DNA of 64,000 nt from assembly GCF_000614025.1 (NCBI RefSeq), contig NZ_BAKF01000004.1, forward strand, positions 1-64,000, written 5' to 3'. Under the pieces are notes generated by a model. It was given only the letters and a program-made list of their open reading frames with translations. It was not told where the DNA came from and made no database searches. The position numbers and the translations under genes are program-made. This document shows positions 1-64,000 of the stretch, one piece after another. Origin of the DNA: Prevotella aurantiaca JCM 15754 (GTDB taxonomy: Bacteria; Bacteroidota; Bacteroidia; Bacteroidales; Bacteroidaceae). The first letter of the stretch is position 1. Each line of letters starts with the position of its first letter.

Positions 1-143
1 GGTTCTTCAGGAATTTGGAGTGATAAAACAGATAAAATAAAAAAGAAACCGCTGTAAATATTGTATATTTGAAATAATAAAGCAAAATTCAATCAACAAA
101 AGAATTTTTGATAATAAAAGAAGGAAATATCAGAGTAAATAAC

Positions 144-151
144 TACATTTG
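144..151 (+). promoter_or_regulatory. Putative -7 promoter box upstream of the first barrel gene
   Basis: TACATTTG matches the Bacteroidetes -7 consensus TAnnTTTG and lies 57 bases upstream of the start codon at 209. No TTTG was found at the usual -33 distance, so only half of the promoter is supported. Bases 1-143 show no other recognisable element. Confidence 0.35.
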
Positions 152-208
152 CAGTTGTGCACTTTTGTTTAACAACGTACATGAGAAATAAAATACTAGA
201 GAAATACT

Positions 209-2521
209 ATGATTATATTACAAAATAAGATTATAATCACATTATTAGTCCTTTTGGGGATTTCGGGTGTGTGTTGTGCTCAATCCACTTTTTCATTATC
301 TGGAAAAGTCATTGATGATAAAGGAAATACTTTATCTGGAGCATATATTGATATGTTTTTATCATCCGAGACATCAGAACCTATTGCGACTGTCATATCT
401 GATAGTCTTGGAGAGTTTCATTTATTTACAGAAAAGAACATTAAACTTATTAGAGCTCAGTATATTGGCTATGACAAGGTGCTACTGAAAGCTCCTTTTG
501 CAGATTCATTAATTATTAAAATGGAATCTATGCCTTTGGAACTAAAGGAAGTAGCGATTACAGGAAAAATTCCGACTAAAATAACACCTAACGGAATTAA
601 GTTTACTCCCACTCAATTGCAAAGACAATTGCCAAATATTAGTCATTATATTTCACAATTGCCTTTTGTTGAAAAATCTGGTGATAGTTTTGTTGTCGTT
701 GGTAAAGGAAGAGCTGTCTTCTACATTGATAATCGACGAATAGAAGATTTGAAAGAGCTGAAGGAACTAAAAATGAATGAACTTCAATCGGTAGAAGTAA
801 TTCCTAATCCAGGAATAATGTACGATTCTGATATTAAAGCTGTAATAAAAATCAAAACAAAAAAGAAGCAGACTGGAATGGGCTTTGAACTAACCAGTGG
901 TATTATTCATAGTGAACGTACTGAATTATGGAATCAAGGAAATTTCTCGTACAATACTCCTACTCTTTGTTTACATACTTCATTAGTTTATGATTACGAT
1001 CCAACATTTGCACACCTTGAGATTGAACAACTAATGAGAAAAGAGCATACTTCATCAGTTTATTACAATAGTACGGAAAAACAAATATTTAGAAATCTAC
1101 GGTTTCGTAACAGCTTAATTTATACGCCTAATAAGAATAATAGCTTTGGAGTCTCTATGAGTTATGGACATTCCAATTGGACTACAGATGTAGATAATGG
1201 ATTACATTACACTGATGATATAAATAATGTGGAATATGGACAAAAATCACATTCAACAAGTCCAAATCATAAGTGGGTAGGGAACTTGTTTTACAATTAT
1301 TCTAATAAAAAAATAGAGTTCTTTTTCAATACAGATATTTACAGAGGAATTGGTTCAAGGAATATGACTTCAATTAGTTCCAATCATACAGTAGAACCAG
1401 ATGTTGATACACGTTCGGAAGATAGTAACTTCCTTTGTTATTTCCAAGCATTAGGGAGCTATAATATTTCTGAATTTATTAAATTTCAAATAGGTGCAGA
1501 CTATGCTCATACATCTGTTTTACAAGCATATAATGTTAATAGTGCTCATGCTGTTTTAAAACCATTTGACATTAAAACTTACCAACATCGTTATGCTGAG
1601 TATGCTTCTTTGAATTATGCTATTACTAACTTTGCCTTTTCTTTGGGACTTCGACACGAAACATTGTCTATAAATAGAGAAGATGATGTAAAGAAAGGAC
1701 GTAACAAACTCTTTTCAATTTCAAAACTATATCCGTCAGCATCTGTAACTATGACAAAGGGAGCTTTTCAATCTCAACTATCTTATTCTTTGAAAACAGA
1801 ATATCCCACGTATAACCAGTTACGTGCAGGGTTGAGTTATAGTTCTCCTTATCTGTATGAAAGTGGTAATCCTGATTTGTGTCCAGAAACACGACATGAA
1901 TTATCCTTTCTTGGGAAGTTTTTGAATAGCTCACTGATGCTCAATTATACGGCGATTCGTGATGAAATTATTCAGGTTCCTACGCTTTATTCTGATAATA
2001 TAATGTTATATAGACCAGAAAACACAGGAATAAACAAATATCTTTCATTGTCGGTTGGGCAGCAAATAAATTGGGGAGATATTATAGAAAGTTCATTAAA
2101 AGTGAGCTATCATTCTCAATGGTTGAATGTTGCAGGTTTTACAAAAAAGAGAGGTGACGGTTATATTTTTAGTGCAAACAATGCAATCAACATAAATAAA
2201 AATATTCAATGTTTTGTAAATGGTTCCTATCAAAGTGCAAGCGAAAATGGATTATTCAAAATCCCACAGGCATGGAATGTGGATTTGGCATTAAATTTAT
2301 CTTTTCTATCAGATCGTCTCAACATCTATCTTGAATGTACAGATATTTTTTCAACTCTACATGCAAAACGAGGTTGTTACGGAAACAATATCTCTATGGA
2401 TTATAATAGAAACTATCAAACTCGTACATTCACAATACAGGTTTCATATAACTTACCTAACATTATCAATGGTAAGAGATATAAAGGTAATACAACTAAT
2501 AGTGAAATTCAGCGTCTTTAA
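209..2521 (+). CDS. TonB-receptor-like outer membrane beta-barrel protein
   Basis: The 770-residue product starts with a signal peptide (about residues 1-24, ending near GVCCAQ). A carboxypeptidase-regulatory-like beta-sandwich (about 28-110, with the typical GxVxDxxGxxLxGA pattern) follows. A plug-like segment covers about 115-215, and the rest is a long stretch rich in alternating aromatic and polar residues, as in the outer membrane beta-barrel family related to TonB-dependent receptors. No TonB box was recognised. The gene sits 19 bases upstream of a broken C39-peptidase exporter remnant. In Bacteroidales, barrels of this type occur in peptide-export loci, so a role as the outer-membrane exit or receptor for a secreted peptide is an inference from context. 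Its substrate cannot be told from the sequence. Confidence 0.8.
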   Translation: MIILQNKIIITLLVLLGISGVCCAQSTFSLSGKVIDDKGNTLSGAYIDMFLSSETSEPIATVISDSLGEFHLFTEKNIKLIRAQYIGYDKVLLKAPFADSLIIKMESMPLELKEVAITGKIPTKITPNGIKFTPTQLQRQLPNISHYISQLPFVEKSGDSFVVVGKGRAVFYIDNRRIEDLKELKELKMNELQSVEVIPNPGIMYDSDIKAVIKIKTKKKQTGMGFELTSGIIHSERTELWNQGNFSYNTPTLCLHTSLVYDYDPTFAHLEIEQLMRKEHTSSVYYNSTEKQIFRNLRFRNSLIYTPNKNNSFGVSMSYGHSNWTTDVDNGLHYTDDINNVEYGQKSHSTSPNHKWVGNLFYNYSNKKIEFFFNTDIYRGIGSRNMTSISSNHTVEPDVDTRSEDSNFLCYFQALGSYNISEFIKFQIGADYAHTSVLQAYNVNSAHAVLKPFDIKTYQHRYAEYASLNYAITNFAFSLGLRHETLSINREDDVKKGRNKLFSISKLYPSASVTMTKGAFQSQLSYSLKTEYPTYNQLRAGLSYSSPYLYESGNPDLCPETRHELSFLGKFLNSSLMLNYTAIRDEIIQVPTLYSDNIMLYRPENTGINKYLSLSVGQQINWGDIIESSLKVSYHSQWLNVAGFTKKRGDGYIFSANNAININKNIQCFVNGSYQSASENGLFKIPQAWNVDLALNLSFLSDRLNIYLECTDIFSTLHAKRGCYGNNISMDYNRNYQTRTFTIQVSYNLPNIINGKRYKGNTTNSEIQRL

Positions 2522-2540
2522 AAACTTATTGCAGATACGA

Positions 2541-2734
2541 ATGAAGATAATCAGACAACGTAATGCAATGAATTGTGGTCCATCTTATTTAGCAATGATT
2601 GGAGAATATTATGGAAGAACAGTACAACAAGAGCTGTTACATCATTATTGTTCGCTTGGTAAAAATGGTGTTCTCTTCTTGGTATTAGTAAAGCAGTAGA
2701 GAACATTGGTTTGAAAACAATTGGAGGTCGATAG
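2541..2734 (+). pseudogene. Remnant of C39-peptidase bacteriocin/peptide ABC exporter (truncated and frameshifted)
   Basis: The first 50 or so residues match the N-terminus of the C39 cysteine peptidase domain that heads double-glycine peptide exporters. It begins MKIIRQRNAMNCGPSYLAMI, with the oxyanion glutamine and the catalytic cysteine in the NCGP motif. The intact reading frame stops at 2699. Adding one T in the run near 2671 restores SLLGISKAVENIGLKTIGGR, the expected continuation, up to a stop at 2732-2734. Everything after that (the rest of the peptidase, the membrane domain and the ATPase) is missing. The piece was probably cotranscribed with the barrel gene just upstream. The single-base loss may be a sequence error, but the truncation is not explained by it. 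Confidence 0.75.
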
Positions 2735-2804
2735 AGTTCTTATTTTTTTCATAATTCTAAACCTACTAAATTTTAGATTTAGTTGCAAATGTTTTCCGTT
2801 ATAC

Positions 2805-2835
2805 TTGCTTTATTAAGATATTATTTCTATTTTTG
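2805..2835 (+). promoter_or_regulatory. Bacteroidetes-type promoter for the lipoprotein gene at 2935
   Basis: TTG at 2805-2807 and TATTTTTG at 2828-2835 are separated by 20 bases, fitting the -33/-7 pair used by the Bacteroidetes primary sigma factor. The predicted transcript would have a leader of roughly 90 bases. Confidence 0.5.
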
Positions 2836-2934
2836 CATACCAATAGTTGTACTATCGTATATCTTTGGTAGCTAAACCATTATGAAACGTTTAATCTTTT
2901 ATATTCGATATTCTAACTTTAACCTTTAAAAAGT

Positions 2935-3852
2935 ATGACGTTTAGAAGAAAAGCTTATGTACCCCAGTTGGTATTTTTATTGAGATGTATTGGAATTTTA
3001 ATTTTGTTTGTAGCAATAGTGTTTTACTTCGCATCTTGTAACCGCGCACAAGCCTCTCATGTATCAAAACAAAAGGAGGTAAAGAAAAATGTACATGTAG
3101 ATGCAAATCATCCTTTATGTAAGTTCTTTGCGTATGGTCTACCAAAAGATGCTTATCCAGTGGCATTTTATGGCGAAGATAGCATTCCGTATAACGAATT
3201 GGACGATGCTCGAAAACGCGTATTTCTTAACAAAAGTTGTCTTGTTAATGGCATTCAAGACTTCGGCTCTTTTTACTTCTTCATTCAACCTATTGCAGGT
3301 TCAGAAGACGAGTATACTTCTTTTTATAACCTTTGGATGTATAACGAAGCTACAAAGAAAATCAGCAAGATATTCTCACACCATATAGGGAAATACTCTG
3401 AAATGCAGATAGATGCAGTATATTGGAATTACGATATACAAAGCAAAGATGAAACATACAAAACATCATCGGGTAGCAATGGAGTAATGCATAAGAAAAC
3501 CGCAACGCCTGTAGTTGTTATATCCGCGAGAAATATACCGATGACCCCACACCCCATTTTTCTTACAGTTATTCTGAACCCTTTAACCAATAACGTAAAG
3601 GTGATAGAAGAGAAGTTTATCAGCTTTATGAGCGTAAACGATAGTGGTCTGCCTGTTGCAGAGCAAGAGCTTACGAGGAAAGTTATACTTACTACAACAA
3701 CAAAGTCATCTTCTACGGATATCCCTGCACCTAATGATGCAGACTTTGCTGTTAGAAATATTCTTTATCCTTCTTTAAATGCTTATTCAACGACAGGGAA
3801 TCTCATCGGAACAATAAGTCTTCCACATGAGGAGATTGATGTAATACGATGA
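2935..3852 (+). CDS. Hypothetical lipoprotein
   Basis: The protein has 305 residues and I do not recognise its family. The N-terminus has basic residues and a hydrophobic segment (about 12-33) ending in FASC, a plausible lipobox with Cys35 as the lipidated residue, so it is probably anchored in the cell envelope. The remainder contains short beta-rich stretches with no catalytic motif that I can identify. The gene stands alone with its own promoter upstream and a strong hairpin terminator at 3931-3958, and it is convergent with ettA. A function is not inferred. Confidence 0.6.
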   Translation: MTFRRKAYVPQLVFLLRCIGILILFVAIVFYFASCNRAQASHVSKQKEVKKNVHVDANHPLCKFFAYGLPKDAYPVAFYGEDSIPYNELDDARKRVFLNKSCLVNGIQDFGSFYFFIQPIAGSEDEYTSFYNLWMYNEATKKISKIFSHHIGKYSEMQIDAVYWNYDIQSKDETYKTSSGSNGVMHKKTATPVVVISARNIPMTPHPIFLTVILNPLTNNVKVIEEKFISFMSVNDSGLPVAEQELTRKVILTTTTKSSSTDIPAPNDADFAVRNILYPSLNAYSTTGNLIGTISLPHEEIDVIR

Positions 3853-3930
3853 AAGCAGATATAATAGGCATCTTTAAAATCTGTAATATGTGATAAGTTT
3901 AGTTTAATGCACAATTATAAAGATAAAAAA

Positions 3931-3958
3931 GGTGAGCAAAACGTATGCTTTGCTCACC
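3931..3958. terminator. Bidirectional rho-independent terminator
   Basis: A perfect 10-bp stem (GGTGAGCAAA / TTTGCTCACC) with an 8-base loop has an A-run before it and a T-run after it. It lies between the converging lipoprotein gene and ettA and can end transcription from both sides. Confidence 0.85.
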
Positions 3959-3993
3959 TTTTTCTTTTTCATAAGTTTTGCTACGGAAGCCGA

Positions 3994-5691
3994 TTAGTCT
4001 TCCATCAACTTACGATAACGACCTTTCTTAATATCTTCGTTGCCAAGGCGGCGTGCCTTGTTTATTTCGTATTCAGAGTAAGTTCCTTCAAAGAAGAATA
4101 CTTCGCCGTTGCCTTCGAAAGCAAGGATGTGCGTACAGATACGGTCTAAGAACCAACGGTCGTGGCTAATAACAACAGCGCAACCTGCAAAAGCTTCCAA
4201 ACCTTCTTCCAATGCACGCAATGTATTTACGTCAATATCGTTGGTAGGTTCGTCGAGTAAAAGTACGTTTCCTTCTTGTTTCAATGCCAAAGCCAGCTGC
4301 AAACGGTTGCGCTCACCACCCGAAAGAACTCCACAAAGTTTGCTTTGGTCGGTTCCAGAGAAGTTGAAACGAGAGATATAGGCACGTGCATTGACATCGC
4401 GTCCACCCATTCTTATGTTTTCGTTGCCTTGTGCAATAACGTCGTAAACCGATTTATTAGGATCTATATCCTTATGTTGCTGGTCTACGTAAGCAAGTTT
4501 TACGGTTTCGCCCACTTCGAAATTGCCATTGTCTGCTGTCTCCAAGCCCATGATAAGGCGGAAAAGTGTAGTTTTACCTGCACCATTTGGACCAATCACG
4601 CCCACAATGCCGTTAGGAGGAAGCATGAAGTTGAGGTCGTTGAAAAGAACTTTCTCGCCGAAAGCCTTCTGCACGTGTTGAGCTTCGATAACCTTATTAC
4701 CCAATCTTGGACCATTAGGAATAAAGATTTCGAGCTTCTCTTCACGTTCTTTCTGCTCTTGGTTCAGCATTTGTTCGTATGAATTCAAACGAGCCTTACC
4801 TTTTGCTTGGCGAGCTTTTGGTGCAAGGCGAACCCATTCCAATTCGCGTTCGAGTGTCTTTCTACGCTTAGAAGCTGTCTTTTCTTCTTGCTCCATACGC
4901 TTTGTTTTTTGGTCGAGCCAAGAAGAGTAGTTACCCTTCCATGGAATACCTTCTCCACGATCAAGCTCAAGAATCCATTCGCTTACATCGTCGAGGAAGT
5001 AACGGTCGTGAGTAACGGCAATAACTGTTCCTTCGTATTGTTGCAAATGTTGCTCCAGCCAGTCGATGCTTTCAGCGTCCAAGTGGTTGGTAGGTTCGTC
5101 GAGCAATAATACGTCAGGCTTTTGAAGCAATAAGCGGCAAAGTGCTACACGGCGGCGTTCACCACCAGAAAGATGAGTAACAGGAAGGTCGCCAGCAGGG
5201 CAACGCAAGGCTGCCATAGCACGTTCGAGCTTTGAATCCATGTTCCAAGCATCGGTAGAATCTATAATATCCTGCACTTCGGCTTGGCGTTTCATCAGTT
5301 TATCCATCTTGTCTGGGTCGCCATAATATTCTTCCAAACCGAATTTTACATTGATTTCGTCGTATTCGCGGAGTGCATCGTAAACATGCTGCACACCTTC
5401 TTGTACGTTTTCCTTAACAGTTTTCTCTTCGTTGAGTGGTGGATCCTGTGGAAGGTAGCCAACAGAATAGCCTGGGCTGAATACAACTTCGCCAGATGTT
5501 GGTTGCTCAATGCCCGCAATAATCTTCATTAATGTGGACTTACCAGCACCATTCAAACCGATGATACCTATCTTGGCACCATAGAAGAACGAGAGGTAAA
5601 TGTTCTTCAGAATTTGTTTTTGGTTTTGTGGGATAATCTTTGAAACTCCCACCATTGAGAAGATAATCTTCTTGTCGTCTACTGTTGCCAT
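3994..5691 (-). CDS. ettA: Energy-dependent translational throttle protein EttA (ABC-F ATPase)
   Basis: This 565-residue ABC-F protein has two ATP-binding cassettes and no membrane domain. The first Walker A is GLNGAGKST at residues 45-53, with signature LSGGERRRVALCRLL. The second cassette has GPNGAGKTT and LSGGERNRLQLALAL. Both Walker B regions read LLLDEPTN, and a charged linker of about 80 residues separates the cassettes, as expected for EttA. The family binds the ribosomal E site and gates the first elongation step according to ATP level. The length and the C-terminal NKARRLG segment fit EttA rather than Uup or antibiotic-resistance ABC-F proteins. The ATG at 5691 is the only sensible start. 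Confidence 0.95.
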   Translation of the reverse strand: MATVDDKKIIFSMVGVSKIIPQNQKQILKNIYLSFFYGAKIGIIGLNGAGKSTLMKIIAGIEQPTSGEVVFSPGYSVGYLPQDPPLNEEKTVKENVQEGVQHVYDALREYDEINVKFGLEEYYGDPDKMDKLMKRQAEVQDIIDSTDAWNMDSKLERAMAALRCPAGDLPVTHLSGGERRRVALCRLLLQKPDVLLLDEPTNHLDAESIDWLEQHLQQYEGTVIAVTHDRYFLDDVSEWILELDRGEGIPWKGNYSSWLDQKTKRMEQEEKTASKRRKTLERELEWVRLAPKARQAKGKARLNSYEQMLNQEQKEREEKLEIFIPNGPRLGNKVIEAQHVQKAFGEKVLFNDLNFMLPPNGIVGVIGPNGAGKTTLFRLIMGLETADNGNFEVGETVKLAYVDQQHKDIDPNKSVYDVIAQGNENIRMGGRDVNARAYISRFNFSGTDQSKLCGVLSGGERNRLQLALALKQEGNVLLLDEPTNDIDVNTLRALEEGLEAFAGCAVVISHDRWFLDRICTHILAFEGNGEVFFFEGTYSEYEINKARRLGNEDIKKGRYRKLMED

Positions 5692-5770
5692 GTATTTTTT
5701 ATTGTTGTTGATTTGTTATCTTTAGGGTGTTTAAGGTTGAATAAGATGTTTTTATTCCCTTAATATAAAA

Positions 5771-5785
5771 AAGGTGTAACACCTT
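5771..5785 (-). terminator. Short terminator hairpin after lptB
   Basis: AAGGTG and CACCTT form a small stem. On the minus strand it is followed by a run of T (plus-strand A-run 5767-5772), consistent with termination just past the lptB stop at 5805. Confidence 0.5.
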
Positions 5786-5804
5786 CATCTTTATTTTTAT
5801 TGCA

Positions 5805-6668
5805 CTATATAGAAAGGTTTACACTTTCATTATTGTTGTGTTCTTCTTCTGCTTCTTCTTTTGCTCGCTTACGTTCGTCCAAAACTTGGAAGTCTTTCTT
5901 TTGTAGAACGAAGTCTGTTCCGAGATACTTTTCTTTCACGATTTTGTTAGCAGCTAATTCTTCGGGCGTACCTTTAAATAGTATTTGTCCTTCGAAGAGT
6001 AAGTAAGCGCGGTCGGTAATGTTTAGTGTTTCGTGCACGTTGTGGTCGGTAATGAGAATGCCGATGTTGCGGAATTTCAATCGCCAAACAATGTGTTGAA
6101 TGTCTTCTACCGCAATTGGGTCGACTCCTGCAAATGGTTCGTCGAGCATAATAAACTTTGGGTCTATTGCTAAGCAACGTGCTATTTCGCATCTGCGTCG
6201 TTCTCCTCCTGAAAGACGGTCGCCAAGATTTTTGCGTACCTTTTCGAGTCGGAACTCTCTGATAAGGCTTTCCATCTTTTCTATGCGTTGTTCTTTGCTG
6301 AGCTTTGTCATTTCTAAGACGCTCATTATATTGTCTTCGACGCTCATTTTGCGGAATACACTTGCTTCCTGTGGTAGGTAGCCAATGCCTGTTTTGGCAC
6401 GTTTGTAGACAGGAAAGTTTGTTATTTCCAGGTCGTCGATGTAAACGTGTCCTTCGTTTGGAACCACCAAACCAGTTGTCATGTAGAACGATGTTGTTTT
6501 GCCAGCACCATTTGGTCCTAACAATCCTACAATCTCTCCTTGTCGCACGTTTATGCTTACTCCATTTGCTACGGTACGTTTTCCGTATCGTTTCACGAGT
6601 CCTTCTGTGCGAAGAAGGCTGCTTTTATCGCTTTCGGGTTCGATGATTTTGTTTTCTGTGTCGAGCAT
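5805..6668 (-). CDS. lptB: LPS export ABC transporter ATP-binding protein LptB
   Basis: The 287-residue ATPase carries Walker A GLLGPNGAGKTT, signature LSGGERRRCEIARCLA and Walker B FIMLDEPFAGVDPIA. The exact FAGVDP sequence after Walker B is typical of LptB, the cytoplasmic motor that extracts lipopolysaccharide from the inner membrane together with LptF and LptG. The C-terminal 40 residues are a charged extension beyond the usual 240-residue length. The partners are not in this window. A -7 box (CAAAAGTA on the plus strand at 6691-6698) lies just upstream, back to back with the promoter of the MlaE-type gene. Confidence 0.93.
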   Translation of the reverse strand: MLDTENKIIEPESDKSSLLRTEGLVKRYGKRTVANGVSINVRQGEIVGLLGPNGAGKTTSFYMTTGLVVPNEGHVYIDDLEITNFPVYKRAKTGIGYLPQEASVFRKMSVEDNIMSVLEMTKLSKEQRIEKMESLIREFRLEKVRKNLGDRLSGGERRRCEIARCLAIDPKFIMLDEPFAGVDPIAVEDIQHIVWRLKFRNIGILITDHNVHETLNITDRAYLLFEGQILFKGTPEELAANKIVKEKYLGTDFVLQKKDFQVLDERKRAKEEAEEEHNNNESVNLSI

Positions 6669-6690
6669 TTGATATTTTGTTTCTGTGTTG

Positions 6691-6698
6691 CAAAAGTA
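6691..6698 (-). promoter_or_regulatory. Putative -7 box for lptB
   Basis: Read on the minus strand this is TACTTTTG, matching TAnnTTTG. The start codon lies 22 bases downstream. A clear -33 element was not found. Confidence 0.4.
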
Positions 6699-6747
6699 GT
6701 AAAATAAATGCTAATATCAGTGATATTGATTAAAACAATGGCTTATA

Positions 6748-6780
6748 TTGCAGTTTTTTAGCGGATTTTGGTTACTTTTG
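6748..6780 (+). promoter_or_regulatory. Promoter of the MlaE/MlaF operon
   Basis: TTG at 6748-6750 and TACTTTTG at 6773-6780 are 22 bases apart. Transcription would start near 6787, which rules out a start codon at 6768 and supports the ATG at 6807. Confidence 0.55.
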
Positions 6781-6806
6781 CATTCGCATTTAATAAACAA
6801 ACAACC

Positions 6807-7553
6807 ATGCTTATATTTAACTGGCTTACAATTTTTGGTAGATACTTGCTCTTGATGGGGCGTACATTCAGTCGTCCTGAACGTTTTCGTATGTTTTTTA
6901 AACGGTATGTAAAGGAGATGTCGCAGCTTGGTGTCGATTCTATTGGCATTGTTTTGCTTATTTCTTTCTTTATTGGAGCTGTTATTTGCATACAGATAAA
7001 GTTGAACGTTCAGAGTCCGTGGATGCCTCTTTGGGTTTCGGGATACGTTACGCGTGAAATTATGTTGCTCGAGTTTTCTTCGAGTATTATGTGTCTTATA
7101 CTTGCTGGAAAGGTTGGTTCGAACATTGCTTCGGAGTTGGGAACAATGCGTGTTACGCAGCAGATTGATGCCTTAGAGATTATGGGTATTAATTCTGCAA
7201 GTTACTTGATTTTGCCGAAGATTGTGGGACTCATTACTATTATGCCTTTCTTGGTTATCTTTTCTGCTGCGATGGGTATTGTGGGCGCTTATGCGACTGC
7301 TTTTTTTGCTCATATTATTACGCCTGTTGATTTGACTTCGGGTTTGCAGCACGATTTTAACCCTTGGTTTATGTACATGAGTATTATGAAGAGTCTTTTC
7401 TTTGCCTTTATTATTGCGAGTGTATCGTCGTTTTTTGGCTACACTGTGAAAGGCGGCTCGGTGGAGGTGGGTACATCGTCTACGAATGCTGTGGTAAGTT
7501 CGAGCGTGCTGATTTTGTTCAGCGACGTGTTCCTAACTCAGCTTTTAAGCTAA
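6807..7553 (+). CDS. mlaE: MlaE-family ABC transporter permease
   Basis: This integral membrane protein of 248 residues belongs to the MlaE (DUF140) permease family, shown by the conserved ELGTMRVTQQIDALEIMGI segment and five or so hydrophobic segments. In Gram-negative bacteria MlaE forms the inner-membrane channel of the MCE lipid transport complex, which moves phospholipids between membranes. The start was placed at the ATG at 6807, because the promoter -7 box overlaps the upstream in-frame codons. The ATPase partner follows 33 bases downstream. The MCE-domain subunit (MlaD) that usually follows is not seen here, so the complex is probably completed from elsewhere. Confidence 0.88.
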   Translation: MLIFNWLTIFGRYLLLMGRTFSRPERFRMFFKRYVKEMSQLGVDSIGIVLLISFFIGAVICIQIKLNVQSPWMPLWVSGYVTREIMLLEFSSSIMCLILAGKVGSNIASELGTMRVTQQIDALEIMGINSASYLILPKIVGLITIMPFLVIFSAAMGIVGAYATAFFAHIITPVDLTSGLQHDFNPWFMYMSIMKSLFFAFIIASVSSFFGYTVKGGSVEVGTSSTNAVVSSSVLILFSDVFLTQLLS

Positions 7554-7586
7554 CTCAACACTTTTTCTAAACAGGCTTAAAACAAA

Positions 7587-8354
7587 ATGATAGAAGTTAA
7601 AAACTTATATAAATCGTTTGGAGACAAGGAAGTTCTTCGCGATATTAACACGAAGTTTGAAGGTGGTAAGATAAATCTTATTATCGGTCAGAGTGGTGCT
7701 GGAAAGACGGTTCTGCTGCAATGTTTGGTTGGACTGATGAATCCTACGAAGGGCGAAGTGCTGTACGACGACCGAGACTTTGTTGCGATGGGTAAGAAGG
7801 AGAAGATAATGATGCGCAGGGAGATGGGAATGATTTTCCAAGGTTCTGCGTTGTTCGACTCGCTCACTGTGTTTGAAAATGTTCGTTTTCCGCTTGATAT
7901 GTTTTCGGATATGACGCTGAAAGAGCGTGATGCACAGGCTCAAAAGTGTATTGATCGTGTGAATTTGACGGGTGCTGAGGGTAAGTTTCCTGGTGAAATA
8001 TCGGGAGGTATGCAGAAGCGTGTGGCGATTGCGCGGGCGATTGTGATGAATCCGAAGTATTTGTTTTGCGACGAACCTAACTCGGGGTTGGACCCTAAGA
8101 CGTCGTTGCTTATTGACGAGCTTTTGGCGGATATTACGAAGGAGTTTGATATTACGACTATTATCAATACTCACGACATGAATTCTGTGATGGGTATTGG
8201 CGACAACATTGTGTTTATTGCTGACGGAAGAGCGGAATGGAAGGGTAATAAGGAAACGGTGATGTCGTCTAACAATAAGAAACTGAACGACCTTGTGTTT
8301 GCTTCTGAATTGTTCAAGAAGGTGAAGAAGGTTGAAAACGATATGATAAAATAG
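7587..8354 (+). CDS. mlaF: MlaF-type ABC transporter ATP-binding protein
   Basis: The 255-residue ATPase has Walker A GQSGAGKT (residues ~33-40), signature ISGGMQKRVAIARAIV and Walker B YLFCDEPNSGLDP. The GGMQKR form of the signature and the NSGLDP after Walker B are typical of the ATPase of MCE-type lipid transporters. It follows the permease gene by 33 bases and is closed by the hairpin at 8388-8430. No MlaD, MlaB or MlaC gene follows. Confidence 0.88.
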   Translation: MIEVKNLYKSFGDKEVLRDINTKFEGGKINLIIGQSGAGKTVLLQCLVGLMNPTKGEVLYDDRDFVAMGKKEKIMMRREMGMIFQGSALFDSLTVFENVRFPLDMFSDMTLKERDAQAQKCIDRVNLTGAEGKFPGEISGGMQKRVAIARAIVMNPKYLFCDEPNSGLDPKTSLLIDELLADITKEFDITTIINTHDMNSVMGIGDNIVFIADGRAEWKGNKETVMSSNNKKLNDLVFASELFKKVKKVENDMIK

Positions 8355-8387
8355 TTGCAATCGATAGCTACCTTGTGGTATGCTTCG

Positions 8388-8430
8388 AAAAAGCTCCTAA
8401 GCTTAATGCGATAAGCTTAGGAGCTTTTTT
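8388..8430 (+). terminator. Strong rho-independent terminator after the MlaE/MlaF operon
   Basis: An 18-bp near-perfect stem (AAAAAGCTCCTAAGCTTA paired with its complement at 8412-8430) with a 6-base loop ends in six T. It is the first of three hairpins in a 280-bp convergent gap. Confidence 0.85.
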
Positions 8431-8497
8431 CGGTTTGCTCGGTGCCTTCTTTTGGATTACTCAACAGCTTTTTATCGATTGCTCAATTACTTTCTTC

Positions 8498-8561
8498 AAA
8501 AAGCTCGCCAGCTTTCTTTAAAAAGCTCGCGAGCTTTTTAAAGAAAGCTGGCGAGCTTTTT
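8498..8561. repeat. Perfect 64-bp palindrome
   Basis: Two 32-bp arms are exact reverse complements with no loop. Each arm itself contains two imperfect copies of an AAAAAGCTCGCNAGCTTT motif, so the structure can fold either as one long hairpin or as a cruciform with nested stems. It ends in a T-run and lies between the converging mlaF-type and lipoprotein genes. It may act as a second terminator. Its length and perfection are unusual. The remainder of the gap 8431-8693 shows only the hairpin at 8630-8662. Confidence 0.9.
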
Positions 8562-8629
8562 TCTGTTTACTCGGTAGGTTTCTGTTGCTTGTTCGGTTTC
8601 TATTGTTCAAATGGTTTTTATAAACAATA

Positions 8630-8662
8630 ATGCCGTTTATCCATTTCGAGGATAAACGGCAT
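8630..8662. terminator. Hairpin between convergent genes
   Basis: A perfect 13-bp stem (ATGCCGTTTATCC / GGATAAACGGCAT) with a 7-base loop lies 31 bases past the stop of the lipoprotein gene at 8694. T-runs are weak on both sides, so the terminator role is likely but not certain. Confidence 0.65.
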
Positions 8663-8693
8663 CGTTGTTTTGTTGCTGTTTATGTGGGTTGCC

Positions 8694-9092
8694 TTAGCGC
8701 ATATACCATAAACCGTGTTTTTTTAGCATCGGAACAACCACTTGCTCGGTGGTGCTGTCGCCGTAATGCAATAAGAGGAAAGCACTGGCTGAGCTGTCTT
8801 TTGCAAGGAATCTGCCACTATGCACGCTTACTTTCTTTATTCCTTTGTGCTTTTTATCTTGCTGCTCCATGAAAACTTTGAAGTTAGCAAGCATTTGGCG
8901 CTTATAGCTTTGGGGCAGCGAGTCGGGCAGATACAAGCCTTTCAAAAACAGCTCGTATTCGCCCGAAATAAGGTTGTCGTAGTAGTGCTTTGCAGCTTGT
9001 GCCGCAATTGCGCCATGGTCTACGTCCTTCTCCTTGCTACAAGAAGGAAGAAGAACTGCTGCGAAGAGCAAAACATAAAGTAGTTGTTTCAT
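8694..9092 (-). CDS. Small lipoprotein, DUF4878-like
   Basis: The 132-residue protein starts MKQLLYVLLFAAVLLPSCSK, a clean lipoprotein signal with the lipidated cysteine at about residue 18. The mature part (an AAKHYYDNLISGEYELF helix followed by a beta-sheet with LLLHYGDSTTEQVVVPM and a final GLWYMR) resembles the NTF2-like DUF4878 lipoproteins of Bacteroidales, whose function is unknown. A longer reading frame exists upstream to 9266, but it overlaps der and lacks the signal peptide, so the ATG at 9092 was chosen. The gene begins 15 bases after the end of der and is probably in the same transcript. Confidence 0.75.
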   Translation of the reverse strand: MKQLLYVLLFAAVLLPSCSKEKDVDHGAIAAQAAKHYYDNLISGEYELFLKGLYLPDSLPQSYKRQMLANFKVFMEQQDKKHKGIKKVSVHSGRFLAKDSSASAFLLLHYGDSTTEQVVVPMLKKHGLWYMR

Positions 9093-9106
9093 ACCTTTAT
9101 TATTGT

Positions 9107-10419
9107 TTACTTCTGACGTATAAACACATTGATAGGGCAGCCGTTGAGGTCCCAACGCTCGCGTATCTTGTTTTCTAAGAAACGGCGGTAAGATTCTTTC
9201 ACGTACTGAGGTAGGTTTGCGTAGAATACAAACGACGGAATCTGCGTGTTCGGCAGCTGCGAACAATATTTTATCTTGATGTACTTGCCCTTTACCGATG
9301 GTGGGGGAGTTTCTTCGATGATAGGTAGCAACACTTCGTTGAGCTTGGTTGTACCAATGTGCATGTTTCTGTTCAAATAAACTTGCTTAGCTACATCAAG
9401 AATCTTGAAGATGCGTTGCTTTGTAAGTGCCGATGCAAAGATGATAGGAAAATCAACAAACGGAGCCATGCGCTCACGAATGGCATTCTCGAACGTCTTT
9501 ATTACCTTCTGATCTTTGTTCTCAACAAGGTCCCACTTGTTTACAACCACCACCAAACTCTTATTGTTTCGCTGAATCAGCTGGAAGATATTCATGTCCT
9601 GCGCCTCAATTCCACGAGTAGCATCAATCATCAAAATACACACATCTGAGTTCTCAATACTGCGGATTGAACGCATAACAGAATAGAACTCAAGGTCTTC
9701 AGTAACCTTATTCTTACGGCGGATTCCCGCTGTATCAACAAGATAGAAATCGAAACCAAACTTGTTGTAGCGTGTGTAAATACTGTCGCGCGTTGTACCA
9801 GCAATTTCTGTAACAATGTTGCGTCTTCGCCAATGAAAGCATTGATGAGGCTCGACTTTCCAGCATTAGGACGACCAACAACCGCAAAACGAGGAATCTC
9901 CTCTTCAAGCTCTTCGTCAGGAACATCTTTCATGCGTTCGAGAAGTAAATCGAGCAAATCGCCCGTTCCGCCACCCGTCTGTGCACTGATGCAAATAGGG
10001 TCGCCAAGACCTAAACGATAAAAGTCTGCCGACATATAGTATTCGCCACTGTTGTCAACCTTATTGGCAACAAGAATAACAGGAAGCTTAGTGCGGCGAA
10101 GAATCTGCGCTACATCCTCGTCCCAATCAGTAACTCCTGTTTCGTTATCAACAACGAAAAGCACAAAATCAGCCTCTTCCGTAGCCACTAATACTTGCTT
10201 GCGGATAGCATCTTCGAAAATATCGTCTGATTTTACAACCCAACCGCCAGTGTCGACAACTGAGAATTCGCGTCCGTTCCATTGACATTTTCCGTACTGA
10301 CGGTCGCGTGTTGTACCTGCCGTATCGCTTACAATGGCACGACGGCTTTGCGTTAATCTGTTGAAAAGTGTAGACTTACCCACGTTCGGGCGGCCTACGA
10401 TTGCTACTAAATTTGCCAT
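9107..10419 (-). pseudogene. der: Ribosome biogenesis GTPase Der (EngA), frameshifted in this sequence
   Basis: Der has two tandem GTPase domains and a KH-like C-terminal domain and acts in 50S subunit assembly. The first half (10419 down to about 9824) carries [21 protein letters not shown] and NKVD, then the second P-loop GRPNAGKSS. The frame then breaks. The second half (to 9107) continues with NKWDLVE and the KH domain ending NVFIRQK. At about 9822-9824 one base is missing. Restoring it gives [20 protein letters not shown], the canonical G2 region, and a 437-residue protein of the normal length. Der is essential in most bacteria, so a sequence error is more likely than a real loss. The gene follows era. 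Confidence 0.9.
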
Positions 10420-10430
10420 TTATTGATGGT

Positions 10431-10580
10431 CTTTCCCACGCTGAGAAACATCTCAAGGGGGCAAGGTGAGGTCTGCACCTTATGAATATTTGCCGAAGAT
10501 GACCACGTCTCCAGCCCTCGCACTGTGCGAGAGTTCGCCCTACATACAGTCAGGGCGTTGTTTGTTGCTTTGTTTAGCTT
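10431..10580. other. GC-richer intergenic segment with three small hairpins between era and der
   Basis: The gap between the era stop and the der start (10420-10708) contains a block that is visibly richer in G and C than its surroundings. It holds three stems: AAGGTG/CACCTT (10463-10481), CTCGCA/TGCGAG (10517-10531) and CGCCCT/AGGGCG (10536-10557). No reading frame is convincing. It could be a structured leader of der or a relic of a mobile sequence. The rest of the gap (10581-10708) shows nothing. Confidence 0.4.
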
Positions 10581-10708
10581 TTCTTCCTTCTACAGGATTT
10601 TCTCAACACGATGTTGAAGTAGTAACGAAACAACTACGTACTTAATTTGAGGATATAACTCAAATAATACAACTTTGTGTTGGTAAAATAATGAAACAAC
10701 TTGGCTTT

Positions 10709-11590
10709 TTATTCGGGATTGTAGCCGAAATTGCCCAACTCTTTCTGCGAATTACGCCAGTCCTTATCCACCTTAACAAAGGTCTCCAAGTATATTTTCT
10801 TATCAAAGAACCTCTCAAGACTCTTGCGCGCCTCCGTAGAAACCTTCTTTAATGCCTGTCCTTGGTGCCCAATAATAATACCTTTTTGGCTGTCGCGTTC
10901 TACATAAATGACAGCATTGATGTGTATTTTCTTATCATCTTCCTTAAAACGCTCTACAACAACCTCAACAGAGTAGGGCACTTCCTTGTCGTAATAACGA
11001 AGAATCTTCTCTCGAATAATCTCAGTTACAAAGAACTTTGCAGGCTTATCAGTAAGCTGGTCTTTATCAAAATAAGCAGGACTCTCTGGCAGCAACTCTT
11101 TAATGCGCTTCATCAGTGCATCAGTGCCAAACTTATTCGTTGCCGAAATAGGCAAAATTTCAGCCTTAGGCAGAAGTCCGTGCCACTTTTCAACAAGACC
11201 AACAAGCGTCTTTTGGTCGCTTTCGTCAATCTTATTGATGAGCAATATAACTGGAATTTGCATTTTTGCCACCTTCTCCAAGAAGTCTGAATTCTTCTCA
11301 GGTTTCTCAATAACATCTGTAACGTAGAGTAAGATGTCGGCATCGGCAAGGGCTGACTCCGAAAAATGCAGCATCATCTCCTGCATTTTATAGCTTGGTT
11401 TCAGTACACCAGGAGTATCGGAGAACACAATTTGCATGTCTTCCGTATTCACAATGCCCATGATACGATGGCGAGTAGTTTGTGCTTTGAACGTTGCAAT
11501 ACTAATCTTTTCGCCAACGAGTTGATTCATCAGCGTACTTTTACCCACATTGGGGTTACCTACTATATTTACAAATCCAGCTTTATGCAT
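10709..11590 (-). CDS. era: GTPase Era
   Basis: The 293-residue protein has [14 protein letters not shown] (G1), TTRHR (G2), FSDTPG (G3) and NKID (G4), followed by the C-terminal KH domain with GIIGHQGQALKKV. Era binds 16S rRNA near its 3' end and is needed for 30S maturation. The length matches the family. The gene lies between fabH and der in the compact run DUF177-rpmF-fabH-era-der, all on the minus strand, with a hairpin (11604-11638) separating it from fabH. Confidence 0.96.
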   Translation of the reverse strand: MHKAGFVNIVGNPNVGKSTLMNQLVGEKISIATFKAQTTRHRIMGIVNTEDMQIVFSDTPGVLKPSYKMQEMMLHFSESALADADILLYVTDVIEKPEKNSDFLEKVAKMQIPVILLINKIDESDQKTLVGLVEKWHGLLPKAEILPISATNKFGTDALMKRIKELLPESPAYFDKDQLTDKPAKFFVTEIIREKILRYYDKEVPYSVEVVVERFKEDDKKIHINAVIYVERDSQKGIIIGHQGQALKKVSTEARKSLERFFDKKIYLETFVKVDKDWRNSQKELGNFGYNPE

Positions 11591-11603
11591 ATCTTTAATA
11601 AAA

Positions 11604-11638
11604 AACGCATCTATCTTTATTGCAAAGAAAGATGCGTT
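11604..11638 (-). terminator. Terminator or attenuator between fabH and era
   Basis: AACGCATC (11604-11611) pairs with GATGCGTT (11631-11638), extended by an inner TATCTTT/AAAGAAA pairing. On the minus strand a T-run follows. It could end or reduce read-through from fabH into era. Confidence 0.65.
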
Positions 11639-11663
11639 AATCTTTATTTATACGAATTCAAAC

Positions 11664-12683
11664 TTATTTCTTTGCCACTGCAGAAGCTCCGTCGTAAGCC
11701 CACTTATAATAAGATGCGCCATGAACAAAGCCTGCACCAAAGGCAGTGAATATAAAGTTGTCGCCTTTCTTAAATTTAGCTTCCTCGTCCCAAAGTGCAA
11801 GTGGAATAGTTGCAGCACTGGTATTTCCATAGCGCTGAATGTTTATTACCACTTTCTCTATTGGGAGGTTAGCACGTTTTGCTACAGCCTCAATGATTCT
11901 TAGGTTAGCCTCATGTGGGACTACCCATTTAACATCGTCTCCAGTAAGATTATTGCGCTTCAGTATTTCCTTAACATCGTTACTCATACTTGTTACAGCA
12001 TATTTGAATACCGTTCGTCCTTCTTGATAAAGGTAGTGTAAACGACGGTCTACTGTAAATTGTGATGGAGGACAAACTGAGCCGCCACCTTTCATGTGAA
12101 GGAATGGCAAGCCTTTGCCATCAGTGCGCAGGAACGAATCCTGTACACCAATACCCTCTTCAGTGGTAGCTTCGACAAGAACTGCACCCGCGCCATCGCC
12201 GAATAACACGCATGTTTGGCGGTCAGTGTAGTCTACAATTGATGACATCTTGTCGGCTGCTATAACAATAATGCGTTTATAGCGTCCACTTTGTATCATT
12301 GTTGAGGCTACATCGAGCGAATAAAGAAATCCGCAGCAAGCAGCAGAGAAGTCAAAGCCAAAGGCATTCTTCAAGCCTAACTTGCCTATAACGATAGAAG
12401 CAGTTGATGGGAATTTGTAGTCTGGAGTGGTTGTAGTAAGGATAAGAGCATCAATACTATCTGGGTCAGCTCCTGTTTTCTCCAAGAGTTGCTTTGCAGC
12501 CTTGCGAGCCAAATAGCTTGTACCAAGCCCCTCTTCTGTTAAGATTCGGCGTTCCTTGATGCCCACGCGTTCCATAATCCATTCATCAGTGGTATCGACC
12601 ATGCGTGATAATTCCTCGTTAGTGAGGACATAATCAGGCACATAGCCACCTATACCAGTGATAATGGCATTTAATTTCTCCAT
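11664..12683 (-). CDS. fabH: Beta-ketoacyl-ACP synthase III FabH
   Basis: The 339-residue condensing enzyme joins acetyl-CoA (or a short branched acyl-CoA) to malonyl-ACP to begin fatty acid synthesis. The catalytic triad is visible: Cys in [11 protein letters not shown], His in VPHEANLRI and Asn in YGNTSAATI. The TTDEWI and GDGAGAVL motifs are also present. Its start lies 7 bases from the rpmF stop, the usual rpmF-fabH arrangement linking lipid and ribosome synthesis. Confidence 0.96.
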
Positions 12684-12690
12684 TTGCGTA

Positions 12691-12876
12691 TTACTCCACA
12701 GTTTCTTTTACGATAGCAATTTTACCACGATAGTAGCCACAAGTTGGGCAAACTGTGTGATAAATGTAGTAAGCGCTGCAATTAGGGCATACTGCCAATG
12801 TTGGAGCTACTGCTTTATCGTGAGTTCTTCTCTTGAGTGTACGAGTCTTTGACTGTCTTCTTTTAGGATGTGCCAT
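12691..12876 (-). CDS. rpmF: 50S ribosomal protein L32
   Basis: The 61-residue basic protein starts [20 protein letters not shown] and contains two cysteine pairs (CPNC and CPTC) that form a zinc ribbon. It lies between the DUF177 gene and fabH, as in many bacteria. Confidence 0.96.
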
Positions 12877-12901
12877 AATTCTTTAAACGTTTAATATTTT
12901 T

Positions 12902-13420
12902 TTATTTTTTCAATTTTAATAGGGCTTCCCAGCGCGAATCCATAGGTTTCTCGTCTTCCGAACCGCTTCGGGCGGCAGAGTGTTCCTCAAGAGCTCTTAT
13001 CATAGCGGGGTTGCATTTTCCAGGTGCATGCACATGCTTGATAGGCAGAGCAAGAACTATAAATTCGTAGACAAACCATGAAATGTCGAGTATTCCTTCG
13101 TTCTCGGCTACTACAACAAGGTCGTCTTCTTCTGAGTATGCGTTACCAAACTTAGCTTCCAAACGCTGTTGCGTCTCAATAGGCTGCTCCATATCATCCA
13201 AACAAAGGTCGCACGGCAGTATAACCATTCCTTTTTCGTGGAAATCAAGTGTGAAGTAATCGTTTTGGGTGCGTACTATTTCTAATGAAACATGTACATT
13301 TCCGCGACTTACTTCGGGAGCATCAACTGCCTTAAAGTAAGTATCGTCAAGGTCGAACTCGAAGCTATTTAAGCCGTCGGCAAGACCCTTCAAATCTATT
13401 TTAAGGATATCCAAGTCCAT
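12902..13420 (-). CDS. DUF177 (YceD-like) protein
   Basis: The 172-residue protein has the family's central cysteine pair in LPCDLCLDDM and a conserved acidic block. YceD/DUF177 proteins are encoded next to rpmF in most bacteria and are implicated in 23S rRNA processing or accumulation. This is the first gene of the minus-strand run that continues through rpmF, fabH, era and der. A promoter at 13431-13464 lies right against the start codon, leaving a leader of only a few bases. Confidence 0.88.
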   Translation of the reverse strand: MDLDILKIDLKGLADGLNSFEFDLDDTYFKAVDAPEVSRGNVHVSLEIVRTQNDYFTLDFHEKGMVILPCDLCLDDMEQPIETQQRLEAKFGNAYSEEDDLVVVAENEGILDISWFVYEFIVLALPIKHVHAPGKCNPAMIRALEEHSAARSGSEDEKPMDSRWEALLKLKK

Positions 13421-13430
13421 AATCGGTGTG

Positions 13431-13464
13431 CAAAGTTACGAATATTTTTCTGATATTAAGCAAA
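13431..13464 (-). promoter_or_regulatory. Promoter of the DUF177-rpmF-fabH run
   Basis: On the minus strand, TTTG (plus-strand CAAA 13461-13464) and TAACTTTG (plus-strand 13431-13438) are 22 bases apart. The transcript would start about 5 bases before the ATG at 13420. Confidence 0.6.
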
Positions 13465-13612
13465 TTAAAAGCAAAAATTATATATTTGGCTATTCACAAG
13501 AAGTTTTATAGCGGCAACTTCACATATTTTATTTTATAGGTGGAAAGAAGGCAATAAAGGTGTAAATATTTTTCAAAGAAATATCTTTTACTTAAATCCC
13601 TTGTTATCAGTG

Positions 13613-13690
13613 TGTTGCAAAACCTATTGTTTTGCACGGTAAAAGCGGCTGTTTTGCATTGCAAAACCTACGCTTTTGCAATGTCAAAGC
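13613..13690. repeat. 22-bp palindromic repeat array, copy 1
   Basis: TTTTGC half-sites begin at 13630, 13652 and 13674, exactly 22 bases apart. Each is followed after three bases by an inverted GCAAAA, GTAAAA or similar half-site. A further GCAAAA (13617-13622) precedes them. The array lies in the divergent gap between the DUF177 gene and the secreted-protein gene at 14068. Other than the promoter-like boxes, I see nothing else in 13465-14067. Confidence 0.85.
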
Positions 13691-13884
13691 GCAGTTGTCA
13701 TTTTTTAACAGAATTATCTTTACAAAGCGGAAGCGGAAATTCGGTGTTTCCTTTCGATAGTAAAGAGGAAATGAACCTACTGTCGATAAGGATTATTGGC
13801 TTGATATAGGGTTGATTGTACGTCAAATTTCTACATATTGGAAAGTATTTCAACAAAAGGTGTAAGTTTCTTGGATTTTATTTG

Positions 13885-13892
13885 TATTTTTG
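13885..13892 (+). promoter_or_regulatory. Putative -7 box upstream of the gene at 14068
   Basis: TATTTTTG fits the -7 consensus and implies a leader of about 170 bases. No TTTG at the right -33 distance was found. Confidence 0.3.
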
Positions 13893-14067
13893 TATACTTG
13901 TTGTACAAACTCTTTACTTAGACTTGCAACACCAAGGTAATGAATTTTATGGCATGACAAAGCTCTGAACAATGTATTGTTGCTCAAGAAATTTATAAAA
14001 AAACTAAATCAACGTGTTGCTAAATTAAGATAGTGATATAATACCAATAAACTAAAAGAATAAATAA

Positions 14068-14793
14068 ATGGAAATTATTAAGAAAAGTATTTTACTGCAG
14101 TTATTATTTTGTGTAAGTGTCCCTGCTTTTTGTCAATTTACCTCTTATAGTAAGTATCATCGAGAGTATTCATATGTCTCTGACGTTGAGGATATGAGTT
14201 CATATGAAATTAAGATGTATAATCGTTGGACTTCAAATGAAGCTGATGATAAAGCTTATAGTTTGCTTTTATTAAATGCTGCTCGTGCGCAAGATAATTT
14301 AATAGATGCTCCTGCGCTAATTGTTGCATTTAATTTGTATAATGCTTCTGATGATAATATCGATGAGGGGTTAAATCAGATATTGCTAGAGATAATTAAC
14401 ACTAGCCCCAAAAAAATTAAAAGCATTACTTTTAAGTTTAGCTTTGAGAGAAATGGCGAGCCTGTATATGATGTAAAAACGGGAGACAGGTACTGTGTAC
14501 TGACATTTGGTAATCTTGTAGGACGAACATCTTCTGAACGATATAACGATATTAAGTCGTCCGTGTTAAAAACGTATCATTTTCTTGACTATAGAAATGC
14601 GTTATTTTTTAAGCCATTCTATAATAAGAAGGTTACTTCTACAAAACTGGAGAGTGTGAAAGTTGTTTATACTGATGGAACTACTACAAAGAATATTGCC
14701 ATCTGGGATGAGGGTTATAATAATGAGGACCGTCTGCTCACAGAAGGTCCTTTACAACCTATTATCAAGTTCTTGGATGAAACAAAAGATTAA
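14068..14793 (+). CDS. Hypothetical secreted protein
   Basis: The 241-residue protein has a signal peptide (about 1-22, ending AFCQ) and no family that I recognise. The mature part contains alternating beta-strand patterns (SITFKFSFERNGEPVYDV) that suggest a beta-sandwich, and it ends in a charged helix. It is a single gene, converging with the sensor kinase at 14868. No function is inferred. Confidence 0.6.
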   Translation: MEIIKKSILLQLLFCVSVPAFCQFTSYSKYHREYSYVSDVEDMSSYEIKMYNRWTSNEADDKAYSLLLLNAARAQDNLIDAPALIVAFNLYNASDDNIDEGLNQILLEIINTSPKKIKSITFKFSFERNGEPVYDVKTGDRYCVLTFGNLVGRTSSERYNDIKSSVLKTYHFLDYRNALFFKPFYNKKVTSTKLESVKVVYTDGTTTKNIAIWDEGYNNEDRLLTEGPLQPIIKFLDETKD

Positions 14794-14867
14794 AGAAGTT
14801 TTTTGGAGAGGGCAAGTTTGCTTATTACGTAGACAACAAGTCTAAAAAACAAGCGAATAACAGAGAG

Positions 14868-16037
14868 CTATTTGCTTGCTTTCAGTTCTATTCTGAATGT
14901 GGTTCCCTTGCCCAATTCGGAACTTTTCACAAATATTTTACCATTGTGGTATTCTTCCACAATGCGTTTAGCAAGACTTAAACCTAAGCCCCAGCCACGG
15001 CTTTTTGTTGTGAAACCAGGACGGAAGATATTGCGAAGGTCCTTCTTCTTAATGCCTTTTCCTGTATCGCTTATCTCTACTATTACTCGTTCGCCAATAG
15101 TTTCTACGTGTAATGTAATTGTCCCCGATACACCTCCCATGGCATCCACAGCATTCTTACAAAGGTTTTCTATCACCCATTCGAATAGCGATGCATTAAG
15201 ACGGATAATGATATCTTCTGTAGGAAAATCTTTTTTAAGTTGGATTGTCTTTGAGGTGCGGCGGTCCATGTAGTCAATAACATGGTCGAGTACTTCGCTC
15301 AGACTTACTGGAATTGGTTCGGGCAGTGAACCTATCTTTGAGAAACGGTCGGCTATAAGTTGCAATCGTTTTACATCTTGGTCCATCTCTGGAAGCAATT
15401 CATCGTCAGGATAGTTTTCTTTTAGTATGGTAGTCCACGCCATAAGAGAAGAAATGGGAGTGCCTAACTGATGGGCCGTTTCTTTGCTAAGACCTACCCA
15501 AACTTTATTTTGCTCTGCTCTTTTCGAGGTGAGGAGTGCAAAAATGGCCACAACCACAAATAGCATAACTACGCCTAATTGTACGTACGGATAGAAAGCG
15601 AGCCGTTTCAGCATCAGAGAATCGTCATAACAGACATCAATATAATCGTTTGAGGTTCCTGATAGGCTTATTTTTATATTTTGCTTGTTAGCTTTTAGAA
15701 GTTTTGCCATGGTTGATACATATTGCAAGCTATCCTTATAGTTCTTTGCATTGATGGTAACATTGCGGAAGTCCGTAACGTTTTCATCGCTGTCAAGTAC
15801 TACAACGGGGATGGTATTGTTTTCGTTGAGCACCTTTAAAACCAATGCAAGGTCGGTGTTTTCATCGGCTTGACTTAGTGCGCGCATAGCTTCTGCCCAC
15901 ACTTCCATCTTGGTGCGTTCCTGCCGAGCCAAATCTTTCGTAAGTATATTCGATGCTACCAGCGACATGACTGCTATTGCTATTGCCGCTACAACAAGGA
16001 TTATCTTTACTTGCCTTATTCTATCTGTCCATTGCAT
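14868..16037 (-). CDS. Sensor histidine kinase
   Basis: The 389-residue membrane kinase has two transmembrane segments (about 10-32 and 170-192) flanking a periplasmic sensor region of about 130 residues. The histidine box follows (KETAHQLGTPISSLMAW, phospho-accepting His around residue 189). The ATPase domain has NLCKNAVDAMGG (N box), DTGKGI (G1) and GWGLGLSLAKRIV (G2). No response regulator is adjacent, so it is an orphan within this window. Upstream is the terminator of the protease operon. Confidence 0.88.
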   Translation of the reverse strand: MQWTDRIRQVKIILVVAAIAIAVMSLVASNILTKDLARQERTKMEVWAEAMRALSQADENTDLALVLKVLNENNTIPVVVLDSDENVTDFRNVTINAKNYKDSLQYVSTMAKLLKANKQNIKISLSGTSNDYIDVCYDDSLMLKRLAFYPYVQLGVVMLFVVVAIFALLTSKRAEQNKVWVGLSKETAHQLGTPISSLMAWTTILKENYPDDELLPEMDQDVKRLQLIADRFSKIGSLPEPIPVSLSEVLDHVIDYMDRRTSKTIQLKKDFPTEDIIIRLNASLFEWVIENLCKNAVDAMGGVSGTITLHVETIGERVIVEISDTGKGIKKKDLRNIFRPGFTTKSRGWGLGLSLAKRIVEEYHNGKIFVKSSELGKGTTFRIELKASK

Positions 16038-16111
16038 AACACATATATAAACGACTGGTAACCGATTTTATTGTATGTAGTTGTGCCCTCTTTGATGCGT
16101 ATGAAAACAAT

Positions 16112-16142
16112 AAGGGCGTGCCTGAATTTCAGGTACGCCCTT
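16112..16142 (-). terminator. Terminator of the BACON/protease operon
   Basis: A 14-bp stem with one imperfect pair (AAGGGCGTGCCTGA against TCAGGTACGCCCTT) has a short loop and lies 41 bases past the stop of the gene at 16183. Confidence 0.75.
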
Positions 16143-16182
16143 GTAGTGTAAGTTTAATGATAACTGTATTAGAAGTAAGTTA

Positions 16183-17748
16183 TCACTTTACGAAAACCTT
16201 CTTGGTAGTTCCATTAGAAGACTTAACGATGTTCAGACCTTTCTGTAAGTGCTGGAGTCTGTAACCATCGACAGAGTAATACTTCTCAGTGGCGTTGTCG
16301 TTAATGGTGGCATTCTCAATACCAGCATAAACAACTTCGGTGGTCATAGGGGCGCTTTCATACTTCTTACCATCTTCCTCATATACCATTACAATTGAAA
16401 TCTTCTTTATAGAAGAGTCGTAGAAGTGTAAAATACGTTGATCGTCAGCCATCTTAATGTCTTCATTCTTCTTGTCTTGATAGTTGAAAGGAATATTAAT
16501 CATATTTTTATCAATGTAAAAGTATTGTGCCTTTTTAAATTCAAAAGGTTCTGTACTATTGTCAATGTAGACATTATAGTACATCTTATCAGGATTGAGG
16601 TAGTTGCCGTCAACGTCTGTGTTCTTCACATAGAAAGCCAATGTTATGGTAGTCAAAGAGTAATCGTAGCTTTCAGAAGCAGAGCAATAGTGTAACTTTG
16701 GAGTTTCTGGCTTAGCAGCTTTCTGTTGGTATGGAGTCATGACCAAGTTTTCTAGATTTTCAAGATCTTCCGATGGAATATTCTTTGCGCTACTCTTACC
16801 CATTATAACCTTGAATATTTTGTCGTTGGTAAGTGCGCCTGTTGTACCATTGATGTCAAATTCGAGTTTTTCAGAAATGGTTGTTGCATCACTGTAGGTT
16901 GCTGCGAAAGCGTGATATTCTGAAGGGTCGCTTGAATACTTCAAGAAGTCTTCTTTAACAGCTTTACCAAGATATTGGTTTGTTAGCATTATTGCTTTAT
17001 TGCCGTTTTTGGTAACCTTAATCCAAATGTCGGCAAGTTTCTTACTTTTTGAAATACCTTTGAAGTATATGTCGTTGCCATCTACTGCAGCTTCAATGAT
17101 TCGAGGAGATGTTTCATCTTTGCAGGTAAGCATGTACTGTTTCTTGGTAGCTGAAGATGGAGGTGTAACAAGCTTATCGCTGAGAGGCTGGATTGTAACA
17201 GCCCAATCACCATAACGACTTTCCCACATATTTTTATTATCTACCATTCCTAATATTTCATCCTTAGAACCAGAAACTAACATTGTAAGTGTAGAACCAT
17301 CCCAAGTGTACTCCATATAGTTCTTGCTTGTTGCAACAACTTCGTACTTGTTGTTGTCTTTGATAGACATACGGTTAAGCGTGAATATGCGCTCTGAACT
17401 GCCTGAATCTTCATCATCGTCTCCGTTGTTATCTTTATAAATTACCTGAGGTAGGCTTGCTTTATATTTTCCATTGCTAACCTTGTCTAATTTCAGCCAA
17501 GATTTACTGTTAAGTCCTGAAAGAGGATTGTAAACGTAAAGGCATCCATCTTCACCTTCCACAATTTTAGAAACCAAACCTTCGTATCTACCGAGATCTG
17601 TGCCAGTCCACCCTTTCTTTACCCAGGAGTCGCTGCTGCGGTACATATTATCAATTAACTTTCCTTTTGGTGTTTCTAATATCTGTGCTGAAGCTGTTAG
17701 ACTCAGTGCTAATGCGCAGATTGATAATAAAGTTTTTTCATAATTCAA
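16183..17748 (-). CDS. Secreted protein with C-terminal sorting-like motif
   Basis: The protein has about 520 residues with a signal peptide ending LTASAQ and a long beta-rich body of unknown family. The C-terminus reads YYSVDGYRLQHLQKGLNIV followed by a KKVFVK tail. This short motif recurs in two other surface proteins of this window and resembles Prevotella secretion-sorting ends. The open frame runs to a TTG at 17748. A better start, ATG at 17741 followed by AAAAAA, is one A out of frame. Adding one A would give MKKTLLSICALALSLTASAQ, a classical signal peptide. This is the last gene of the minus-strand operon that begins at 24794. Confidence 0.7.
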   Translation of the reverse strand: MNYEKTLLSICALALSLTASAQILETPKGKLIDNMYRSSDSWVKKGWTGTDLGRYEGLVSKIVEGEDGCLYVYNPLSGLNSKSWLKLDKVSNGKYKASLPQVIYKDNNGDDDEDSGSSERIFTLNRMSIKDNNKYEVVATSKNYMEYTWDGSTLTMLVSGSKDEILGMVDNKNMWESRYGDWAVTIQPLSDKLVTPPSSATKKQYMLTCKDETSPRIIEAAVDGNDIYFKGISKSKKLADIWIKVTKNGNKAIMLTNQYLGKAVKEDFLKYSSDPSEYHAFAATYSDATTISEKLEFDINGTTGALTNDKIFKVIMGKSSAKNIPSEDLENLENLVMTPYQQKAAKPETPKLHYCSASESYDYSLTTITLAFYVKNTDVDGNYLNPDKMYYNVYIDNSTEPFEFKKAQYFYIDKNMINIPFNYQDKKNEDIKMADDQRILHFYDSSIKKISIVMVYEEDGKKYESAPMTTEVVYAGIENATINDNATEKYYSVDGYRLQHLQKGLNIVKSSNGTTKKVFVK

Positions 17749-17788
17749 TATTTTAGATTAGATAATTAATTATTTATTCACATGTCTT

Positions 17789-18742
17789 TTAGAAATCATA
17801 TCCGATTCCAATAGTAAAATAGCTACTTCCCGCATCAGAAGTTTTTAGCATATAGCCTCCGTTAAGACGTAGTCCTTGGTATTTAACGCCTGCACCTATA
17901 GTAAAGTGGCTGAGGTTGTGATCACCATATTCGTAGCCAACTCTTACTGCCACCATATTATTATAGGTGTATTCAAGACCGCTGCCAACCATAAACACTT
18001 TAGATTCTGACGGCTGAAAGAAATAGCGTGTAGATAATGCAGCACTAACTTGGTGTTTATCTGCCATATCAACTAATAATACTCCACCTATAGCAACATG
18101 TGTTGGCATTGGAACCTTATAACCATTGCCATAATCAAGGTTAGGTCCTAATGCCTCTACTTTAGCATCTGCTATGAATTTTGCTTGTTTGTTTGCTATT
18201 GATATATCGTTTTTCTGATAAGAAGCTCCTATAGTAAATGCACCACCATTGGCATTTTTAGAGAGGTGGCTAAAAACGACACTTCCTGTAGCGTAGGCAG
18301 AAAAGCTTTTATTTATCATATAAGCATAGCCAAAGTCTATGGTCCAGTCATAGGGCTTGTACTCTTTTGTGGGTTCACCAAGCATATTAGCTCCTTTAAA
18401 CTTGAGTCCACCTGCATAACGAAAACCTGCAAATACTGCGTGTCGCTTAGCAAACTTATATCCTATTGTAGCAGTGTATAGCCCGAATGTCCCTTCAATA
18501 TTTTCTTCCTTTTCATATATGGAAGCAGAAACATCTGCTGTAAACTTCTTATCCATACCGAAGAATGCAGAAGGATTATTGTATATGTACATTCCCTCGG
18601 CAGCAACCGAAGAATTTCCCATACTAGCTGCTCGCGCGTCTGTATTTGCACTTAATATTGGGAGGGTCTGCCCTTGGGCATTAGCTTGCGTAACACCAAA
18701 AAGTGCTACGCAAGCGATTATAATGATGTGTTTTAACTTCAT
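17789..18742 (-). CDS. PorV/PorQ-like outer membrane beta-barrel protein
   Basis: The 317-residue protein has a signal peptide (ending QANAQ), an N-terminal ANTDARAASMGNSSVA stretch like the DARxxxMG segment of PorV and PorQ, then YNNPSAFF and a run of amphipathic beta-strands ending in IGIGYDF, a typical aromatic barrel terminus. PorV is the outer-membrane shuttle protein of the type IX secretion system, and PorQ acts at the cell-surface attachment step. This copy lies 11 bases after the stop of a protease with a T9SS-type C-terminus, which suggests a dedicated partner. It is too short and divergent to call PorV itself. Confidence 0.75.
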   Translation of the reverse strand: MKLKHIIIIACVALFGVTQANAQGQTLPILSANTDARAASMGNSSVAAEGMYIYNNPSAFFGMDKKFTADVSASIYEKEENIEGTFGLYTATIGYKFAKRHAVFAGFRYAGGLKFKGANMLGEPTKEYKPYDWTIDFGYAYMINKSFSAYATGSVVFSHLSKNANGGAFTIGASYQKNDISIANKQAKFIADAKVEALGPNLDYGNGYKVPMPTHVAIGGVLLVDMADKHQVSAALSTRYFFQPSESKVFMVGSGLEYTYNNMVAVRVGYEYGDHNLSHFTIGAGVKYQGLRLNGGYMLKTSDAGSSYFTIGIGYDF

Positions 18743-18753
18743 ACTCGTTGTAA

Positions 18754-21516
18754 TTATCGTTTAATAAACATTTGAGTGTAATTACCCTTATTTGTGTGTA
18801 TGGTAAGTTTGTAAGTTCCAGAATGCAGTTTGGCGAGATCAAGCGTAGCTACATTGTTTTTATTTGGGGTTACAGTAACCTTCATTACTTGCTCTCCTAC
18901 AGTAGAACTGATTACAAACTCTGCCTGTTTTATTTCTGGGTTGAGCAAAGTATTGATATCTTTCTTTACAGGAATTGGATAAACTGCATAAACAGGAGCA
19001 GACTTTTTCTCAACGACACGAATTTGGAAAGAACCTTCAGAAGAGGTTTGGTGTCCATCTGAAGCAAGAATGTTAATGCGGGTTATACCCTTTGCCAAGG
19101 GCTTTAGCTGAAGAATATCGTTGCTGACTTCCGCTGTGGCAATGCTGCCATTTGAAACATTTGCTTTGTAAGAAAGTTGATTGCTACCACTGTTGGTGTA
19201 ATGTCCCTTCAAAGGAATATTTACAGAACCTTCATCTAATCCTATGATATAGTTGTCGAATTGATTTTCCAACTTTGGAGGCATGTACTTGAAAATTTTA
19301 AATGTAAAGCTCTTCTCTGATTTAGCTCCTAAGTCATCTGAGAAAACAAATGTACATGTGTGACTGCCTGCTTCAAGAACTGGGACAATGGTAACGGTTA
19401 CAGTAGATTTATTAACAGTGTACGATACGCCTTTGGTTTCGCCAGTAGTCCTTAAATCCCATTCGTGGCCATCGGGATCAGAAACTTTGAAACTGAAAAC
19501 CTTTCGATCATTGTTGTTTAACTCAATAACAGCTTCTGGGAAATCAGTAGTTTCTGGAGCATGGTTAAGTTTAGTAGTACATTTCTGAATAGCAGGTTCT
19601 GATAAGTTGCCCCAACGGTCTACTGCTACTACAGCAACGCTATACATCTTGTTGTCTTTAAGATTGTCGAAAGTAAATTTAAGCGTTTCGCCTAAATTGT
19701 GTCCAACTCCATTTATCTCCTGATAGTTCATGTCTTTGAGATTATCGGCAGTGATTTCATTAGGACTGATATATAATCTGTAGAATGCTGCAGTCTTATC
19801 CTCGTCTTTTGCAATACTCCATTCAGCAGTAATATCTATAAAGTCTGGTTTAAGAGTTAATGTACCAACTTTATCTGGAGCAATCTTTGAGTCAGATTCG
19901 AAAGCGGCTTCTGCATCAATATATCCTTTACCTAATTTACCTTTATATATAGGGTTTATTTCGTCAATGTTGAAAGGTCTATATGCAGTAATTAAACGTG
20001 CCTTTAGTTCTTCATTTGTAAAACCTTGCTTTCCAAAGTACGAAGCAATAAGTCCTGCAATACCTGAAACGTGTGGACAAGCCATTGATGTTCCTTGAAG
20101 ATATCCATATCCAGAAGCTGCTTTAACTTTTGGTAAAGTACTTAATACTCCTCCTTCATTACCAAAAGTTTCTTGGTCTCCACCTGGTGCCGTTATGGTA
20201 ACCCAATTAGCATAATTACTATAACTTGCCTTAGTGAGGTCCCAAGCCATTGCAGATACAGAAATTGTTGGTGCGTAAGAAGCTGGATAAGCAGTAAACT
20301 CTTTATTCTCGTTGCCCGCAGCAAATATTACAACACCACCCTTCATAGGCGAGTCAGCCCGTTGTTGACCTGTAGCATCGCAACCTGCCATCTTAATAAA
20401 ATAATCGATAGATTCTTTTAGTAATCTTGGCATTACAGTAACATTGGCGGCTGATGTATATCCCCATGAATTCTGACAGATGATAGCTCCATTATCTGCT
20501 GCATATTTAATGGCTGCTGCTGCTTCACCTTGTTCATTCTTCTTTCTGAAGATTTGGCAACTCATCAGACGCACACCAGTGCCTTCAGTACCATCACCAC
20601 CAGCTACACCAGCTACACCTTTTCCATTATTATTGCGTGCAGCAACAGTACCAGCAACGTGCGTGCCGTGACCATCGTCATCAGGTTCTATTTTGCTCCC
20701 AATAACATCATCTGCAGTTACGAAGTTGTAACCATAAATGTCGTCAACAAATCCATTGCCATCATCATCAACATTTGGTTGACCATTCTTTTCCTTTTCA
20801 TTGATATAAAGGTTATCCACTAAATCTTCATGGGTAATATCAATTCCGCCATCTACAACGGCGATAATAACATTGCTTTTGCCAGTTGTATATTTTTCCC
20901 ATACAGGTTTAACATTACAGTCTGCTCCTTTTTTTGCGTGTGCACTTACCGAGCCATCATTATAATAATGCCATTGCTTAGATAGATATGGGTCGTTAAA
21001 TATGCCTGAAGCAGTTTGCATACCTGTATTCGCATTAGAACTTGAATAGGGCTTTGCAGTAACTTCTGGACGTTTCATAGGTAGAACACGTTCTGCATAT
21101 TCTATTCCATTTACTTTGTTAAACTGCTGTAATACGGCAGCCACATCCTTGCTATCATCAAAATAGATGGTATACCAGCGGTCAAGACCTTCTGCAATTG
21201 TTCGTGCTTCATAAATTCCAGCAGGTTTGAACACTCTTTCCATTTTATAGGCTCCAGAGAATTTCATTGCTGAAGCCATAGCTGAAGGTACATTTTGCAT
21301 TTCAACGTTTCCGTTAGGAGTACTAGGTATAACTCGGTTAGTACCTTTCTCTAACTTTACATTAATGCAACCCTTTACTGCAAAAATATTCTTATCTATG
21401 TTAACATAGCGTGTATCAGAATTGGCTGTATCCAAATCCAAGTTATCTTGACATGATGTTGTGAGCATCATACCTGAGATAGCACACGCACATAAATATA
21501 TGATAGATTTTTTCAT
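18754..21516 (-). CDS. Subtilisin-like serine protease (S8) with T9SS-type C-terminal domain
   Basis: The 920-residue protease has the catalytic Asp in AVVDGGIDI (about residue 222), His in DGHGTHVAGTVAA (about 282) and Ser in GTSMACPHVSG (about 477). A propeptide-like region precedes the catalytic domain. Fibronectin-like and Ig-like beta-domains follow (about 560-830). The last 80 residues (from YPIPVKKDIN to YTQMFIKR) look like a type A T9SS sorting domain. The N-terminus ends in TTSC, a lipobox, so the protein may also be lipidated. The ATG at 21516, preceded by AAAGGA, was chosen over a TTG at 21531. It lies between the BACON lipoprotein and the PorV-like gene in one operon. Confidence 0.9.
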   Translation of the reverse strand: MKKSIIYLCACAISGMMLTTSCQDNLDLDTANSDTRYVNIDKNIFAVKGCINVKLEKGTNRVIPSTPNGNVEMQNVPSAMASAMKFSGAYKMERVFKPAGIYEARTIAEGLDRWYTIYFDDSKDVAAVLQQFNKVNGIEYAERVLPMKRPEVTAKPYSSSNANTGMQTASGIFNDPYLSKQWHYYNDGSVSAHAKKGADCNVKPVWEKYTTGKSNVIIAVVDGGIDITHEDLVDNLYINEKEKNGQPNVDDDGNGFVDDIYGYNFVTADDVIGSKIEPDDDGHGTHVAGTVAARNNNGKGVAGVAGGDGTEGTGVRLMSCQIFRKKNEQGEAAAAIKYAADNGAIICQNSWGYTSAANVTVMPRLLKESIDYFIKMAGCDATGQQRADSPMKGGVVIFAAGNENKEFTAYPASYAPTISVSAMAWDLTKASYSNYANWVTITAPGGDQETFGNEGGVLSTLPKVKAASGYGYLQGTSMACPHVSGIAGLIASYFGKQGFTNEELKARLITAYRPFNIDEINPIYKGKLGKGYIDAEAAFESDSKIAPDKVGTLTLKPDFIDITAEWSIAKDEDKTAAFYRLYISPNEITADNLKDMNYQEINGVGHNLGETLKFTFDNLKDNKMYSVAVVAVDRWGNLSEPAIQKCTTKLNHAPETTDFPEAVIELNNNDRKVFSFKVSDPDGHEWDLRTTGETKGVSYTVNKSTVTVTIVPVLEAGSHTCTFVFSDDLGAKSEKSFTFKIFKYMPPKLENQFDNYIIGLDEGSVNIPLKGHYTNSGSNQLSYKANVSNGSIATAEVSNDILQLKPLAKGITRINILASDGHQTSSEGSFQIRVVEKKSAPVYAVYPIPVKKDINTLLNPEIKQAEFVISSTVGEQVMKVTVTPNKNNVATLDLAKLHSGTYKLTIHTNKGNYTQMFIKR

Positions 21517-21533
21517 TACTATTCCTTTCAATA

Positions 21534-23132
21534 TTATTTCCTTGGATTATTCTTCTTAAGTATATTTGCAACCTTTGTCATCATCTCTCGCTTACTTCCA
21601 CTTGTGAAAACAGTTGGTTTATAAAGTATGCTGATTTGCATTACAGGTTGTCCATCATTAACATCGGCATACTTTTCACCAGAAATAGCCAATGTTAGAT
21701 AATCAGAGCGGCGTGCATAGACATGGAATTTGCCAGTATAGCCAACAAACTCAAAGTTATTTGAAGTAAGCAACTTATCAAATTCACGAGTTACAAACCA
21801 TTCTCTTCCATGTTGCCATAAACCCAAGTTAGGTTGACTGAAACTCAAGCTATACTGCTCAACACTTCCTACCATTTCTTGTGGAGCAGGATAATCTCCT
21901 CCACGAGTATAGAAGAAGTAAGTACGAGCAACTAAAGTTGGATCAGTTGTCTTATAGGCAATAGCTTCAATTTCTCTATTCTTAGAAACTTGTCGATTTA
22001 CCTCACTACTATTCTGACTATTTTCATATTCCTCAACTTCACTGATTTTTTTATCAGCTTTATTTAATAGATGAAGTGGTCCTAACTGAAGTTCTTTGAA
22101 TGTTTCGTATTCTTTGTCTTGAATGTGCATCTGATAGAAGAACAATACAACACTATTATTCTCTTCCAAAATATCTACGTCCATTGTTATAAGTTCTTTT
22201 TCATTGACGTAGTGGTTAGGATCTTTTGTATCTCTAACATAACCATTAGCTTTGACAAAATCTTGGAAAGCTTCAGTTTTTACAGCTTCAACACCTTCTC
22301 TGGTCAATGAACGTGTGAAAATACGGGTAGGCATAAAGTATTGTGTGTCGTGAACATAGAATATTTCTTTGAATAAGGGAGATGATGTCTTGAAAATATA
22401 ACTTTCTTCATATACTCCCATCGCCATGTCTGGAGCACCATATTCTGAAAGTAAACTTCCACGTCGATATTCAAAGTCCATCATTTTATGAAGACTGAAA
22501 GGCGCGCCTGGGTTACATGCCAAAATAAATGTAGAGACACCTGGTTGCTTTACGACAACATCTCTGCTCTTTCCAGCACTTGAAATAGTGATCTTTATAC
22601 TTCTTTCTGTTGTGCTGTAATTTGTCTTAGAAATGAACTTCAAAGCATTTTTCTTTTTGATAATTTGTAACCAATCAGGTTTTTCGCTCTGAACCATTTC
22701 ATACATACTACTTTCTAGATTGACATCTACCATTGTTGTCCCTCCTGCTTGTGGCAGGATAATTTCACCTTTGGCAATTTCCAACGAAAGGTCAGCAGCA
22801 CTTTGGTTTACCATTATCTTTTCAACAGCTAAGCCACCATCTACAAGAATGTAACTGCTTCTTTCTGATCCGGTAGTATTGGCGTCAACTTTAACTACGA
22901 ACTTGTTTCCGTTCTGTGTGATATGTATCCAATTTTTAGGAGTTGTCGCCACCCATTCTTTACAGTTCGTATTAACTGTAATGGATTTCTCACCAATTTG
23001 ATTGGTAAACTTTATTTCCTTCTCAGAAACGGTCAGCTGCGGTTGTTCGAAATCAATACTCTCAGTGCAACCTGCTACCATTGCTAATAGCAGACATATA
23101 GATGAGAGTCGCAGCAGTTTATATAAATTCAT
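21534..23132 (-). CDS. Lipoprotein with two BACON domains, paralogue B
   Basis: The protein has about 532 residues. A lipobox (MVAGC) is followed by two BACON beta-sandwich domains (about 30-115 and 118-200), each with the family's ending of SERSSYILVDGG or similar and a VxQSA or VKQPG strand. The remaining 330 residues form a domain that I do not recognise. It is shared with the gene just upstream (conserved points include NPGxPxxxHKxM, RGSxLxxY and NLGLWxxGxxWxVT). BACON domains are thought to bind carbohydrate or mucin. Two ATG codons (23141 and 23132) are possible, and 23132 gives the cleaner signal peptide. It ends 17 bases before the protease start. Confidence 0.8.
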   Translation of the reverse strand: MNLYKLLRLSSICLLLAMVAGCTESIDFEQPQLTVSEKEIKFTNQIGEKSITVNTNCKEWVATTPKNWIHITQNGNKFVVKVDANTTGSERSSYILVDGGLAVEKIMVNQSAADLSLEIAKGEIILPQAGGTTMVDVNLESSMYEMVQSEKPDWLQIIKKKNALKFISKTNYSTTERSIKITISSAGKSRDVVVKQPGVSTFILACNPGAPFSLHKMMDFEYRRGSLLSEYGAPDMAMGVYEESYIFKTSSPLFKEIFYVHDTQYFMPTRIFTRSLTREGVEAVKTEAFQDFVKANGYVRDTKDPNHYVNEKELITMDVDILEENNSVVLFFYQMHIQDKEYETFKELQLGPLHLLNKADKKISEVEEYENSQNSSEVNRQVSKNREIEAIAYKTTDPTLVARTYFFYTRGGDYPAPQEMVGSVEQYSLSFSQPNLGLWQHGREWFVTREFDKLLTSNNFEFVGYTGKFHVYARRSDYLTLAISGEKYADVNDGQPVMQISILYKPTVFTSGSKREMMTKVANILKKNNPRK

Positions 23133-23175
23133 TATACGCATATCGAATAAAATTTAAATAAGGTATAACAGTTAT

Positions 23176-24794
23176 TTAAAACTTCAACACTTTCTTTACT
23201 TTCATAAAGTTTTTGACCATATTCTCTTGAGCCTTTAACCCCTTGCTACCTGCACTGAATACAGTTTCGTCGTAGTTGTAAAGTAATGCGAGAACAGGAA
23301 CATTATTATCTATTACGCATGTAACAGCAATGAGAAGATGATCGCGTTCACGAGCAAAGAAATGGGAGTTTTCTACAGAACGTAAGAAAGAGAATCCTTC
23401 TTCTCCAAGTTTCTTTTGGAGCTCTTTAGTAACAATCCATTTGTTTCCATATTTCCATAATCCAAGATTAGTATTTTTGAAGATAAGAGCGCCAATTTGT
23501 ACGCTTCCAAGTTTTTCAGGAGTCTTTCCGTCCTTGTCAGTTGTATAGAACATATGGAGACGACTATAAGCCGAACTTGGATCTGTATTTTCTTTCAGCG
23601 TATATTGAAGCTGTGAAACCTCAGTTTTCTTATATTGGTTAAAAGAACGATCTTCTTCTTTGCTTCCTGCATGTTTTTCATATTGCTCAATTTCAGGTAC
23701 CTTTACTGTTGCTATCTGCAAGAGTTCGAGTGGGTAATAAGGCATTTTATCGAAGGTTTTGAACTCTCCAATTTGCTTGGTAATTGGCTTGAATGTAAGG
23801 TTTACACCTTGATTTCCTGGCTTCTCTGATATATAACTTTTAAAGAAAGTAGTTCTTTTTCGTTTGTATATTCTCTTGCTGATTCAGAATTACTACGTAC
23901 ATAACCATTATCTGTGAGGAACTTTTCAAAAGCTTTATTCTTAACAGCTTCTACGGCATCAAGTCCATCACCAACAGCAACAATTTGAGATGGTGTAACA
24001 CCATCAGGGCTACAATATTGTATTAATGTAAATACTGGTGAAGGAGTAATGAATGTGTACATTTCTTCAAGTCCAAAACCAGGCATCGCTGATTGATAAT
24101 CGCGTAAGTAGCTGCCACGTCCAAATTCATATTCCATAATCTTGTGAACATCTTGTGGAATTCCTGGGTTGATAGGGACGATATAACGTTGTATACCCGA
24201 CTGTGACACAATAATTTCACGAGTTTCATTGCCACTTTTTGCGTATAGTTTTACTTCACGCTTCTGATAGGTGTCGTTACGATCAGCAACCAATTTTATA
24301 TCTTCATCATGTTTGTAAATTTTAAGCCAATCTACTTCTTCGCTGGTTGTAATTTCGTATACAGATGAATTGGTTGTTACATCAACGATCTTTTCTCCAC
24401 CAATTTGAGGAAGATAAATAGCTGTTGGTGTGATGTCAAATACTACGTCAGCAGCACTTTGTCTAACTTCTATTTTTCCAGTAGCTCCATTAGCATTTAC
24501 CAAAACGTATGTTGTACGTTCTGTACCTATTTTATTTTCAGTAACTTTTACTTTTAGAACGTTACCATCTTGAACCAAAGAAATCCAATCGCCTTCTTGA
24601 GGAGAAGAAGCAACCCAATTACTTTGGTTTGTTGTGATACTAATGTTTCTTTCTCCAATTCCTTTGTCGAAAGTTACATTGTTTTCAGAAAGAACTAATG
24701 TTGGCAACTCAAATTCATCTTCTTTTGCACATGAAAATAAGCAAAGAAGAACTCCAACTAAAAATAGTGGTAAGATTGTTTTTTTAAAATCCAT
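23176..24794 (-). pseudogene. Lipoprotein with two BACON domains, paralogue A (frameshifted in this sequence)
   Basis: The first part (24794 down to about 23836) has a lipobox (LFSC), two BACON domains and the start of the conserved C-terminal domain. The frame ends early at 23802. The rest (to 23176) continues in another frame with NLGLWKYGNKWIVTKEL. One base is missing in the run at 23835-23837. With it restored the text reads LLSLKVYISEKPGNQGVNL and the protein is 539 residues, matching its paralogue at 21534 (532 residues). The ATG at 24794 gives the best signal peptide. This is the first gene of the operon, with a -7 box at 24927-24934. The break may be a sequence error. Confidence 0.85.
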
Positions 24795-24926
24795 ACTCTT
24801 CAAGGTTTTTATTTGATTAAAACTAAAATTATACTCTAAAAGGAAGTACTTTTTGCTTCAATATATAATATGAAGCTGGAAATTAAATAACTATGTTTAT
24901 TTTAAAATTAGTTTAGAGTTTGATCT

Positions 24927-24934
24927 CAAATATA
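24927..24934 (-). promoter_or_regulatory. Putative -7 box of the BACON/protease operon
   Basis: On the minus strand this reads TATATTTG, matching TAnnTTTG. The leader would be about 125 bases. No convincing -33 element was found. Confidence 0.35.
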
Positions 24935-25373
24935 CTAATAAATGAGGGTAAAAATAAGTCTATTTGTCAAAATAAGACAATTGCTTAACCTTTGTTGTTT
25001 ATTTTCTTTCCCGCCTTCTCTTATTTAACAGTATTTTGTTTGTATTACTGATTATTTGTTATATCTACTTCGTTTTATCTTTGTTTTTTGTTTGTTTATT
25101 TACATAAAATATACACAAAATTGTCTTCAGAATAGCTTTTGCGGGCAGAAAGATAATATCTATAGATGCGATTGTGAGGTGTAAAGCAAGATTAAATATT
25201 ATTTTAATTTTCTTTTCCTACGCACTCAAATTTATAGTGAATAACAATAAAGCTGAATTAGCCTTTTCTGATTGTTAGTATAATGATTGTGTAATTGTCG
25301 TATTTGGCCACAAACTTATTCATTTTTAAGGAAAAAAGCAAGTTTTTATGAATATATTTAGTGTTAAAAAATA

Positions 25374-25405
25374 AAAGTCTGATTCCACCTATGGAATCAG
25401 ACTTT
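25374..25405 (-). terminator. Terminator downstream of rmuC
   Basis: A perfect 14-bp stem (AAAGTCTGATTCCA / TGGAATCAGACTTT) with a 4-base loop is followed on the minus strand by a T-rich run. It is 177 bases past the rmuC stop. Confidence 0.7.
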
Positions 25406-25470
25406 GTGATATGTAATATTATTCAAAAACATTCAATACAATATTCTTAGAAAATTATAATTACATTTTA

Positions 25471-25536
25471 AAAATTTGTTATTATAATTTTGAAATTTGT
25501 TATTATAAATTTTGAATTTTATTATTATAAATTTTT
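25471..25536. repeat. AT-rich 22-bp tandem repeat, three units
   Basis: Three consecutive 22-base units (25471, 25493, 25515), each close to AAATTTGTTATTATAAATTT, lie 46 bases past the rmuC stop. The third unit is the most diverged. Confidence 0.75.
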
Positions 25537-25581
25537 AGTCTTCTTTTTAATATTAAACTCATATAGCGTAATACGTTGTAA

Positions 25582-26880
25582 CTAAAGACCTTCTGGCAAT
25601 TCTTTCTTTGGTGTTATGCCCAATGTTTTCATATTCTCGAGACGGCGAACAATATTTCCCTTTCCTTCGCTAAGTTGTGAATGAGCCTTTTCGTAATTGG
25701 CTTGAAGACGTTGAATATCTGTTCCAACTTTCAAGAATGTCTCACCGAACGAAACAAACTTATCGTAGAGGTCGTTAGATATACGTAGGATTTCTTCAAC
25801 ATTATTGTTCATACGGTAGTTTTGCCACATCGTATGAGTAAGTTGTAAAGCCATCAAGAGGTTGCTCGGACTTAACAAAATAATATGTTTACGATAAGCG
25901 TACTGTAAAATAGATGGATCAGTTTTAATTGCCGCAGCATATCCGCTTTCATAAGGAATAAACATAAGCACATAACCAATGCAATTTGGCACAATCTTCT
26001 CGTAACTTTTATCAGAGAGCTCATCTACATGCTTCTTGATAGACTTAATATGTTCTTTTAATAATTGTTCCTGCTCTACGGTATCATTAGCATTTATAGC
26101 AGCTTGATAAGCTGTTAGTGAAACCTTCGCATCTATAACGGCATGTTCACCACCAGGTAAATCGATGACAGCATCAGGACGGAAAGTGTTTCCTTTTGCA
26201 TCTTGGTAGCTACGTTGCAAAAAGAATTGCTCATTCTTCGTTAATCCGCAACTTTCCAAAGTAGTTTCTAATATCATTTCGCCCCAATCGCCTTGCATCT
26301 TTGTATCTCCTTTTAGCGCTTGAGTAAGCGATGCTGCATCGTTGCCAATTCGTTCAGTTTGTTGGCGTAACTCTCTTACAGCACGTTCGTTATCTTCACG
26401 AATGCTTTTTATAGTTGAGGTTTGAACCTCTTGCAATAGCTTTATAGTTTCTTCAAATGTTGTTTTAATCTCTGTTTTGTTGGTTGCTCCTTCTTTTGTT
26501 GCAGCCGTTATATTCTGATTGAATGCTTCTATGCGTTCGTGTAGCGGCTTCAGAAGTGTTTCTAACCGTTCTTTGTCTGTAGTATTTAAATGTTCCCTGC
26601 TCTCCGATAGCATTTGTGCTGCCATCGTACGCATTTCTTCCTGCATCAGTTTTTTATTGGTTTCAATTTGTTTCTGCATTTCGTTGAGCAGCTTTTGACT
26701 GTGTTCACGTTCTGCATTTATACTGTCGGTAGCATTCTTTTGTGCTACTTCCAACTGACTTTTCGCAACGGCAAGGTCGGCAGATAGCTTCTGTGCGGTG
26801 GTAGCAACTTGGCTTCGTGTCCATAAATAAACAAGAAGTGCGCCTAGAAGTAAACCTAAGAAAAAATAAAGAAACTCCAT
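25582..26880 (-). CDS. rmuC: DNA recombination protein RmuC
   Basis: The 432-residue protein has an N-terminal membrane anchor (about 3-21), a long coiled coil (about 25-185) and the RmuC domain with QGDWGEMILE, RPDAVIDLPGG and HAVIDAKVSL. The D...D-A-K arrangement is like that of PD-(D/E)XK nucleases. RmuC limits recombination at inverted repeats and contributes to anti-phage defence in some bacteria. It starts 11 bases from the murF-alr stop and is probably cotranscribed with it. Confidence 0.93.
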   Translation of the reverse strand: MEFLYFFLGLLLGALLVYLWTRSQVATTAQKLSADLAVAKSQLEVAQKNATDSINAEREHSQKLLNEMQKQIETNKKLMQEEMRTMAAQMLSESREHLNTTDKERLETLLKPLHERIEAFNQNITAATKEGATNKTEIKTTFEETIKLLQEVQTSTIKSIREDNERAVRELRQQTERIGNDAASLTQALKGDTKMQGDWGEMILETTLESCGLTKNEQFFLQRSYQDAKGNTFRPDAVIDLPGGEHAVIDAKVSLTAYQAAINANDTVEQEQLLKEHIKSIKKHVDELSDKSYEKIVPNCIGYVLMFIPYESGYAAAIKTDPSILQYAYRKHIILLSPSNLLMALQLTHTMWQNYRMNNNVEEILRISNDLYDKFVSFGETFLKVGTDIQRLQANYEKAHSQLSEGKGNIVRRLENMKTLGITPKKELPEGL

Positions 26881-26891
26881 TTTATATGTAT

Positions 26892-29372
26892 TTAATCTTG
26901 AAAATAAACTCTTTTTACACGATTGCTAATCACCGTTAAGACCTCGTAAGGAATAGTTTCCAACGCATCGCTTAATACTGTAACAGGCAAATTATCGCCA
27001 AAAATTTCAACACTGTCGCCCTCTTCGCAGTCTATTCCTGTTACATCAATCAATGCTACATCCATACAAATGTTGCCAATGTAGTATGCTCGTTTGCCAT
27101 TTACAAGGCAATAACAGTTGTGATTGCCCAGTTTGCGATTTAATCCGTCGGCATATCCAATCGGAATAGCTGCTATAACACTGTCTTTATCAATTGCTCC
27201 ACGGCGAGAATAACCTACTGTTTCACCTGCAGGCACATTCCGAAGCTGCAATATAGTCGTTTTAAGTGTCGAAACATTGTTCATAATAGCATTGGTGCGA
27301 GGATTGATTCCATAAAGGCCAAGACCTAAACGGCACATGTCCATTTGGCGTTCTGGGAAGTGTTCAATACCAGCAGAGTTGTCAATATGACGTAGAATGT
27401 GGTGTCCAAATGCTGTTTGCAACTTTTTGCTGCCTTCATCGAATAATGTAAACTGCTCAGCAGAGAAACTATCGAAGTCATTACTATCTGAACCAACAAA
27501 GTGAGAGAATACAGAACGTGGTATTAAAGCGTGCTGATGGTGCAGCTTTTCTATGAGTTTGTCTATATCGTTACGAGGATTAAAGCCTAAACGATGCATT
27601 CCCGTATCGAGTTTAATATGGACAGGATACCCAGTGATGCCTTCTTTCTCAGCAGCTTTAATTAGTGCATCCAACAAGCGGAAACTATAAACCTCTGGTT
27701 CTAATTCGTAATCGAATAGGGTTTTAAACGAACTCATCTCTGGGTTCATTATCATTATGTTGCTTGTAATGCCGTTTCTACGTAATATTGCTCCCTCATC
27801 AGCTACTGCAACAGCAAGATAATCGACGCGATGGTCCTCCAGAGTTTTGGCTATCTCTACTGCTCCAGCTCCATAGGCATCAGCTTTTATCATACAAATA
27901 AGCTTTGTTTCGGGTTTTAAGAAAGAGCGATACCAGTTCAGATTATCAACTACGGCATTCAAATTCACCTCCAATACGGTTTCGTGCACCTTCTTTACTA
28001 ATAATTCAGTGAGCTTATCGAAGCTAAAAGAGCGTGCTCCTTTGAGCAAGATAACTTCGTCGTGCAAGGATTCAAACACTTTGCTGCCGATGAAATCTGA
28101 TATATTATCAAAGAAAAACTTTGTTTCCAATCCTTCGAAAGAATGTTGTTGTCGTCCAAGTGCAGTACCGATTCCAATGAATTTCTTAACACCACGTTTT
28201 TTTATCAGCGCTGCTACAACGGCATAAAGTTGCTGTTCGGTTTCGCCACTTTGATAAATGTCACTTAAAATAAGTGTACGCTCACGTCGTTTCTGGTCGG
28301 GACGGCGGTTCATAAAGTCAAGTGCAATATCAAGAGAATTGATATCAGAGTTGTATGAATCGTTAATAAGCGTGCAACCATGTTGCCCCTCTTTTACTTC
28401 AAGGCGCATAGCAACAGGTTCAAGTGTTGCCATACGTTGCTCTAATACTTCGGGAAGAATATCTAAATATAAGGCTAAAACAGCACAAGTAATGCAGTTG
28501 CTGACACTCGCCTCATCGATGAAAGGTAATGTAAAGCTGCCGCGTATTTTATTTTGCCATGTATAAACAACAGTTGATGTTGTATCGTTCTTTTCAATGC
28601 GGTTTACAAAAAAGGCTGCGGTAGTATCATTTTTTGACCATGCCAACAATTTTCCATCATAATGAGATTCTTGAATGCACTTAGCAGCAACGTTATCATC
28701 AAGCTGATAAACTAATGCTTGTGTGCCTTTGAAAAGCAATAGCTTTTCGTTACACTTCTCTTCCAATGACGAAAAATTCTCTTGATGGGCAGCGCCTAAA
28801 CTCGTCAGCACACCAATTGTGGGCTGAATAATATCGTGTAGCGCCTGCATTTCTCCAACTTTACTAATACCTGCCTCGATTAAACCTATTTGAGAATTTT
28901 CGTTTAGCAGCCAAACAGACAACGGAACTCCTATTTGAGAGTTGTAACTCTTGGGCGAACGTGTTACATTCATGTCAAAAGAAAGTAGCTGAGACAGCCA
29001 TTCTTTCACCATAGTTTTACCGTTAGAGCCTGTAATACCTACGATAGGAATATTGAATTCCTTGCGATGGCATGTTGTAAGACGTTGAAGAGCAGTAAGC
29101 GTATTACTTACTTGCAAGAAATTTGCGTGTGAATAAAGTGTAGAAAAATCCTTTGGAACGCTCTCAACTACAAAGTTTCGTACGCCGCGACGATATAATT
29201 CGGGAATGTAATGATGCCCATTATTACGATCAGAACGCAGTGCAAAGAATAGAGCTTCCTCTGGAAAGCAGAGTGAACGGCTGTCTGTTAGTAAGAAACT
29301 AATTTTAGCAGAAGTATCACCATATCGTTCTGCATTTATGAATTGTGTTATTTTTTCTATCGTATAGCTCAT
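26892..29372 (-). CDS. murF-alr: Bifunctional MurF ligase / alanine racemase
   Basis: The 826-residue fusion joins a MurF-like domain (about 1-455) to an alanine racemase (about 465-826). MurF adds D-Ala-D-Ala to UDP-MurNAc-tripeptide, and the ATP-binding GITGSNGKT motif is present. The racemase has the PLP lysine in MIKADAYGAG (about residue 496) and the catalytic tyrosine in TVGYSRRG (about 719). Such fusions are characteristic of Bacteroidetes and couple D-alanine supply to its use in peptidoglycan. The ATG at 29372 gives the standard MurF N-terminus. The longer open frame would run over the -7 box at 29449. Confidence 0.94.
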   Translation of the reverse strand: MSYTIEKITQFINAERYGDTSAKISFLLTDSRSLCFPEEALFFALRSDRNNGHHYIPELYRRGVRNFVVESVPKDFSTLYSHANFLQVSNTLTALQRLTTCHRKEFNIPIVGITGSNGKTMVKEWLSQLLSFDMNVTRSPKSYNSQIGVPLSVWLLNENSQIGLIEAGISKVGEMQALHDIIQPTIGVLTSLGAAHQENFSSLEEKCNEKLLLFKGTQALVYQLDDNVAAKCIQESHYDGKLLAWSKNDTTAAFFVNRIEKNDTTSTVVYTWQNKIRGSFTLPFIDEASVSNCITCAVLALYLDILPEVLEQRMATLEPVAMRLEVKEGQHGCTLINDSYNSDINSLDIALDFMNRRPDQKRRERTLILSDIYQSGETEQQLYAVVAALIKKRGVKKFIGIGTALGRQQHSFEGLETKFFFDNISDFIGSKVFESLHDEVILLKGARSFSFDKLTELLVKKVHETVLEVNLNAVVDNLNWYRSFLKPETKLICMIKADAYGAGAVEIAKTLEDHRVDYLAVAVADEGAILRRNGITSNIMIMNPEMSSFKTLFDYELEPEVYSFRLLDALIKAAEKEGITGYPVHIKLDTGMHRLGFNPRNDIDKLIEKLHHQHALIPRSVFSHFVGSDSNDFDSFSAEQFTLFDEGSKKLQTAFGHHILRHIDNSAGIEHFPERQMDMCRLGLGLYGINPRTNAIMNNVSTLKTTILQLRNVPAGETVGYSRRGAIDKDSVIAAIPIGYADGLNRKLGNHNCYCLVNGKRAYYIGNICMDVALIDVTGIDCEEGDSVEIFGDNLPVTVLSDALETIPYEVLTVISNRVKRVYFQD

Positions 29373-29448
29373 TGTTGAAATATTAAAAAGAAGTTGGCAG
29401 ATAGTTATAATATTACAAAGCCTTCTGCTTTCTACCATTTATAGACTG

Positions 29449-29456
29449 CAAAGATA
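29449..29456 (-). promoter_or_regulatory. Putative -7 box of murF-alr
   Basis: On the minus strand this reads TATCTTTG. It lies 77 bases upstream of the ATG at 29372 and within the spacer after the Fur-family gene. No -33 element was identified. Confidence 0.4.
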
Positions 29457-29511
29457 CTGCAAAAACAAAATTGTTGTATATCTCTGCCTTTCTTTTTTTC
29501 TTTTTTTATCC

Positions 29512-29940
29512 TTATCGTTTCTGCTTAGCTGCACATTCTGGACATATTCCTTTCAACATAAAATTGACATTAGAAAGCTTGTAACCTTCTGGTAAATGTA
29601 TCTCAGGAATATCTACTTCATGCAGACAAGTTGTATGTTGGCATTGCTCACAGTAGAAGTGGGCATGCATATCGCTGTCAGTTTCTTCATCATCGCTCAT
29701 GCATAATTCATAGCGCACGATATCATTACCATCTTCCACTTGATGTACTACATGCTGATTACTGAAGACTATGAGTGTACGAAAGATACTTGATTTATCT
29801 ATTGTTTGCAATTTTGTTTCCAATTCCTTCATCGAAACAGGTCCATTATATCGCGAAATAGCCTCTGCTATCAGTATTCTGTTGGCAGTAGGCTTTACGT
29901 TGTGTTTGATAAGGTGTTCTAAAATCTGTTCTGAGTTCAT
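29512..29940 (-). CDS. Fur-family metal-dependent transcriptional repressor
   Basis: The 142-residue protein has an N-terminal winged helix (TANRILIAEAI to IFRTLIVF) and a dimerisation domain with HAHFYCEQC and CPEC, the two CxxC pairs of a structural zinc site. The family includes Fur, Zur and PerR. The short length and the histidine-rich metal site do not decide between them, so the metal sensed is unknown. Its start overlaps the GSCFA stop by four bases (ATGA), so the two genes are translationally coupled. Confidence 0.85.
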   Translation of the reverse strand: MNSEQILEHLIKHNVKPTANRILIAEAISRYNGPVSMKELETKLQTIDKSSIFRTLIVFSNQHVVHQVEDGNDIVRYELCMSDDEETDSDMHAHFYCEQCQHTTCLHEVDIPEIHLPEGYKLSNVNFMLKGICPECAAKQKR

Positions 29941-30752
29941 TGGTCTTCTACTATTAAATTATCATATTTTTGCTCCAATAATTTTGCTCGTTCTATCGTT
30001 CGCTCCATAAATTCTTTGTATTCGTTGCCATCTGGATTGAAAGGATGGTGGGAGAGAGCTTCTTTCACAGGCTTCCAATCGCGCAGAAATTCTTTGGCAG
30101 AGGCAGAGAAATAAACATCGACAAGGCGTTCCCAAATATATTCCACAGCCTGCTCGTTGGGGTGCAACATATCGGATTTATAAAAGCGATAGTCACGAAG
30201 TTCGTCGTTTACAATTTCATAGGCAGGGAAATAAGCCACGTTGCTGTCTGTATATTCAGTCATTACTTCCTGTACGGCTAAGAGTAGTGTAGCTTTAGAA
30301 AGTTGGCTCTCATGAAAGCCATACTTAGCATAGCGTATTGGGCTGACTGTAAATATTACTTTCACATTGTGGTTGCGTCCTCGTAACAAGTCTATAGCAC
30401 GACTTAGATAGTTTTTACAATCAGCAATACTGAGTTCTTGCTCATCGAACAGTCGTTGTGGACGCTTGTTACAATTGTCTACAATGTTTCTTGTTGCTTT
30501 CTCAATATAGACGTGATTGGTACCCAAAGTAATGAAAGCGGTGTCGAAAATCTCACTTCTTCGTTCTATTGTGTGTAGGATTGAAGCAGGATTATACATT
30601 ACCCCGAACGGATTTACAAGGGTACGGAATTTCCAATCAACGAACTTTGTGCCAATATTGTTAGCAAAACATGAACCAACAAACAGCACTCGTTCGCATG
30701 GCGCTATCTCGAAGGGCGGCTTAGGCACATTGACTATTGTTCTGAATTCCAT
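29937..30752 (-). CDS. GSCFA-domain protein
   Basis: The 271-residue protein carries the diagnostic FVGSCFANNIG motif and the SGNH-hydrolase-like blocks TLGTNHVYIEK, FTVSPIRY and DMLHPNEQAV. The serine, the asparagine of GTNH and the aspartate and histidine of DMLHP suggest an esterase or acyltransferase acting on carbohydrate. The substrate is unknown. The ATG at 30752 was preferred to 30788 because the promoter boxes lie at 30758-30788. The transcript would start almost on the ATG. The Fur-family gene follows with a four-base overlap. Confidence 0.85.
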   Translation of the reverse strand: MEFRTIVNVPKPPFEIAPCERVLFVGSCFANNIGTKFVDWKFRTLVNPFGVMYNPASILHTIERRSEIFDTAFITLGTNHVYIEKATRNIVDNCNKRPQRLFDEQELSIADCKNYLSRAIDLLRGRNHNVKVIFTVSPIRYAKYGFHESQLSKATLLLAVQEVMTEYTDSNVAYFPAYEIVNDELRDYRFYKSDMLHPNEQAVEYIWERLVDVYFSASAKEFLRDWKPVKEALSHHPFNPDGNEYKEFMERTIERAKLLEQKYDNLIVEDQ

Positions 30753-30757
30753 ATTTA

Positions 30758-30788
30758 CAAAGGTACTGCTTTTTGTTCGGAAGCACAA
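30758..30788 (-). promoter_or_regulatory. Promoter of the GSCFA-fur operon, nearly leaderless
   Basis: On the minus strand TTTTG (plus-strand 30785-30788) and TACCTTTG (30758-30765) are 19 bases apart. The expected transcription start coincides with the ATG at 30752. Confidence 0.65.
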
Positions 30789-30990
30789 AAAGTTTATAAA
30801 TGTTTTTCGGAATCTTATATACGAAAAGTTAATTTAAAATGTAATGGTTCGAGTTATTACATTTCTTATACTCATGAAAAAGTATTGTGTGGAGATGAAG
30901 TTTAACGGATGAAAGCTTTATGATAAGTCCTTATTTTTGTAAAGATAATACAAACGGAAAATAATATAATCGGTTTTACGATGCGAAAGT

Positions 30991-31060
30991 GCCTCTTTTG
31001 CAATACAAAACAATCTCTTTTATCGTGCAAAATAGGCTCTTTTGTATAGCAAAACAATGG
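30991..31060. repeat. 22-bp palindromic repeat array, copy 2
   Basis: Half-sites TTTTGC (30996), TTTTAT (31018) and TTTTGT (31040) are exactly 22 bases apart, each paired with a following inverted CAAAA half-site. The array sits in the gap 30789-31234 between the rsgA stop and the GSCFA promoter. Nothing else was recognised in that gap. Confidence 0.8.
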
Positions 31061-31234
31061 GTGTTGTAAAGCATTGTTAGCAAGTTTATTATAGGATATA
31101 TTAATTGCTGAAAAACATTTACATCTTTATAAAGCTTTTCGTTTAGAATATTAAAGGGGTATTTGAAAGGTGAGTTGTATCTAAAAAGGAGTTCCTTATC
31201 AGAATAGATGAGGCCTTATGATTGGCATACTTAT

Positions 31235-32182
31235 TTAAAAAGCTTCACGATACTTGTTTTCGTCCTTGTCTTCAAGCATGGAAAGGTAGCTGTTATAGCG
31301 ACTTTCAGCTATGTAGTGTTCTTCTACTGCTTTGAGAACAGCACACCCAGGTTCATGCGTATGGGTACAATTACTGAACCGACATTCTTCAGAGAACTTG
31401 AAAATCTCACGGAAGTAGCTTGTAAGTTCTTCTTTGTCAATATTGAAAGTACCAAAACCCTTAATTCCTGGCGTATCTATGATATAGCCTCCGTAAGGCA
31501 ACTCCAGCATTTCACTGAATGTTGTGGTGTGCATTCCAGTGTTGTGCGAGTCAGAAATTTCAGCAGTACGAAGATTGGCATTTGGCAGTAAACCATTGAT
31601 AATGGTAGATTTTCCGACTCCACTATTGCCGCTCAATAGTGTAACCTTGTCTTTTAGGAGCGGACGCAGCTGCTCTATACTCTTGTCTGTAGGCGCATCG
31701 TTGGTAGCTTGTAGCACTACACACTGGTATCCTATACCTTCATACAAGTGAATAACAGCTTCTTGGTATTGTCGTTCGTCGTCGTTTAGCAAGTCATATT
31801 TATTGAAAAGCAAAACAACGGGTACACGATAGGCTTCAGCACTAGCAAGAAAGCGATCTATAAAGGTTGTTGATGTTTCTGGATAGTTTATTGTTACAAC
31901 GAGAAAAGCCTGGTCAAGGTTGGCTGCTATGATATGGCTTTGTTTGGAAAGGTTGGGTGACTTACGGATAATGTAGTTCTTTCTGTCTTCAATCTCGGAA
32001 ATAAAGGCTGTTCCTTCTTGGTTAATGATGAGGTGCACGTAGTCGCCCACTGCCACAGGATTGGTAGAGCGGATTCCTTTTAGGCGGAAATTGCCTTTTA
32101 TTTTGCTTTCGATAGTTCGTCCATCTTCGGTCTTTACGGTGTACCAACTACCGGTGTTCTTTATTACTAAGCCACGCATCAT
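31235..32182 (-). CDS. rsgA: Ribosome small subunit-dependent GTPase A
   Basis: The 315-residue protein has an N-terminal OB fold, then a circularly permuted GTPase domain in which NKYDL (G4) precedes GNSGVGKST (G1) and DTPGIKGFG (G3). A C-terminal zinc finger follows ([14 protein letters not shown]). RsgA checks late 30S maturation. The start lies a few bases past the frr terminator, so expression probably depends on read-through or a nearby promoter. Confidence 0.95.
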
Positions 32183-32193
32183 TATACAACAAA

Positions 32194-32227
32194 CCCTTTA
32201 TTTGCCTATGATGGGGCAAATAAAGGG
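32194..32227 (-). terminator. Terminator of frr
   Basis: A 13-bp stem (CCCTTTATTTGCC / GGCAAATAAAGGG) lies right after the frr stop codon and before rsgA. Confidence 0.75.
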
Positions 32228-32235
32228 TAATGTTT

Positions 32236-32796
32236 TTATACTGTCATAATTTCTTTTTCTTTGTCAGCGAGAAGTGCATCAATTCTTTTTATGAACTTGT
32301 CGTGTATCTTCTGCAAGTCTTCTTCTGCATCCTTTTCCAAATCTTCAGACAATCCGTCTTTGATAGCCTTCTTCAGTTTGTCTTTAATATCAGAGCGGGC
32401 ATTTCGCACTTCCACCTTTGTGCGTTCGCCAATTTTGTTGCTTTGCTTTACAAGGTCGCGACGGCGCTCTTCTGTTGGTTGTGGAAGATTGAGGCGAATG
32501 AGTTCTCCATTATTCTCAGGAGTAATGCCTACATCAGAGTCCATGATTGCTTTTTCGATATCTCGGATAGCCTTCTTGTCCCATGGCTTGATAGCAATGG
32601 TGCGAGGATCGGGTACTGATACGGTTGCAACTTGGTTAAGTGGCACCATCGACCCGTATGAACTAACTCGTATTCCATCGAGAATTGCTACGTTGGCACG
32701 TCCTGCGCGAATGCGTTGCAACTGCTCGTCGAGATACATAGCAGCCATTTCCATACGCTCTTCGGCTTCGTTTAATGTTTCTTTAACATCTATCAT
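32236..32796 (-). CDS. frr: Ribosome recycling factor
   Basis: The 186-residue protein is of standard length, with the N-terminal helical domain and the RAGRANVAILDGI and NDGEIIRL-like (NNGELIRLNLP) motifs. It splits post-termination ribosomes together with EF-G. A promoter (32825-32856) lies directly upstream, and a terminator closes the gene. Confidence 0.96.
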   Translation of the reverse strand: MIDVKETLNEAEERMEMAAMYLDEQLQRIRAGRANVAILDGIRVSSYGSMVPLNQVATVSVPDPRTIAIKPWDKKAIRDIEKAIMDSDVGITPENNGELIRLNLPQPTEERRRDLVKQSNKIGERTKVEVRNARSDIKDKLKKAIKDGLSEDLEKDAEEDLQKIHDKFIKRIDALLADKEKEIMTV

Positions 32797-32824
32797 AAGT
32801 ATGCGTATTAATTGTTTCTAAATA

Positions 32825-32856
32825 CAAATTTAGGGATTTATTCGTAATTGCGCAAA
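32825..32856 (-). promoter_or_regulatory. Promoter of frr
   Basis: On the minus strand TTTG (32853-32856) and TAAATTTG (32825-32832) are separated by 20 bases. The leader would be about 20 bases. Confidence 0.6.
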
Positions 32857-32872
32857 GTTTATAGGCTTTTTT

Positions 32873-33349
32873 CTATTGGTTTGTATAGATTTTTGCAGCC
32901 ATAATGCGCATAGCTTGTTCCAAGTATTGAGCGTCAATCTCGTCGAAAGCATTTAGCTGTGTACTGTCGATGTCGAGCACGCCAATCGCTTTGCCCTCCT
33001 TATTATATATAGGTACAACGATTTCAGAACGAGAAAGTGAGCTGCAAGCGATGTGTCCAGGAAACTTTTCTACGTCAGGTACAACGAGAGTACGGCGCTC
33101 TAAGAATGCGGTTCCACAAACTCCCTTTCCCACAGATATATTAAAACAGGCAGGAGTGCCTTGGAAAGGCCCCAATTGTAGGGTGTTTTCTTTATTAAGA
33201 AGATAAAAACCTGTCCAAAAGAAGGTTTCAAAAGTGTGATGAATGGCAGCTGAAACATTTGCTAAAACACCCACCTTATTGTCGGCTTCTCCTTCAATGA
33301 GGGAAGCAATCTGCTTCATCAAGAGTTCGTATGTTTCTTTTTTGTTCAT
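32873..33349 (-). CDS. msrC: GAF-domain free methionine-(R)-sulfoxide reductase
   Basis: The 158-residue single GAF domain has WTGFYLL, LGPFQGTPAC, GKGVCGTA and FPGHIACSS. The three cysteines used by fRMsr (in PAC, GVCG and HIAC) are all present. The enzyme reduces free methionine-R-sulfoxide and protects against oxidation. The final motif has CSS where relatives often have CDA or CDS. The gene follows rsmA by 15 bases and is probably in its operon. Confidence 0.88.
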   Translation of the reverse strand: MNKKETYELLMKQIASLIEGEADNKVGVLANVSAAIHHTFETFFWTGFYLLNKENTLQLGPFQGTPACFNISVGKGVCGTAFLERRTLVVPDVEKFPGHIACSSLSRSEIVVPIYNKEGKAIGVLDIDSTQLNAFDEIDAQYLEQAMRIMAAKIYTNQ

Positions 33350-33364
33350 TGATTCTTTACTTAT

Positions 33365-34165
33365 TTAAGTGTTAACTGCTGCCATTTCGGCTTCCACTAT
33401 ATTGGTAAGTTCTACAAATTGTGGAATCGTTAGCTGCTCTGGGCGTTTTGTCATCACTTCCTGTTCGTAGAATCCTTCGCGCGGTTTCGCTTGGAACATT
33501 TGACGTAAGCTTACGCGCAACATCTTGCGACGTTGGTTAAATACAGTTTTAACCAATCGTTTGAAAAGTTTTTCGTCGCAGTTGAGTTTGCTGACGTTAT
33601 TGCGTGTCATTCTGATAACAGCACTCTTTACCTTTGGAGGTGGATTGAATACGTCCTCATTGACCGTAAACAAATATTCAACATCGTACCATGCTTGGAT
33701 TAACACAGACAGAATTCCATATGTTTTATTACCAGGTTGTGCTGCTATACGCAGGGCAACTTCGCGCTGTATCATACCTGTACAACATGGAATGAGGTCT
33801 TTATAATCAAGCATTTTGAAGAATATCTGTGACGAAATATCGTAAGGATAGTTGCCTGTGAGCACAAACTGTTTACCATCGAAAATTTCTTCGAGACGCA
33901 TACGTAGGAAATCTTCGCCCAAGATATTCTCTTGTAGGGTAGGAAACTTTTCGTACAAGTATGCAACACTTTCGCTATCAATTTCCACAGCCTTTACCTC
34001 TCGAGGCTTTTCCACAAGGTATTGCGTAAGCACTCCCATGCCCGGACCTATTTCTAAAACAGGTATATCTGGACAAGCATCCACTGTGTCGGCAATGCGT
34101 TTCGCTATATTCAGGTCGGTTAAAAAGTGCTGTCCAAGGTTCTTTTTGGGCTTTACTAATTTCAT
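33365..34165 (-). CDS. rsmA: 16S rRNA dimethyladenosine transferase RsmA (KsgA)
   Basis: The 266-residue methyltransferase has LGQHFL at the start, the SAM-binding EIGPGMGVLT, the catalytic NYPYDIS (usually NLPY) and a basic C-terminal domain with NQRRKMLR. It dimethylates two adjacent adenines near the 3' end of 16S rRNA. A -7 box (CAAAGATA on the plus strand, 34186-34193) lies just upstream. Confidence 0.95.
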   Translation of the reverse strand: MKLVKPKKNLGQHFLTDLNIAKRIADTVDACPDIPVLEIGPGMGVLTQYLVEKPREVKAVEIDSESVAYLYEKFPTLQENILGEDFLRMRLEEIFDGKQFVLTGNYPYDISSQIFFKMLDYKDLIPCCTGMIQREVALRIAAQPGNKTYGILSVLIQAWYDVEYLFTVNEDVFNPPPKVKSAVIRMTRNNVSKLNCDEKLFKRLVKTVFNQRRKMLRVSLRQMFQAKPREGFYEQEVMTKRPEQLTIPQFVELTNIVEAEMAAVNT

Positions 34166-34203
34166 AAATTATCTTTATTTGGCTACAAAGATAGAAAAAT
34201 TAT

Positions 34204-34233
34204 TTTGTATTTAAAAGCATTTATGTATCTTTG
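34204..34233 (+). promoter_or_regulatory. Promoter giving a leaderless transcript for the gene at 34242
   Basis: TTTG (34204-34207) and TATCTTTG (34226-34233) are 18 bases apart. Transcription would begin at about 34239-34241, on top of the ATG at 34242. Confidence 0.65.
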
Positions 34234-34241
34234 CTTTCAGA

Positions 34242-35264
34242 ATGGGAACGAAGAAGTTGCTCTATAATATCATTAAAATTGTGCTACCTCTTATTTTGGG
34301 CGGTGGCATACTTTATTGGATGTATCGTGGCTTCGACTTCGTACAGATGCGCAAGGTAGTGATGAATGAGATGGATTGGACGTGGATGTTGCTTTCTATG
34401 CCGTTCGGAATACTTGCACAAACCTTTCGCGGTTGGCGTTGGAAACAGGTTTTAGAGCCAATGGGAGAGCAAACACGCAGTTCTGTTTGCGTCAATTCCA
34501 TCTTTCTTTCCTATGCTGTTAGTCTTGTGATACCGCGTATAGGCGAGTTCGCACGTTGTGGTGTGCTGAATCGTTACGATAAAGTGTCGTTTCCAAAAGC
34601 TTTAGGAACAGTAGTTACTGAACGTGCAGTAGACTCTTTTATCGTGTTATTGATAACTGTGCTAGCTATATTGTCTCAAATAAAAGTTTTTTCAAACTTC
34701 TTTTTTAAGACAGGAACCAGTGTAGACAATGTCTTTAATAAGTTTTCTGCAACAGGTTGGCTCGTTACAGGAATTTGCGCATTAGCTGTTATTATCTTGC
34801 TATACATTATTCGTCGTCAAATACCTATATATAAAAAGGTGAAAGGGGCTCTTACTGGAATCTGGCAAGGAGTTATCTCTGTGAAAAGTGTAAAGAATAT
34901 GCCACTATTCATTTTTTATAGTATGGCTATTTGGGGAAGCTACTTTCTGCACTTCTATCTAACGTTCTACTGTTTTAATGAAACAAGTTCGTTGGGTGTA
35001 ACTTGTGCTTTAGTATGCTTCGTTGTAGGTTCGATTGCAGTGATAGTTCCAACACCTAATGGAGCAGGACCATGGCACTTTGCAGTGAAAACAATGCTCA
35101 TTCTCTATGGTGTGGTCGATGTAAGAGCACTCTACTTTGTGCTAATCGTGCATACAATGCAAACGCTATTAGTTATTTTACTTGGCATTTATGCTTGGAT
35201 AGCCTTAGCATTTACACAGAAGGCTGAGCTTAAACCAATAAATAGAATGATTAAGCAGAGCTAA
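34242..35264 (+). CDS. Flippase-like integral membrane protein (LPG synthase TM / UPF0104 family)
   Basis: The 340-residue protein has about eight hydrophobic segments and the family signatures FRGWRWKQVLEPMG, IPRIGEFARCGVL and VPTPNGAGPWH. It matches the transmembrane flippase-like domain of lysylphosphatidylglycerol synthase but lacks the synthetic domain, as in the stand-alone YbhN/UPF0104 proteins. The substrate is unknown, probably a lipid or a lipid-linked compound. It is divergent from rsmA and is followed 53 bases later by pepD. Confidence 0.85.
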   Translation: MGTKKLLYNIIKIVLPLILGGGILYWMYRGFDFVQMRKVVMNEMDWTWMLLSMPFGILAQTFRGWRWKQVLEPMGEQTRSSVCVNSIFLSYAVSLVIPRIGEFARCGVLNRYDKVSFPKALGTVVTERAVDSFIVLLITVLAILSQIKVFSNFFFKTGTSVDNVFNKFSATGWLVTGICALAVIILLYIIRRQIPIYKKVKGALTGIWQGVISVKSVKNMPLFIFYSMAIWGSYFLHFYLTFYCFNETSSLGVTCALVCFVVGSIAVIVPTPNGAGPWHFAVKTMLILYGVVDVRALYFVLIVHTMQTLLVILLGIYAWIALAFTQKAELKPINRMIKQS

Positions 35265-35316
35265 AAAGAATAGATTTAAAGCAAATATATACTAACCCTT
35301 TAAAATAAACAAAACT

Positions 35317-36771
35317 ATGAGTGAAATTAGAAATCTCAATCCAGAACTACTTTGGCGTAACTTTGATGATTTGACACAGATACCACGTCCAACAGGACAT
35401 ATGGAAAAGGTGCAAGCATTTTTACTTGAATTCGCAAAGAAAGTAGGGGTTGAAGCATTTGTAGACCCCGCTGGTAATATCTTAATGCGTAAGCCTGCTA
35501 CACCAGGATACGAGAATCGAAAAGGAGTTATCCTACAAGCCCACATGGATATGGTACCACAGAAGAGTCCTGATAGCAACCATAACTTTGAAACTGACCC
35601 TATTGTAACTCATATTACAGATGGTTGGGTTTATGCAAATAATACAACGCTCGGTGCTGATAATGGTGCTGGTGTTGCTGCAATCATGGGTGTTATGGAA
35701 GATAAGACCTTGAAGCATGGACCTATTGAAGGTCTTATAACAAGGGACGAAGAGACTGGAATGTTTGGTGCTAATGACCTTCCTGAAGACGAATTGCAGG
35801 GCGATATATTGATGAACTTGGACTCTGAAACATGGGGTAAGTTTGTTATCGGTTCTGCTGGAGGCGTTGATATTGACTCAGTATTAGAATATAAAGAGGT
35901 TGCAAACGACCAGGAAGCTGCTGTTAAAGTTACATTAAAAGGCTTCCGTGGTGGACACTCTGGTCTTGAAATTCACGAAGGACGCGCTAATGCTAATAAG
36001 GAAATGGTACGTTTTGTACGTGATGCAATGGCTGAACTTGGTGCACGATTGGCCGTATGGCAAGGTGGAAACATGCGTAATGCTATTCCTTTCAAGGCAG
36101 AAGTGGTACTTGCACTTGCTAAAGACAAAGTAGCTACGCTTAAAGAAATGGTAGAGGCACAGCGACAATTACTCGAAAGCGAGTTTAAAACAATTGAAAG
36201 CAATATAGAATTCTATGTTGAAGACGTTGAAAAACCAGCTGCGCTTGTTCCGGAAGAAATCCAAGACAACATTATCAATGCTATTTATGCTGTTCATAAT
36301 GGCGTTTTGCGTATGATTCCGGCTTACCCTGACGTTGTTGAAACTTCTTCTAACCTTGCTATTGTTACCATTGATGCAAACAAAACCTATTTTAAAGTGC
36401 TAGTTCGTTCTGCTCGTGAAGATATGAGAGAATATCTTGCAACCCAGATAAAGAGTTGCTTTGATTTGGCAGGTATGAAGACAGAACTCAGTGCAAGATA
36501 TAATGGTTGGGATCCAAATCCTAATAGTGAGATTTTGAATCTATTAGAAAAAGTGTACAAAGATCAAATAGGTGAAGACGTAATCGTACAGGCTGACCAT
36601 GCAGGACTTGAATGTTCAATTATTCTTGGCAAGTATCCACACCTTGACGTTGTTAGTCTTGGTCCAACTATTCGTAGCCCGCATACAGCAACAGAGCGCT
36701 TTAGGATTGACACTGCTCAGCCTTTCTGGGACTTATTGGTTAAAGTCTTGGAAGAGATTCCTGTTAAATAA
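35317..36771 (+). CDS. pepD: Aminoacyl-histidine dipeptidase (PepD)
   Basis: The 484-residue M20-family metallopeptidase has the metal-binding residues in QAHMDMVPQK, GADNGAGVAA and DEETGMFGA, and a late histidine in SPHTATERFR. PepD hydrolyses Xaa-His and many other dipeptides and serves peptide nutrition in asaccharolytic oral Bacteroidales. The length fits the family. A rho-independent terminator follows at 36849-36900. Confidence 0.93.
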   Translation: MSEIRNLNPELLWRNFDDLTQIPRPTGHMEKVQAFLLEFAKKVGVEAFVDPAGNILMRKPATPGYENRKGVILQAHMDMVPQKSPDSNHNFETDPIVTHITDGWVYANNTTLGADNGAGVAAIMGVMEDKTLKHGPIEGLITRDEETGMFGANDLPEDELQGDILMNLDSETWGKFVIGSAGGVDIDSVLEYKEVANDQEAAVKVTLKGFRGGHSGLEIHEGRANANKEMVRFVRDAMAELGARLAVWQGGNMRNAIPFKAEVVLALAKDKVATLKEMVEAQRQLLESEFKTIESNIEFYVEDVEKPAALVPEEIQDNIINAIYAVHNGVLRMIPAYPDVVETSSNLAIVTIDANKTYFKVLVRSAREDMREYLATQIKSCFDLAGMKTELSARYNGWDPNPNSEILNLLEKVYKDQIGEDVIVQADHAGLECSIILGKYPHLDVVSLGPTIRSPHTATERFRIDTAQPFWDLLVKVLEEIPVK

Positions 36772-36848
36772 AGAAAGACTTTATCAGACTAATAAAGCTG
36801 AAAAATAATTAAATAAGGCAGTGAATAAACTGCTTCAAATAATATAAT

Positions 36849-36900
36849 AAATCCGTTAGGCAAACCAAAAACTTTGTGTTTTACTTGTGCTAACGGATTT
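36849..36900 (+). terminator. Terminator of pepD
   Basis: AAATCCGTTAG and CTAACGGATTT form an 11-bp stem with a long loop, followed by a T-run. The corA promoter -33 element lies within the loop side. Confidence 0.75.
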
Positions 36901-36915
36901 TTTTGTCTATTTTTG
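36885..36915 (+). promoter_or_regulatory. Promoter of corA
   Basis: TTG (36885-36887) and TATTTTTG (36908-36915) are 20 bases apart. They overlap the pepD terminator and leave a leader of about 120 bases with a hairpin next to the start codon. Confidence 0.5.
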
Positions 36916-37003
36916 CAGCCGTAAAACCAATATTATAATTTATAATGGACGATTATCTTTCGAATATTTTAATCAAATAACGTGAGGATAGCACCCTGAT
37001 AGT

Positions 37004-37042
37004 TGCTAATCCCACCAAAACTAAACTAATTGGAGATTAGCA
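37004..37042 (+). promoter_or_regulatory. Hairpin directly before the corA start codon
   Basis: TGCTAATC (37004-37011) pairs with GATTAGCA (37035-37042), an 8-bp stem ending two bases before the ATG at 37045. It could affect translation start. No known Mg2+ riboswitch pattern was recognised. Confidence 0.4.
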
Positions 37043-37044
37043 AA

Positions 37045-37970
37045 ATGAAGACATATTGGAACATTAGCGGAAAGCTTAATACTATAAAAGAATGGCAGCC
37101 TAACTGCTGGATACAGGTTACTTGCCCTACAGAGCAAGAACAACAAGAATTAGAAGAAACTTATAATATCCCCGATTACTTTATTTCGGACATTAGCGAT
37201 ACCGACGAGCGTGCGCGTTATGAGTACGATGATGGTTGGATGCTTATCATTTTGCGTATTCCTTATGTTAAGGAAATACGTTCTCGCACACCTTATACAA
37301 CAGTACCTTTGGGTATTATCCACAAACGCGACGTAACTATTACAGTGTGCAACTTTGAAACTAATATGATGCTTGACTTTGTTTCGTTCCAGCAAAAGCG
37401 TGGAGAGGGGTTTACTGACTATGTCGATATGATATTTAGACTTTTCCTTTGTTCTGCTGTTTGGTATTTGAAGCGATTGAAACAGATAAGCACACTTATA
37501 GATAAAGCTAAACACAACCTTGATCAGGAAGTGAACAACGAAAGCCTTATTGGTTGAGTCGTTTGCAAGATTCGCTCACTTACTTTGTTACATCTATTCG
37601 TGGAAATGAAAATTTGCTGGCTAAACTGAAGTTTAAGTTGCAAGTTGATGAGTTAGACGCAGACCTAATTGAGGACGTAAATATTGAGATGAGCCAGGCA
37701 CGTGAAACTGCTAGCATCTATACTGATATTCTTGAATCAACAATGGACACTTACTCAAGCATCATTAACAACAATATGAACACAGTGATGCGTACGCTTA
37801 CGTCAGTTTCTATTATTATGATGTTCCCTACACTCATCGCTTCGCTTTTCGGAATGAACTTGATAAATGGTATGGAAGGTTCACAATGGGGATTTGTAAT
37901 AGCACTCATTATTTCTGTGTTCGTATCTGGACTGACGTGGTGGATACTGCGCCATAAGCGCTTGATATAG
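37045..37970 (+). pseudogene. corA: CorA-family magnesium transporter, frameshifted in this sequence
   Basis: The protein is a CorA-type Mg2+/divalent cation channel. The cytoplasmic N-terminal domain is followed by a long stalk helix and two C-terminal membrane segments with the signature GMN in LFGMNLING. The frame stops at 37557 after NNESLIG and resumes one base later with LSRLQDSLTYFVTS. One T is missing at about 37552-37555. Restoring it gives a 308-residue protein of normal length. The ATG at 37045 was chosen over a TTG at 37030. A hairpin (37004-37042) lies against the start codon. The break is probably a sequence error. Confidence 0.88.
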
Positions 37971-38076
37971 CCTTAATAACATCAATATAGAAAGAAAATA
38001 GGTAAAGCAAATACGTTTTTTAAACTCAATAATAAAAAAAGCAAGTATAAATTTAGGTGGTTTAAAACTTTTTATC

Positions 38077-38084
38077 TAAGTTTG
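38077..38084 (+). promoter_or_regulatory. Putative -7 box for the DUF349 gene
   Basis: TAAGTTTG fits the consensus. The leader would be about 90 bases. The -33 region is poor. Confidence 0.4.
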
Positions 38085-38180
38085 CACTTTGTTAGATAAT
38101 ATAGTGTTTGCATATCTTATAGTAGTAAGATGGTGTGGCACAAAGCAATGAAAAAACTCGAATCATAAACTAATAGTGAA

Positions 38181-40061
38181 ATGATGGACTCTCAAGAGAA
38201 TGCCCTTAATCAGGGAACAGAAGAAGTAAAGCAGTCTGAAACGACTGTCGAACAGATCGTAAATAATGCCGAAATAGCAGTAGAAGTAGCAGAAGATACG
38301 GTAATAGCGGCAACTGACAACCAACAATTAAGGGAAGAAGATACCCTCGCAAACACAGTCTATGACTCAAAGAAGGAGATAGTAGAGCGCGTTAAGGCTA
38401 TTGCTGATAGCGAGGAAACTCCAGAGAAAGCAGAAGTTGACCATCTAAAGACATCGTTTTATCGACTTCATCTTGCTGAACGCGAAGCGCAACAAAAGGC
38501 TTTCCTTGAAGCAGGTGGCGATCCTGAGAAATACCAAGTTCTGCCTGATGAGGAAGAAGAGGCATTTAAAATAGCAATGAGTGTTATTAAAGAGAAACGC
38601 CAGAGAGCATTCTTGGAACAGGAAGAGCTAAAACAGCAAAATCTTAAGAAGAAAGAAGCCATAATAGAGAAGGTTAAAACGATGGCAACAACGCCTGAAG
38701 AAGCAAACAATAACTTTCAAGAATTTAAGGCGTTGCAACAAGAATGGAAAGCAATCAAGTCTGTTCCTGCTGAAAAGGTGAATGAATTATGGCGTAGCTA
38801 TCAGCTTTATGTTGAGCAATATTATGATTTGCTGAACCTTAACCGAGAAGCGCGTGAATACGATTTCAAGAAGAATCTTGAAAAGAAAACGCAACTTTGT
38901 GAAGCTGCAGAGAAGCTTGCAGACGAATCAGATGTTATCAGTGCTTTCCATCAACTTCAAGATTTGCATCAAGAATATCGCGAAACTGGTCCTGTAGAAA
39001 AGGAACTTCGTGAGCAAGTTTGGCAACGTTTCAAGGCTGCCAGCACGATTATTAATAAACGTCATCAGCAACATTTCGAAGAAATTCGTGCTGAAGAAGA
39101 AGATAATCTTGTTAAGAAGACTGCACTTTGCGAGAAGATTGAGGGCATCGTAAAGCAGGAACGTAAGAACTCAGGAGATTGGGACAACCACTCAAAAGAG
39201 ATTATTGCTTTGCAGCAAGAATGGAAAACCATTGGATTTACGCCTCAGAAGATGAATACTAAAATCTTTGAACGTTTCCGTGCAGCCTGTGATGAGTTCT
39301 TTACAAAGAAGGGAGAATACTTTAAAGAACTAAAAGATAAGTACGCTGAAAATGCAAAACGCAAGCAAGAACTCGTTGCTAAGGCACAGGAATTAAAAGA
39401 TTCTACTGATTGGAAGAAGACTTCTGATAAGCTTATAGCACTGCAAAAGGAATGGAAAACCATTGGAATGGTACCTAAACGGTTGGGTGATCAGCTCTGG
39501 GAAGACTTCCTTACAGCATGTAATCATTTCTTTGAGGCTCGCAATGCTGTTCATGCAGATGAACGTAACGAGGAACGTGAGAACCTTGCAAAGAAGAATG
39601 AGATTATAGAAAAACTTAAACAGCTTGCTGAAGGTGTGGTTGAGAACTTGCAAGAAGAGATGCGTAAGCTCACAGATGAGTTCAATAAGATAGGTCATGT
39701 ACCATTCAAAGAAAAGGATAAGATGTTTAAGGAGTATCACGACATTCTTGATAAACTCCACAAAACATTGAATGTGAAGGCTTCTCGTCATCGTATGGAT
39801 AACTTCCGTAATAATTTAAAGAAGGTGGCACAGCGTGGAGAAAACGCTATTGATAACGAACGCGGACGTCTTATGCGTCATTTCGAGCAATTGAAACAAG
39901 AGATAAATACTTACGAAAATAATATTGGCTTCCTTAATATCAGCAGTAAAAAGGGCAATAGTCTTATTGATGATATGAATCGTCGTGTGCAAAAGCTGAA
40001 GGATGAGTTAGCAGAAACAAAGCAAAAAATAAAGACAATAGATGACGAAAAGAAAGCTTAG
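38181..40061 (+). CDS. DUF349 repeat protein
   Basis: The 626-residue, highly charged and mostly helical protein has an acidic, probably disordered N-terminus of about 75 residues and then five DUF349 repeats, recognisable by recurring LQxEWKxIGxxPxxxxxxxWxxFxxA patterns, as in ALQQEWKTIGF and ALQKEWKTIGM. The C-terminus is a coiled coil. DUF349 proteins are widespread in Bacteroidetes with no settled function. There is no signal peptide, so it is cytoplasmic. It stands alone between corA and the HU gene, with a shared terminator at 40084. Confidence 0.85.
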   Translation: MMDSQENALNQGTEEVKQSETTVEQIVNNAEIAVEVAEDTVIAATDNQQLREEDTLANTVYDSKKEIVERVKAIADSEETPEKAEVDHLKTSFYRLHLAEREAQQKAFLEAGGDPEKYQVLPDEEEEAFKIAMSVIKEKRQRAFLEQEELKQQNLKKKEAIIEKVKTMATTPEEANNNFQEFKALQQEWKAIKSVPAEKVNELWRSYQLYVEQYYDLLNLNREAREYDFKKNLEKKTQLCEAAEKLADESDVISAFHQLQDLHQEYRETGPVEKELREQVWQRFKAASTIINKRHQQHFEEIRAEEEDNLVKKTALCEKIEGIVKQERKNSGDWDNHSKEIIALQQEWKTIGFTPQKMNTKIFERFRAACDEFFTKKGEYFKELKDKYAENAKRKQELVAKAQELKDSTDWKKTSDKLIALQKEWKTIGMVPKRLGDQLWEDFLTACNHFFEARNAVHADERNEERENLAKKNEIIEKLKQLAEGVVENLQEEMRKLTDEFNKIGHVPFKEKDKMFKEYHDILDKLHKTLNVKASRHRMDNFRNNLKKVAQRGENAIDNERGRLMRHFEQLKQEINTYENNIGFLNISSKKGNSLIDDMNRRVQKLKDELAETKQKIKTIDDEKKA

Positions 40062-40083
40062 TTCTTTCGCTCGTATATAAAAT

Positions 40084-40116
40084 AAGAAGGCACTTCGGTA
40101 ATCGGAGTGCCTTCTT
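40084..40116. terminator. Terminator between the DUF349 and HU genes
   Basis: AAGAAGGCACTT pairs with GAGTGCCTTCTT (one wobble pair), with a 9-base loop. It lies between two convergent genes. Confidence 0.75.
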
Positions 40117-40169
40117 GTGTTTGTAAAAATATTCTGATGTAGAACGATGAAGTGGTTTAAATGTAGCTA

Positions 40170-40595
40170 TTATTCTTCCTCATCTTCTGGATCAGCCCAA
40201 ACTATTTGTACACCTGATGCAAAGTCTTGTGTACTTTTTCGTGTCCTAGGGTCGCGTCGGCTTGCTGGAAGGAACTTGCACTTTACGCCCTTTACATTCT
40301 TTTTAATATCAAAATCTTCTTTATTTACTACAGGATCGCTTTCTACTGTAAGGTGAAATCGGCCTAATCCGTCAAGGATAACTGTGTTTCCAAGACTAAG
40401 ATTATAACTAATTTCATCTACCAGCGCCATGATGATGCCTGTAACTTCACCTCGTGTAAACGATGTACTTGATTGAATAGCTGCTGCAAGGTCGGCTGTT
40501 GAAGTTTCCCCACTGCTCACTACTCTTGCATGCCACTTACCACCACGATTGGCTTCTTTAAACTTACTTTGTTGTAGTCTGATACTTATTGCCAT
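40170..40595 (-). CDS. HU-family DNA-binding protein (HU-HIG type), copy 1
   Basis: The 141-residue protein has the HU/IHF fold extended at both ends, as in the Bacteroidetes HU-HIG family: an initial beta-strand region with RGGKWHARVV, the helices LAAAIQSSTSF and VTGIIMALVDEI, the arm region LGRFHLTVES and a C-terminal acidic tail. It probably shapes the nucleoid. A second, diverged HU-HIG gene lies at 49526. Its promoter box shares 18 bases with that of the gene at 48938. Confidence 0.85.
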   Translation of the reverse strand: MAISIRLQQSKFKEANRGGKWHARVVSSGETSTADLAAAIQSSTSFTRGEVTGIIMALVDEISYNLSLGNTVILDGLGRFHLTVESDPVVNKEDFDIKKNVKGVKCKFLPASRRDPRTRKSTQDFASGVQIVWADPEDEEE

Positions 40596-40632
40596 ATAGT
40601 TATGTCTTATTAATTATCTTTTAATTAATCTG

Positions 40633-40640
40633 CAAACTTA
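40633..40640 (-). promoter_or_regulatory. Putative -7 box of the HU gene
   Basis: On the minus strand this reads TAAGTTTG. The surrounding GCAAACTTACATAAAATT is also found at 49389-49406. Confidence 0.45.
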
Positions 40641-40908
40641 CATAAAATTCTCAAATTATACCCTATCGAATGAAGAAAACCACTTCTTATTAAGGCTAAA
40701 TATGCTTATTTGTCTTATAAATGTTCAAAGATGAAGCACAATTTTATACACGAAGAAATAACTATAATTGTTTGAAAAATTGTTGTTTAACATACAGAAG
40801 TCTACTTCGAAGACTCTATTTTATCAATGAATAGAAGATAATAAAGTTGTAAAGAATTTACAAGATATATTCTTTGTTGTAACTATCAGATTTTCAATAT
40901 GTTGTAAT

Positions 40909-41000
40909 AGTGCCTGTTTTGCGATGTAAAACAAGCACTATTACATTGCAAAATAGCCGATATTGCAATGTAAAACAAGTACTTTTGGAATATCAAACAA
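40909..41000. repeat. 22-bp palindromic repeat array, copy 3 (diverged)
   Basis: Half-sites TTTTGC (40917), TATTAC (40939), TATTGC (40961) and TTTTGG (40983) keep the exact 22-base period although the sequences have drifted. Inverted GTAAAA or GCAAAA half-sites follow each. The 21 bases 40902-40922 (containing TAATAGTGCC) are identical to 55891-55911 in copy 4. Confidence 0.75.
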
Positions 41001-41468
41001 CTATCAATGCTTTTCGATCACGTTTTTCTTTACAAAACGAGGAGCTTTTATGCAGTTGTATAAAGGCTGTAAGAAGAATTTCTTACAGCCATAATAGTTA
41101 AGCTATACTTAAAATTTAATGATGAGAAAGTATGGATATGAGTAGCTACTACTTATTAAACATGGTAGACAGACTTGCGCTCTTAGTAAAGCAATAGCGG
41201 ACGTTAATCAGAAGAAAGAAGACAGAAAGCTGTAGTATTTAGAAAGAAAGGATGAAATGTTTCGTTTGTTATTTAAACAAGTCATCATAGGTGTGCAGCT
41301 GTTTTGCTATGATATTATGCTTGAATTAACGCAAAGCATTATATCAAAGAGATATAAACCCTGTTTCCTTTGTGTTCTAATACATTGCAAATATCCAACT
41401 ATGGAAACAAAAAACAACATTTTGTAATAAATGTTTGGTATTTGTTTTCGTTTGTAAAAAATATTAAT

Positions 41469-41476
41469 TATATTTG
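41469..41476 (+). promoter_or_regulatory. Putative -7 box of the BspA-like gene
   Basis: TATATTTG, with TTTG copies at 41441 and 41451, neither at the ideal spacing. The leader to the ATG at 41680 would be about 200 bases, long enough for regulation. Confidence 0.4.
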
Positions 41477-41679
41477 CAACACTATTATATATCAGTGTTG
41501 ATAAACACATAAAAGCATATACAAAAGAAGGCAAAAGGGAATCAGCTGCCTTAGTTGAGAGGTAAATACGGTATATTATAATTTGTCAATACAGCCACAT
41601 CGCCCTAAACTGCCCACTCTTATGCATTCATTCAAACAATAAATAAGAACGCCGACAAACGGCATAAACAACAACAACT

Positions 41680-42945
41680 ATGAAAAGAACTTTACCTATT
41701 ATCGCACTTTTGATGCTGTCTGCCTTACAGATCTGTGCGCAACAAAAGAACTATGACTTCCAAGAAGGAAAGCTCTATTACAAAATTACAGATGTTACAA
41801 AGCAGCTTGTAGAGGTTACTACAGAACTCAGCGATCTCTTGGAAGCTACTGGAACATTATATACGAAGCCTCTCGAAGGCGATATCGTAATACCCAATAA
41901 TGTAAAACACCAAAACAAAGAGTATGTTGTAACTGGTATTGCTGACAATTCTTTTGGCGGTTGCATTAAGGTTACATCGGTATCCATACCTGCCAGCATT
42001 ACAACTTTAGGCGAACAAGTCTTTCTTTCTTGTGCAGGCTTGAAGCGTATTACGGTAGATAAGGATAATAACACCCTTAAAGATATTGATGGAGTACTCT
42101 TCAATAAAAGTGGAAATAAGCTAATTTCTTATCCTAACAAGCACTCTGTTAATTACGAAATCCCTGAAGGAACCGAAGAACTCAGCCCTGCTTCATTCTT
42201 CCTTTGCAACGAAATAGAGGCAATAAAGTTTCCTTCTACGCTGAAAAAGATAGGTATGCTTGCTTTCGGTCATTGTGTAAAATTAAGAGAAGTAACCATT
42301 CCAAATAATATTGTAGACCTTGGCGACTTTGCTTTCTATAACTGTACTGGTTTGGAGAAGGCTGTTATCAACGCTGATATCGACGAATTGAAACGATACA
42401 TGTTTAGCAGATGCACAGCATTAAAAGAAGTTACACTCCCTTCCACAATAGAACATATTCGCACTTGGGCCTTTGGCAGCTGTGCCTCAATGAAGAATAT
42501 TACATTGCCAGAAAGATTGAAAGACATAGAAGCTGAAGCTTTTAACGGTTGCGAAGCACTTGTTGAAATCACACTTCCAGCTGACTTGGAGAAAATCGGA
42601 ATGTATGTTTTCGATGGTTGTAAGCAGCTAAAAAATGTTACTTGTCTCCGAAATACACCACTAAAAGGGGAAGCTATGGGTGATGGAGTGTTTGAAAATG
42701 TAGACAAAAATATCTGCGAACTAAGAGTACCTAAAGGCCATAAGGCTGAATATGAGGCTGCTGAACAATGGAAAGAGTTTGCTAAAATTATAGAACACGA
42801 CCTAACGGGTATTTCTTTACCAGTCAGCCAAGATAATGATGGTGAAACAACAATCTTTAGTATTGATGGTCAACGTCTGCCCAAAAATGTACAACCATCA
42901 CACGGAATCTATATTGTTAATGGTAAAAAGGTGAGCGTCAAGTAG
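41680..42945 (+). CDS. BspA-like leucine-rich-repeat surface protein
   Basis: The 421-residue protein has a signal peptide (ending QICAQ) and then about eight BspA-type leucine-rich repeats with the recurring xIxxxAFxxCxxLxxVxIPxxI pattern (for example MLAFGHCVKLREVTIPNNI). Proteins of this type bind fibronectin, fibrinogen or other bacteria in oral Bacteroidales. The C-terminus FSIDGQRLPKNVQPSHGIYI followed by VNGKKVSVK is the same sort of sorting-like end as in the proteins at 16183 and 50077, suggesting T9SS-type export. It is transcribed alone, with a terminator at 42979-43017. Confidence 0.88.
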   Translation: MKRTLPIIALLMLSALQICAQQKNYDFQEGKLYYKITDVTKQLVEVTTELSDLLEATGTLYTKPLEGDIVIPNNVKHQNKEYVVTGIADNSFGGCIKVTSVSIPASITTLGEQVFLSCAGLKRITVDKDNNTLKDIDGVLFNKSGNKLISYPNKHSVNYEIPEGTEELSPASFFLCNEIEAIKFPSTLKKIGMLAFGHCVKLREVTIPNNIVDLGDFAFYNCTGLEKAVINADIDELKRYMFSRCTALKEVTLPSTIEHIRTWAFGSCASMKNITLPERLKDIEAEAFNGCEALVEITLPADLEKIGMYVFDGCKQLKNVTCLRNTPLKGEAMGDGVFENVDKNICELRVPKGHKAEYEAAEQWKEFAKIIEHDLTGISLPVSQDNDGETTIFSIDGQRLPKNVQPSHGIYIVNGKKVSVK

Positions 42946-42978
42946 TAAAAATAGCATAATACATTCATAATTCTAATG

Positions 42979-43017
42979 AACGGCTGATTGCAAACTAAGT
43001 GTTTGTGACCAGTCGTT
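42979..43017 (+). terminator. Terminator of the BspA-like gene
   Basis: An imperfect 17-bp stem (AACGGCTGATTGCAAAC against GTTTGTGACCAGTCGTT) with wobble pairs is followed by a T-rich stretch. The rest of the gap 43018-43277 shows no recognisable feature. Confidence 0.6.
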
Positions 43018-43277
43018 TTAGTTTGATTGATACTCACTGTCACCACGATATAACTCAAAAAAAAGGACAATAAGTCAACCTGCTCAATCAGTTTTTTACT
43101 TTCAAAAGTTAGTATAATATTCTTAAAGCAAAGTTATGCTTACTTCGTATCATTACTTATATGTTGTTGACGAATTAATAATTTAACATACTTCTTTGTT
43201 GATTTGCTATACAGAGAATTCAACAGAAAAAACTTTAACGATAAAAGTAGTACTCTAAACACATATTAGATAATATC

Positions 43278-43313
43278 AAAGGAGGGGGTAGATTGATTCT
43301 ACACCCCTCCTTT
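43278..43313 (-). terminator. Terminator of the antiporter-lolD-cvfB-sel1 operon
   Basis: AAAGGAGGGG pairs with CCCCTCCTTT, with a further TAGA/TCTA pairing inside. It lies 50 bases past the stop of the Sel1 gene. Confidence 0.75.
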
Positions 43314-43362
43314 AATATTGTATTTATCAACATTGGACGTATTCAGATACGAAAATCATCTA

Positions 43363-43959
43363 TTATTCTGTGTTTTCAGGCATTTCAACACCCAGTTCTT
43401 TAAGAAGCAAAGGTGCATCTTCGTCGCCATATTCAGCAGCTTTTTTGTACCAACGTATAGCTTCATCAATGTTCTTTTCAACGCCATCGCCACGTTTATA
43501 ACAGTTTCCGATATAGAACATTGCCCATGGTTCACATCCATTTGCAGCTTTAAAGAGCCACTCTAAACCCTTTTTCTTATCGGGTTTTTCACCGTTCCAA
43601 CCTTCAAAATAAAGAATGCCAAGATAGTATTGCCCTAAAGCTGAACCTGCATAAGCAGCTTTCTGATACCAATGTAATGCATTTTGAGCATTAAATACTA
43701 CGCCCAAACCATAGGCATAGCATCTTCCAAGACCAGTATAAGCATCTATATTGCCAGTTTCGGCAGCCTTTTGATAATACTTAAAGGCTGTATCATAATC
43801 CTCATTATCGAACGCTTCGTCGGCTTTTCCAAGCAATTTATCTGCTTCGGTTGCAAGCTTTCCTACATAATTAGTCGATATTCTGTGAGGCACTTCCTCT
43901 TGTGCAACTCCCATCAAGGGTATAAATAGGGTGCAAAAGACTAAAGCTAACGTCTTCAT
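43363..43959 (-). CDS. Secreted Sel1/TPR-repeat protein
   Basis: The 198-residue protein has a signal peptide (ending GVAQ) and about four Sel1-like repeats with the A-xx-G-xx-xA-xxxLGxxYxxGxGV pattern (for example YTGLGRCYAYGLGV and WAMFYIGNCYKRGDGV). Sel1 repeats form helical solenoids that hold protein partners in the envelope. It is the last gene of the operon and starts 15 bases after the cvfB stop. Confidence 0.85.
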   Translation of the reverse strand: MKTLALVFCTLFIPLMGVAQEEVPHRISTNYVGKLATEADKLLGKADEAFDNEDYDTAFKYYQKAAETGNIDAYTGLGRCYAYGLGVVFNAQNALHWYQKAAYAGSALGQYYLGILYFEGWNGEKPDKKKGLEWLFKAANGCEPWAMFYIGNCYKRGDGVEKNIDEAIRWYKKAAEYGDEDAPLLLKELGVEMPENTE

Positions 43960-43974
43960 TTTTAGATTATAATA

Positions 43975-44831
43975 TTACACCAAGCGAATGGCAAGCGGTT
44001 CAACTGTGATGAGATGTCGCTTATAAAGGTCGCCGACGGCTTTCTTGTAGACTTTCTTTGACACATGAAAGAGATGTTTAATATCTTCTGCATCGCTTTT
44101 GTCGCCAAGGTTGCACACGCCGCCGTTGTCCTTCAAGTATTGCAGAAGCACTTCGGCAAAGTCTTTTGCATATTGCTGCCCTGTTGGTTGCAGCGTGCAG
44201 TCAATCTTTCCGTCTGGTCGGACTGTGGCAATATAACCCTTCAGATGGTCGCCCGTGTGGACGTATTGGAATACTTGGTCGCCATAAACAAGAGCAGGAT
44301 ACTTATTGTCGATGATGACTTTGAAACCGAGTTCGGTCTTTTGCCAAATCATCAAATCAACCTCCTCACCTTGCTTATATGTTGGTTTCTCTTCTTCAAA
44401 ATAATGCTCTACCTTCGCCGATGCCACCAAACGGTAGGTTTCTTCGTCAAGATGTACATGCACAACATACGATTCGCCTATCTGCATACGCTTCTTCTGC
44501 TCGCGGAACGGACAGAAGAGGTCTTTCGTTACGCCCCAATGAAGGAATGCACCATACTCGTTTACCCACGAACACTCCAAGTATGCAAACTCGCCCACTA
44601 CGGCAAGAGGTAGTTCGGTGGTAGCAATAGGACGTTCTTCCTGGTCGAGATACACGAAAACACGTAGGTCGTCGCCTACCGAAACACCTTCGGGAACATA
44701 TTTTTGAGCATCAATATTTCGCCAGCAGGACCACCGTCAAGATACAATCCGAATGGGTCGCCATTGCCTTCACGCAATGCTACCTTCAATACAGTCAGCG
44801 TATTGTAATCGCCTATCTTTAGTTTTGCCAT
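43975..44831 (-). pseudogene. cvfB: CvfB-like S1 RNA-binding protein, frameshifted in this sequence
   Basis: Restored, this is a 285-residue protein with S1-type RNA-binding domains and a C-terminal winged helix, matching the CvfB/YitL family, which affects virulence gene expression in firmicutes. The true start is the ATG at 44831 (MAKLKIGDYNTLTVLKVALR). The frame breaks at the run of five T at 44701-44705. With one more base it reads MLKKYVPEGVSVGDDLRVFV and joins the downstream frame that ends at 43975. The loss of one base from a run of six suggests a sequence error. It follows lolD by 23 bases. Confidence 0.85.
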
Positions 44832-44854
44832 TTGTCATTTCCTTTCTTACTTTA

Positions 44855-45532
44855 TTATACTGCGCTGGATTCGTTGCCCTCTCCCACTATGCGTCCGTCT
44901 TTCAGGTGTATGGTTCGGTCGGTAAGTGTAGCCAACGTTTCATCGTGTGTTACAATAACAAAAGTCTGACCAAACTTATCGCGCAAATCGAAGAAGAGTT
45001 TGTGTAGTTCTTCCTTATTCTTTGAGTCCAAACTACCTGACGGTTCATCGGCAAGAATTACGGCAGGATTGTTCATCAATGCCCTTGCTACTGCCACACG
45101 TTGCTTCTCTCCACCAGAAAGTTCGTTGGGTTTATGGTTTGCGCGGTTGCTCAGTCCCATAAACTCCAATAGATCTTCAGCACGATTGTGTGCTTCTTTG
45201 GGTTTCATTCCTGCAATATAAGCGGGAATCATAATATTCTCGATTGCCGTAAACTCTGGTAAAAGTTGGTGAAACTGGAACACGAAACCAAGATGTTTGT
45301 TGCGAAACTCGCTTAGTTTATTGGTTGATAATGTGCTGGTTTCAATGCCGTCTACTACGACGGAGCCGCTATCGGGTTTATCTAACGTACCAAGAATTTG
45401 CAGCAACGTGGTTTTGCCTGCTCCAGAAGGACCAACAATGCTCACTATTTCGCCTTTTTCAATGCACAAGTCAATACCTTTTAAAACTTGCAACGAACCA
45501 AAATTCTTAGTAACACCTTTTATTTCTATCAT
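44855..45532 (-). CDS. lolD: LolD-like lipoprotein-release ABC transporter ATP-binding protein
   Basis: The 225-residue ATPase has Walker [10 protein letters not shown], signature [15 protein letters not shown] and Walker [14 protein letters not shown]. These forms are shared by the LolD and MacB-type ATPases that power lipoprotein release or efflux. The permease partner is not adjacent, so the LolD call rests on length and sequence type. It lies 5 bases from the antiporter stop. Confidence 0.8.
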
Positions 45533-45537
45533 AATTA

Positions 45538-47658
45538 TTATCTTATTTTCTTTTGCATGAAATCACGAACAACATCGTAAGCACTGCGTTCTTCGGTGTG
45601 TTGCGACTGTGCAAATGTCATTCCGTCCATTCGATTACCATACTGATCGGGGAATATTATCATAAGCGTCTTGCTCTTGAAGAAGCGGTTTACCTCCTCT
45701 GGTATACGCTCCATCGCATTCTTATAAGATATTGTACCCTTTCGTGCTGTAATAATCACAAATAAATGGTCGTCGTTTACTTCGTTTGCTAAATGCGGTA
45801 ACTCGTTCCAATGTTCCATTTCAGAATACTCTGCACGCACATTGGGGTGACGGTTACGAATATATCCCATAATGAGTCCAAGAGATTCTTGACGTGCATG
45901 GAAAACTATACGGCAATCTGTATTAGCTGCTAGACGTGCCAAACGCTCCAACCAACGATAGAAACCAGGTTCAAACTCAGCTCGTGAAGGCACGGCTACT
46001 TGTATTCTGCGAATCGTATTCAGTGGTTGCACAATGCGGGCAATCGTTATTTGTCGGCTCAAACCATTGTACAAGCTCTGCGTGAATTGCCCCCAAAAGC
46101 CCTTCGATATAGCTTGTCGGGCGTGCAAACCCATTACTATTTCCGATGCTTGAAACTCTTTGAAGGCGTGTTTTATACCGTTGGCTATATTGGCTGCTAT
46201 GCGCACCTGTGTTACCATCGGCACATTGGCAGACGTTGCCTGCTTTTGTAAGTGCTCTAAAAGTTGTTTTCCTTCTTCTTGATTAGCTGCTGCATTCACG
46301 TCATCGTAGACAACGTTAAGGCCAACAATTTCGCTTTTCAACTTAGAGTTGCGCATCATCATTGCCAATGAGAGCAGATTGTCTGCATAATCAGGATATT
46401 TTACAGGAATAAGAATGCGTTCGTCTCCATCAGCTTTCACCATTTCGGGTTCTTCCTTCTTTGTTAAGCGAATCTTTTGAGCTGCTCTCTCCGTTACAAG
46501 TGAAGATATGATGCAGGTAAAGAGTATCATAACAACGATTCCGTTAAGCACTTCGTCGTTGAAAAGGAACTCTCCTGGAGCGACTTCGAGTTTTAATCCA
46601 ACCATAACAATGGCTATTGCGCCAGCTGCATGGGCACTTGTAAGACCGAAAAGCATATCAGACATTTCTCGTTTCAAGCGGAATAAGAAGCCAGCTAAGT
46701 AAGCAGCAATAGCCTTTCCTACTGTTCCGAAGAATACAATGCACAACACAACCCAAATGATATGTGTGCCTTCGAATAGTGAACGAACGTTGATGAGCAT
46801 GCCTACACCTATCAAGAAGTAAGGAATAAAGAGCGCATTACCCGTAAACTCGATATGGTTCATCAATGGTGAAAGGCGTGGAATAAAACGATTGAGTATA
46901 AGTCCTGAGAAGAAAGCACCGAAGATACCTTCCAATCCAATGGCATCGGATAAGGCAGCAGAGAAGAACAGCACACATAAAACGAAGAGAAATTGCATCA
47001 CAGCATCTGAATAACGGCGCAAGAACCAACGTGAAAGGCGTGGAAGAAAGTAGATAAGACCTGACAAATAGAGTGCTAATTTTAGCATAAACGTGAGCCA
47101 GAATATGCCTCCACTACCGCCTTGGTAAGAGTTTACTATCATTGCCATAATGATAAGTGCCAAGAACAGCGCTATCATTGTTGCACCAACACTTAAAGTG
47201 GATGCTGGGTGCTGTGAAAGGCCGTAGCGTCCTACTATAGGATAAGATATGAGCGTGCTTGACGACATAATACAACCCAACAATAAAGACGACATGACAG
47301 AGTAGTTCAATAAGTGGATACCCATCAGGAAAGTTAGTATGTAGGGTGTAACGAAGGTAAGCAACCCGAATACCATGACACGCCATTTATTCTTCTTCAG
47401 TCCCTCCATATCCATTTCAAGACCTGCAAGGAACATTATATAATATAAACCGACGCTGCCAAACAATTCAAACGACGCATCTCGTTTAAGTATATTCAAT
47501 CCATATTCGCCTACCAATACACCTGCCAAGACCATTCCGATGATGTGCGGAATGCGTAGTCGGCCCATGATAACGGGCGACAATAAGATTAACATCAAGA
47601 CAACAAAGAAAATCAATGTTGGGTCGGTGATTGGAAAATATTGGGATATACTGAACAT
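45538..47658 (-). CDS. CPA2-family cation/proton antiporter with C-terminal cytoplasmic domain
   Basis: The 706-residue protein has about twelve transmembrane segments (30-420) with the [19 protein letters not shown] start typical of the Kef/NapA (CPA2) family. It also has two universal-stress-like tandem domains in the C-terminal 270 residues (patterns [14 protein letters not shown] and [12 protein letters not shown]). It probably exchanges Na+ or K+ for protons. The ATG at 47658 is preferred over 47766, since a -7 box (CAAAGATA, 47681-47688) lies between. It is the first gene of a four-gene operon with lolD, cvfB and the Sel1 gene. Confidence 0.85.
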
Positions 47659-47680
47659 ATCTGCTATTATTAAATATCTG

Positions 47681-47688
47681 CAAAGATA
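47681..47688 (-). promoter_or_regulatory. Putative -7 box of the antiporter operon
   Basis: On the minus strand this reads TATCTTTG and lies 23 bases from the ATG at 47658. No clear -33 element was found. Confidence 0.4.
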
Positions 47689-47731
47689 GCAAAAAGTTAT
47701 CGGTTGAGTAGGGATAGTAGAGAGTTTTTTG

Positions 47732-47739
47732 TATTTTTG
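47732..47739 (+). promoter_or_regulatory. Putative -7 box of asd
   Basis: TATTTTTG lies upstream of asd and divergent from the antiporter promoter. The nearest upstream TTG (47704) is 25 bases away, which is a long spacing. Confidence 0.4.
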
Positions 47740-47833
47740 CAATTTGAAAACGATAGGGGATTGCACTTCGCGATAGAATATTGTAACTATTGATGATTAG
47801 CGTAGCCCCATTAAAACTATAAATACAAGGATA

Positions 47834-48847
47834 ATGAAAGTAGCAATAGTAGGTGCCAGCGGGGCTGTAGGACAGGAATTCCTCCGCATATTGGCAGAAA
47901 GAAATTTCCCATTAGACGACCTTGTTCTTTTTGGTTCAAGCCGTTCAGTGGGTAACAAGTACACATTTAAAGGAAAGGAATACGAAGTAAAACTTCTTCA
48001 ACATAACGACGACTTTAAGGATATTGATATTGCCTTCACTAGTGCAGGTGGCAGTATATCGGCTGAATTTGCTGATACTATCACTAAGTATGGTGCTGTT
48101 ATGATTGATAATTCGAGCCAATTCCGTATGGATAAGGATGTTCCGTTGGTAGTTCCTGAAATCAATGCAGAAGATGCGCTTACTCGCCCACGTGGCATTA
48201 TTGCCAACCCGAACTGTACTACCATTATGATGGTTGTGGTTTTGAATCCTATTGAGAAGCTCAGCCACATTAAGCGTGTGCGTATCAGCAGTTATCAGAG
48301 TGCTTCGGGTGCTGGTGCAGCTGCTATGCAGGAACTACAGCAGCAATATAAGGAGATTATTGAGACGGGCGAAGCTGAGACTATTAGTAAGTTTCCGCAC
48401 CAATTAGCGTATAACGTGATTCCTCAAATAGATAAGATGACGGAAACTGACTATACGAAAGAGGAAATGAAGATGTTCTACGAAACGCAGAAGATTATGC
48501 ATTCGGATATTCGTACCAGTGCTACTTGTGTGCGTGTTTCGTCGCTTCGCAGTCATTCGGAATCGGTTTGGATAGAAACTGAAAAGCCTTTAGAGATTGC
48601 CGAAATACGCAAGGCGCTCGAAGCTGCACCCGGTGTTACGCTTGTAGACGACCCACAGAACTACGTTTACCCTATGCCATTGGAGAGTGCAGGCAAAGAC
48701 GACATCTACGTTGGACGTGTTCGTAAAGACCTTGCTGACGAGAACGGAACGACTCTTTGGCTTACGGGCGACCAAATTCGTAAGGGTGCTGCACTGAACG
48801 CTGTGCAGATTGCTGAATATCTGATTAAGGTGGGCAACGTGAAGTAA
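47834..48847 (+). CDS. asd: Aspartate-semialdehyde dehydrogenase
   Basis: The 337-residue enzyme reduces aspartyl phosphate to the semialdehyde for lysine, threonine, methionine and diaminopimelate synthesis. It has the NADP-binding [11 protein letters not shown] at the N-terminus, the catalytic cysteine in NPNCTTIMM and the SYQSASGAG motif. The length is standard. It is a single gene with its own terminator. Confidence 0.96.
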
Positions 48848-48872
48848 GTCTCCTCGAAGATTATATTTAAAC

Positions 48873-48911
48873 AAGTAGCATTACTGTACTGAAGGAACGG
48901 TAATGCTGCTT
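48873..48911 (+). terminator. Terminator of asd
   Basis: AAGTAGCATTAC and GTAATGCTGCTT form a 12-bp stem with one wobble, followed by a T-rich tail. Confidence 0.7.
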
Positions 48912-48937
48912 TTATTTATTGTGTATGTTGTGTTGTT

Positions 48938-49333
48938 CTACTTGTGCGCCTTGTAATATTTAACGGCTGCTTCTACGTTGGCTTTTACTGCTCTTGACGA
49001 GAAGGTGGCTCCTGTTACGCCATCTACTGAACCTACTTTTGATATGTTTTTATCGTTGTATTTTGGCAACATATTTGAGGTAACCTGTGCAAAATATTGT
49101 GGTGTTTCGTTGTTTTTAAGTGCTACTACTTTCACTACTTTATCCTTCTTGATGTGTACTTCTAATGGTGTTGCACCTTTATAGCCGCGCACGTTGGTTA
49201 CCAATGTGGTTGTGTTTACTACATACGTGCCGTCTTCTTGTTTACGCATTACGTTGTCGTCGTTTGCTGCTGCAAATGCAAAGCCTGCTGTAGTTAGGGT
49301 TGCTATGGCTATGGCTAAAGCTTGTTTTTTCAT
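48938..49333 (-). CDS. Exported FMN-binding domain protein with flavinylation motif
   Basis: The 131-residue protein has a signal peptide (ending AFAAA) and one FMN-binding domain. It contains DGVTGAT at residues 104-110, matching the DxxTGAT motif in which ApbE attaches FMN to the last threonine (Thr110). It would therefore be a small extracytoplasmic flavin carrier, comparable to the FMN domains of NqrC and RnfG or of flavinylated extracellular electron-transfer systems. No ApbE or partner oxidoreductase lies nearby. A promoter box is at 49390-49397. Confidence 0.85.
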   Translation of the reverse strand: MKKQALAIAIATLTTAGFAFAAANDDNVMRKQEDGTYVVNTTTLVTNVRGYKGATPLEVHIKKDKVVKVVALKNNETPQYFAQVTSNMLPKYNDKNISKVGSVDGVTGATFSSRAVKANVEAAVKYYKAHK

Positions 49334-49389
49334 ATTTCTTTTTATTGTTACTGATTATTATTTATTGTTGTTACTTTTCTATTTGTGTG

Positions 49390-49397
49390 CAAACTTA
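49390..49397 (-). promoter_or_regulatory. Putative -7 box of the FMN-binding protein gene
   Basis: On the minus strand this reads TAAGTTTG. It is in the 18-base string shared with the HU promoter at 40632-40649. Confidence 0.45.
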
Positions 49398-49461
49398 CAT
49401 AAAATTATCGAACTACATGGCAGTTGCTTTGAAAAAGTTGTGGCATATTATGAATATATAA

Positions 49462-49492
49462 AAGCCGCTTCTGCTTTATTCAGAGGCGGCTT
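49462..49492 (-). terminator. Terminator of the second HU gene
   Basis: AAGCCGCTTCTG pairs with CAGAGGCGGCTT with one mismatch. On the minus strand a short T-run follows. It lies 34 bases past the HU stop. Confidence 0.7.
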
Positions 49493-49525
49493 GTTGTTGA
49501 TTACTCGAAAGTAGTGGGGGAGTGT

Positions 49526-49975
49526 TTAAGGGTGTGGTTGTCCTCCTTCTTTGCCTCCCTCTGGCTTACTTTCGTGCTTCTTTTTGCGTTTAGGGTTGTC
49601 CACGCTCAGCTCCACGTTCTTGGCAGCATCGCGCATCTGTACTTTAGGTGTGAACACGATTTTGGGCGACTTGAGCGTATCGACACACACGTCGATTTCG
49701 TTGTCCATCATCTTCGCAGGAACGAGGACACGGAACGAACCGAGGTCAGCCAAGTCTACGTTTACGCCCATAAGCAGCGCATCGCGTACGACGGCACCGA
49801 GCGAGATAAGAGCATTGCTTACATCGCCTGCAGATAACGATGTCTCACGCACAATGCGGTCTACTACCATTTTGTTTGTCAGGCGTTGTTTTGTCTTTGG
49901 CGAAGCGTAGTAAACGGTTTGTCCCTTGCGCTTGCCGATGTTGAGCTTTCTCGATTTGATTTCAAACTCGATCAT
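49526..49975 (-). CDS. HU-family DNA-binding protein (HU-HIG type), copy 2
   Basis: The 149-residue protein has an HU fold with an N-terminal extension (KLNIGKRKGQTVYYASPKTK) and the LADLGSFRVLV arm segment, then a lysine-, glycine- and proline-rich tail. The tail is basic and probably disordered, unlike the acidic tail of the copy at 40170. Two dyads with a CACTCGTG core lie 59-92 bases upstream of its start codon. Confidence 0.82.
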   Translation of the reverse strand: MIEFEIKSRKLNIGKRKGQTVYYASPKTKQRLTNKMVVDRIVRETSLSAGDVSNALISLGAVVRDALLMGVNVDLADLGSFRVLVPAKMMDNEIDVCVDTLKSPKIVFTPKVQMRDAAKNVELSVDNPKRKKKHESKPEGGKEGGQPHP

Positions 49976-50028
49976 AATTGTTTTTTGTTTAATAGATTTA
50001 TAAAATTGTTATATAATAGTACCTTTTA

Positions 50029-50067
50029 TATACCACTCGTGGTATACAATCGCATATCACTCGTGAT
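50029..50067. repeat. Twin dyads with identical CACTCGTG core
   Basis: TATACCAC-TC-GTGGTATA (core 50034-50041) and ATCAC-TC-GTGAT (core 50058-50065) are inverted repeats with the same TC centre, 24 bases apart. They lie between the stop of the surface protein at 50077 and the HU start at 49975. They could be operators of the HU gene or a double terminator. Confidence 0.7.
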
Positions 50068-50076
50068 GTATTTCTG

Positions 50077-51615
50077 CTACTTCTTCACAACCTTTCGTCC
50101 ATTCACGATATACACACCTTTCGGCAGGTTGTTCAGTTCGCCTTGCAGGCGCACACCGCTAAGGCTGTAGATGCCTTGCTTTGCGATAGTGTCGGCATTT
50201 GGTGTATCGATGGCATTAGGGGAGGGTGCGATGGTTACCCAGTCGGTAACTATCTTATTGTCAGCACCGCAAACATAGTAGTAGCTCTTATTGTCGCTTT
50301 GGAACTCTTTCCAGTATGCGCCCGCAGGAGCTACTATTTCGCACCCGTTTAGTTCTGGTTTAGAATCCCACAGCCAGCTAATGCTACCTGCATATTCTTC
50401 TTCGCTGCTACCGCCACCCTTGGCACGCACAGTGCAGTGGTCGAAAGTCCAAAAGCCAGAAAGCAGTCCGTGAACTCCACCAATGGCTTCTAAGGTGCAA
50501 CCACTTACGGTGATGGAACCATAGTTGAAGATGCCTCTTTGAAAAGCCTTTTCGTTCGATGTTGTAGAACCAGTTACGGTGAGTTTGCCTTCGCCCGTAA
50601 AGGTTAGGTCCTTGAAGTTCCACACGCCCATACCATTCTTTGCCGTAATGGTGTTGTTGCCGATGAGGTTGATAACCAATCCTTCGATTTGATTGAATAT
50701 GCCCGAGCCTCTGCCGTATCTATCATCTTCAATTGTAGTGCTGATAGAGGCATTGTTAAGGGTGAGCGTCTTTGTGTTGTCGTCGTACATCACTTTACCA
50801 GATACACCCTCTATAACAGAAAGGTCGTTGCAGTTGGCAAAGTTCACTTTCTTACCAGCAATCCAAAGATTGTAGTCGTCGATAGGCTCGATGGTTACCC
50901 AGTCGGTAATGGGCTTTTTGTCTTCGCCAAACAAGAAGTAGTAGCCCGACCATTCATCGTTCTTCATGTATTCCCAATAAGTTCCTTTCGGAGCAGTAAT
51001 AGCGCAGCCATCGAACTGATAAGAAGAGACAATGCTAAGGCTACCAGCATACTTGTCGTCGCCACTGCCACCACCTTTTGCACGCACCGTGCAATGGTCG
51101 AATTTCCATCCGCCACAAGCCAGTCCGTAAACACCTCCGCTGGCCTCCAACGTGCAATTGCTAACCACAACATCGCCTTGATTTAAAATACCAGCCTTAT
51201 AAGCCTTGTTGCCCGATGTAGTTGTGCCCTTCACCGTAAGCTTACCATCGCCAGTGAAAGTAATAGAGGCATAATAGTTCCACACGCCAACAAACTTTTC
51301 TGAAGTAATGGTGTTGTTGCCAACGAGTTGAATGTTAAGGCCACGAAGCTTGTTAAAGATGCCCGCACCACTACCATTTCTATCGCCCTCTGCTGCACTG
51401 CTGATAGTAGCATTGTCGAGGGTCAAGGTCTTCGTGTTATTGTCGTACACAACAGTGCCCGATACACCTTCGATAACAGATAGGTCGTTACAATTTTCAG
51501 AGGTTACTTGTGTCCCAGCAACCCAAAGCTCGTACTGTGTTTGTGCCCTCACAGTAGTAGCCCAAATCGTTGCCACCAAGGCAAAGATGAGCGAAAATAA
51601 TACTTGTTTCTTCAT
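50077..51615 (-). CDS. Secreted surface protein with tandemly duplicated beta-helix-like domain
   Basis: The 512-residue protein has a signal peptide (about 1-25, ending VRAQ) and then two repeats of about 220 residues that start YELWVAGTQ and YNLWIAGKK. They share the stretches NCNDLSVIEGVSG, NNTITxxxxxGVWN, FDHCTVRAKGGGS and VTDWVTI. The short beta-strand rungs (TKTLTLDNATIS) resemble the Cthe_2159-like carbohydrate-binding beta-helix proteins. The C-terminus IYSLSGVRLQ to YIVNGRKVVKK is a sorting-like end. The duplication is also visible in the DNA, where GATGGTTACCCAGTCGGTAA recurs about 660 bases apart. It is transcribed ahead of the HU gene. Confidence 0.78.
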   Translation of the reverse strand: MKKQVLFSLIFALVATIWATTVRAQTQYELWVAGTQVTSENCNDLSVIEGVSGTVVYDNNTKTLTLDNATISSAAEGDRNGSGAGIFNKLRGLNIQLVGNNTITSEKFVGVWNYYASITFTGDGKLTVKGTTTSGNKAYKAGILNQGDVVVSNCTLEASGGVYGLACGGWKFDHCTVRAKGGGSGDDKYAGSLSIVSSYQFDGCAITAPKGTYWEYMKNDEWSGYYFLFGEDKKPITDWVTIEPIDDYNLWIAGKKVNFANCNDLSVIEGVSGKVMYDDNTKTLTLNNASISTTIEDDRYGRGSGIFNQIEGLVINLIGNNTITAKNGMGVWNFKDLTFTGEGKLTVTGSTTSNEKAFQRGIFNYGSITVSGCTLEAIGGVHGLLSGFWTFDHCTVRAKGGGSSEEEYAGSISWLWDSKPELNGCEIVAPAGAYWKEFQSDNKSYYYVCGADNKIVTDWVTIAPSPNAIDTPNADTIAKQGIYSLSGVRLQGELNNLPKGVYIVNGRKVVKK

Positions 51616-51648
51616 GTTTCTTATGTTATTATAGTTAACAAAGCACGC

Positions 51649-52383
51649 CTACTTCTCTAAGAACTTAGAGCTAATGTACCTTGTGAATTCTTCTCGATAC
51701 ATGTCGCCGATAGGAACATATACGCCATCGTTCATAAGAATACGACTTTTGTTTACTTCGCTAATGTCTATCAGATTGATAATCCACGAACGATGAATAC
51801 GCATAAAGCTGTGATCAGGAAGATACTTCTCCATCTTCTTCATACTCGAAAGTATCATTAACGGCTTCCGTCCACTTATAAAATGAATCTTTAAATATTC
51901 GCCCATTCCTTCAACATAGCGAATATCGCTCATGTTCACACGAATAGCTTTATACTCGTTCTTTAAGAATAGCGTGTCATCGTCGGGCAAAGCAGTCTTA
52001 GTTTCAGCTTGGCGCAACAGCGTGTACTGTCGTCTAACACTCTCGGCAGCCGCATTTAGCTCTGTCTGATCGAAAGGCTTCAAAAGGTAATCAATGGCTT
52101 CCACCTTATAACCTTCAACAGCATAGTCGCTATAAGCAGTCGTAAAAACAACCAATGGCTTCGCATCTAACGAGCGCACAAATTCTAATCCGCTCATATC
52201 AGGCATGTTAATATCGATAAATATAGCATCAATGGTTTGCTCTTCCATCTCCCTCTTTGCCTCAATAGCATTCTGACATTCACCTACAAGCTCTAAAAAA
52301 GGCACCTTCTTAATATAAGCTGCTAATTGTTTTAATGCCAAAGGTTCGTCGTCTATTGCCAATGTCTTTATTCTGTTTTCCAT
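51649..52383 (-). CDS. LytTR-family response regulator
   Basis: The 244-residue regulator has a receiver domain with the acidic pair Asp11-Asp12 and phospho-acceptor Asp57 (in IFIDINMPDMSG), followed by a LytTR DNA-binding domain (about 140-240, with FMRIHRSWIINL). It pairs with the LytS-like kinase directly upstream (20 bases). The adjacent efflux locus is the probable target. Confidence 0.92.
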   Translation of the reverse strand: MENRIKTLAIDDEPLALKQLAAYIKKVPFLELVGECQNAIEAKREMEEQTIDAIFIDINMPDMSGLEFVRSLDAKPLVVFTTAYSDYAVEGYKVEAIDYLLKPFDQTELNAAAESVRRQYTLLRQAETKTALPDDDTLFLKNEYKAIRVNMSDIRYVEGMGEYLKIHFISGRKPLMILSSMKKMEKYLPDHSFMRIHRSWIINLIDISEVNKSRILMNDGVYVPIGDMYREEFTRYISSKFLEK

Positions 52384-52403
52384 ATATAGTAGGCTTGTTT
52401 TAG

Positions 52404-53498
52404 TTATTCTTTATTTGTTAATGATAGTTCTAACCAAACACTATAAGTATTTTCTTTGTCTTCTATTATAAGTGTATGGCGGTTAGGATAGATAAGCCTC
52501 AGTCGCTGGCGAACACTTTCCAGTCCCATTCCACCATTTTCTGCTTCCGATTCTGCAAGTTTGCTGTTGATACAACTAAACTTTATCTTGTTGTCTTCCA
52601 CGCAAAGGGAGATGTCTATCGTACTCTCTTGTTGATAGCTAATGCCATGTTTGAAAGCATTTCCTACGAAACATATAAGTAGTAATGGAGGAATTTCGCC
52701 CACAGGAATCTGTTTCGGAACATCAAGGTTTATCTTTACCTTGTCCGTATAACGCATACGCATCAGCGAAATATAGCTATGAATAAAGTCGCTTTCTTTC
52801 TGTAAAGGTATAAAAGTATTATTGCCCTCGTATAGAATATACCGCATCATCTTCGACATTACTATGATTGCCCACTTTGCTTTCTCAGGGTCGATATCCA
52901 CTAACGCATGTATATTGTTAAGAGTGTTCATGAAGAAGTGCGGGTTTATCTGGTATTTCAAAGAAATTAGTTGCTGTTCTAAGTTCTTCTCCTGTAAATC
53001 GTGCAACTTCTGTTGGTCTTCATTTGATTTGAAAAACAGTTTTACGCCAAAGTTCATTCCAAACATTAGCACTAAGATAATCATATTTACAGCAAGCACC
53101 TGCGTTATGAGCGTAGCATGATTATGTGTAATTGTGTTTTGAATACTCTCATTCTGAACGATAACCTTTGAGGCTTTTTGTCCCATTGTAACATGAAACG
53201 CATACTGTAAAAAGGTAAAAAAAAGTATCAAAGAGATGGTTCCACAAATATAAATAGCTCGCTGTTTGTGATAAATAATTTGTGGTAGCAATAAGAAATT
53301 ATGTATTAAGAAAGCAACAAAGAATACAAACACGATTATCCATACACTGAAAACACGTTCCCAATTATACTCTTCAGAAACGCTGTTAGTATGGAAAAAC
53401 ATCGTAATTACAGGGATAATAAAGACGAGAAGCCATAAAAGAAAATGCGCTACATTCTCTTTATATTCCTGTGTTGCCTTTTTCCGTAATAGATTCAT
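52404..53498 (-). CDS. LytS-like sensor histidine kinase
   Basis: The 364-residue membrane kinase has four transmembrane segments (about 15-160) and the His_kinase domain with QINPHFFMNTLNN (His about residue 188). A degenerate ATPase domain has FVGNAFKHG and GMGLESVRQRL. It has its own promoter at 53552-53584 and is followed by the LytTR regulator. Kinases of this type are normally part of TolC-MacA-MacB operons in Bacteroidetes. Confidence 0.9.
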   Translation of the reverse strand: MNLLRKKATQEYKENVAHFLLWLLVFIIPVITMFFHTNSVSEEYNWERVFSVWIIVFVFFVAFLIHNFLLLPQIIYHKQRAIYICGTISLILFFTFLQYAFHVTMGQKASKVIVQNESIQNTITHNHATLITQVLAVNMIILVLMFGMNFGVKLFFKSNEDQQKLHDLQEKNLEQQLISLKYQINPHFFMNTLNNIHALVDIDPEKAKWAIIVMSKMMRYILYEGNNTFIPLQKESDFIHSYISLMRMRYTDKVKINLDVPKQIPVGEIPPLLLICFVGNAFKHGISYQQESTIDISLCVEDNKIKFSCINSKLAESEAENGGMGLESVRQRLRLIYPNRHTLIIEDKENTYSVWLELSLTNKE

Positions 53499-53551
53499 TA
53501 TGTGTTGAACTTAAAAGATAGACGCTCATATCTAAAGATAAGACATCTGCG

Positions 53552-53584
53552 CAAAGATACAAAAATATTCTTTCTTCACGCAAA
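53552..53584 (-). promoter_or_regulatory. Promoter of the LytS/LytTR pair
   Basis: On the minus strand TTTG (53581-53584) and TATCTTTG (53552-53559) are 21 bases apart. The leader would be about 48 bases. This lets the two-component genes be expressed without the damaged efflux genes upstream. Confidence 0.6.
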
Positions 53585-53620
53585 TCTCTGCATAGAATAA
53601 TCGTTTTGGGCGGTATAATA

Positions 53621-54175
53621 CTATAAAAACAAATGTTTGGATAGGCTATTGCAACTAAACAAAACCAATAATACCGCCAGTAACGCTGAGGAGAATAGCT
53701 TCAATAAGGAATTTAGACCTTTCTTATACAGGGTTGTATAACGATTGAAATTAGCTCGTTGATAACCGATGTTAGCTTCAGCACTACGTAGGTCGGCCTG
53801 CGCTTTAAGTACGTTATCCTGTGCACTTGCTACGTTAGCTTTTGCACTCGCAAGGGCTGCTTTAGTCGAATTGAGTTGGTTAAGAAGGTTGGTTTTATCC
53901 AATTCAGCAATCACTTGCCCCTTCTTTACGACAGAGTTGTAATCAACATAGAGATGATTAACGATACCGGAAACCTGAGTACCAACCGTTACTGTGGTTA
54001 CAGCCTCTATAGTTCCAGTTGCAGTAACGCTATTTTGAATATTTGCCTTATCTACTACAGCAGTATCAAACGATATCTTTTTAGTTTCATCACCCCTTGT
54101 AAGGAAGAATGCGGCAATGGCAACGATTACTATTGCGCCTACTATAAACCATACTTTACTGATTTTCTTTTTCAT
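53621..54175 (-). CDS. Truncated MacA-like efflux membrane fusion protein
   Basis: The open frame has 184 residues, but only the first 150 or so look like a membrane fusion protein: an anchor (about 7-26), the lipoyl-type segment with VGTQVSGIV and the helical hairpin NSTKAALASAKANVASAQDN. After YTTLYKKGL the sequence turns into an unrelated hydrophobic tail (NSLLKLFSSALLAVL). Normal proteins of this family have about 370-400 residues. The tail is the out-of-frame reading of a MacB permease fragment (53655-53714), so most of macA and nearly all of macB are gone. It follows the TolC gene by 43 bases. Confidence 0.85.
   Translation of the reverse strand: MKKKISKVWFIVGAIVIVAIAAFFLTRGDETKKISFDTAVVDKANIQNSVTATGTIEAVTTVTVGTQVSGIVNHLYVDYNSVVKKGQVIAELDKTNLLNQLNSTKAALASAKANVASAQDNVLKAQADLRSAEANIGYQRANFNRYTTLYKKGLNSLLKLFSSALLAVLLVLFSCNSLSKHLFL
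53655..53714 (-). pseudogene. Fragment of MacB-like ABC permease joined to the truncated MacA gene
   Basis: In another frame than the MacA piece, the minus strand encodes KFLIEAILLSVTGGIIGFV and then a stop. The FLIEAxLLSxxGGxxG pattern is characteristic of the final FtsX-like domain of MacB permeases. The fragment is too short to work and marks the end point of a deletion that begins near 53714-53722. Confidence 0.75.
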
Positions 54176-54218
54176 ATTTCTTATTATTGGGAGTTAAAGG
54201 ACAATGTGTTTACAATTA

Positions 54219-55562
54219 TTATTTGACCTGTCCATTCTCATAAAAGTTTAACATTTGAAGATTGTATAGCGTCATATACTTGCTCTGCAGCTCATTTTGT
54301 TGAGCTGTAATCAAGTTGTTCATACCTTCGCGAAGTTCCACGATGTTCTTCAATCCGAGGCGGAACTGTTCAGAAAGCATCTCATAACTGGTTTGCTGAC
54401 TCTCTGTATTTATAACAGCAGACTTATACTTTGCTTGGTTCGTACTTGCCTGAATCAAATAGTTTTCTTTTGTTGAATAAAGCTGAGTACGTTGGTTTTG
54501 TAAAGCGAGTTGATTGCTTTCTAAACTTATACGAGCTTTGTTTACAGCTGTCCGCGTCTGTCGTTGGTCCCAAATAGGTATGTTAATTGTTATTCCAACG
54601 CCTCCAGCAAGATTGTTTTTTAGCTGTGTTCCATACGCATTACTATTCATTGTTGTAACGTTTGATGATATTCCGCCACTCAATCCAATAGTTGGAAGGT
54701 ATTGCGCTTTGGCTTGTTTGATACTTAATTCTCCTACTTCTACTGCCAATTGCTTGCCCTTTATCTCTGGACGAGAGGTTAAAGCACGCTCATAAACAGT
54801 CTGTAATCCAGGAATCTCAGCTAACGCATCGCCGTTCAAGCTGTCTGGAATAGCAATCTCAAAGTCCTCATCTGTAATTTCCAATAGCTGTTTTAGCTGG
54901 CGAGTATAGTTGAGAAGGTTGCCTTGTTGTGCCACTACATTATACTCATCGTTAGCACGTTGAGCTGTCAATTGCGAAAGGTCAGCCTTGCTAAAAGTAC
55001 CCACTTCCACCATAGTTTTACCACGTTCTTCGTTTTCCTTGCTCCATTCCAAACTCTTCTCATTAACCTTTATGGCTTCAGCAGTGTACAGAATTTGAAT
55101 GTAAATCTGTGTTATCTGCTCCTGAATAGAGTTGGCTGTGATGGCAGAATCGACAGTAGCTTGCTGTTCGGTAAGCTTGTTCTGTCTAATCTTCATTCGG
55201 TTTTGGTTTCCATTCCAAATAGTCCAATTGAAGTTAATAGCATACATACCATTGTAAGACAATTTGTCTACGCTGCTTGTTACATAGCCATTGGTAACCG
55301 TTGCACGTCCCGTTTGTGGGAAAGGAGTATACGACAGGTTTTGTGAAGTAGAAGCGTTAACCAAAGGAAACAACTCCGCCTGCGACTGAAGTACACTTTC
55401 GTGCGCTGATGCCTTTGTAAGAACATTTTGTCGAAGAGTAACATTATGCTTTAAAGCATAGTCGAGACACTCTTGAAGTGTCCATTTGCGAGCCTCTGCT
55501 TGTGTCGCTAATAGCAGACAAAAGCTCATGATCAAAACAAATAAAATCTTTACTTTGCTCAT
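54219..55562 (-). CDS. TolC-family outer membrane efflux protein
   Basis: The 447-residue protein has a signal peptide (ending ATQAEA) and the paired coiled-coil repeats of TolC, including WTLQECLDYALKHN at the start and RAEIKGKQLAVEV-like (RPEIKGKQLAVEV) segments in the second half. It would form the outer membrane duct of a tripartite pump. Its inner-membrane partners downstream are broken, so it may serve another pump. Confidence 0.9.
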   Translation of the reverse strand: MSKVKILFVLIMSFCLLLATQAEARKWTLQECLDYALKHNVTLRQNVLTKASAHESVLQSQAELFPLVNASTSQNLSYTPFPQTGRATVTNGYVTSSVDKLSYNGMYAINFNWTIWNGNQNRMKIRQNKLTEQQATVDSAITANSIQEQITQIYIQILYTAEAIKVNEKSLEWSKENEERGKTMVEVGTFSKADLSQLTAQRANDEYNVVAQQGNLLNYTRQLKQLLEITDEDFEIAIPDSLNGDALAEIPGLQTVYERALTSRPEIKGKQLAVEVGELSIKQAKAQYLPTIGLSGGISSNVTTMNSNAYGTQLKNNLAGGVGITINIPIWDQRQTRTAVNKARISLESNQLALQNQRTQLYSTKENYLIQASTNQAKYKSAVINTESQQTSYEMLSEQFRLGLKNIVELREGMNNLITAQQNELQSKYMTLYNLQMLNFYENGQVK

Positions 55563-55883
55563 CTTAAATCTTTTTACCGATACAACGGTAATAAAACAAA
55601 AGCAAACTAACGCTTTTATAAATAATTTTTAAAAATAAAACGATTAAATTATTCTTTTTGTTAAAGTTATGCCCTTTAAATATCTATTTGTCTATTGGGA
55701 TATTAGTAGTTGTTATGCAATTGCGTTTTTATATGTATCAATAGAAAAGGTAAACATCAACGAATAGTAATATTATCATTACTTGGGAAGCATATAAAGA
55801 GGTGATATTTTTTGCCAGTTGATTTTACCTTCGAATGGCTTTCGTTTTGTAAATATTTTATCAGTAAAAAGCGAAAGAAATTG

Positions 55884-55972
55884 TTTTGCGTTGTAATAGT
55901 GCCTGTTTTGCAATGCAAAAGAGGCCCTTTTGCCGTGCAAAACAGGCTCTTTTGCGAGGTAAAAGAGCCTAT
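55884..55972. repeat. 22-bp palindromic repeat array, copy 4
   Basis: TTTTGC begins at 55906, 55928 and 55950, exactly 22 bases apart. Each is followed after three bases by GCAAAA, GCAAAA and GTAAAA. A further TTTTGC at 55884 matches the previous register exactly (22 bases). It lies in the divergent gap between the TolC gene and tRNA-Leu. Apart from the tRNA promoter, nothing else was seen in 55563-56284. Confidence 0.88.
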
Positions 55973-56241
55973 ATTGTAAAGCTTTGATAATAAGAAAGTT
56001 GTGTGATAGATATTCTTATGAAAAATAATTACAATATAAACGCATTGCTTTTATTCTTAAATGGCGAGTTTAGACATATTGTGTTAGATAGTGTTTTTGT
56101 TGCTTTCATGTGGCGGTAGTACAACTTTCAAGTTTTAATAATTTAATAGGATAAATTATAAAAACATGATGCTGTAAAGTCATAATAATGGGGGTGAAAA
56201 TAAAAAAGATGAGTAGTTTAGAAGAAAAAGAGTATAAATAA

Positions 56242-56273
56242 TTTGGTCTTTAGCGAAAGTTAGCGTATCTTTG
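56242..56273 (+). promoter_or_regulatory. Promoter of tRNA-Leu
   Basis: TTTG (56242-56245) and TATCTTTG (56266-56273) are 20 bases apart, with the expected start 5-7 bases before the tRNA. Confidence 0.7.
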
Positions 56274-56284
56274 CAACCGCTTAT

Positions 56285-56366
56285 GCGCTTGTGGCGGAAT
56301 TGGTAGACGCGCCAGACTTAGGATCTGGTGATTTCCATCGTGCAGGTTCGATTCCTGTCAAGCGCA
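56285..56366 (+). tRNA. tRNA-Leu (anticodon UAG)
   Basis: The 82-base sequence folds into a class II tRNA. The acceptor stem is GCGCTTG/CAAGCGC with discriminator A. The anticodon stem CCAGA/TCTGG has a CTTAGGA loop with anticodon TAG (56319-56321), and there is a long variable arm. The T arm contains GGTTCGATTCC. CCA is not encoded. Confidence 0.96.
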
Positions 56367-56440
56367 CTTTCCTTTTGTTAAAGGCGTTGTTTTACTATTA
56401 AGAGGATAACTCCACTAATCACACTTGCTTTATAAGGATT

Positions 56441-57373
56441 ATGACTTACTTGAACAAAAGCTTACTGACATTGGCAGTATTGCTATTTAGCAGTCCAATG
56501 CTTGTGTCGTCCTATGCACAGCATTCTGCACTTTATTATAACAAAGTAGACAGCTTAAAGTTTGGTGACCGCATCAATTTGCGTACAAATGCCATTGATT
56601 GGGTAACGTTAACTCCTAATTTCGGCATAGAATATACGTTGGGAAACAAAAGCTGGAACAAATGGACTCTCGGTATTTCAGGAAAGATTAACTGGAGTAC
56701 ACAAACTAAAGACCTTACTTATAATGTATACGATATTTACGCTGGTAAAGTAGAATTGCGTAAATATTGGCACGGAAAGAACCCACGTCGTGTGTTCTAT
56801 TGGGGCGTATATGGTGGCGCAAATAACTTCAATATAAAGTTTTCTGAGATTGGAAAGAAGGGTAATGCCTTTTCTGGAGGACTCATGGTAGGCACTATTG
56901 CACAGCTATATGGCTACCAAAATGGTGCAAGTCTTGACCTTGATCTCGGTATTAATGCTGGTGTGGTATTAGCAAAGTACGATGAATATCGCCGTGATGT
57001 TGTTAACAATCAGCACGTTTACACTACTGTGATGCCGCAAAGTGGTTACAAGCTAACATTCGACCCATTGGTCTATGCTACTTCAACTGATATTATAAAG
57101 GTGGGACTGACCTATCATTTTGGTACAAGAGTGGCAAATCGATACAAGAAACGCGAAGTGGTGGACGAGAAATATCGTATAGAATTAGCGAACAAAGCTT
57201 ATGCGAAAGATACATTACGCATAACAAAAGAAGAAAAGAAGAAGGCTAAACATATAGAAAAGGCACGCAATAAGCGACTGAAAGAATACGAAAAAGCCAA
57301 GAAATATGCAGCTAAAGCTGAAGAAAAGGTAGCAAGAGAAGCTGATAAAAAGAAGAAAGGAACAGGAAAATGA
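56441..57373 (+). CDS. DUF3575 outer membrane protein with long lysine-rich tail
   Basis: The 310-residue protein has a signal peptide (ending SSYAQ) and a DUF3575-type barrel (about 30-230) with INLRTNAIDWVTLTPNFGIE and VELRKYWHGKNPRRVFYWG. The last 80 residues are a strongly basic helical tail (for example KEEKKKAKHIEKARNKRLKE). DUF3575 proteins occur in Bacteroidales fimbrial and outer-membrane gene clusters. The tail is not part of the usual 190-residue family and may contact peptidoglycan. It overlaps the next gene by four bases (ATGA). Confidence 0.85.
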   Translation: MTYLNKSLLTLAVLLFSSPMLVSSYAQHSALYYNKVDSLKFGDRINLRTNAIDWVTLTPNFGIEYTLGNKSWNKWTLGISGKINWSTQTKDLTYNVYDIYAGKVELRKYWHGKNPRRVFYWGVYGGANNFNIKFSEIGKKGNAFSGGLMVGTIAQLYGYQNGASLDLDLGINAGVVLAKYDEYRRDVVNNQHVYTTVMPQSGYKLTFDPLVYATSTDIIKVGLTYHFGTRVANRYKKREVVDEKYRIELANKAYAKDTLRITKEEKKKAKHIEKARNKRLKEYEKAKKYAAKAEEKVAREADKKKKGTGK

Positions 57374-57924
57374 AAAGGTTATTCATAGCTTTCTTAAGTG
57401 TATTGGCTGTAATAACAGCACATAGTCAGGCCATATCTGTTAATACTGACGTGGCAATGTTGGCGCTACAGACATATAATATAGGTGCAGAAATGACAAT
57501 AGGTAATCGTTCTACATTGGGATTGAGCGTGTTTACCAACAATAAACCCTATTGGCACACGGATATGAAGATGATTGGTGTGCAACCAGAATATCGCTAC
57601 TACTTCGGTGGACGCCCCATGTACCATCATTTTATAGGTGTGAATGCATTGGCTGTCGACTACGATGTGAAATGGAAAGACACACGCTACGATGGTTTTG
57701 CAGTAGGTGCTGGTCTTACATTTGGTTATGTTGTGTCGCTTTCCGGCCATTGGACGATTGATGCGCATGCAGGTGTTGGAATGGTAGTCTTCCATCAAAC
57801 GAAGACAACCGACGGACTCCCTAATTTGCAAACAACCTCAGGAGGAAAGACGCAAGATGGATATACAGGTTACGAAATATTGCCAACTAAGGTTGGAATC
57901 ACGCTTTCCTACATATTAAGATAA
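57370..57924 (+). CDS. DUF3575-like outer membrane barrel protein
   Basis: The 184-residue protein has a signal peptide (ending TAHSQ) and a small barrel with YNIGAEMTIGNRSTLGLS and PEYRYYFGGRPMYHHFIG, ending in GITLSYILR. The pattern fits DUF3575 without any tail. It is translationally coupled to the gene before it and lies 23 bases before the OmpA-like gene. Confidence 0.82.
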   Translation: MKRLFIAFLSVLAVITAHSQAISVNTDVAMLALQTYNIGAEMTIGNRSTLGLSVFTNNKPYWHTDMKMIGVQPEYRYYFGGRPMYHHFIGVNALAVDYDVKWKDTRYDGFAVGAGLTFGYVVSLSGHWTIDAHAGVGMVVFHQTKTTDGLPNLQTTSGGKTQDGYTGYEILPTKVGITLSYILR

Positions 57925-57947
57925 AGAAATAAGATAAAAGAAATAAG

Positions 57948-60430
57948 ATGAAGTTGAGCAGAAATCGTTACCTTGTTATTCTGTTTCTACTACTCACTTA
58001 TGTGAGTATAGGCCGCGCACAGGTGTTGCACATAACTGGTAACGTTTATAAAAACATGAAATCGTTCGACGGAGGGAAGGCGAATAAAGTGCCACTCTCC
58101 GTTCCTGTCTATATTTTTGATAATCGAGATGAGGCCAATAGGCAAGCTGCTACATATAGAAGCAAGAGTAAAGGATTCAGTCAAGAGGTTACAATAAAGA
58201 GCAATGCAACCGTGACACCAGACTATGATGGACACTTCGAGCTGATATCTCGGCCAAAGGAGCACTCATGGTAATAAATGAAGGGGAGGTAAAGGTCGTT
58301 AATATAGGCTCAAATCTTCAATATGACATTGTTTTTACAGATGGATCTAAGACTCTTTTACTTGCAAATACAACTGTACTTGGTAAGCGTTTAGGAGCCA
58401 ACGTCGTGGAAATGAAACCTATAGACGATGGTCCGAACTTGCATTGGGACGTAACTGTGAAGTTACCAGAGTGGTACACAAAGGACCATTCACGTCTTAT
58501 TTTCCAGCCAATGGTTATAAATTGTGAAGAGGAAGATACCATTCAGTATCTTGAACCATTGGTGTTTGAGGGGAAAAAGTATCATAAGAATCAAATCAGA
58601 AGAAAGAGTTTTGACTATAAACGAAACGATTCGTTGAGCAATTACTTTATCAAAGACCAACCAACAACGAAAGATGAGTTTACCTTTCGTTGGGAAGTAA
58701 CGTATCCAAAGCCTAATCCTAACAAAAGCTACAAATGGGGTTCGGTGTTAAGATTAGAGGATTATACACACGTTTACTTTGAAGATAGGTCGAAAAACGG
58801 AACTTGTAACACACGCAAACCTTGGAAACTGCTCGATGTTTCAATGGCAATGAAGCAGATAAAACTAACGCCTCAATATTACGAACAGGCCCGAGCACAG
58901 TTGCGAGAAGTGCCCCGCGATCTTCAACTTACATTTGTTGTGGGCAAAGACGAACTTACTTCTGATGAATCAAACCAGCAACATCTTGAACAACTTGTGA
59001 AGGAACTACGTTCTTATGGCCGTGCTTTGATGAACTTTACTGTACAGGGAACAGCATCGCCAGAAGGTAATGTTGCGACTAATACAAAGCTTGCTAACAT
59101 GCGTGCAAGGAAAGCTTTGTCGATAATTGGAGGACAAATATCGAGTGCTGGACTCGAAGTGAAAGAACCATTGGTTTACACTTGGTTCGATGTAGCGGAC
59201 TCTTTGAAGGCTCGCAACTTAGAAACAGAGTCTAATACATTGCGTAACTACGCCTTTAACAATAATGCAAGTGGGTTGAGAGAAATGCAAACCTTGCCTG
59301 TTATACAGGAAATTCTACAGAATCAGCGCTTGATGCGTTGTACCTATACGTTAAGACAGAATAAAGTTCTTGATGCTCAAGAAGTGTTGTGGACCTATTA
59401 TAATGATGCAGATTATCAAAAAGGAGGAAAGAATATTTTCTCAAATGGAGACTACTACAATCTTTTCACGCAAATAAAAGATTCAGTAGAATTACGGAAG
59501 CTGACCTATCGTGCGTGGAATGAGATTAAGTTACGTAAGACAATGCAGTTTAGTCCGTTTGCTGCTTATGTGGCAAATCGTGTTGCTTGTTATGCTATAG
59601 AGAGCGACTCTATCGACTTAAATATTCTCTCACCTTTTGTAGATATGAAGGCCGGACTAGAAGTTTCGCGTCCTATTTCTTTCGATAATGAATATCGTTA
59701 CACTGTGAATAGAAGAGAGATAGTAGCTAATCAAGCTATCATGTACTTCAAGTCAATGAAGCTTGGAGAGGCTTATCACCTTGCAAGTAAGTTGCCTGAT
59801 ACAGACGAATATAAGGACATAAAGATGTTCACAGACTTGGAAACGCTATTCTTTAAGCAAGGAAAAACACCTGATGAAGACCGCCGTGCGAAGGAAGCAT
59901 TAAGCTATGTGATGAGATCTAACGCTGAAAACTATGCTATATTGAGCTTTGAATTGGCTTCAGAATTAGGCAAAACATACGAAGAACTTGAACCGCTTAT
60001 CGACTCTTTGCCCGACAATAGTGCAAAGAAGTGGTATATGAAAGGTGTAATAGCAGCAGGAAAACCTGATATGAGTGACGATGATTTTATGGAATTAACG
60101 GCAAAGTATGGTCCTGATGTTGCGTTAAGAATGACAGACAACACTACTCCTGCTTTTTTAGCGTACTTCCAACACAGCTTTGATATGAAGCCACAGTACA
60201 AAGGTTTCTATAATTCTGACGCTAATATTCCTGACGATGTAAGAAAGAGAAACCCTTATGAAGAAAAGAATATAGAGCAATACAGACAGAAATTCATAGA
60301 TTTGATGATTGCCGCAGGTAAGATGAAAGCGCCTGAAAGCGCTGAGGAAGCTATTGAAAATAGTAACGAAGTGGACAGCAAAAGCAACGTTGAAACAACC
60401 AATTTACCAACAGAGGAGGTTAAGGAATGA
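57948..60430 (+). pseudogene. OmpA-like outer membrane protein, frameshifted in this sequence
   Basis: Restored, the protein has 827 residues: a signal peptide (ending GRAQ), a carboxypeptidase-regulatory-like N-terminal beta-domain, a central OmpA-like region (LTFVVGKDELTSDESNQQ, then GTASPEGNVATNTKLANMRA) and a helical C-terminal half of about 400 residues with TPR-like pattern. The frame stops at 58274 and restarts at 58268. One G is missing near 58244; with it the text reads HFELDISAKGALMVINEGEV. OmpA-like domains often bind peptidoglycan, but the canonical residues were not checked. The stop overlaps the next start by four bases. The break is probably a sequence error. Confidence 0.83.
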
Positions 60431-63400
60431 AGAAGATAACGTCCCTAATCGTAGCTTTTTTTACGATAATAGCCCTACAAGCACAAACTCCAATAGGTCA
60501 ACCCACTGATACTTTAGCAAGAGATTTGAGTGATTTGGAGAATAAAATGGCATCTGAAGGTATCACTATGAAAACTGATACAGCTTATTATGGTGTCCGA
60601 AAACAGTATAATTTCAATGCTTTAGACTATAGTCTTGATGGACGACACCGCTATCAAGGCGACCGATGGGTTAAGGGAAACTTTGGTAAACATACATTTT
60701 TGGATTTCGGAGCAGGGGCTGTTTTCTATCAACACAACAACGATTACCAGCTGACAACCCAAGCTGGCGTTCATATTAGATTAGGTAAAGAGCTAAGTCC
60801 AATGAGTACTTTCAGAGTTGGAGTGGGGGGAGAACTAGGTTATATAAATAGTCAACCCAACGCAAACTGGACAATTCGCACAGATGTAGACTACCTTTTC
60901 AACTTCTCTAACTATCTTTTAGGTTATCGTCCTGACCGTCCTTTAAGTGTTTCTGGTATTCTTGGAGTAGGTATTCAACATTCGAGTTTAACCAAATATG
61001 ATGGCTCTGTTGTTTCAAATAAGATGAAAGAAAAGGCTACTGCCTATAATGTTCATACAGGATTACAGTTCAAATTCTTTGCAGGAACACAAGCAGCGCT
61101 TTCTATTGAACCTTATATAATGGCAGGAACAGAGGGTATGGATTTAGACAAAGCGGCTAAATTTAATCACTTTAGCATAGGTTATGGAGTGAATTTGTCC
61201 TATATCTGGTACTTCAATAATAATATGTCGTCGCAAAATAATGCGGGTGACTTCAAGAAACGCTTTGCCGATGGTAAACGTTTGTTCCTTGAAGACCCTG
61301 CAAGACTGCGGTGGCGACGTCCTTGGTTCTTCGAATACATCTTAGGACCGACCTTATATCACAAAACAGATTTGAAGACAAGCGAAACTCTTGGCTATAG
61401 TATTAGCGCCAGTCTTGGTCAGTGGATGTCATCTGCCATCGGTGTAAGAGGAGGTGTAAATTTAACTAATGCACCATGGGTAAAGGGTAATCATACTACA
61501 TCGTTGCTTGGAAAGGCTGGTCTTTTCTTTGATGCGATACTCAATCCTTTTGGATTTACACGCCATTACAATTGGGATAGTGCTGTAGGGTTAAATCTTT
61601 TTGGTGGTTACGAGATGGGTTTGCTGCAGTTAGTGCATGCTGATATTAGTGATAAAACAAGCGGAAAGTATGCTGGATATCGCTTGGGAGCACAGATTTG
61701 GGCAAAACTTACAAACGATTTGCGCCTTACTTTCGAACCAAGTTACATCTTATTAGAACACTACGACCGCTTTGACGGACGTATGAGATACGACCAAACC
61801 GACTTTAAGTTGGGTTTATCGGTGCTATTTAGAAATAAAATGCATCGAAATTATGACCAAAATCCTGCGAAAGACGACCTACCCGAAAGAGGTATCTTTA
61901 TTGGAGGAGGCCTTGGATGGAACACTACTATCAATAAATGGCGTTACACTGACAAGTCGCGTGGACTGCTTTTGAACTTCAATGGCTTTGCTGGCTACAA
62001 CTTTAACATGTACCACGGGGTGAAAATCATGGCAGATCACGTTTCAAATCCTATCTGGCAGACAAGCAGCAGTAGCGGTTTTGGTAAGTTTACCTATGAG
62101 AATACGTTTGTTTCTGTCGACTATCAGCTTAACGCTCTCAATGCTATGACAGGCTATCGCCCCGGTAGACGTTGGAGTGTGAACCTTTATGGTGGTCCTT
62201 CGATGGTACTAAGCAAATACGGAAAGAAGGTAGATGTAGGCGCAAACATTGGTGGAATGCTTTTATATCGTGTGCTTCCTTATCTCTCTTTGTTTTATTC
62301 TCACACTATTTATTGGATGCCTAGCAGCCATTATGACTCTAATCAGATTTACACAACCCCTGGTGCGGTGTCTAATGTTCTAACACTTGGTGCGCAATAC
62401 CACATAAATGGTTTCGTTAAAACCATCAAAAACCTTCCTTGGAAGAATGCTCCTTCACCAGGACAACATCGTTTCTTCCTTGATTATGGATATGGATATG
62501 CCAATTATCCTATGCTTCCAAGCAAGGGAAAAGATTCATGGGGCACTTCTATGCAACTCTCGTTGGGTTGGTGGGCTAACTCTTTCCTCGGTGCGCGCAT
62601 AGGGTTGAATATGGCAAAAGGTGTAGATATGACAACTACACATACCGTAAATAGACAAACAGAAGATATTCACCATGCCATAGGTATGGGCTCAATAGCT
62701 GGAGATATACTCATTAACCCGTTAGGATTGAGTAAGAATTATAACTGGAGGTCGCTCGTTGGTGCTAACATTCTTGCGGGATATCAGAATGGTTGGCTCA
62801 TTATGAACGATGCAGAACATACCATTAAGGGCTCAAGAATCACTGTTAGTGGCTTCCGTGTAGGTTTACAGCTATGGACACGCCTTAGTCGCGACCTTCG
62901 TTTGAATATTGAACCCATGTATTCCGCACTTGATATACACGATAATATCTATATAAACGGAGCAGGAAATGCTCTATATAGAACGAAAGAAGCAGGTACT
63001 TCTCCTTTAAAATTAGGCAATTCATTCTCTCTTCGTGTAGGTTTGACTGTTCCGTTAAATCGTATTGCACGCTATGAAGATGCCGATATGACCTCTTATG
63101 TATCTAAAGAACCAATGCGATTCTTTGGTGCAGTAGGCGGCGGTTGGAATATTTTGCTTACCAAACATCGCTTTAGGGGTGATGGAGCAAAGGTTAATTT
63201 TACAGCCTTTGGAGGCTATAGACTAAACGAAGTATCGGCAGTTCGTCTTGGATTAGAGTATGTTATGGACGATGTTAAGTATGCTAGCATCGAAAATAGT
63301 AACGCTAAATTCTTTGAAGAGAAGCATAATATACTTTTCATTGCGGCCAATTATCAGGTTGACTTCCTATCTTACTTCCGTGGATACAACCCTAATCGCC

Positions 63401-63651
63401 CTTGGAACGTGGCTCTATATGCTGGTCCTGCGATCGGTATTCAAACGGGAAAAGAGCACAATAAAGATGGAGCTGTTAACTTAGGTATGACCGTTAGTCG
63501 CCAGATTTCGAAGAATTTCTCGGCATTCTACAATCACAACATCTATCTGATGGGCTTCTTAGGAAAGGAAAGTCTACTTCCAGGTACCAATCTTATGGGT
63601 AAAATTACAGCCTTAAACTGTATCAACTTTGGTTTGATGTATGATTTATAA
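60427..63651 (+). CDS. Large outer membrane protein with five barrel-like modules
   Basis: The 1,074-residue protein has a signal peptide (ending ALQAQ) and a body built of two alternating repeat types. Type A modules (about 80-285, 489-665 and 897-1074) share a YRPxRxWSVxLYGGP block, seen as GYRPDRPLSVSGILGVG, GYRPGRRWSVNLYGGPS and GYNPNRPWNVALYAGPA. Type B modules (about 298-470 and 681-880) share NPxGxxxxYNWxSxVGxNxxxGYxxGxL, as in NPFGFTRHYNWDSAVGLNLF. Each module looks like an 8- to 10-stranded barrel. It is the last gene of the DUF3575/OmpA operon and is closed by the terminator at 63673. Confidence 0.82.
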   Translation: MKKITSLIVAFFTIIALQAQTPIGQPTDTLARDLSDLENKMASEGITMKTDTAYYGVRKQYNFNALDYSLDGRHRYQGDRWVKGNFGKHTFLDFGAGAVFYQHNNDYQLTTQAGVHIRLGKELSPMSTFRVGVGGELGYINSQPNANWTIRTDVDYLFNFSNYLLGYRPDRPLSVSGILGVGIQHSSLTKYDGSVVSNKMKEKATAYNVHTGLQFKFFAGTQAALSIEPYIMAGTEGMDLDKAAKFNHFSIGYGVNLSYIWYFNNNMSSQNNAGDFKKRFADGKRLFLEDPARLRWRRPWFFEYILGPTLYHKTDLKTSETLGYSISASLGQWMSSAIGVRGGVNLTNAPWVKGNHTTSLLGKAGLFFDAILNPFGFTRHYNWDSAVGLNLFGGYEMGLLQLVHADISDKTSGKYAGYRLGAQIWAKLTNDLRLTFEPSYILLEHYDRFDGRMRYDQTDFKLGLSVLFRNKMHRNYDQNPAKDDLPERGIFIGGGLGWNTTINKWRYTDKSRGLLLNFNGFAGYNFNMYHGVKIMADHVSNPIWQTSSSSGFGKFTYENTFVSVDYQLNALNAMTGYRPGRRWSVNLYGGPSMVLSKYGKKVDVGANIGGMLLYRVLPYLSLFYSHTIYWMPSSHYDSNQIYTTPGAVSNVLTLGAQYHINGFVKTIKNLPWKNAPSPGQHRFFLDYGYGYANYPMLPSKGKDSWGTSMQLSLGWWANSFLGARIGLNMAKGVDMTTTHTVNRQTEDIHHAIGMGSIAGDILINPLGLSKNYNWRSLVGANILAGYQNGWLIMNDAEHTIKGSRITVSGFRVGLQLWTRLSRDLRLNIEPMYSALDIHDNIYINGAGNALYRTKEAGTSPLKLGNSFSLRVGLTVPLNRIARYEDADMTSYVSKEPMRFFGAVGGGWNILLTKHRFRGDGAKVNFTAFGGYRLNEVSAVRLGLEYVMDDVKYASIENSNAKFFEEKHNILFIAANYQVDFLSYFRGYNPNRPWNVALYAGPAIGIQTGKEHNKDGAVNLGMTVSRQISKNFSAFYNHNIYLMGFLGKESLLPGTNLMGKITALNCINFGLMYDL

Positions 63652-63672
63652 GGTTGTTGAGACAATATAAGC

Positions 63673-63703
63673 AAGAGCGAATGTCTTAATGATGTTCGCT
63701 CTT
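63673..63703 (+). terminator. Terminator of the DUF3575/OmpA operon
   Basis: AAGAGCGAA pairs with TTCGCTCTT (9 bp) and is followed by TTTTGTTTT. Confidence 0.75.
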
Positions 63704-63850
63704 TTTGTTTTAAGTGTTGGTATTTTTAAGGAGGCATACTCCTGTATCTGAAAATACAAATAGATACAGCAAATAGTTTAAATAGTTGTAAAGAATTTTG
63801 AAGAGTATTTGTTATGTATAATTATCTTAATATCAATACTTTATAATACC

Positions 63851-63945
63851 CATTGTTTTGCATTCCAAAACAGGCACTTTTGCACGATAAAACAGGTACT
63901 TTTGCTTTGCAAAACAACCGCTTTTGCAACATGAAACCGATATTA
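63851..63945. repeat. 22-bp palindromic repeat array, copy 5
   Basis: TTTTGC begins at 63856, 63878, 63900 and 63922, exactly 22 bases apart, four units with CCAAAA, ATAAAA, GCAAAA and ACATGAAA-type partners. It lies downstream of the operon terminator in the terminal 350 bases, where nothing else was recognised. Confidence 0.88.
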
Positions 63946-64000
63946 TAGTTTTTGAATGATATTATTTTTACATAATATGAACAATTTTATAGCTTTGGAT

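Follow-up and report, generated by a model that had tools for sequence, protein, structure and literature searches.

Phased intergenic elements of about 189 bp with species-specific linker words in Prevotellaceae: candidate chromosomal docking sites

Why should the intergenic gaps of a Prevotella genome carry arrays of short palindromes at an exact 22-base period, and what might read them? The question is raised by the window analysed here, i.e., the whole stretch of 64,000 nucleotides at positions 1 to 64,000 of contig NZ_BAKF01000004.1 of Prevotella aurantiaca JCM 15754, in which a first-pass annotation had reported five arrays of the type TTTTGC-N3-GCAAAA. All five are present, all are intergenic, and no ORF of at least 90 aa overlaps any of them; in the copy nearest the right edge, TTTTGC indeed starts at 63856, 63878, 63900 and 63922. 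The arrays also exceed chance, since TTTTGCNNNGYAAAA (at most one mismatch) matches 28 times in the window, against 2.72 expected, and none of 100 shuffles gives as many. The array, however, is only the middle of an element of about 189 bp, the two flanks of which differ. Within the array, TTTT and AAAA tracts alternate at an 11-bp phase and enclose two kinds of linkers, named here A7 (TTTT-N7-AAAA) and B7 (AAAA-N7-TTTT). The five elements of the window are as follows, with lengths taken from left end motif to right end motif and element 5 being the one that had been annotated:

Element 1, 13561-13727, minus strand: 167 bp, one 22-bp unit short; array 13619-13677; dyad 13593-13619 (16/22 fixed bases); IHF-like site (8/9) 13605-13617
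Element 2, 30935-31123, plus strand: 189 bp; array 30974-31054; weak dyad 31065-31093 (14/22); IHF-like site (8/9) 31067-31079
Element 3, 40848-41037, minus strand: 190 bp; array 40917-40986; dyad 40878-40906 (19/22); IHF-like site (8/9) 40892-40904
Element 4, 55845-56033, plus strand: 189 bp; array 55884-55964; dyad 55975-56003 (16/22); IHF-like site (9/9) 55977-55989
Element 5, 63787-63975, minus strand: 189 bp; array 63856-63925, in which TTTT alternates with AAAA at 11-bp steps, with CAGGCAC, CAGGTAC and CAACCGC as B7 linkers and, as A7 linkers, GCATTCC, GCACGAT and GCTTTGC; IHF-like site (9/9) 63831-63843; the automatic dyad match (14/22) lies outside the element and was not used

Below, G000 designates the genome of P. 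aurantiaca itself, G017 that of P. falsenii, the nearest comparison genome, and G010 that of P. bivia. The P. falsenii orthologue of element 1 has one 22-bp unit more, while the syntenic place of element 2 is without an array in that species. Two side observations concern the window. An AT-rich 22-bp tandem repeat at 25472-25535, which may be a decayed or an unrelated array, occupies a gap that holds a full element in P. falsenii, and the Rfam matches are an engA RNA (10457-10556, minus strand) and a tRNA (56285-56366, plus strand) that lies some 250 bp away from element 4.

The excess over chance is genome-wide: a two-unit, 28-nt pattern (at most three mismatches) has 566 forward and 593 reverse matches, against 17 and 19 for the reversed control. 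Using a detector of 4-base TTTT/AAAA tracts alternating every 11 bp, with one mismatch permitted per tract, we found 71 arrays in 852.3 kb of the own genome (about 0.8 per 10 kb, from which some 250 elements per genome are extrapolated), none in one equal-sized Markov-1 simulation, and 109 in 1048.7 kb of P. falsenii. Nor are these arrays open-ended, for seven or eight tracts are counted in 54 of the 71 own arrays (79 of 109 in P. falsenii), i.e., a near-constant size. When 44 own-genome elements were aligned in one direction, the flanks proved common to the copies and the left unlike the right, so that the element is directional. Finally, the bases beside the tracts differ in other species, which deprives TTTTGC of the status of a general half-site.

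In the own genome, in P. falsenii and in part of the other taxa, a dyad lies at one end of the element, its best form being TGTAAC-N3-TTGATNATCAA-N3-GTTACA. It contains an IHF-type consensus, the letters of which we take to be WATCAANNNNTTR. Complete (9/9) matches to this site within 60 bp of the array edge accompany 30 of 70 arrays in the own genome, against 1 of 138 control windows farther out, and 35 of 107 in P. falsenii, against 1 of 211; the whole window has eight such matches in all. Among 33 other taxa, duplicates dropped, the site adjoins 39 of 154 arrays (3 of 294 controls), with 36/117 vs. 1/224 in 17 taxa and 3/37 vs. 2/70 in the other 16, a split that is not blind, as the set of 17 was picked after examples had been seen. 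On the same sets, a dyad score of at least 15/22 fixed bases was reached by 85 of 117 loci (8 of 113 controls) and by 9 of 37 (3 of 35 controls), the latter hardly above control; the first of these counts supersedes an earlier one from the same 17 taxa that included overlapping loci (90/125 vs. 8/119 control windows). When the dyad was instead spelled out as a strict regular expression, no match adjoined an array. The dyad thus belongs to part of the range only. An intergenic repeat with an IHF site is also known from E. coli, namely RIP/BIME-1.

The annotation had further regarded the bases between half-sites as free. There are in fact two kinds of linkers, one of which, B7, is strongly species-specific and constitutes the informative part of the array. 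With strands collapsed, A7 words are varied in both species (75 distinct among 216 in the own genome, 68 among 309 in P. falsenii). As for B7, the own genome has 43 distinct words among 204, six of which (CAGGCAC, CAGGCTC, GTGCCTA, CAGGCGC, GAGCCTA and CAGCCGC) make up 148, and P. falsenii has 33 among 315, with CCTACGC, CAATAGG, CCGTAGG and CAGCCGC accounting for 273. Moreover, the own words are never single: as exact AAAA-B7-TTTT strings, the own-genome vocabulary occurs 94 times inside arrays, not once outside them and not once in P. falsenii, and three-base tracts raise the count to 95 inside, still with none outside. The corresponding figures for the words of P. falsenii in its own genome are 130 inside and 1 outside, or 211 and 7 with three-base tracts. 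In P. falsenii and Hoylesella saccharolytica, linkers are position-specific within the array, a property that fits copying from a master element as well as it fits repeated binding of one protein. On own contig C148 (about 41-56 kb; L052, 1239-16218), five elements stand some 3.6-4.0 kb apart with near-identical words and flanks, and these are probably copies made through duplication of a neighbouring gene.

To compare linkers in register, elements were oriented by motif scores and units -3 to -1 were tabulated for the 47 of 69 own and 70 of 106 P. falsenii elements that were in register; the remaining 22 and 36 had a right motif that was low-scoring or out of phase, and arrays near stretch ends (two in G000, three in G017) had been left out earlier. 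B7 identity is 0.73 within the own genome, 0.76 within P. falsenii and 0.41 between them, where random 7-mers, taken as the best of two strands, give 0.34. The A7 values are 0.69, 0.80 and 0.72, so that in the own genome B7 is barely more uniform than A7, and those of the end linker 0.62, 0.97 and 0.69.

The same pattern emerges at orthologous loci. Over seven pairs shared by the two genomes, identity reaches 0.91 in the tracts (175/192), 0.68 in A7 (105/154) and 0.44 in B7 (58/133, end linker counted separately), compared to 0.69 in the outer flank (1694/2448); Fisher tests against the flank give p = 4.9e-9 for B7 and p = 2.5e-12 for the tracts. The end linker (38/49 = 0.78) falls outside the B7 pattern, and the remaining parts of the element, at 0.64-0.65, are no better kept than the outer flank, which also holds for the dyad side (right motif, 203/315 = 0.64). 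B7 identity is uneven across the seven pairs (12/21, 10/14, 15/21, 4/21, 3/21, 6/21 and 8/14), and at locus 13619 both species have words of the P. falsenii type. At these loci, then, it is B7 that has been replaced, whereas place, tracts and A7 have persisted. The conservation of the tracts relative to the flank, together with the excess over controls and the 11-bp phasing, bears out the early suggestion that spacing is under constraint and, as far as sequence can tell, favours a protein-binding array over a CRISPR-like or single-stem REP reading. CRISPR in particular was rejected: the 11-bp grid and a linker vocabulary common to the arrays are not identical repeats with unique spacers.

Positions are shared more often than chance would give. 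Seven of the 13 testable own arrays have a counterpart in P. falsenii (58 others were not testable), whereas 71 of 595 intergenic gaps hold an array (binomial p 0.0003); in the reverse direction, 7 of 17 testable arrays have one (92 others not testable). The partner lacks an array at the syntenic place in the remaining 6/13 and 10/17 cases. When P. pallens and P. histicola are compared with G000 and G017, a syntenic array is found in 12 of 23 testable comparisons, against 11 of 113 control places (p = 1.4e-5), while the arrays of P. bivia have none at syntenic places (0/7, vs. 9/111 controls). These last counts are array-by-genome, so that one array may count twice, and exclude loci selected for their arrays; the P. 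bivia set includes one overlapping locus pair. At one locus of the own genome (L013, C116), the array has P. pallens words, and the locus matches one of P. pallens (L322) at 97.5% identity over 1.6 kb, other matches between the two genomes being at 76-88%; this is likely a recent transfer of an array in a foreign dialect.

Within the genus, 10 of the 71 genomes carry arrays by a threshold that requires no fewer than 19 forward matches and a count four or more times that of the reversed control (G004, G006, G010, G012, G017, G027, G028, G039, G053 and G065). In G058, matches to the reversed pattern outnumber those to the forward one, and word starts and ends differ. This range is patchy, since G003 and G026, both closer to the own genome at one locus (79% identity each) than the carrier G010 (76%), have few or no arrays. 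Among named genomes, a seven-tract pattern has at least 119 stretches, and the matches listed are all titled Prevotella, Prevotellaceae, Hoylesella, Xylanibacter, Segatella or Leyella. The same grid occurs with other words in P. histicola, P. pallens, P. bivia, Hoylesella and other Prevotellaceae, and most of the sampled taxa have B7 words of their own, many taxa being represented by one to three arrays only: e.g., GATGCCC/GACGCCC in P. histicola and ACCATAC/ACCCCCT in P. pallens, while TAGCCTA is common to G028 and two metagenome-assembled genomes. Three isolated observations complete the survey. One array of G028 (L109) continues, with unchanged phase, into 22-bp units of another type (GAAA/AATG); four stretches of a viral collection match; and G081, from another family of the same order, has 782 general four-tract matches, above any same-genus genome searched, an excess that may stem from base composition.

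The first-pass annotation had called the function unknown, which stands at bench level, but the repeat itself is very probably in print as PINSR, judging by description (length, intergenic location, copy number and host) rather than by a comparison of letters, and is in that sense already known. PINSR was reported in 2015, without a function, as a 188-bp intergenic repeat of P. intermedia/nigrescens that lacks coding capacity; two strains have 177 and 184 copies, with about three quarters of the positions common to both (PMC4755523). According to the part of that paper devoted to the repeat, it is PCR-positive in P. falsenii and PCR-absent from the other-clade species tested and from some species of its own clade, other Prevotella clades apparently being without it (PMC4755523). 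Like our element, it is thus about 188 bp long, intergenic, without an ORF and present in more than 100 copies; unlike what we describe, the section on the repeat describes neither a 22-bp anatomy nor a linker vocabulary or a dyad, and the present grid also occurs in other clades. PCR primers based on a consensus could miss copies with changed words. In the literature searched, PMC4755523 is the only paper joining PINSR to Prevotella, and no title or abstract among the matches listed mentions a 22-bp grid or dialects, subscription literature lying mostly outside the search. What is new here is the anatomy of the repeat, i.e., its 11-bp tract grid and its species-specific B7 vocabulary.

Other repeats share single traits with the element. 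BrickBuilt, a MITE of Porphyromonas gingivalis, is likewise an intergenic repeat of Bacteroidales with a leader, short tandem repeats and a tail; it differs by its 23-nt units, the number of which varies from 1 to 22.8, its IS5-like inverted ends and its 19 copies, and dialects are not reported in the sections consulted (PMC4596501), whereas our element has a 22-bp grid with seven or eight tracts in 54/71 arrays. REPINs, with 69-235 per genome in 300 E. coli, are also numerous, short, palindromic and long-lived (PMC8049555), but the present element has a fixed 22-bp grid, and five array-rich genomes are devoid of the RAYT family. Correia elements have an IHF site too, bound by IHF in gel shifts for the 155-bp form, but they possess 24-bp inverted ends and target duplications, with no mention of phased arrays or dialects in the portion examined (PMC2229807). 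Finally, the DNA uptake sequences of Neisseriaceae form genome-wide species dialects (PMC3630211), but each of these consists of a short word used singly, with copies numbering in the thousands, while the present words sit in arrays.

Where the elements lie bears on what they may do. Sixty-six of 69 own elements are outside ORF calls (92 of 106 in P. falsenii), and the genes around these 66 are convergent in 20 cases, divergent in 11 and tandem in 35; of the start codons that face an element, nine in ten are more than 200 bp distant. A promoter or leader role, suspected from the flank TTTTGTAAAG, was rejected, as orientation and gene direction disagree and 20/66 elements lie between convergent genes; for the latter reason, promoter control is not a common theme. 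Neighbours less than 2.5 kb apart are rare (1 vs. 11.7 simulated in G000; 11 vs. 18.9 in G017), and the CV reveals no significant regularity of spacing (p 0.47 and 0.07, respectively). From the rarity of close neighbours and the indifference to gene direction, we infer a role in chromosome organisation.

No binding protein for the arrays was found among the candidates considered, i.e., HU-HIG and the gene families adjoining arrays. HU-HIG (PF18291) was dismissed as a correlated factor, being present in all 72 genomes searched, array-poor ones included. Of the genes in the stretches analysed, seven were checked, and their distance to the closest array ranges from 321 bp to 10.6 kb. The own genome has 14 matches. 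One HU-HIG gene of the window (40170-40595, PF18291 match at 40257-40595) adjoins element 3, and P. bivia, too, has a match some 170 bp away from an array (C3:606255). Nor is there a common gene beside the arrays: the widest neighbour family occurs in only 4 of 12 genomes.

We consider that the elements of about 189 bp may be chromosomal docking sites co-evolving with a putative sequence-specific DNA-binding protein, a reading to which we give a probability of roughly 45% and which, as a mechanism, is the least strained. About four 22-bp units of A/T tracts phased at 11 bp would form a stretch of bent DNA, to which the IHF-type dyad at one end would add a bend in this species group. The putative protein would bind side by side and read B7 once per 22 bp, always from the same face of the DNA; its specificity would have diverged from species to species, with the sites following suit. 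Its task would be chromosome organisation rather than promoter control.

The main rival of the docking reading is copying combined with gene conversion, which we regard as a serious though doubtful alternative. In such a REPIN-like population of non-autonomous copies, a putative mobilising enzyme other than RAYT would read B7, ectopic gene conversion would refresh old copies, and the vocabulary of each species would be that of its present master copy. The species-specific sequence families, their patchy range in the genus, the syntenic absences and the position-specific linkers all agree with this, but orthologous copies retain position, tracts and A7 while B7 changes, and the constancy of A7 then needs explaining. 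A scan of all offsets in the elements with both ends (32 in G000, 64 in G017) revealed no convincing target-site duplication: with thousands of offsets compared, the best excess in G000 was 3.2 of 32 elements, and the best count in G017 was 17 vs. 10.2 expected of 64, in flanks that are low-complexity or repeated. Agreement between the element ends, TGTAAA...TTTACA, extends over no more than some 6 bp, and PINSR is likewise reported to lack terminal inverted repeats (PMC4755523). RAYT (PF01797) was rejected as the driver, having no match in G000, G012, G017, G027 and G039, all array-rich; one or two matches exist in G004, G006, G010, G028, G053 and G065. In favour of mobility, part of the P. 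falsenii elements sit within a larger MITE, some 530 bp long (e.g., c84:8529 and c79:28347), the ends of which resemble those of MITE239/ISPg3 of P. gingivalis. Since a similar end motif (two mismatches permitted) lies within 500 bp of 37/105 elements in G017 and of 8/69 in the own genome, the MITE is a passenger route rather than the rule.

That the palindromes instead act as hairpins in a structured RNA (terminator, leader or sRNA) is a reading we find improbable. Element 4 does fold far better than its shuffles (z -6.97), but element 5 only a little better (z -1.34, with 21 of 200 shuffles as good). Linker complementarity exceeds shuffling in G017, both between units -3 and -2 (p 0.004; 27 perfect complements vs. 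18.2) and between -3 and -1 (p 0.0025; 34 vs. 22.1), a test that is inflated because many G017 copies are near-identical. The own genome has an excess of perfect complements for -2/-1 (6 vs. 2.7, p 0.035) and -1/0 (2 vs. 0.2, p 0.0135), but its main pairs are without covariation (-3/-2, p 0.33; -3/-1, p 0.52). Moreover, Rfam has no match at arrays, and a hairpin needs no vocabulary common to a whole genome. A passively drifting repeat is very improbable: none of the tests shows a function directly and the inner flanks of the element are no better kept than outside DNA at orthologous loci, but the tracts have been conserved, and B7 evolves more quickly than the flanking DNA. Least credible of all are DNA uptake signals, for which the whole-genome dialects, comparable to those of Neisseriaceae (PMC3630211), and the 11-bp phasing of the tracts would speak; such signals sit poorly with words that are never single and with one directional element of about 189 bp that is nearly always outside ORF calls.

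Rapid co-evolution between a DNA sequence and the protein that binds it is a feature of eukaryotic centromeres and of PRDM9 sites. With still more reserve than for docking as such, we suggest that Prevotellaceae might possess a chromosome-organising system of hundreds of near-constant four-unit operators that stay put while their words are rewritten genome-wide as species part, tracking a fast-evolving putative DNA-binding protein. If true, this would be a bacterial counterpart of the co-evolution seen in those eukaryotic systems. If copying and gene conversion were the cause, a repeat population spread without a known enzyme would also be worth having. If the change is driven by a protein, some 250 elements per genome (extrapolated), each with several words, would have been rewritten between close relatives at unchanged positions, which would make a genome-wide change of DNA-binding specificity testable in culturable bacteria, with natural dialects as probes. 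PINSR, left unexplained in 2015, would thereby gain a candidate role and extend beyond the group in which it was described, in array-bearing hosts that are bacteria of the mouth and gut.
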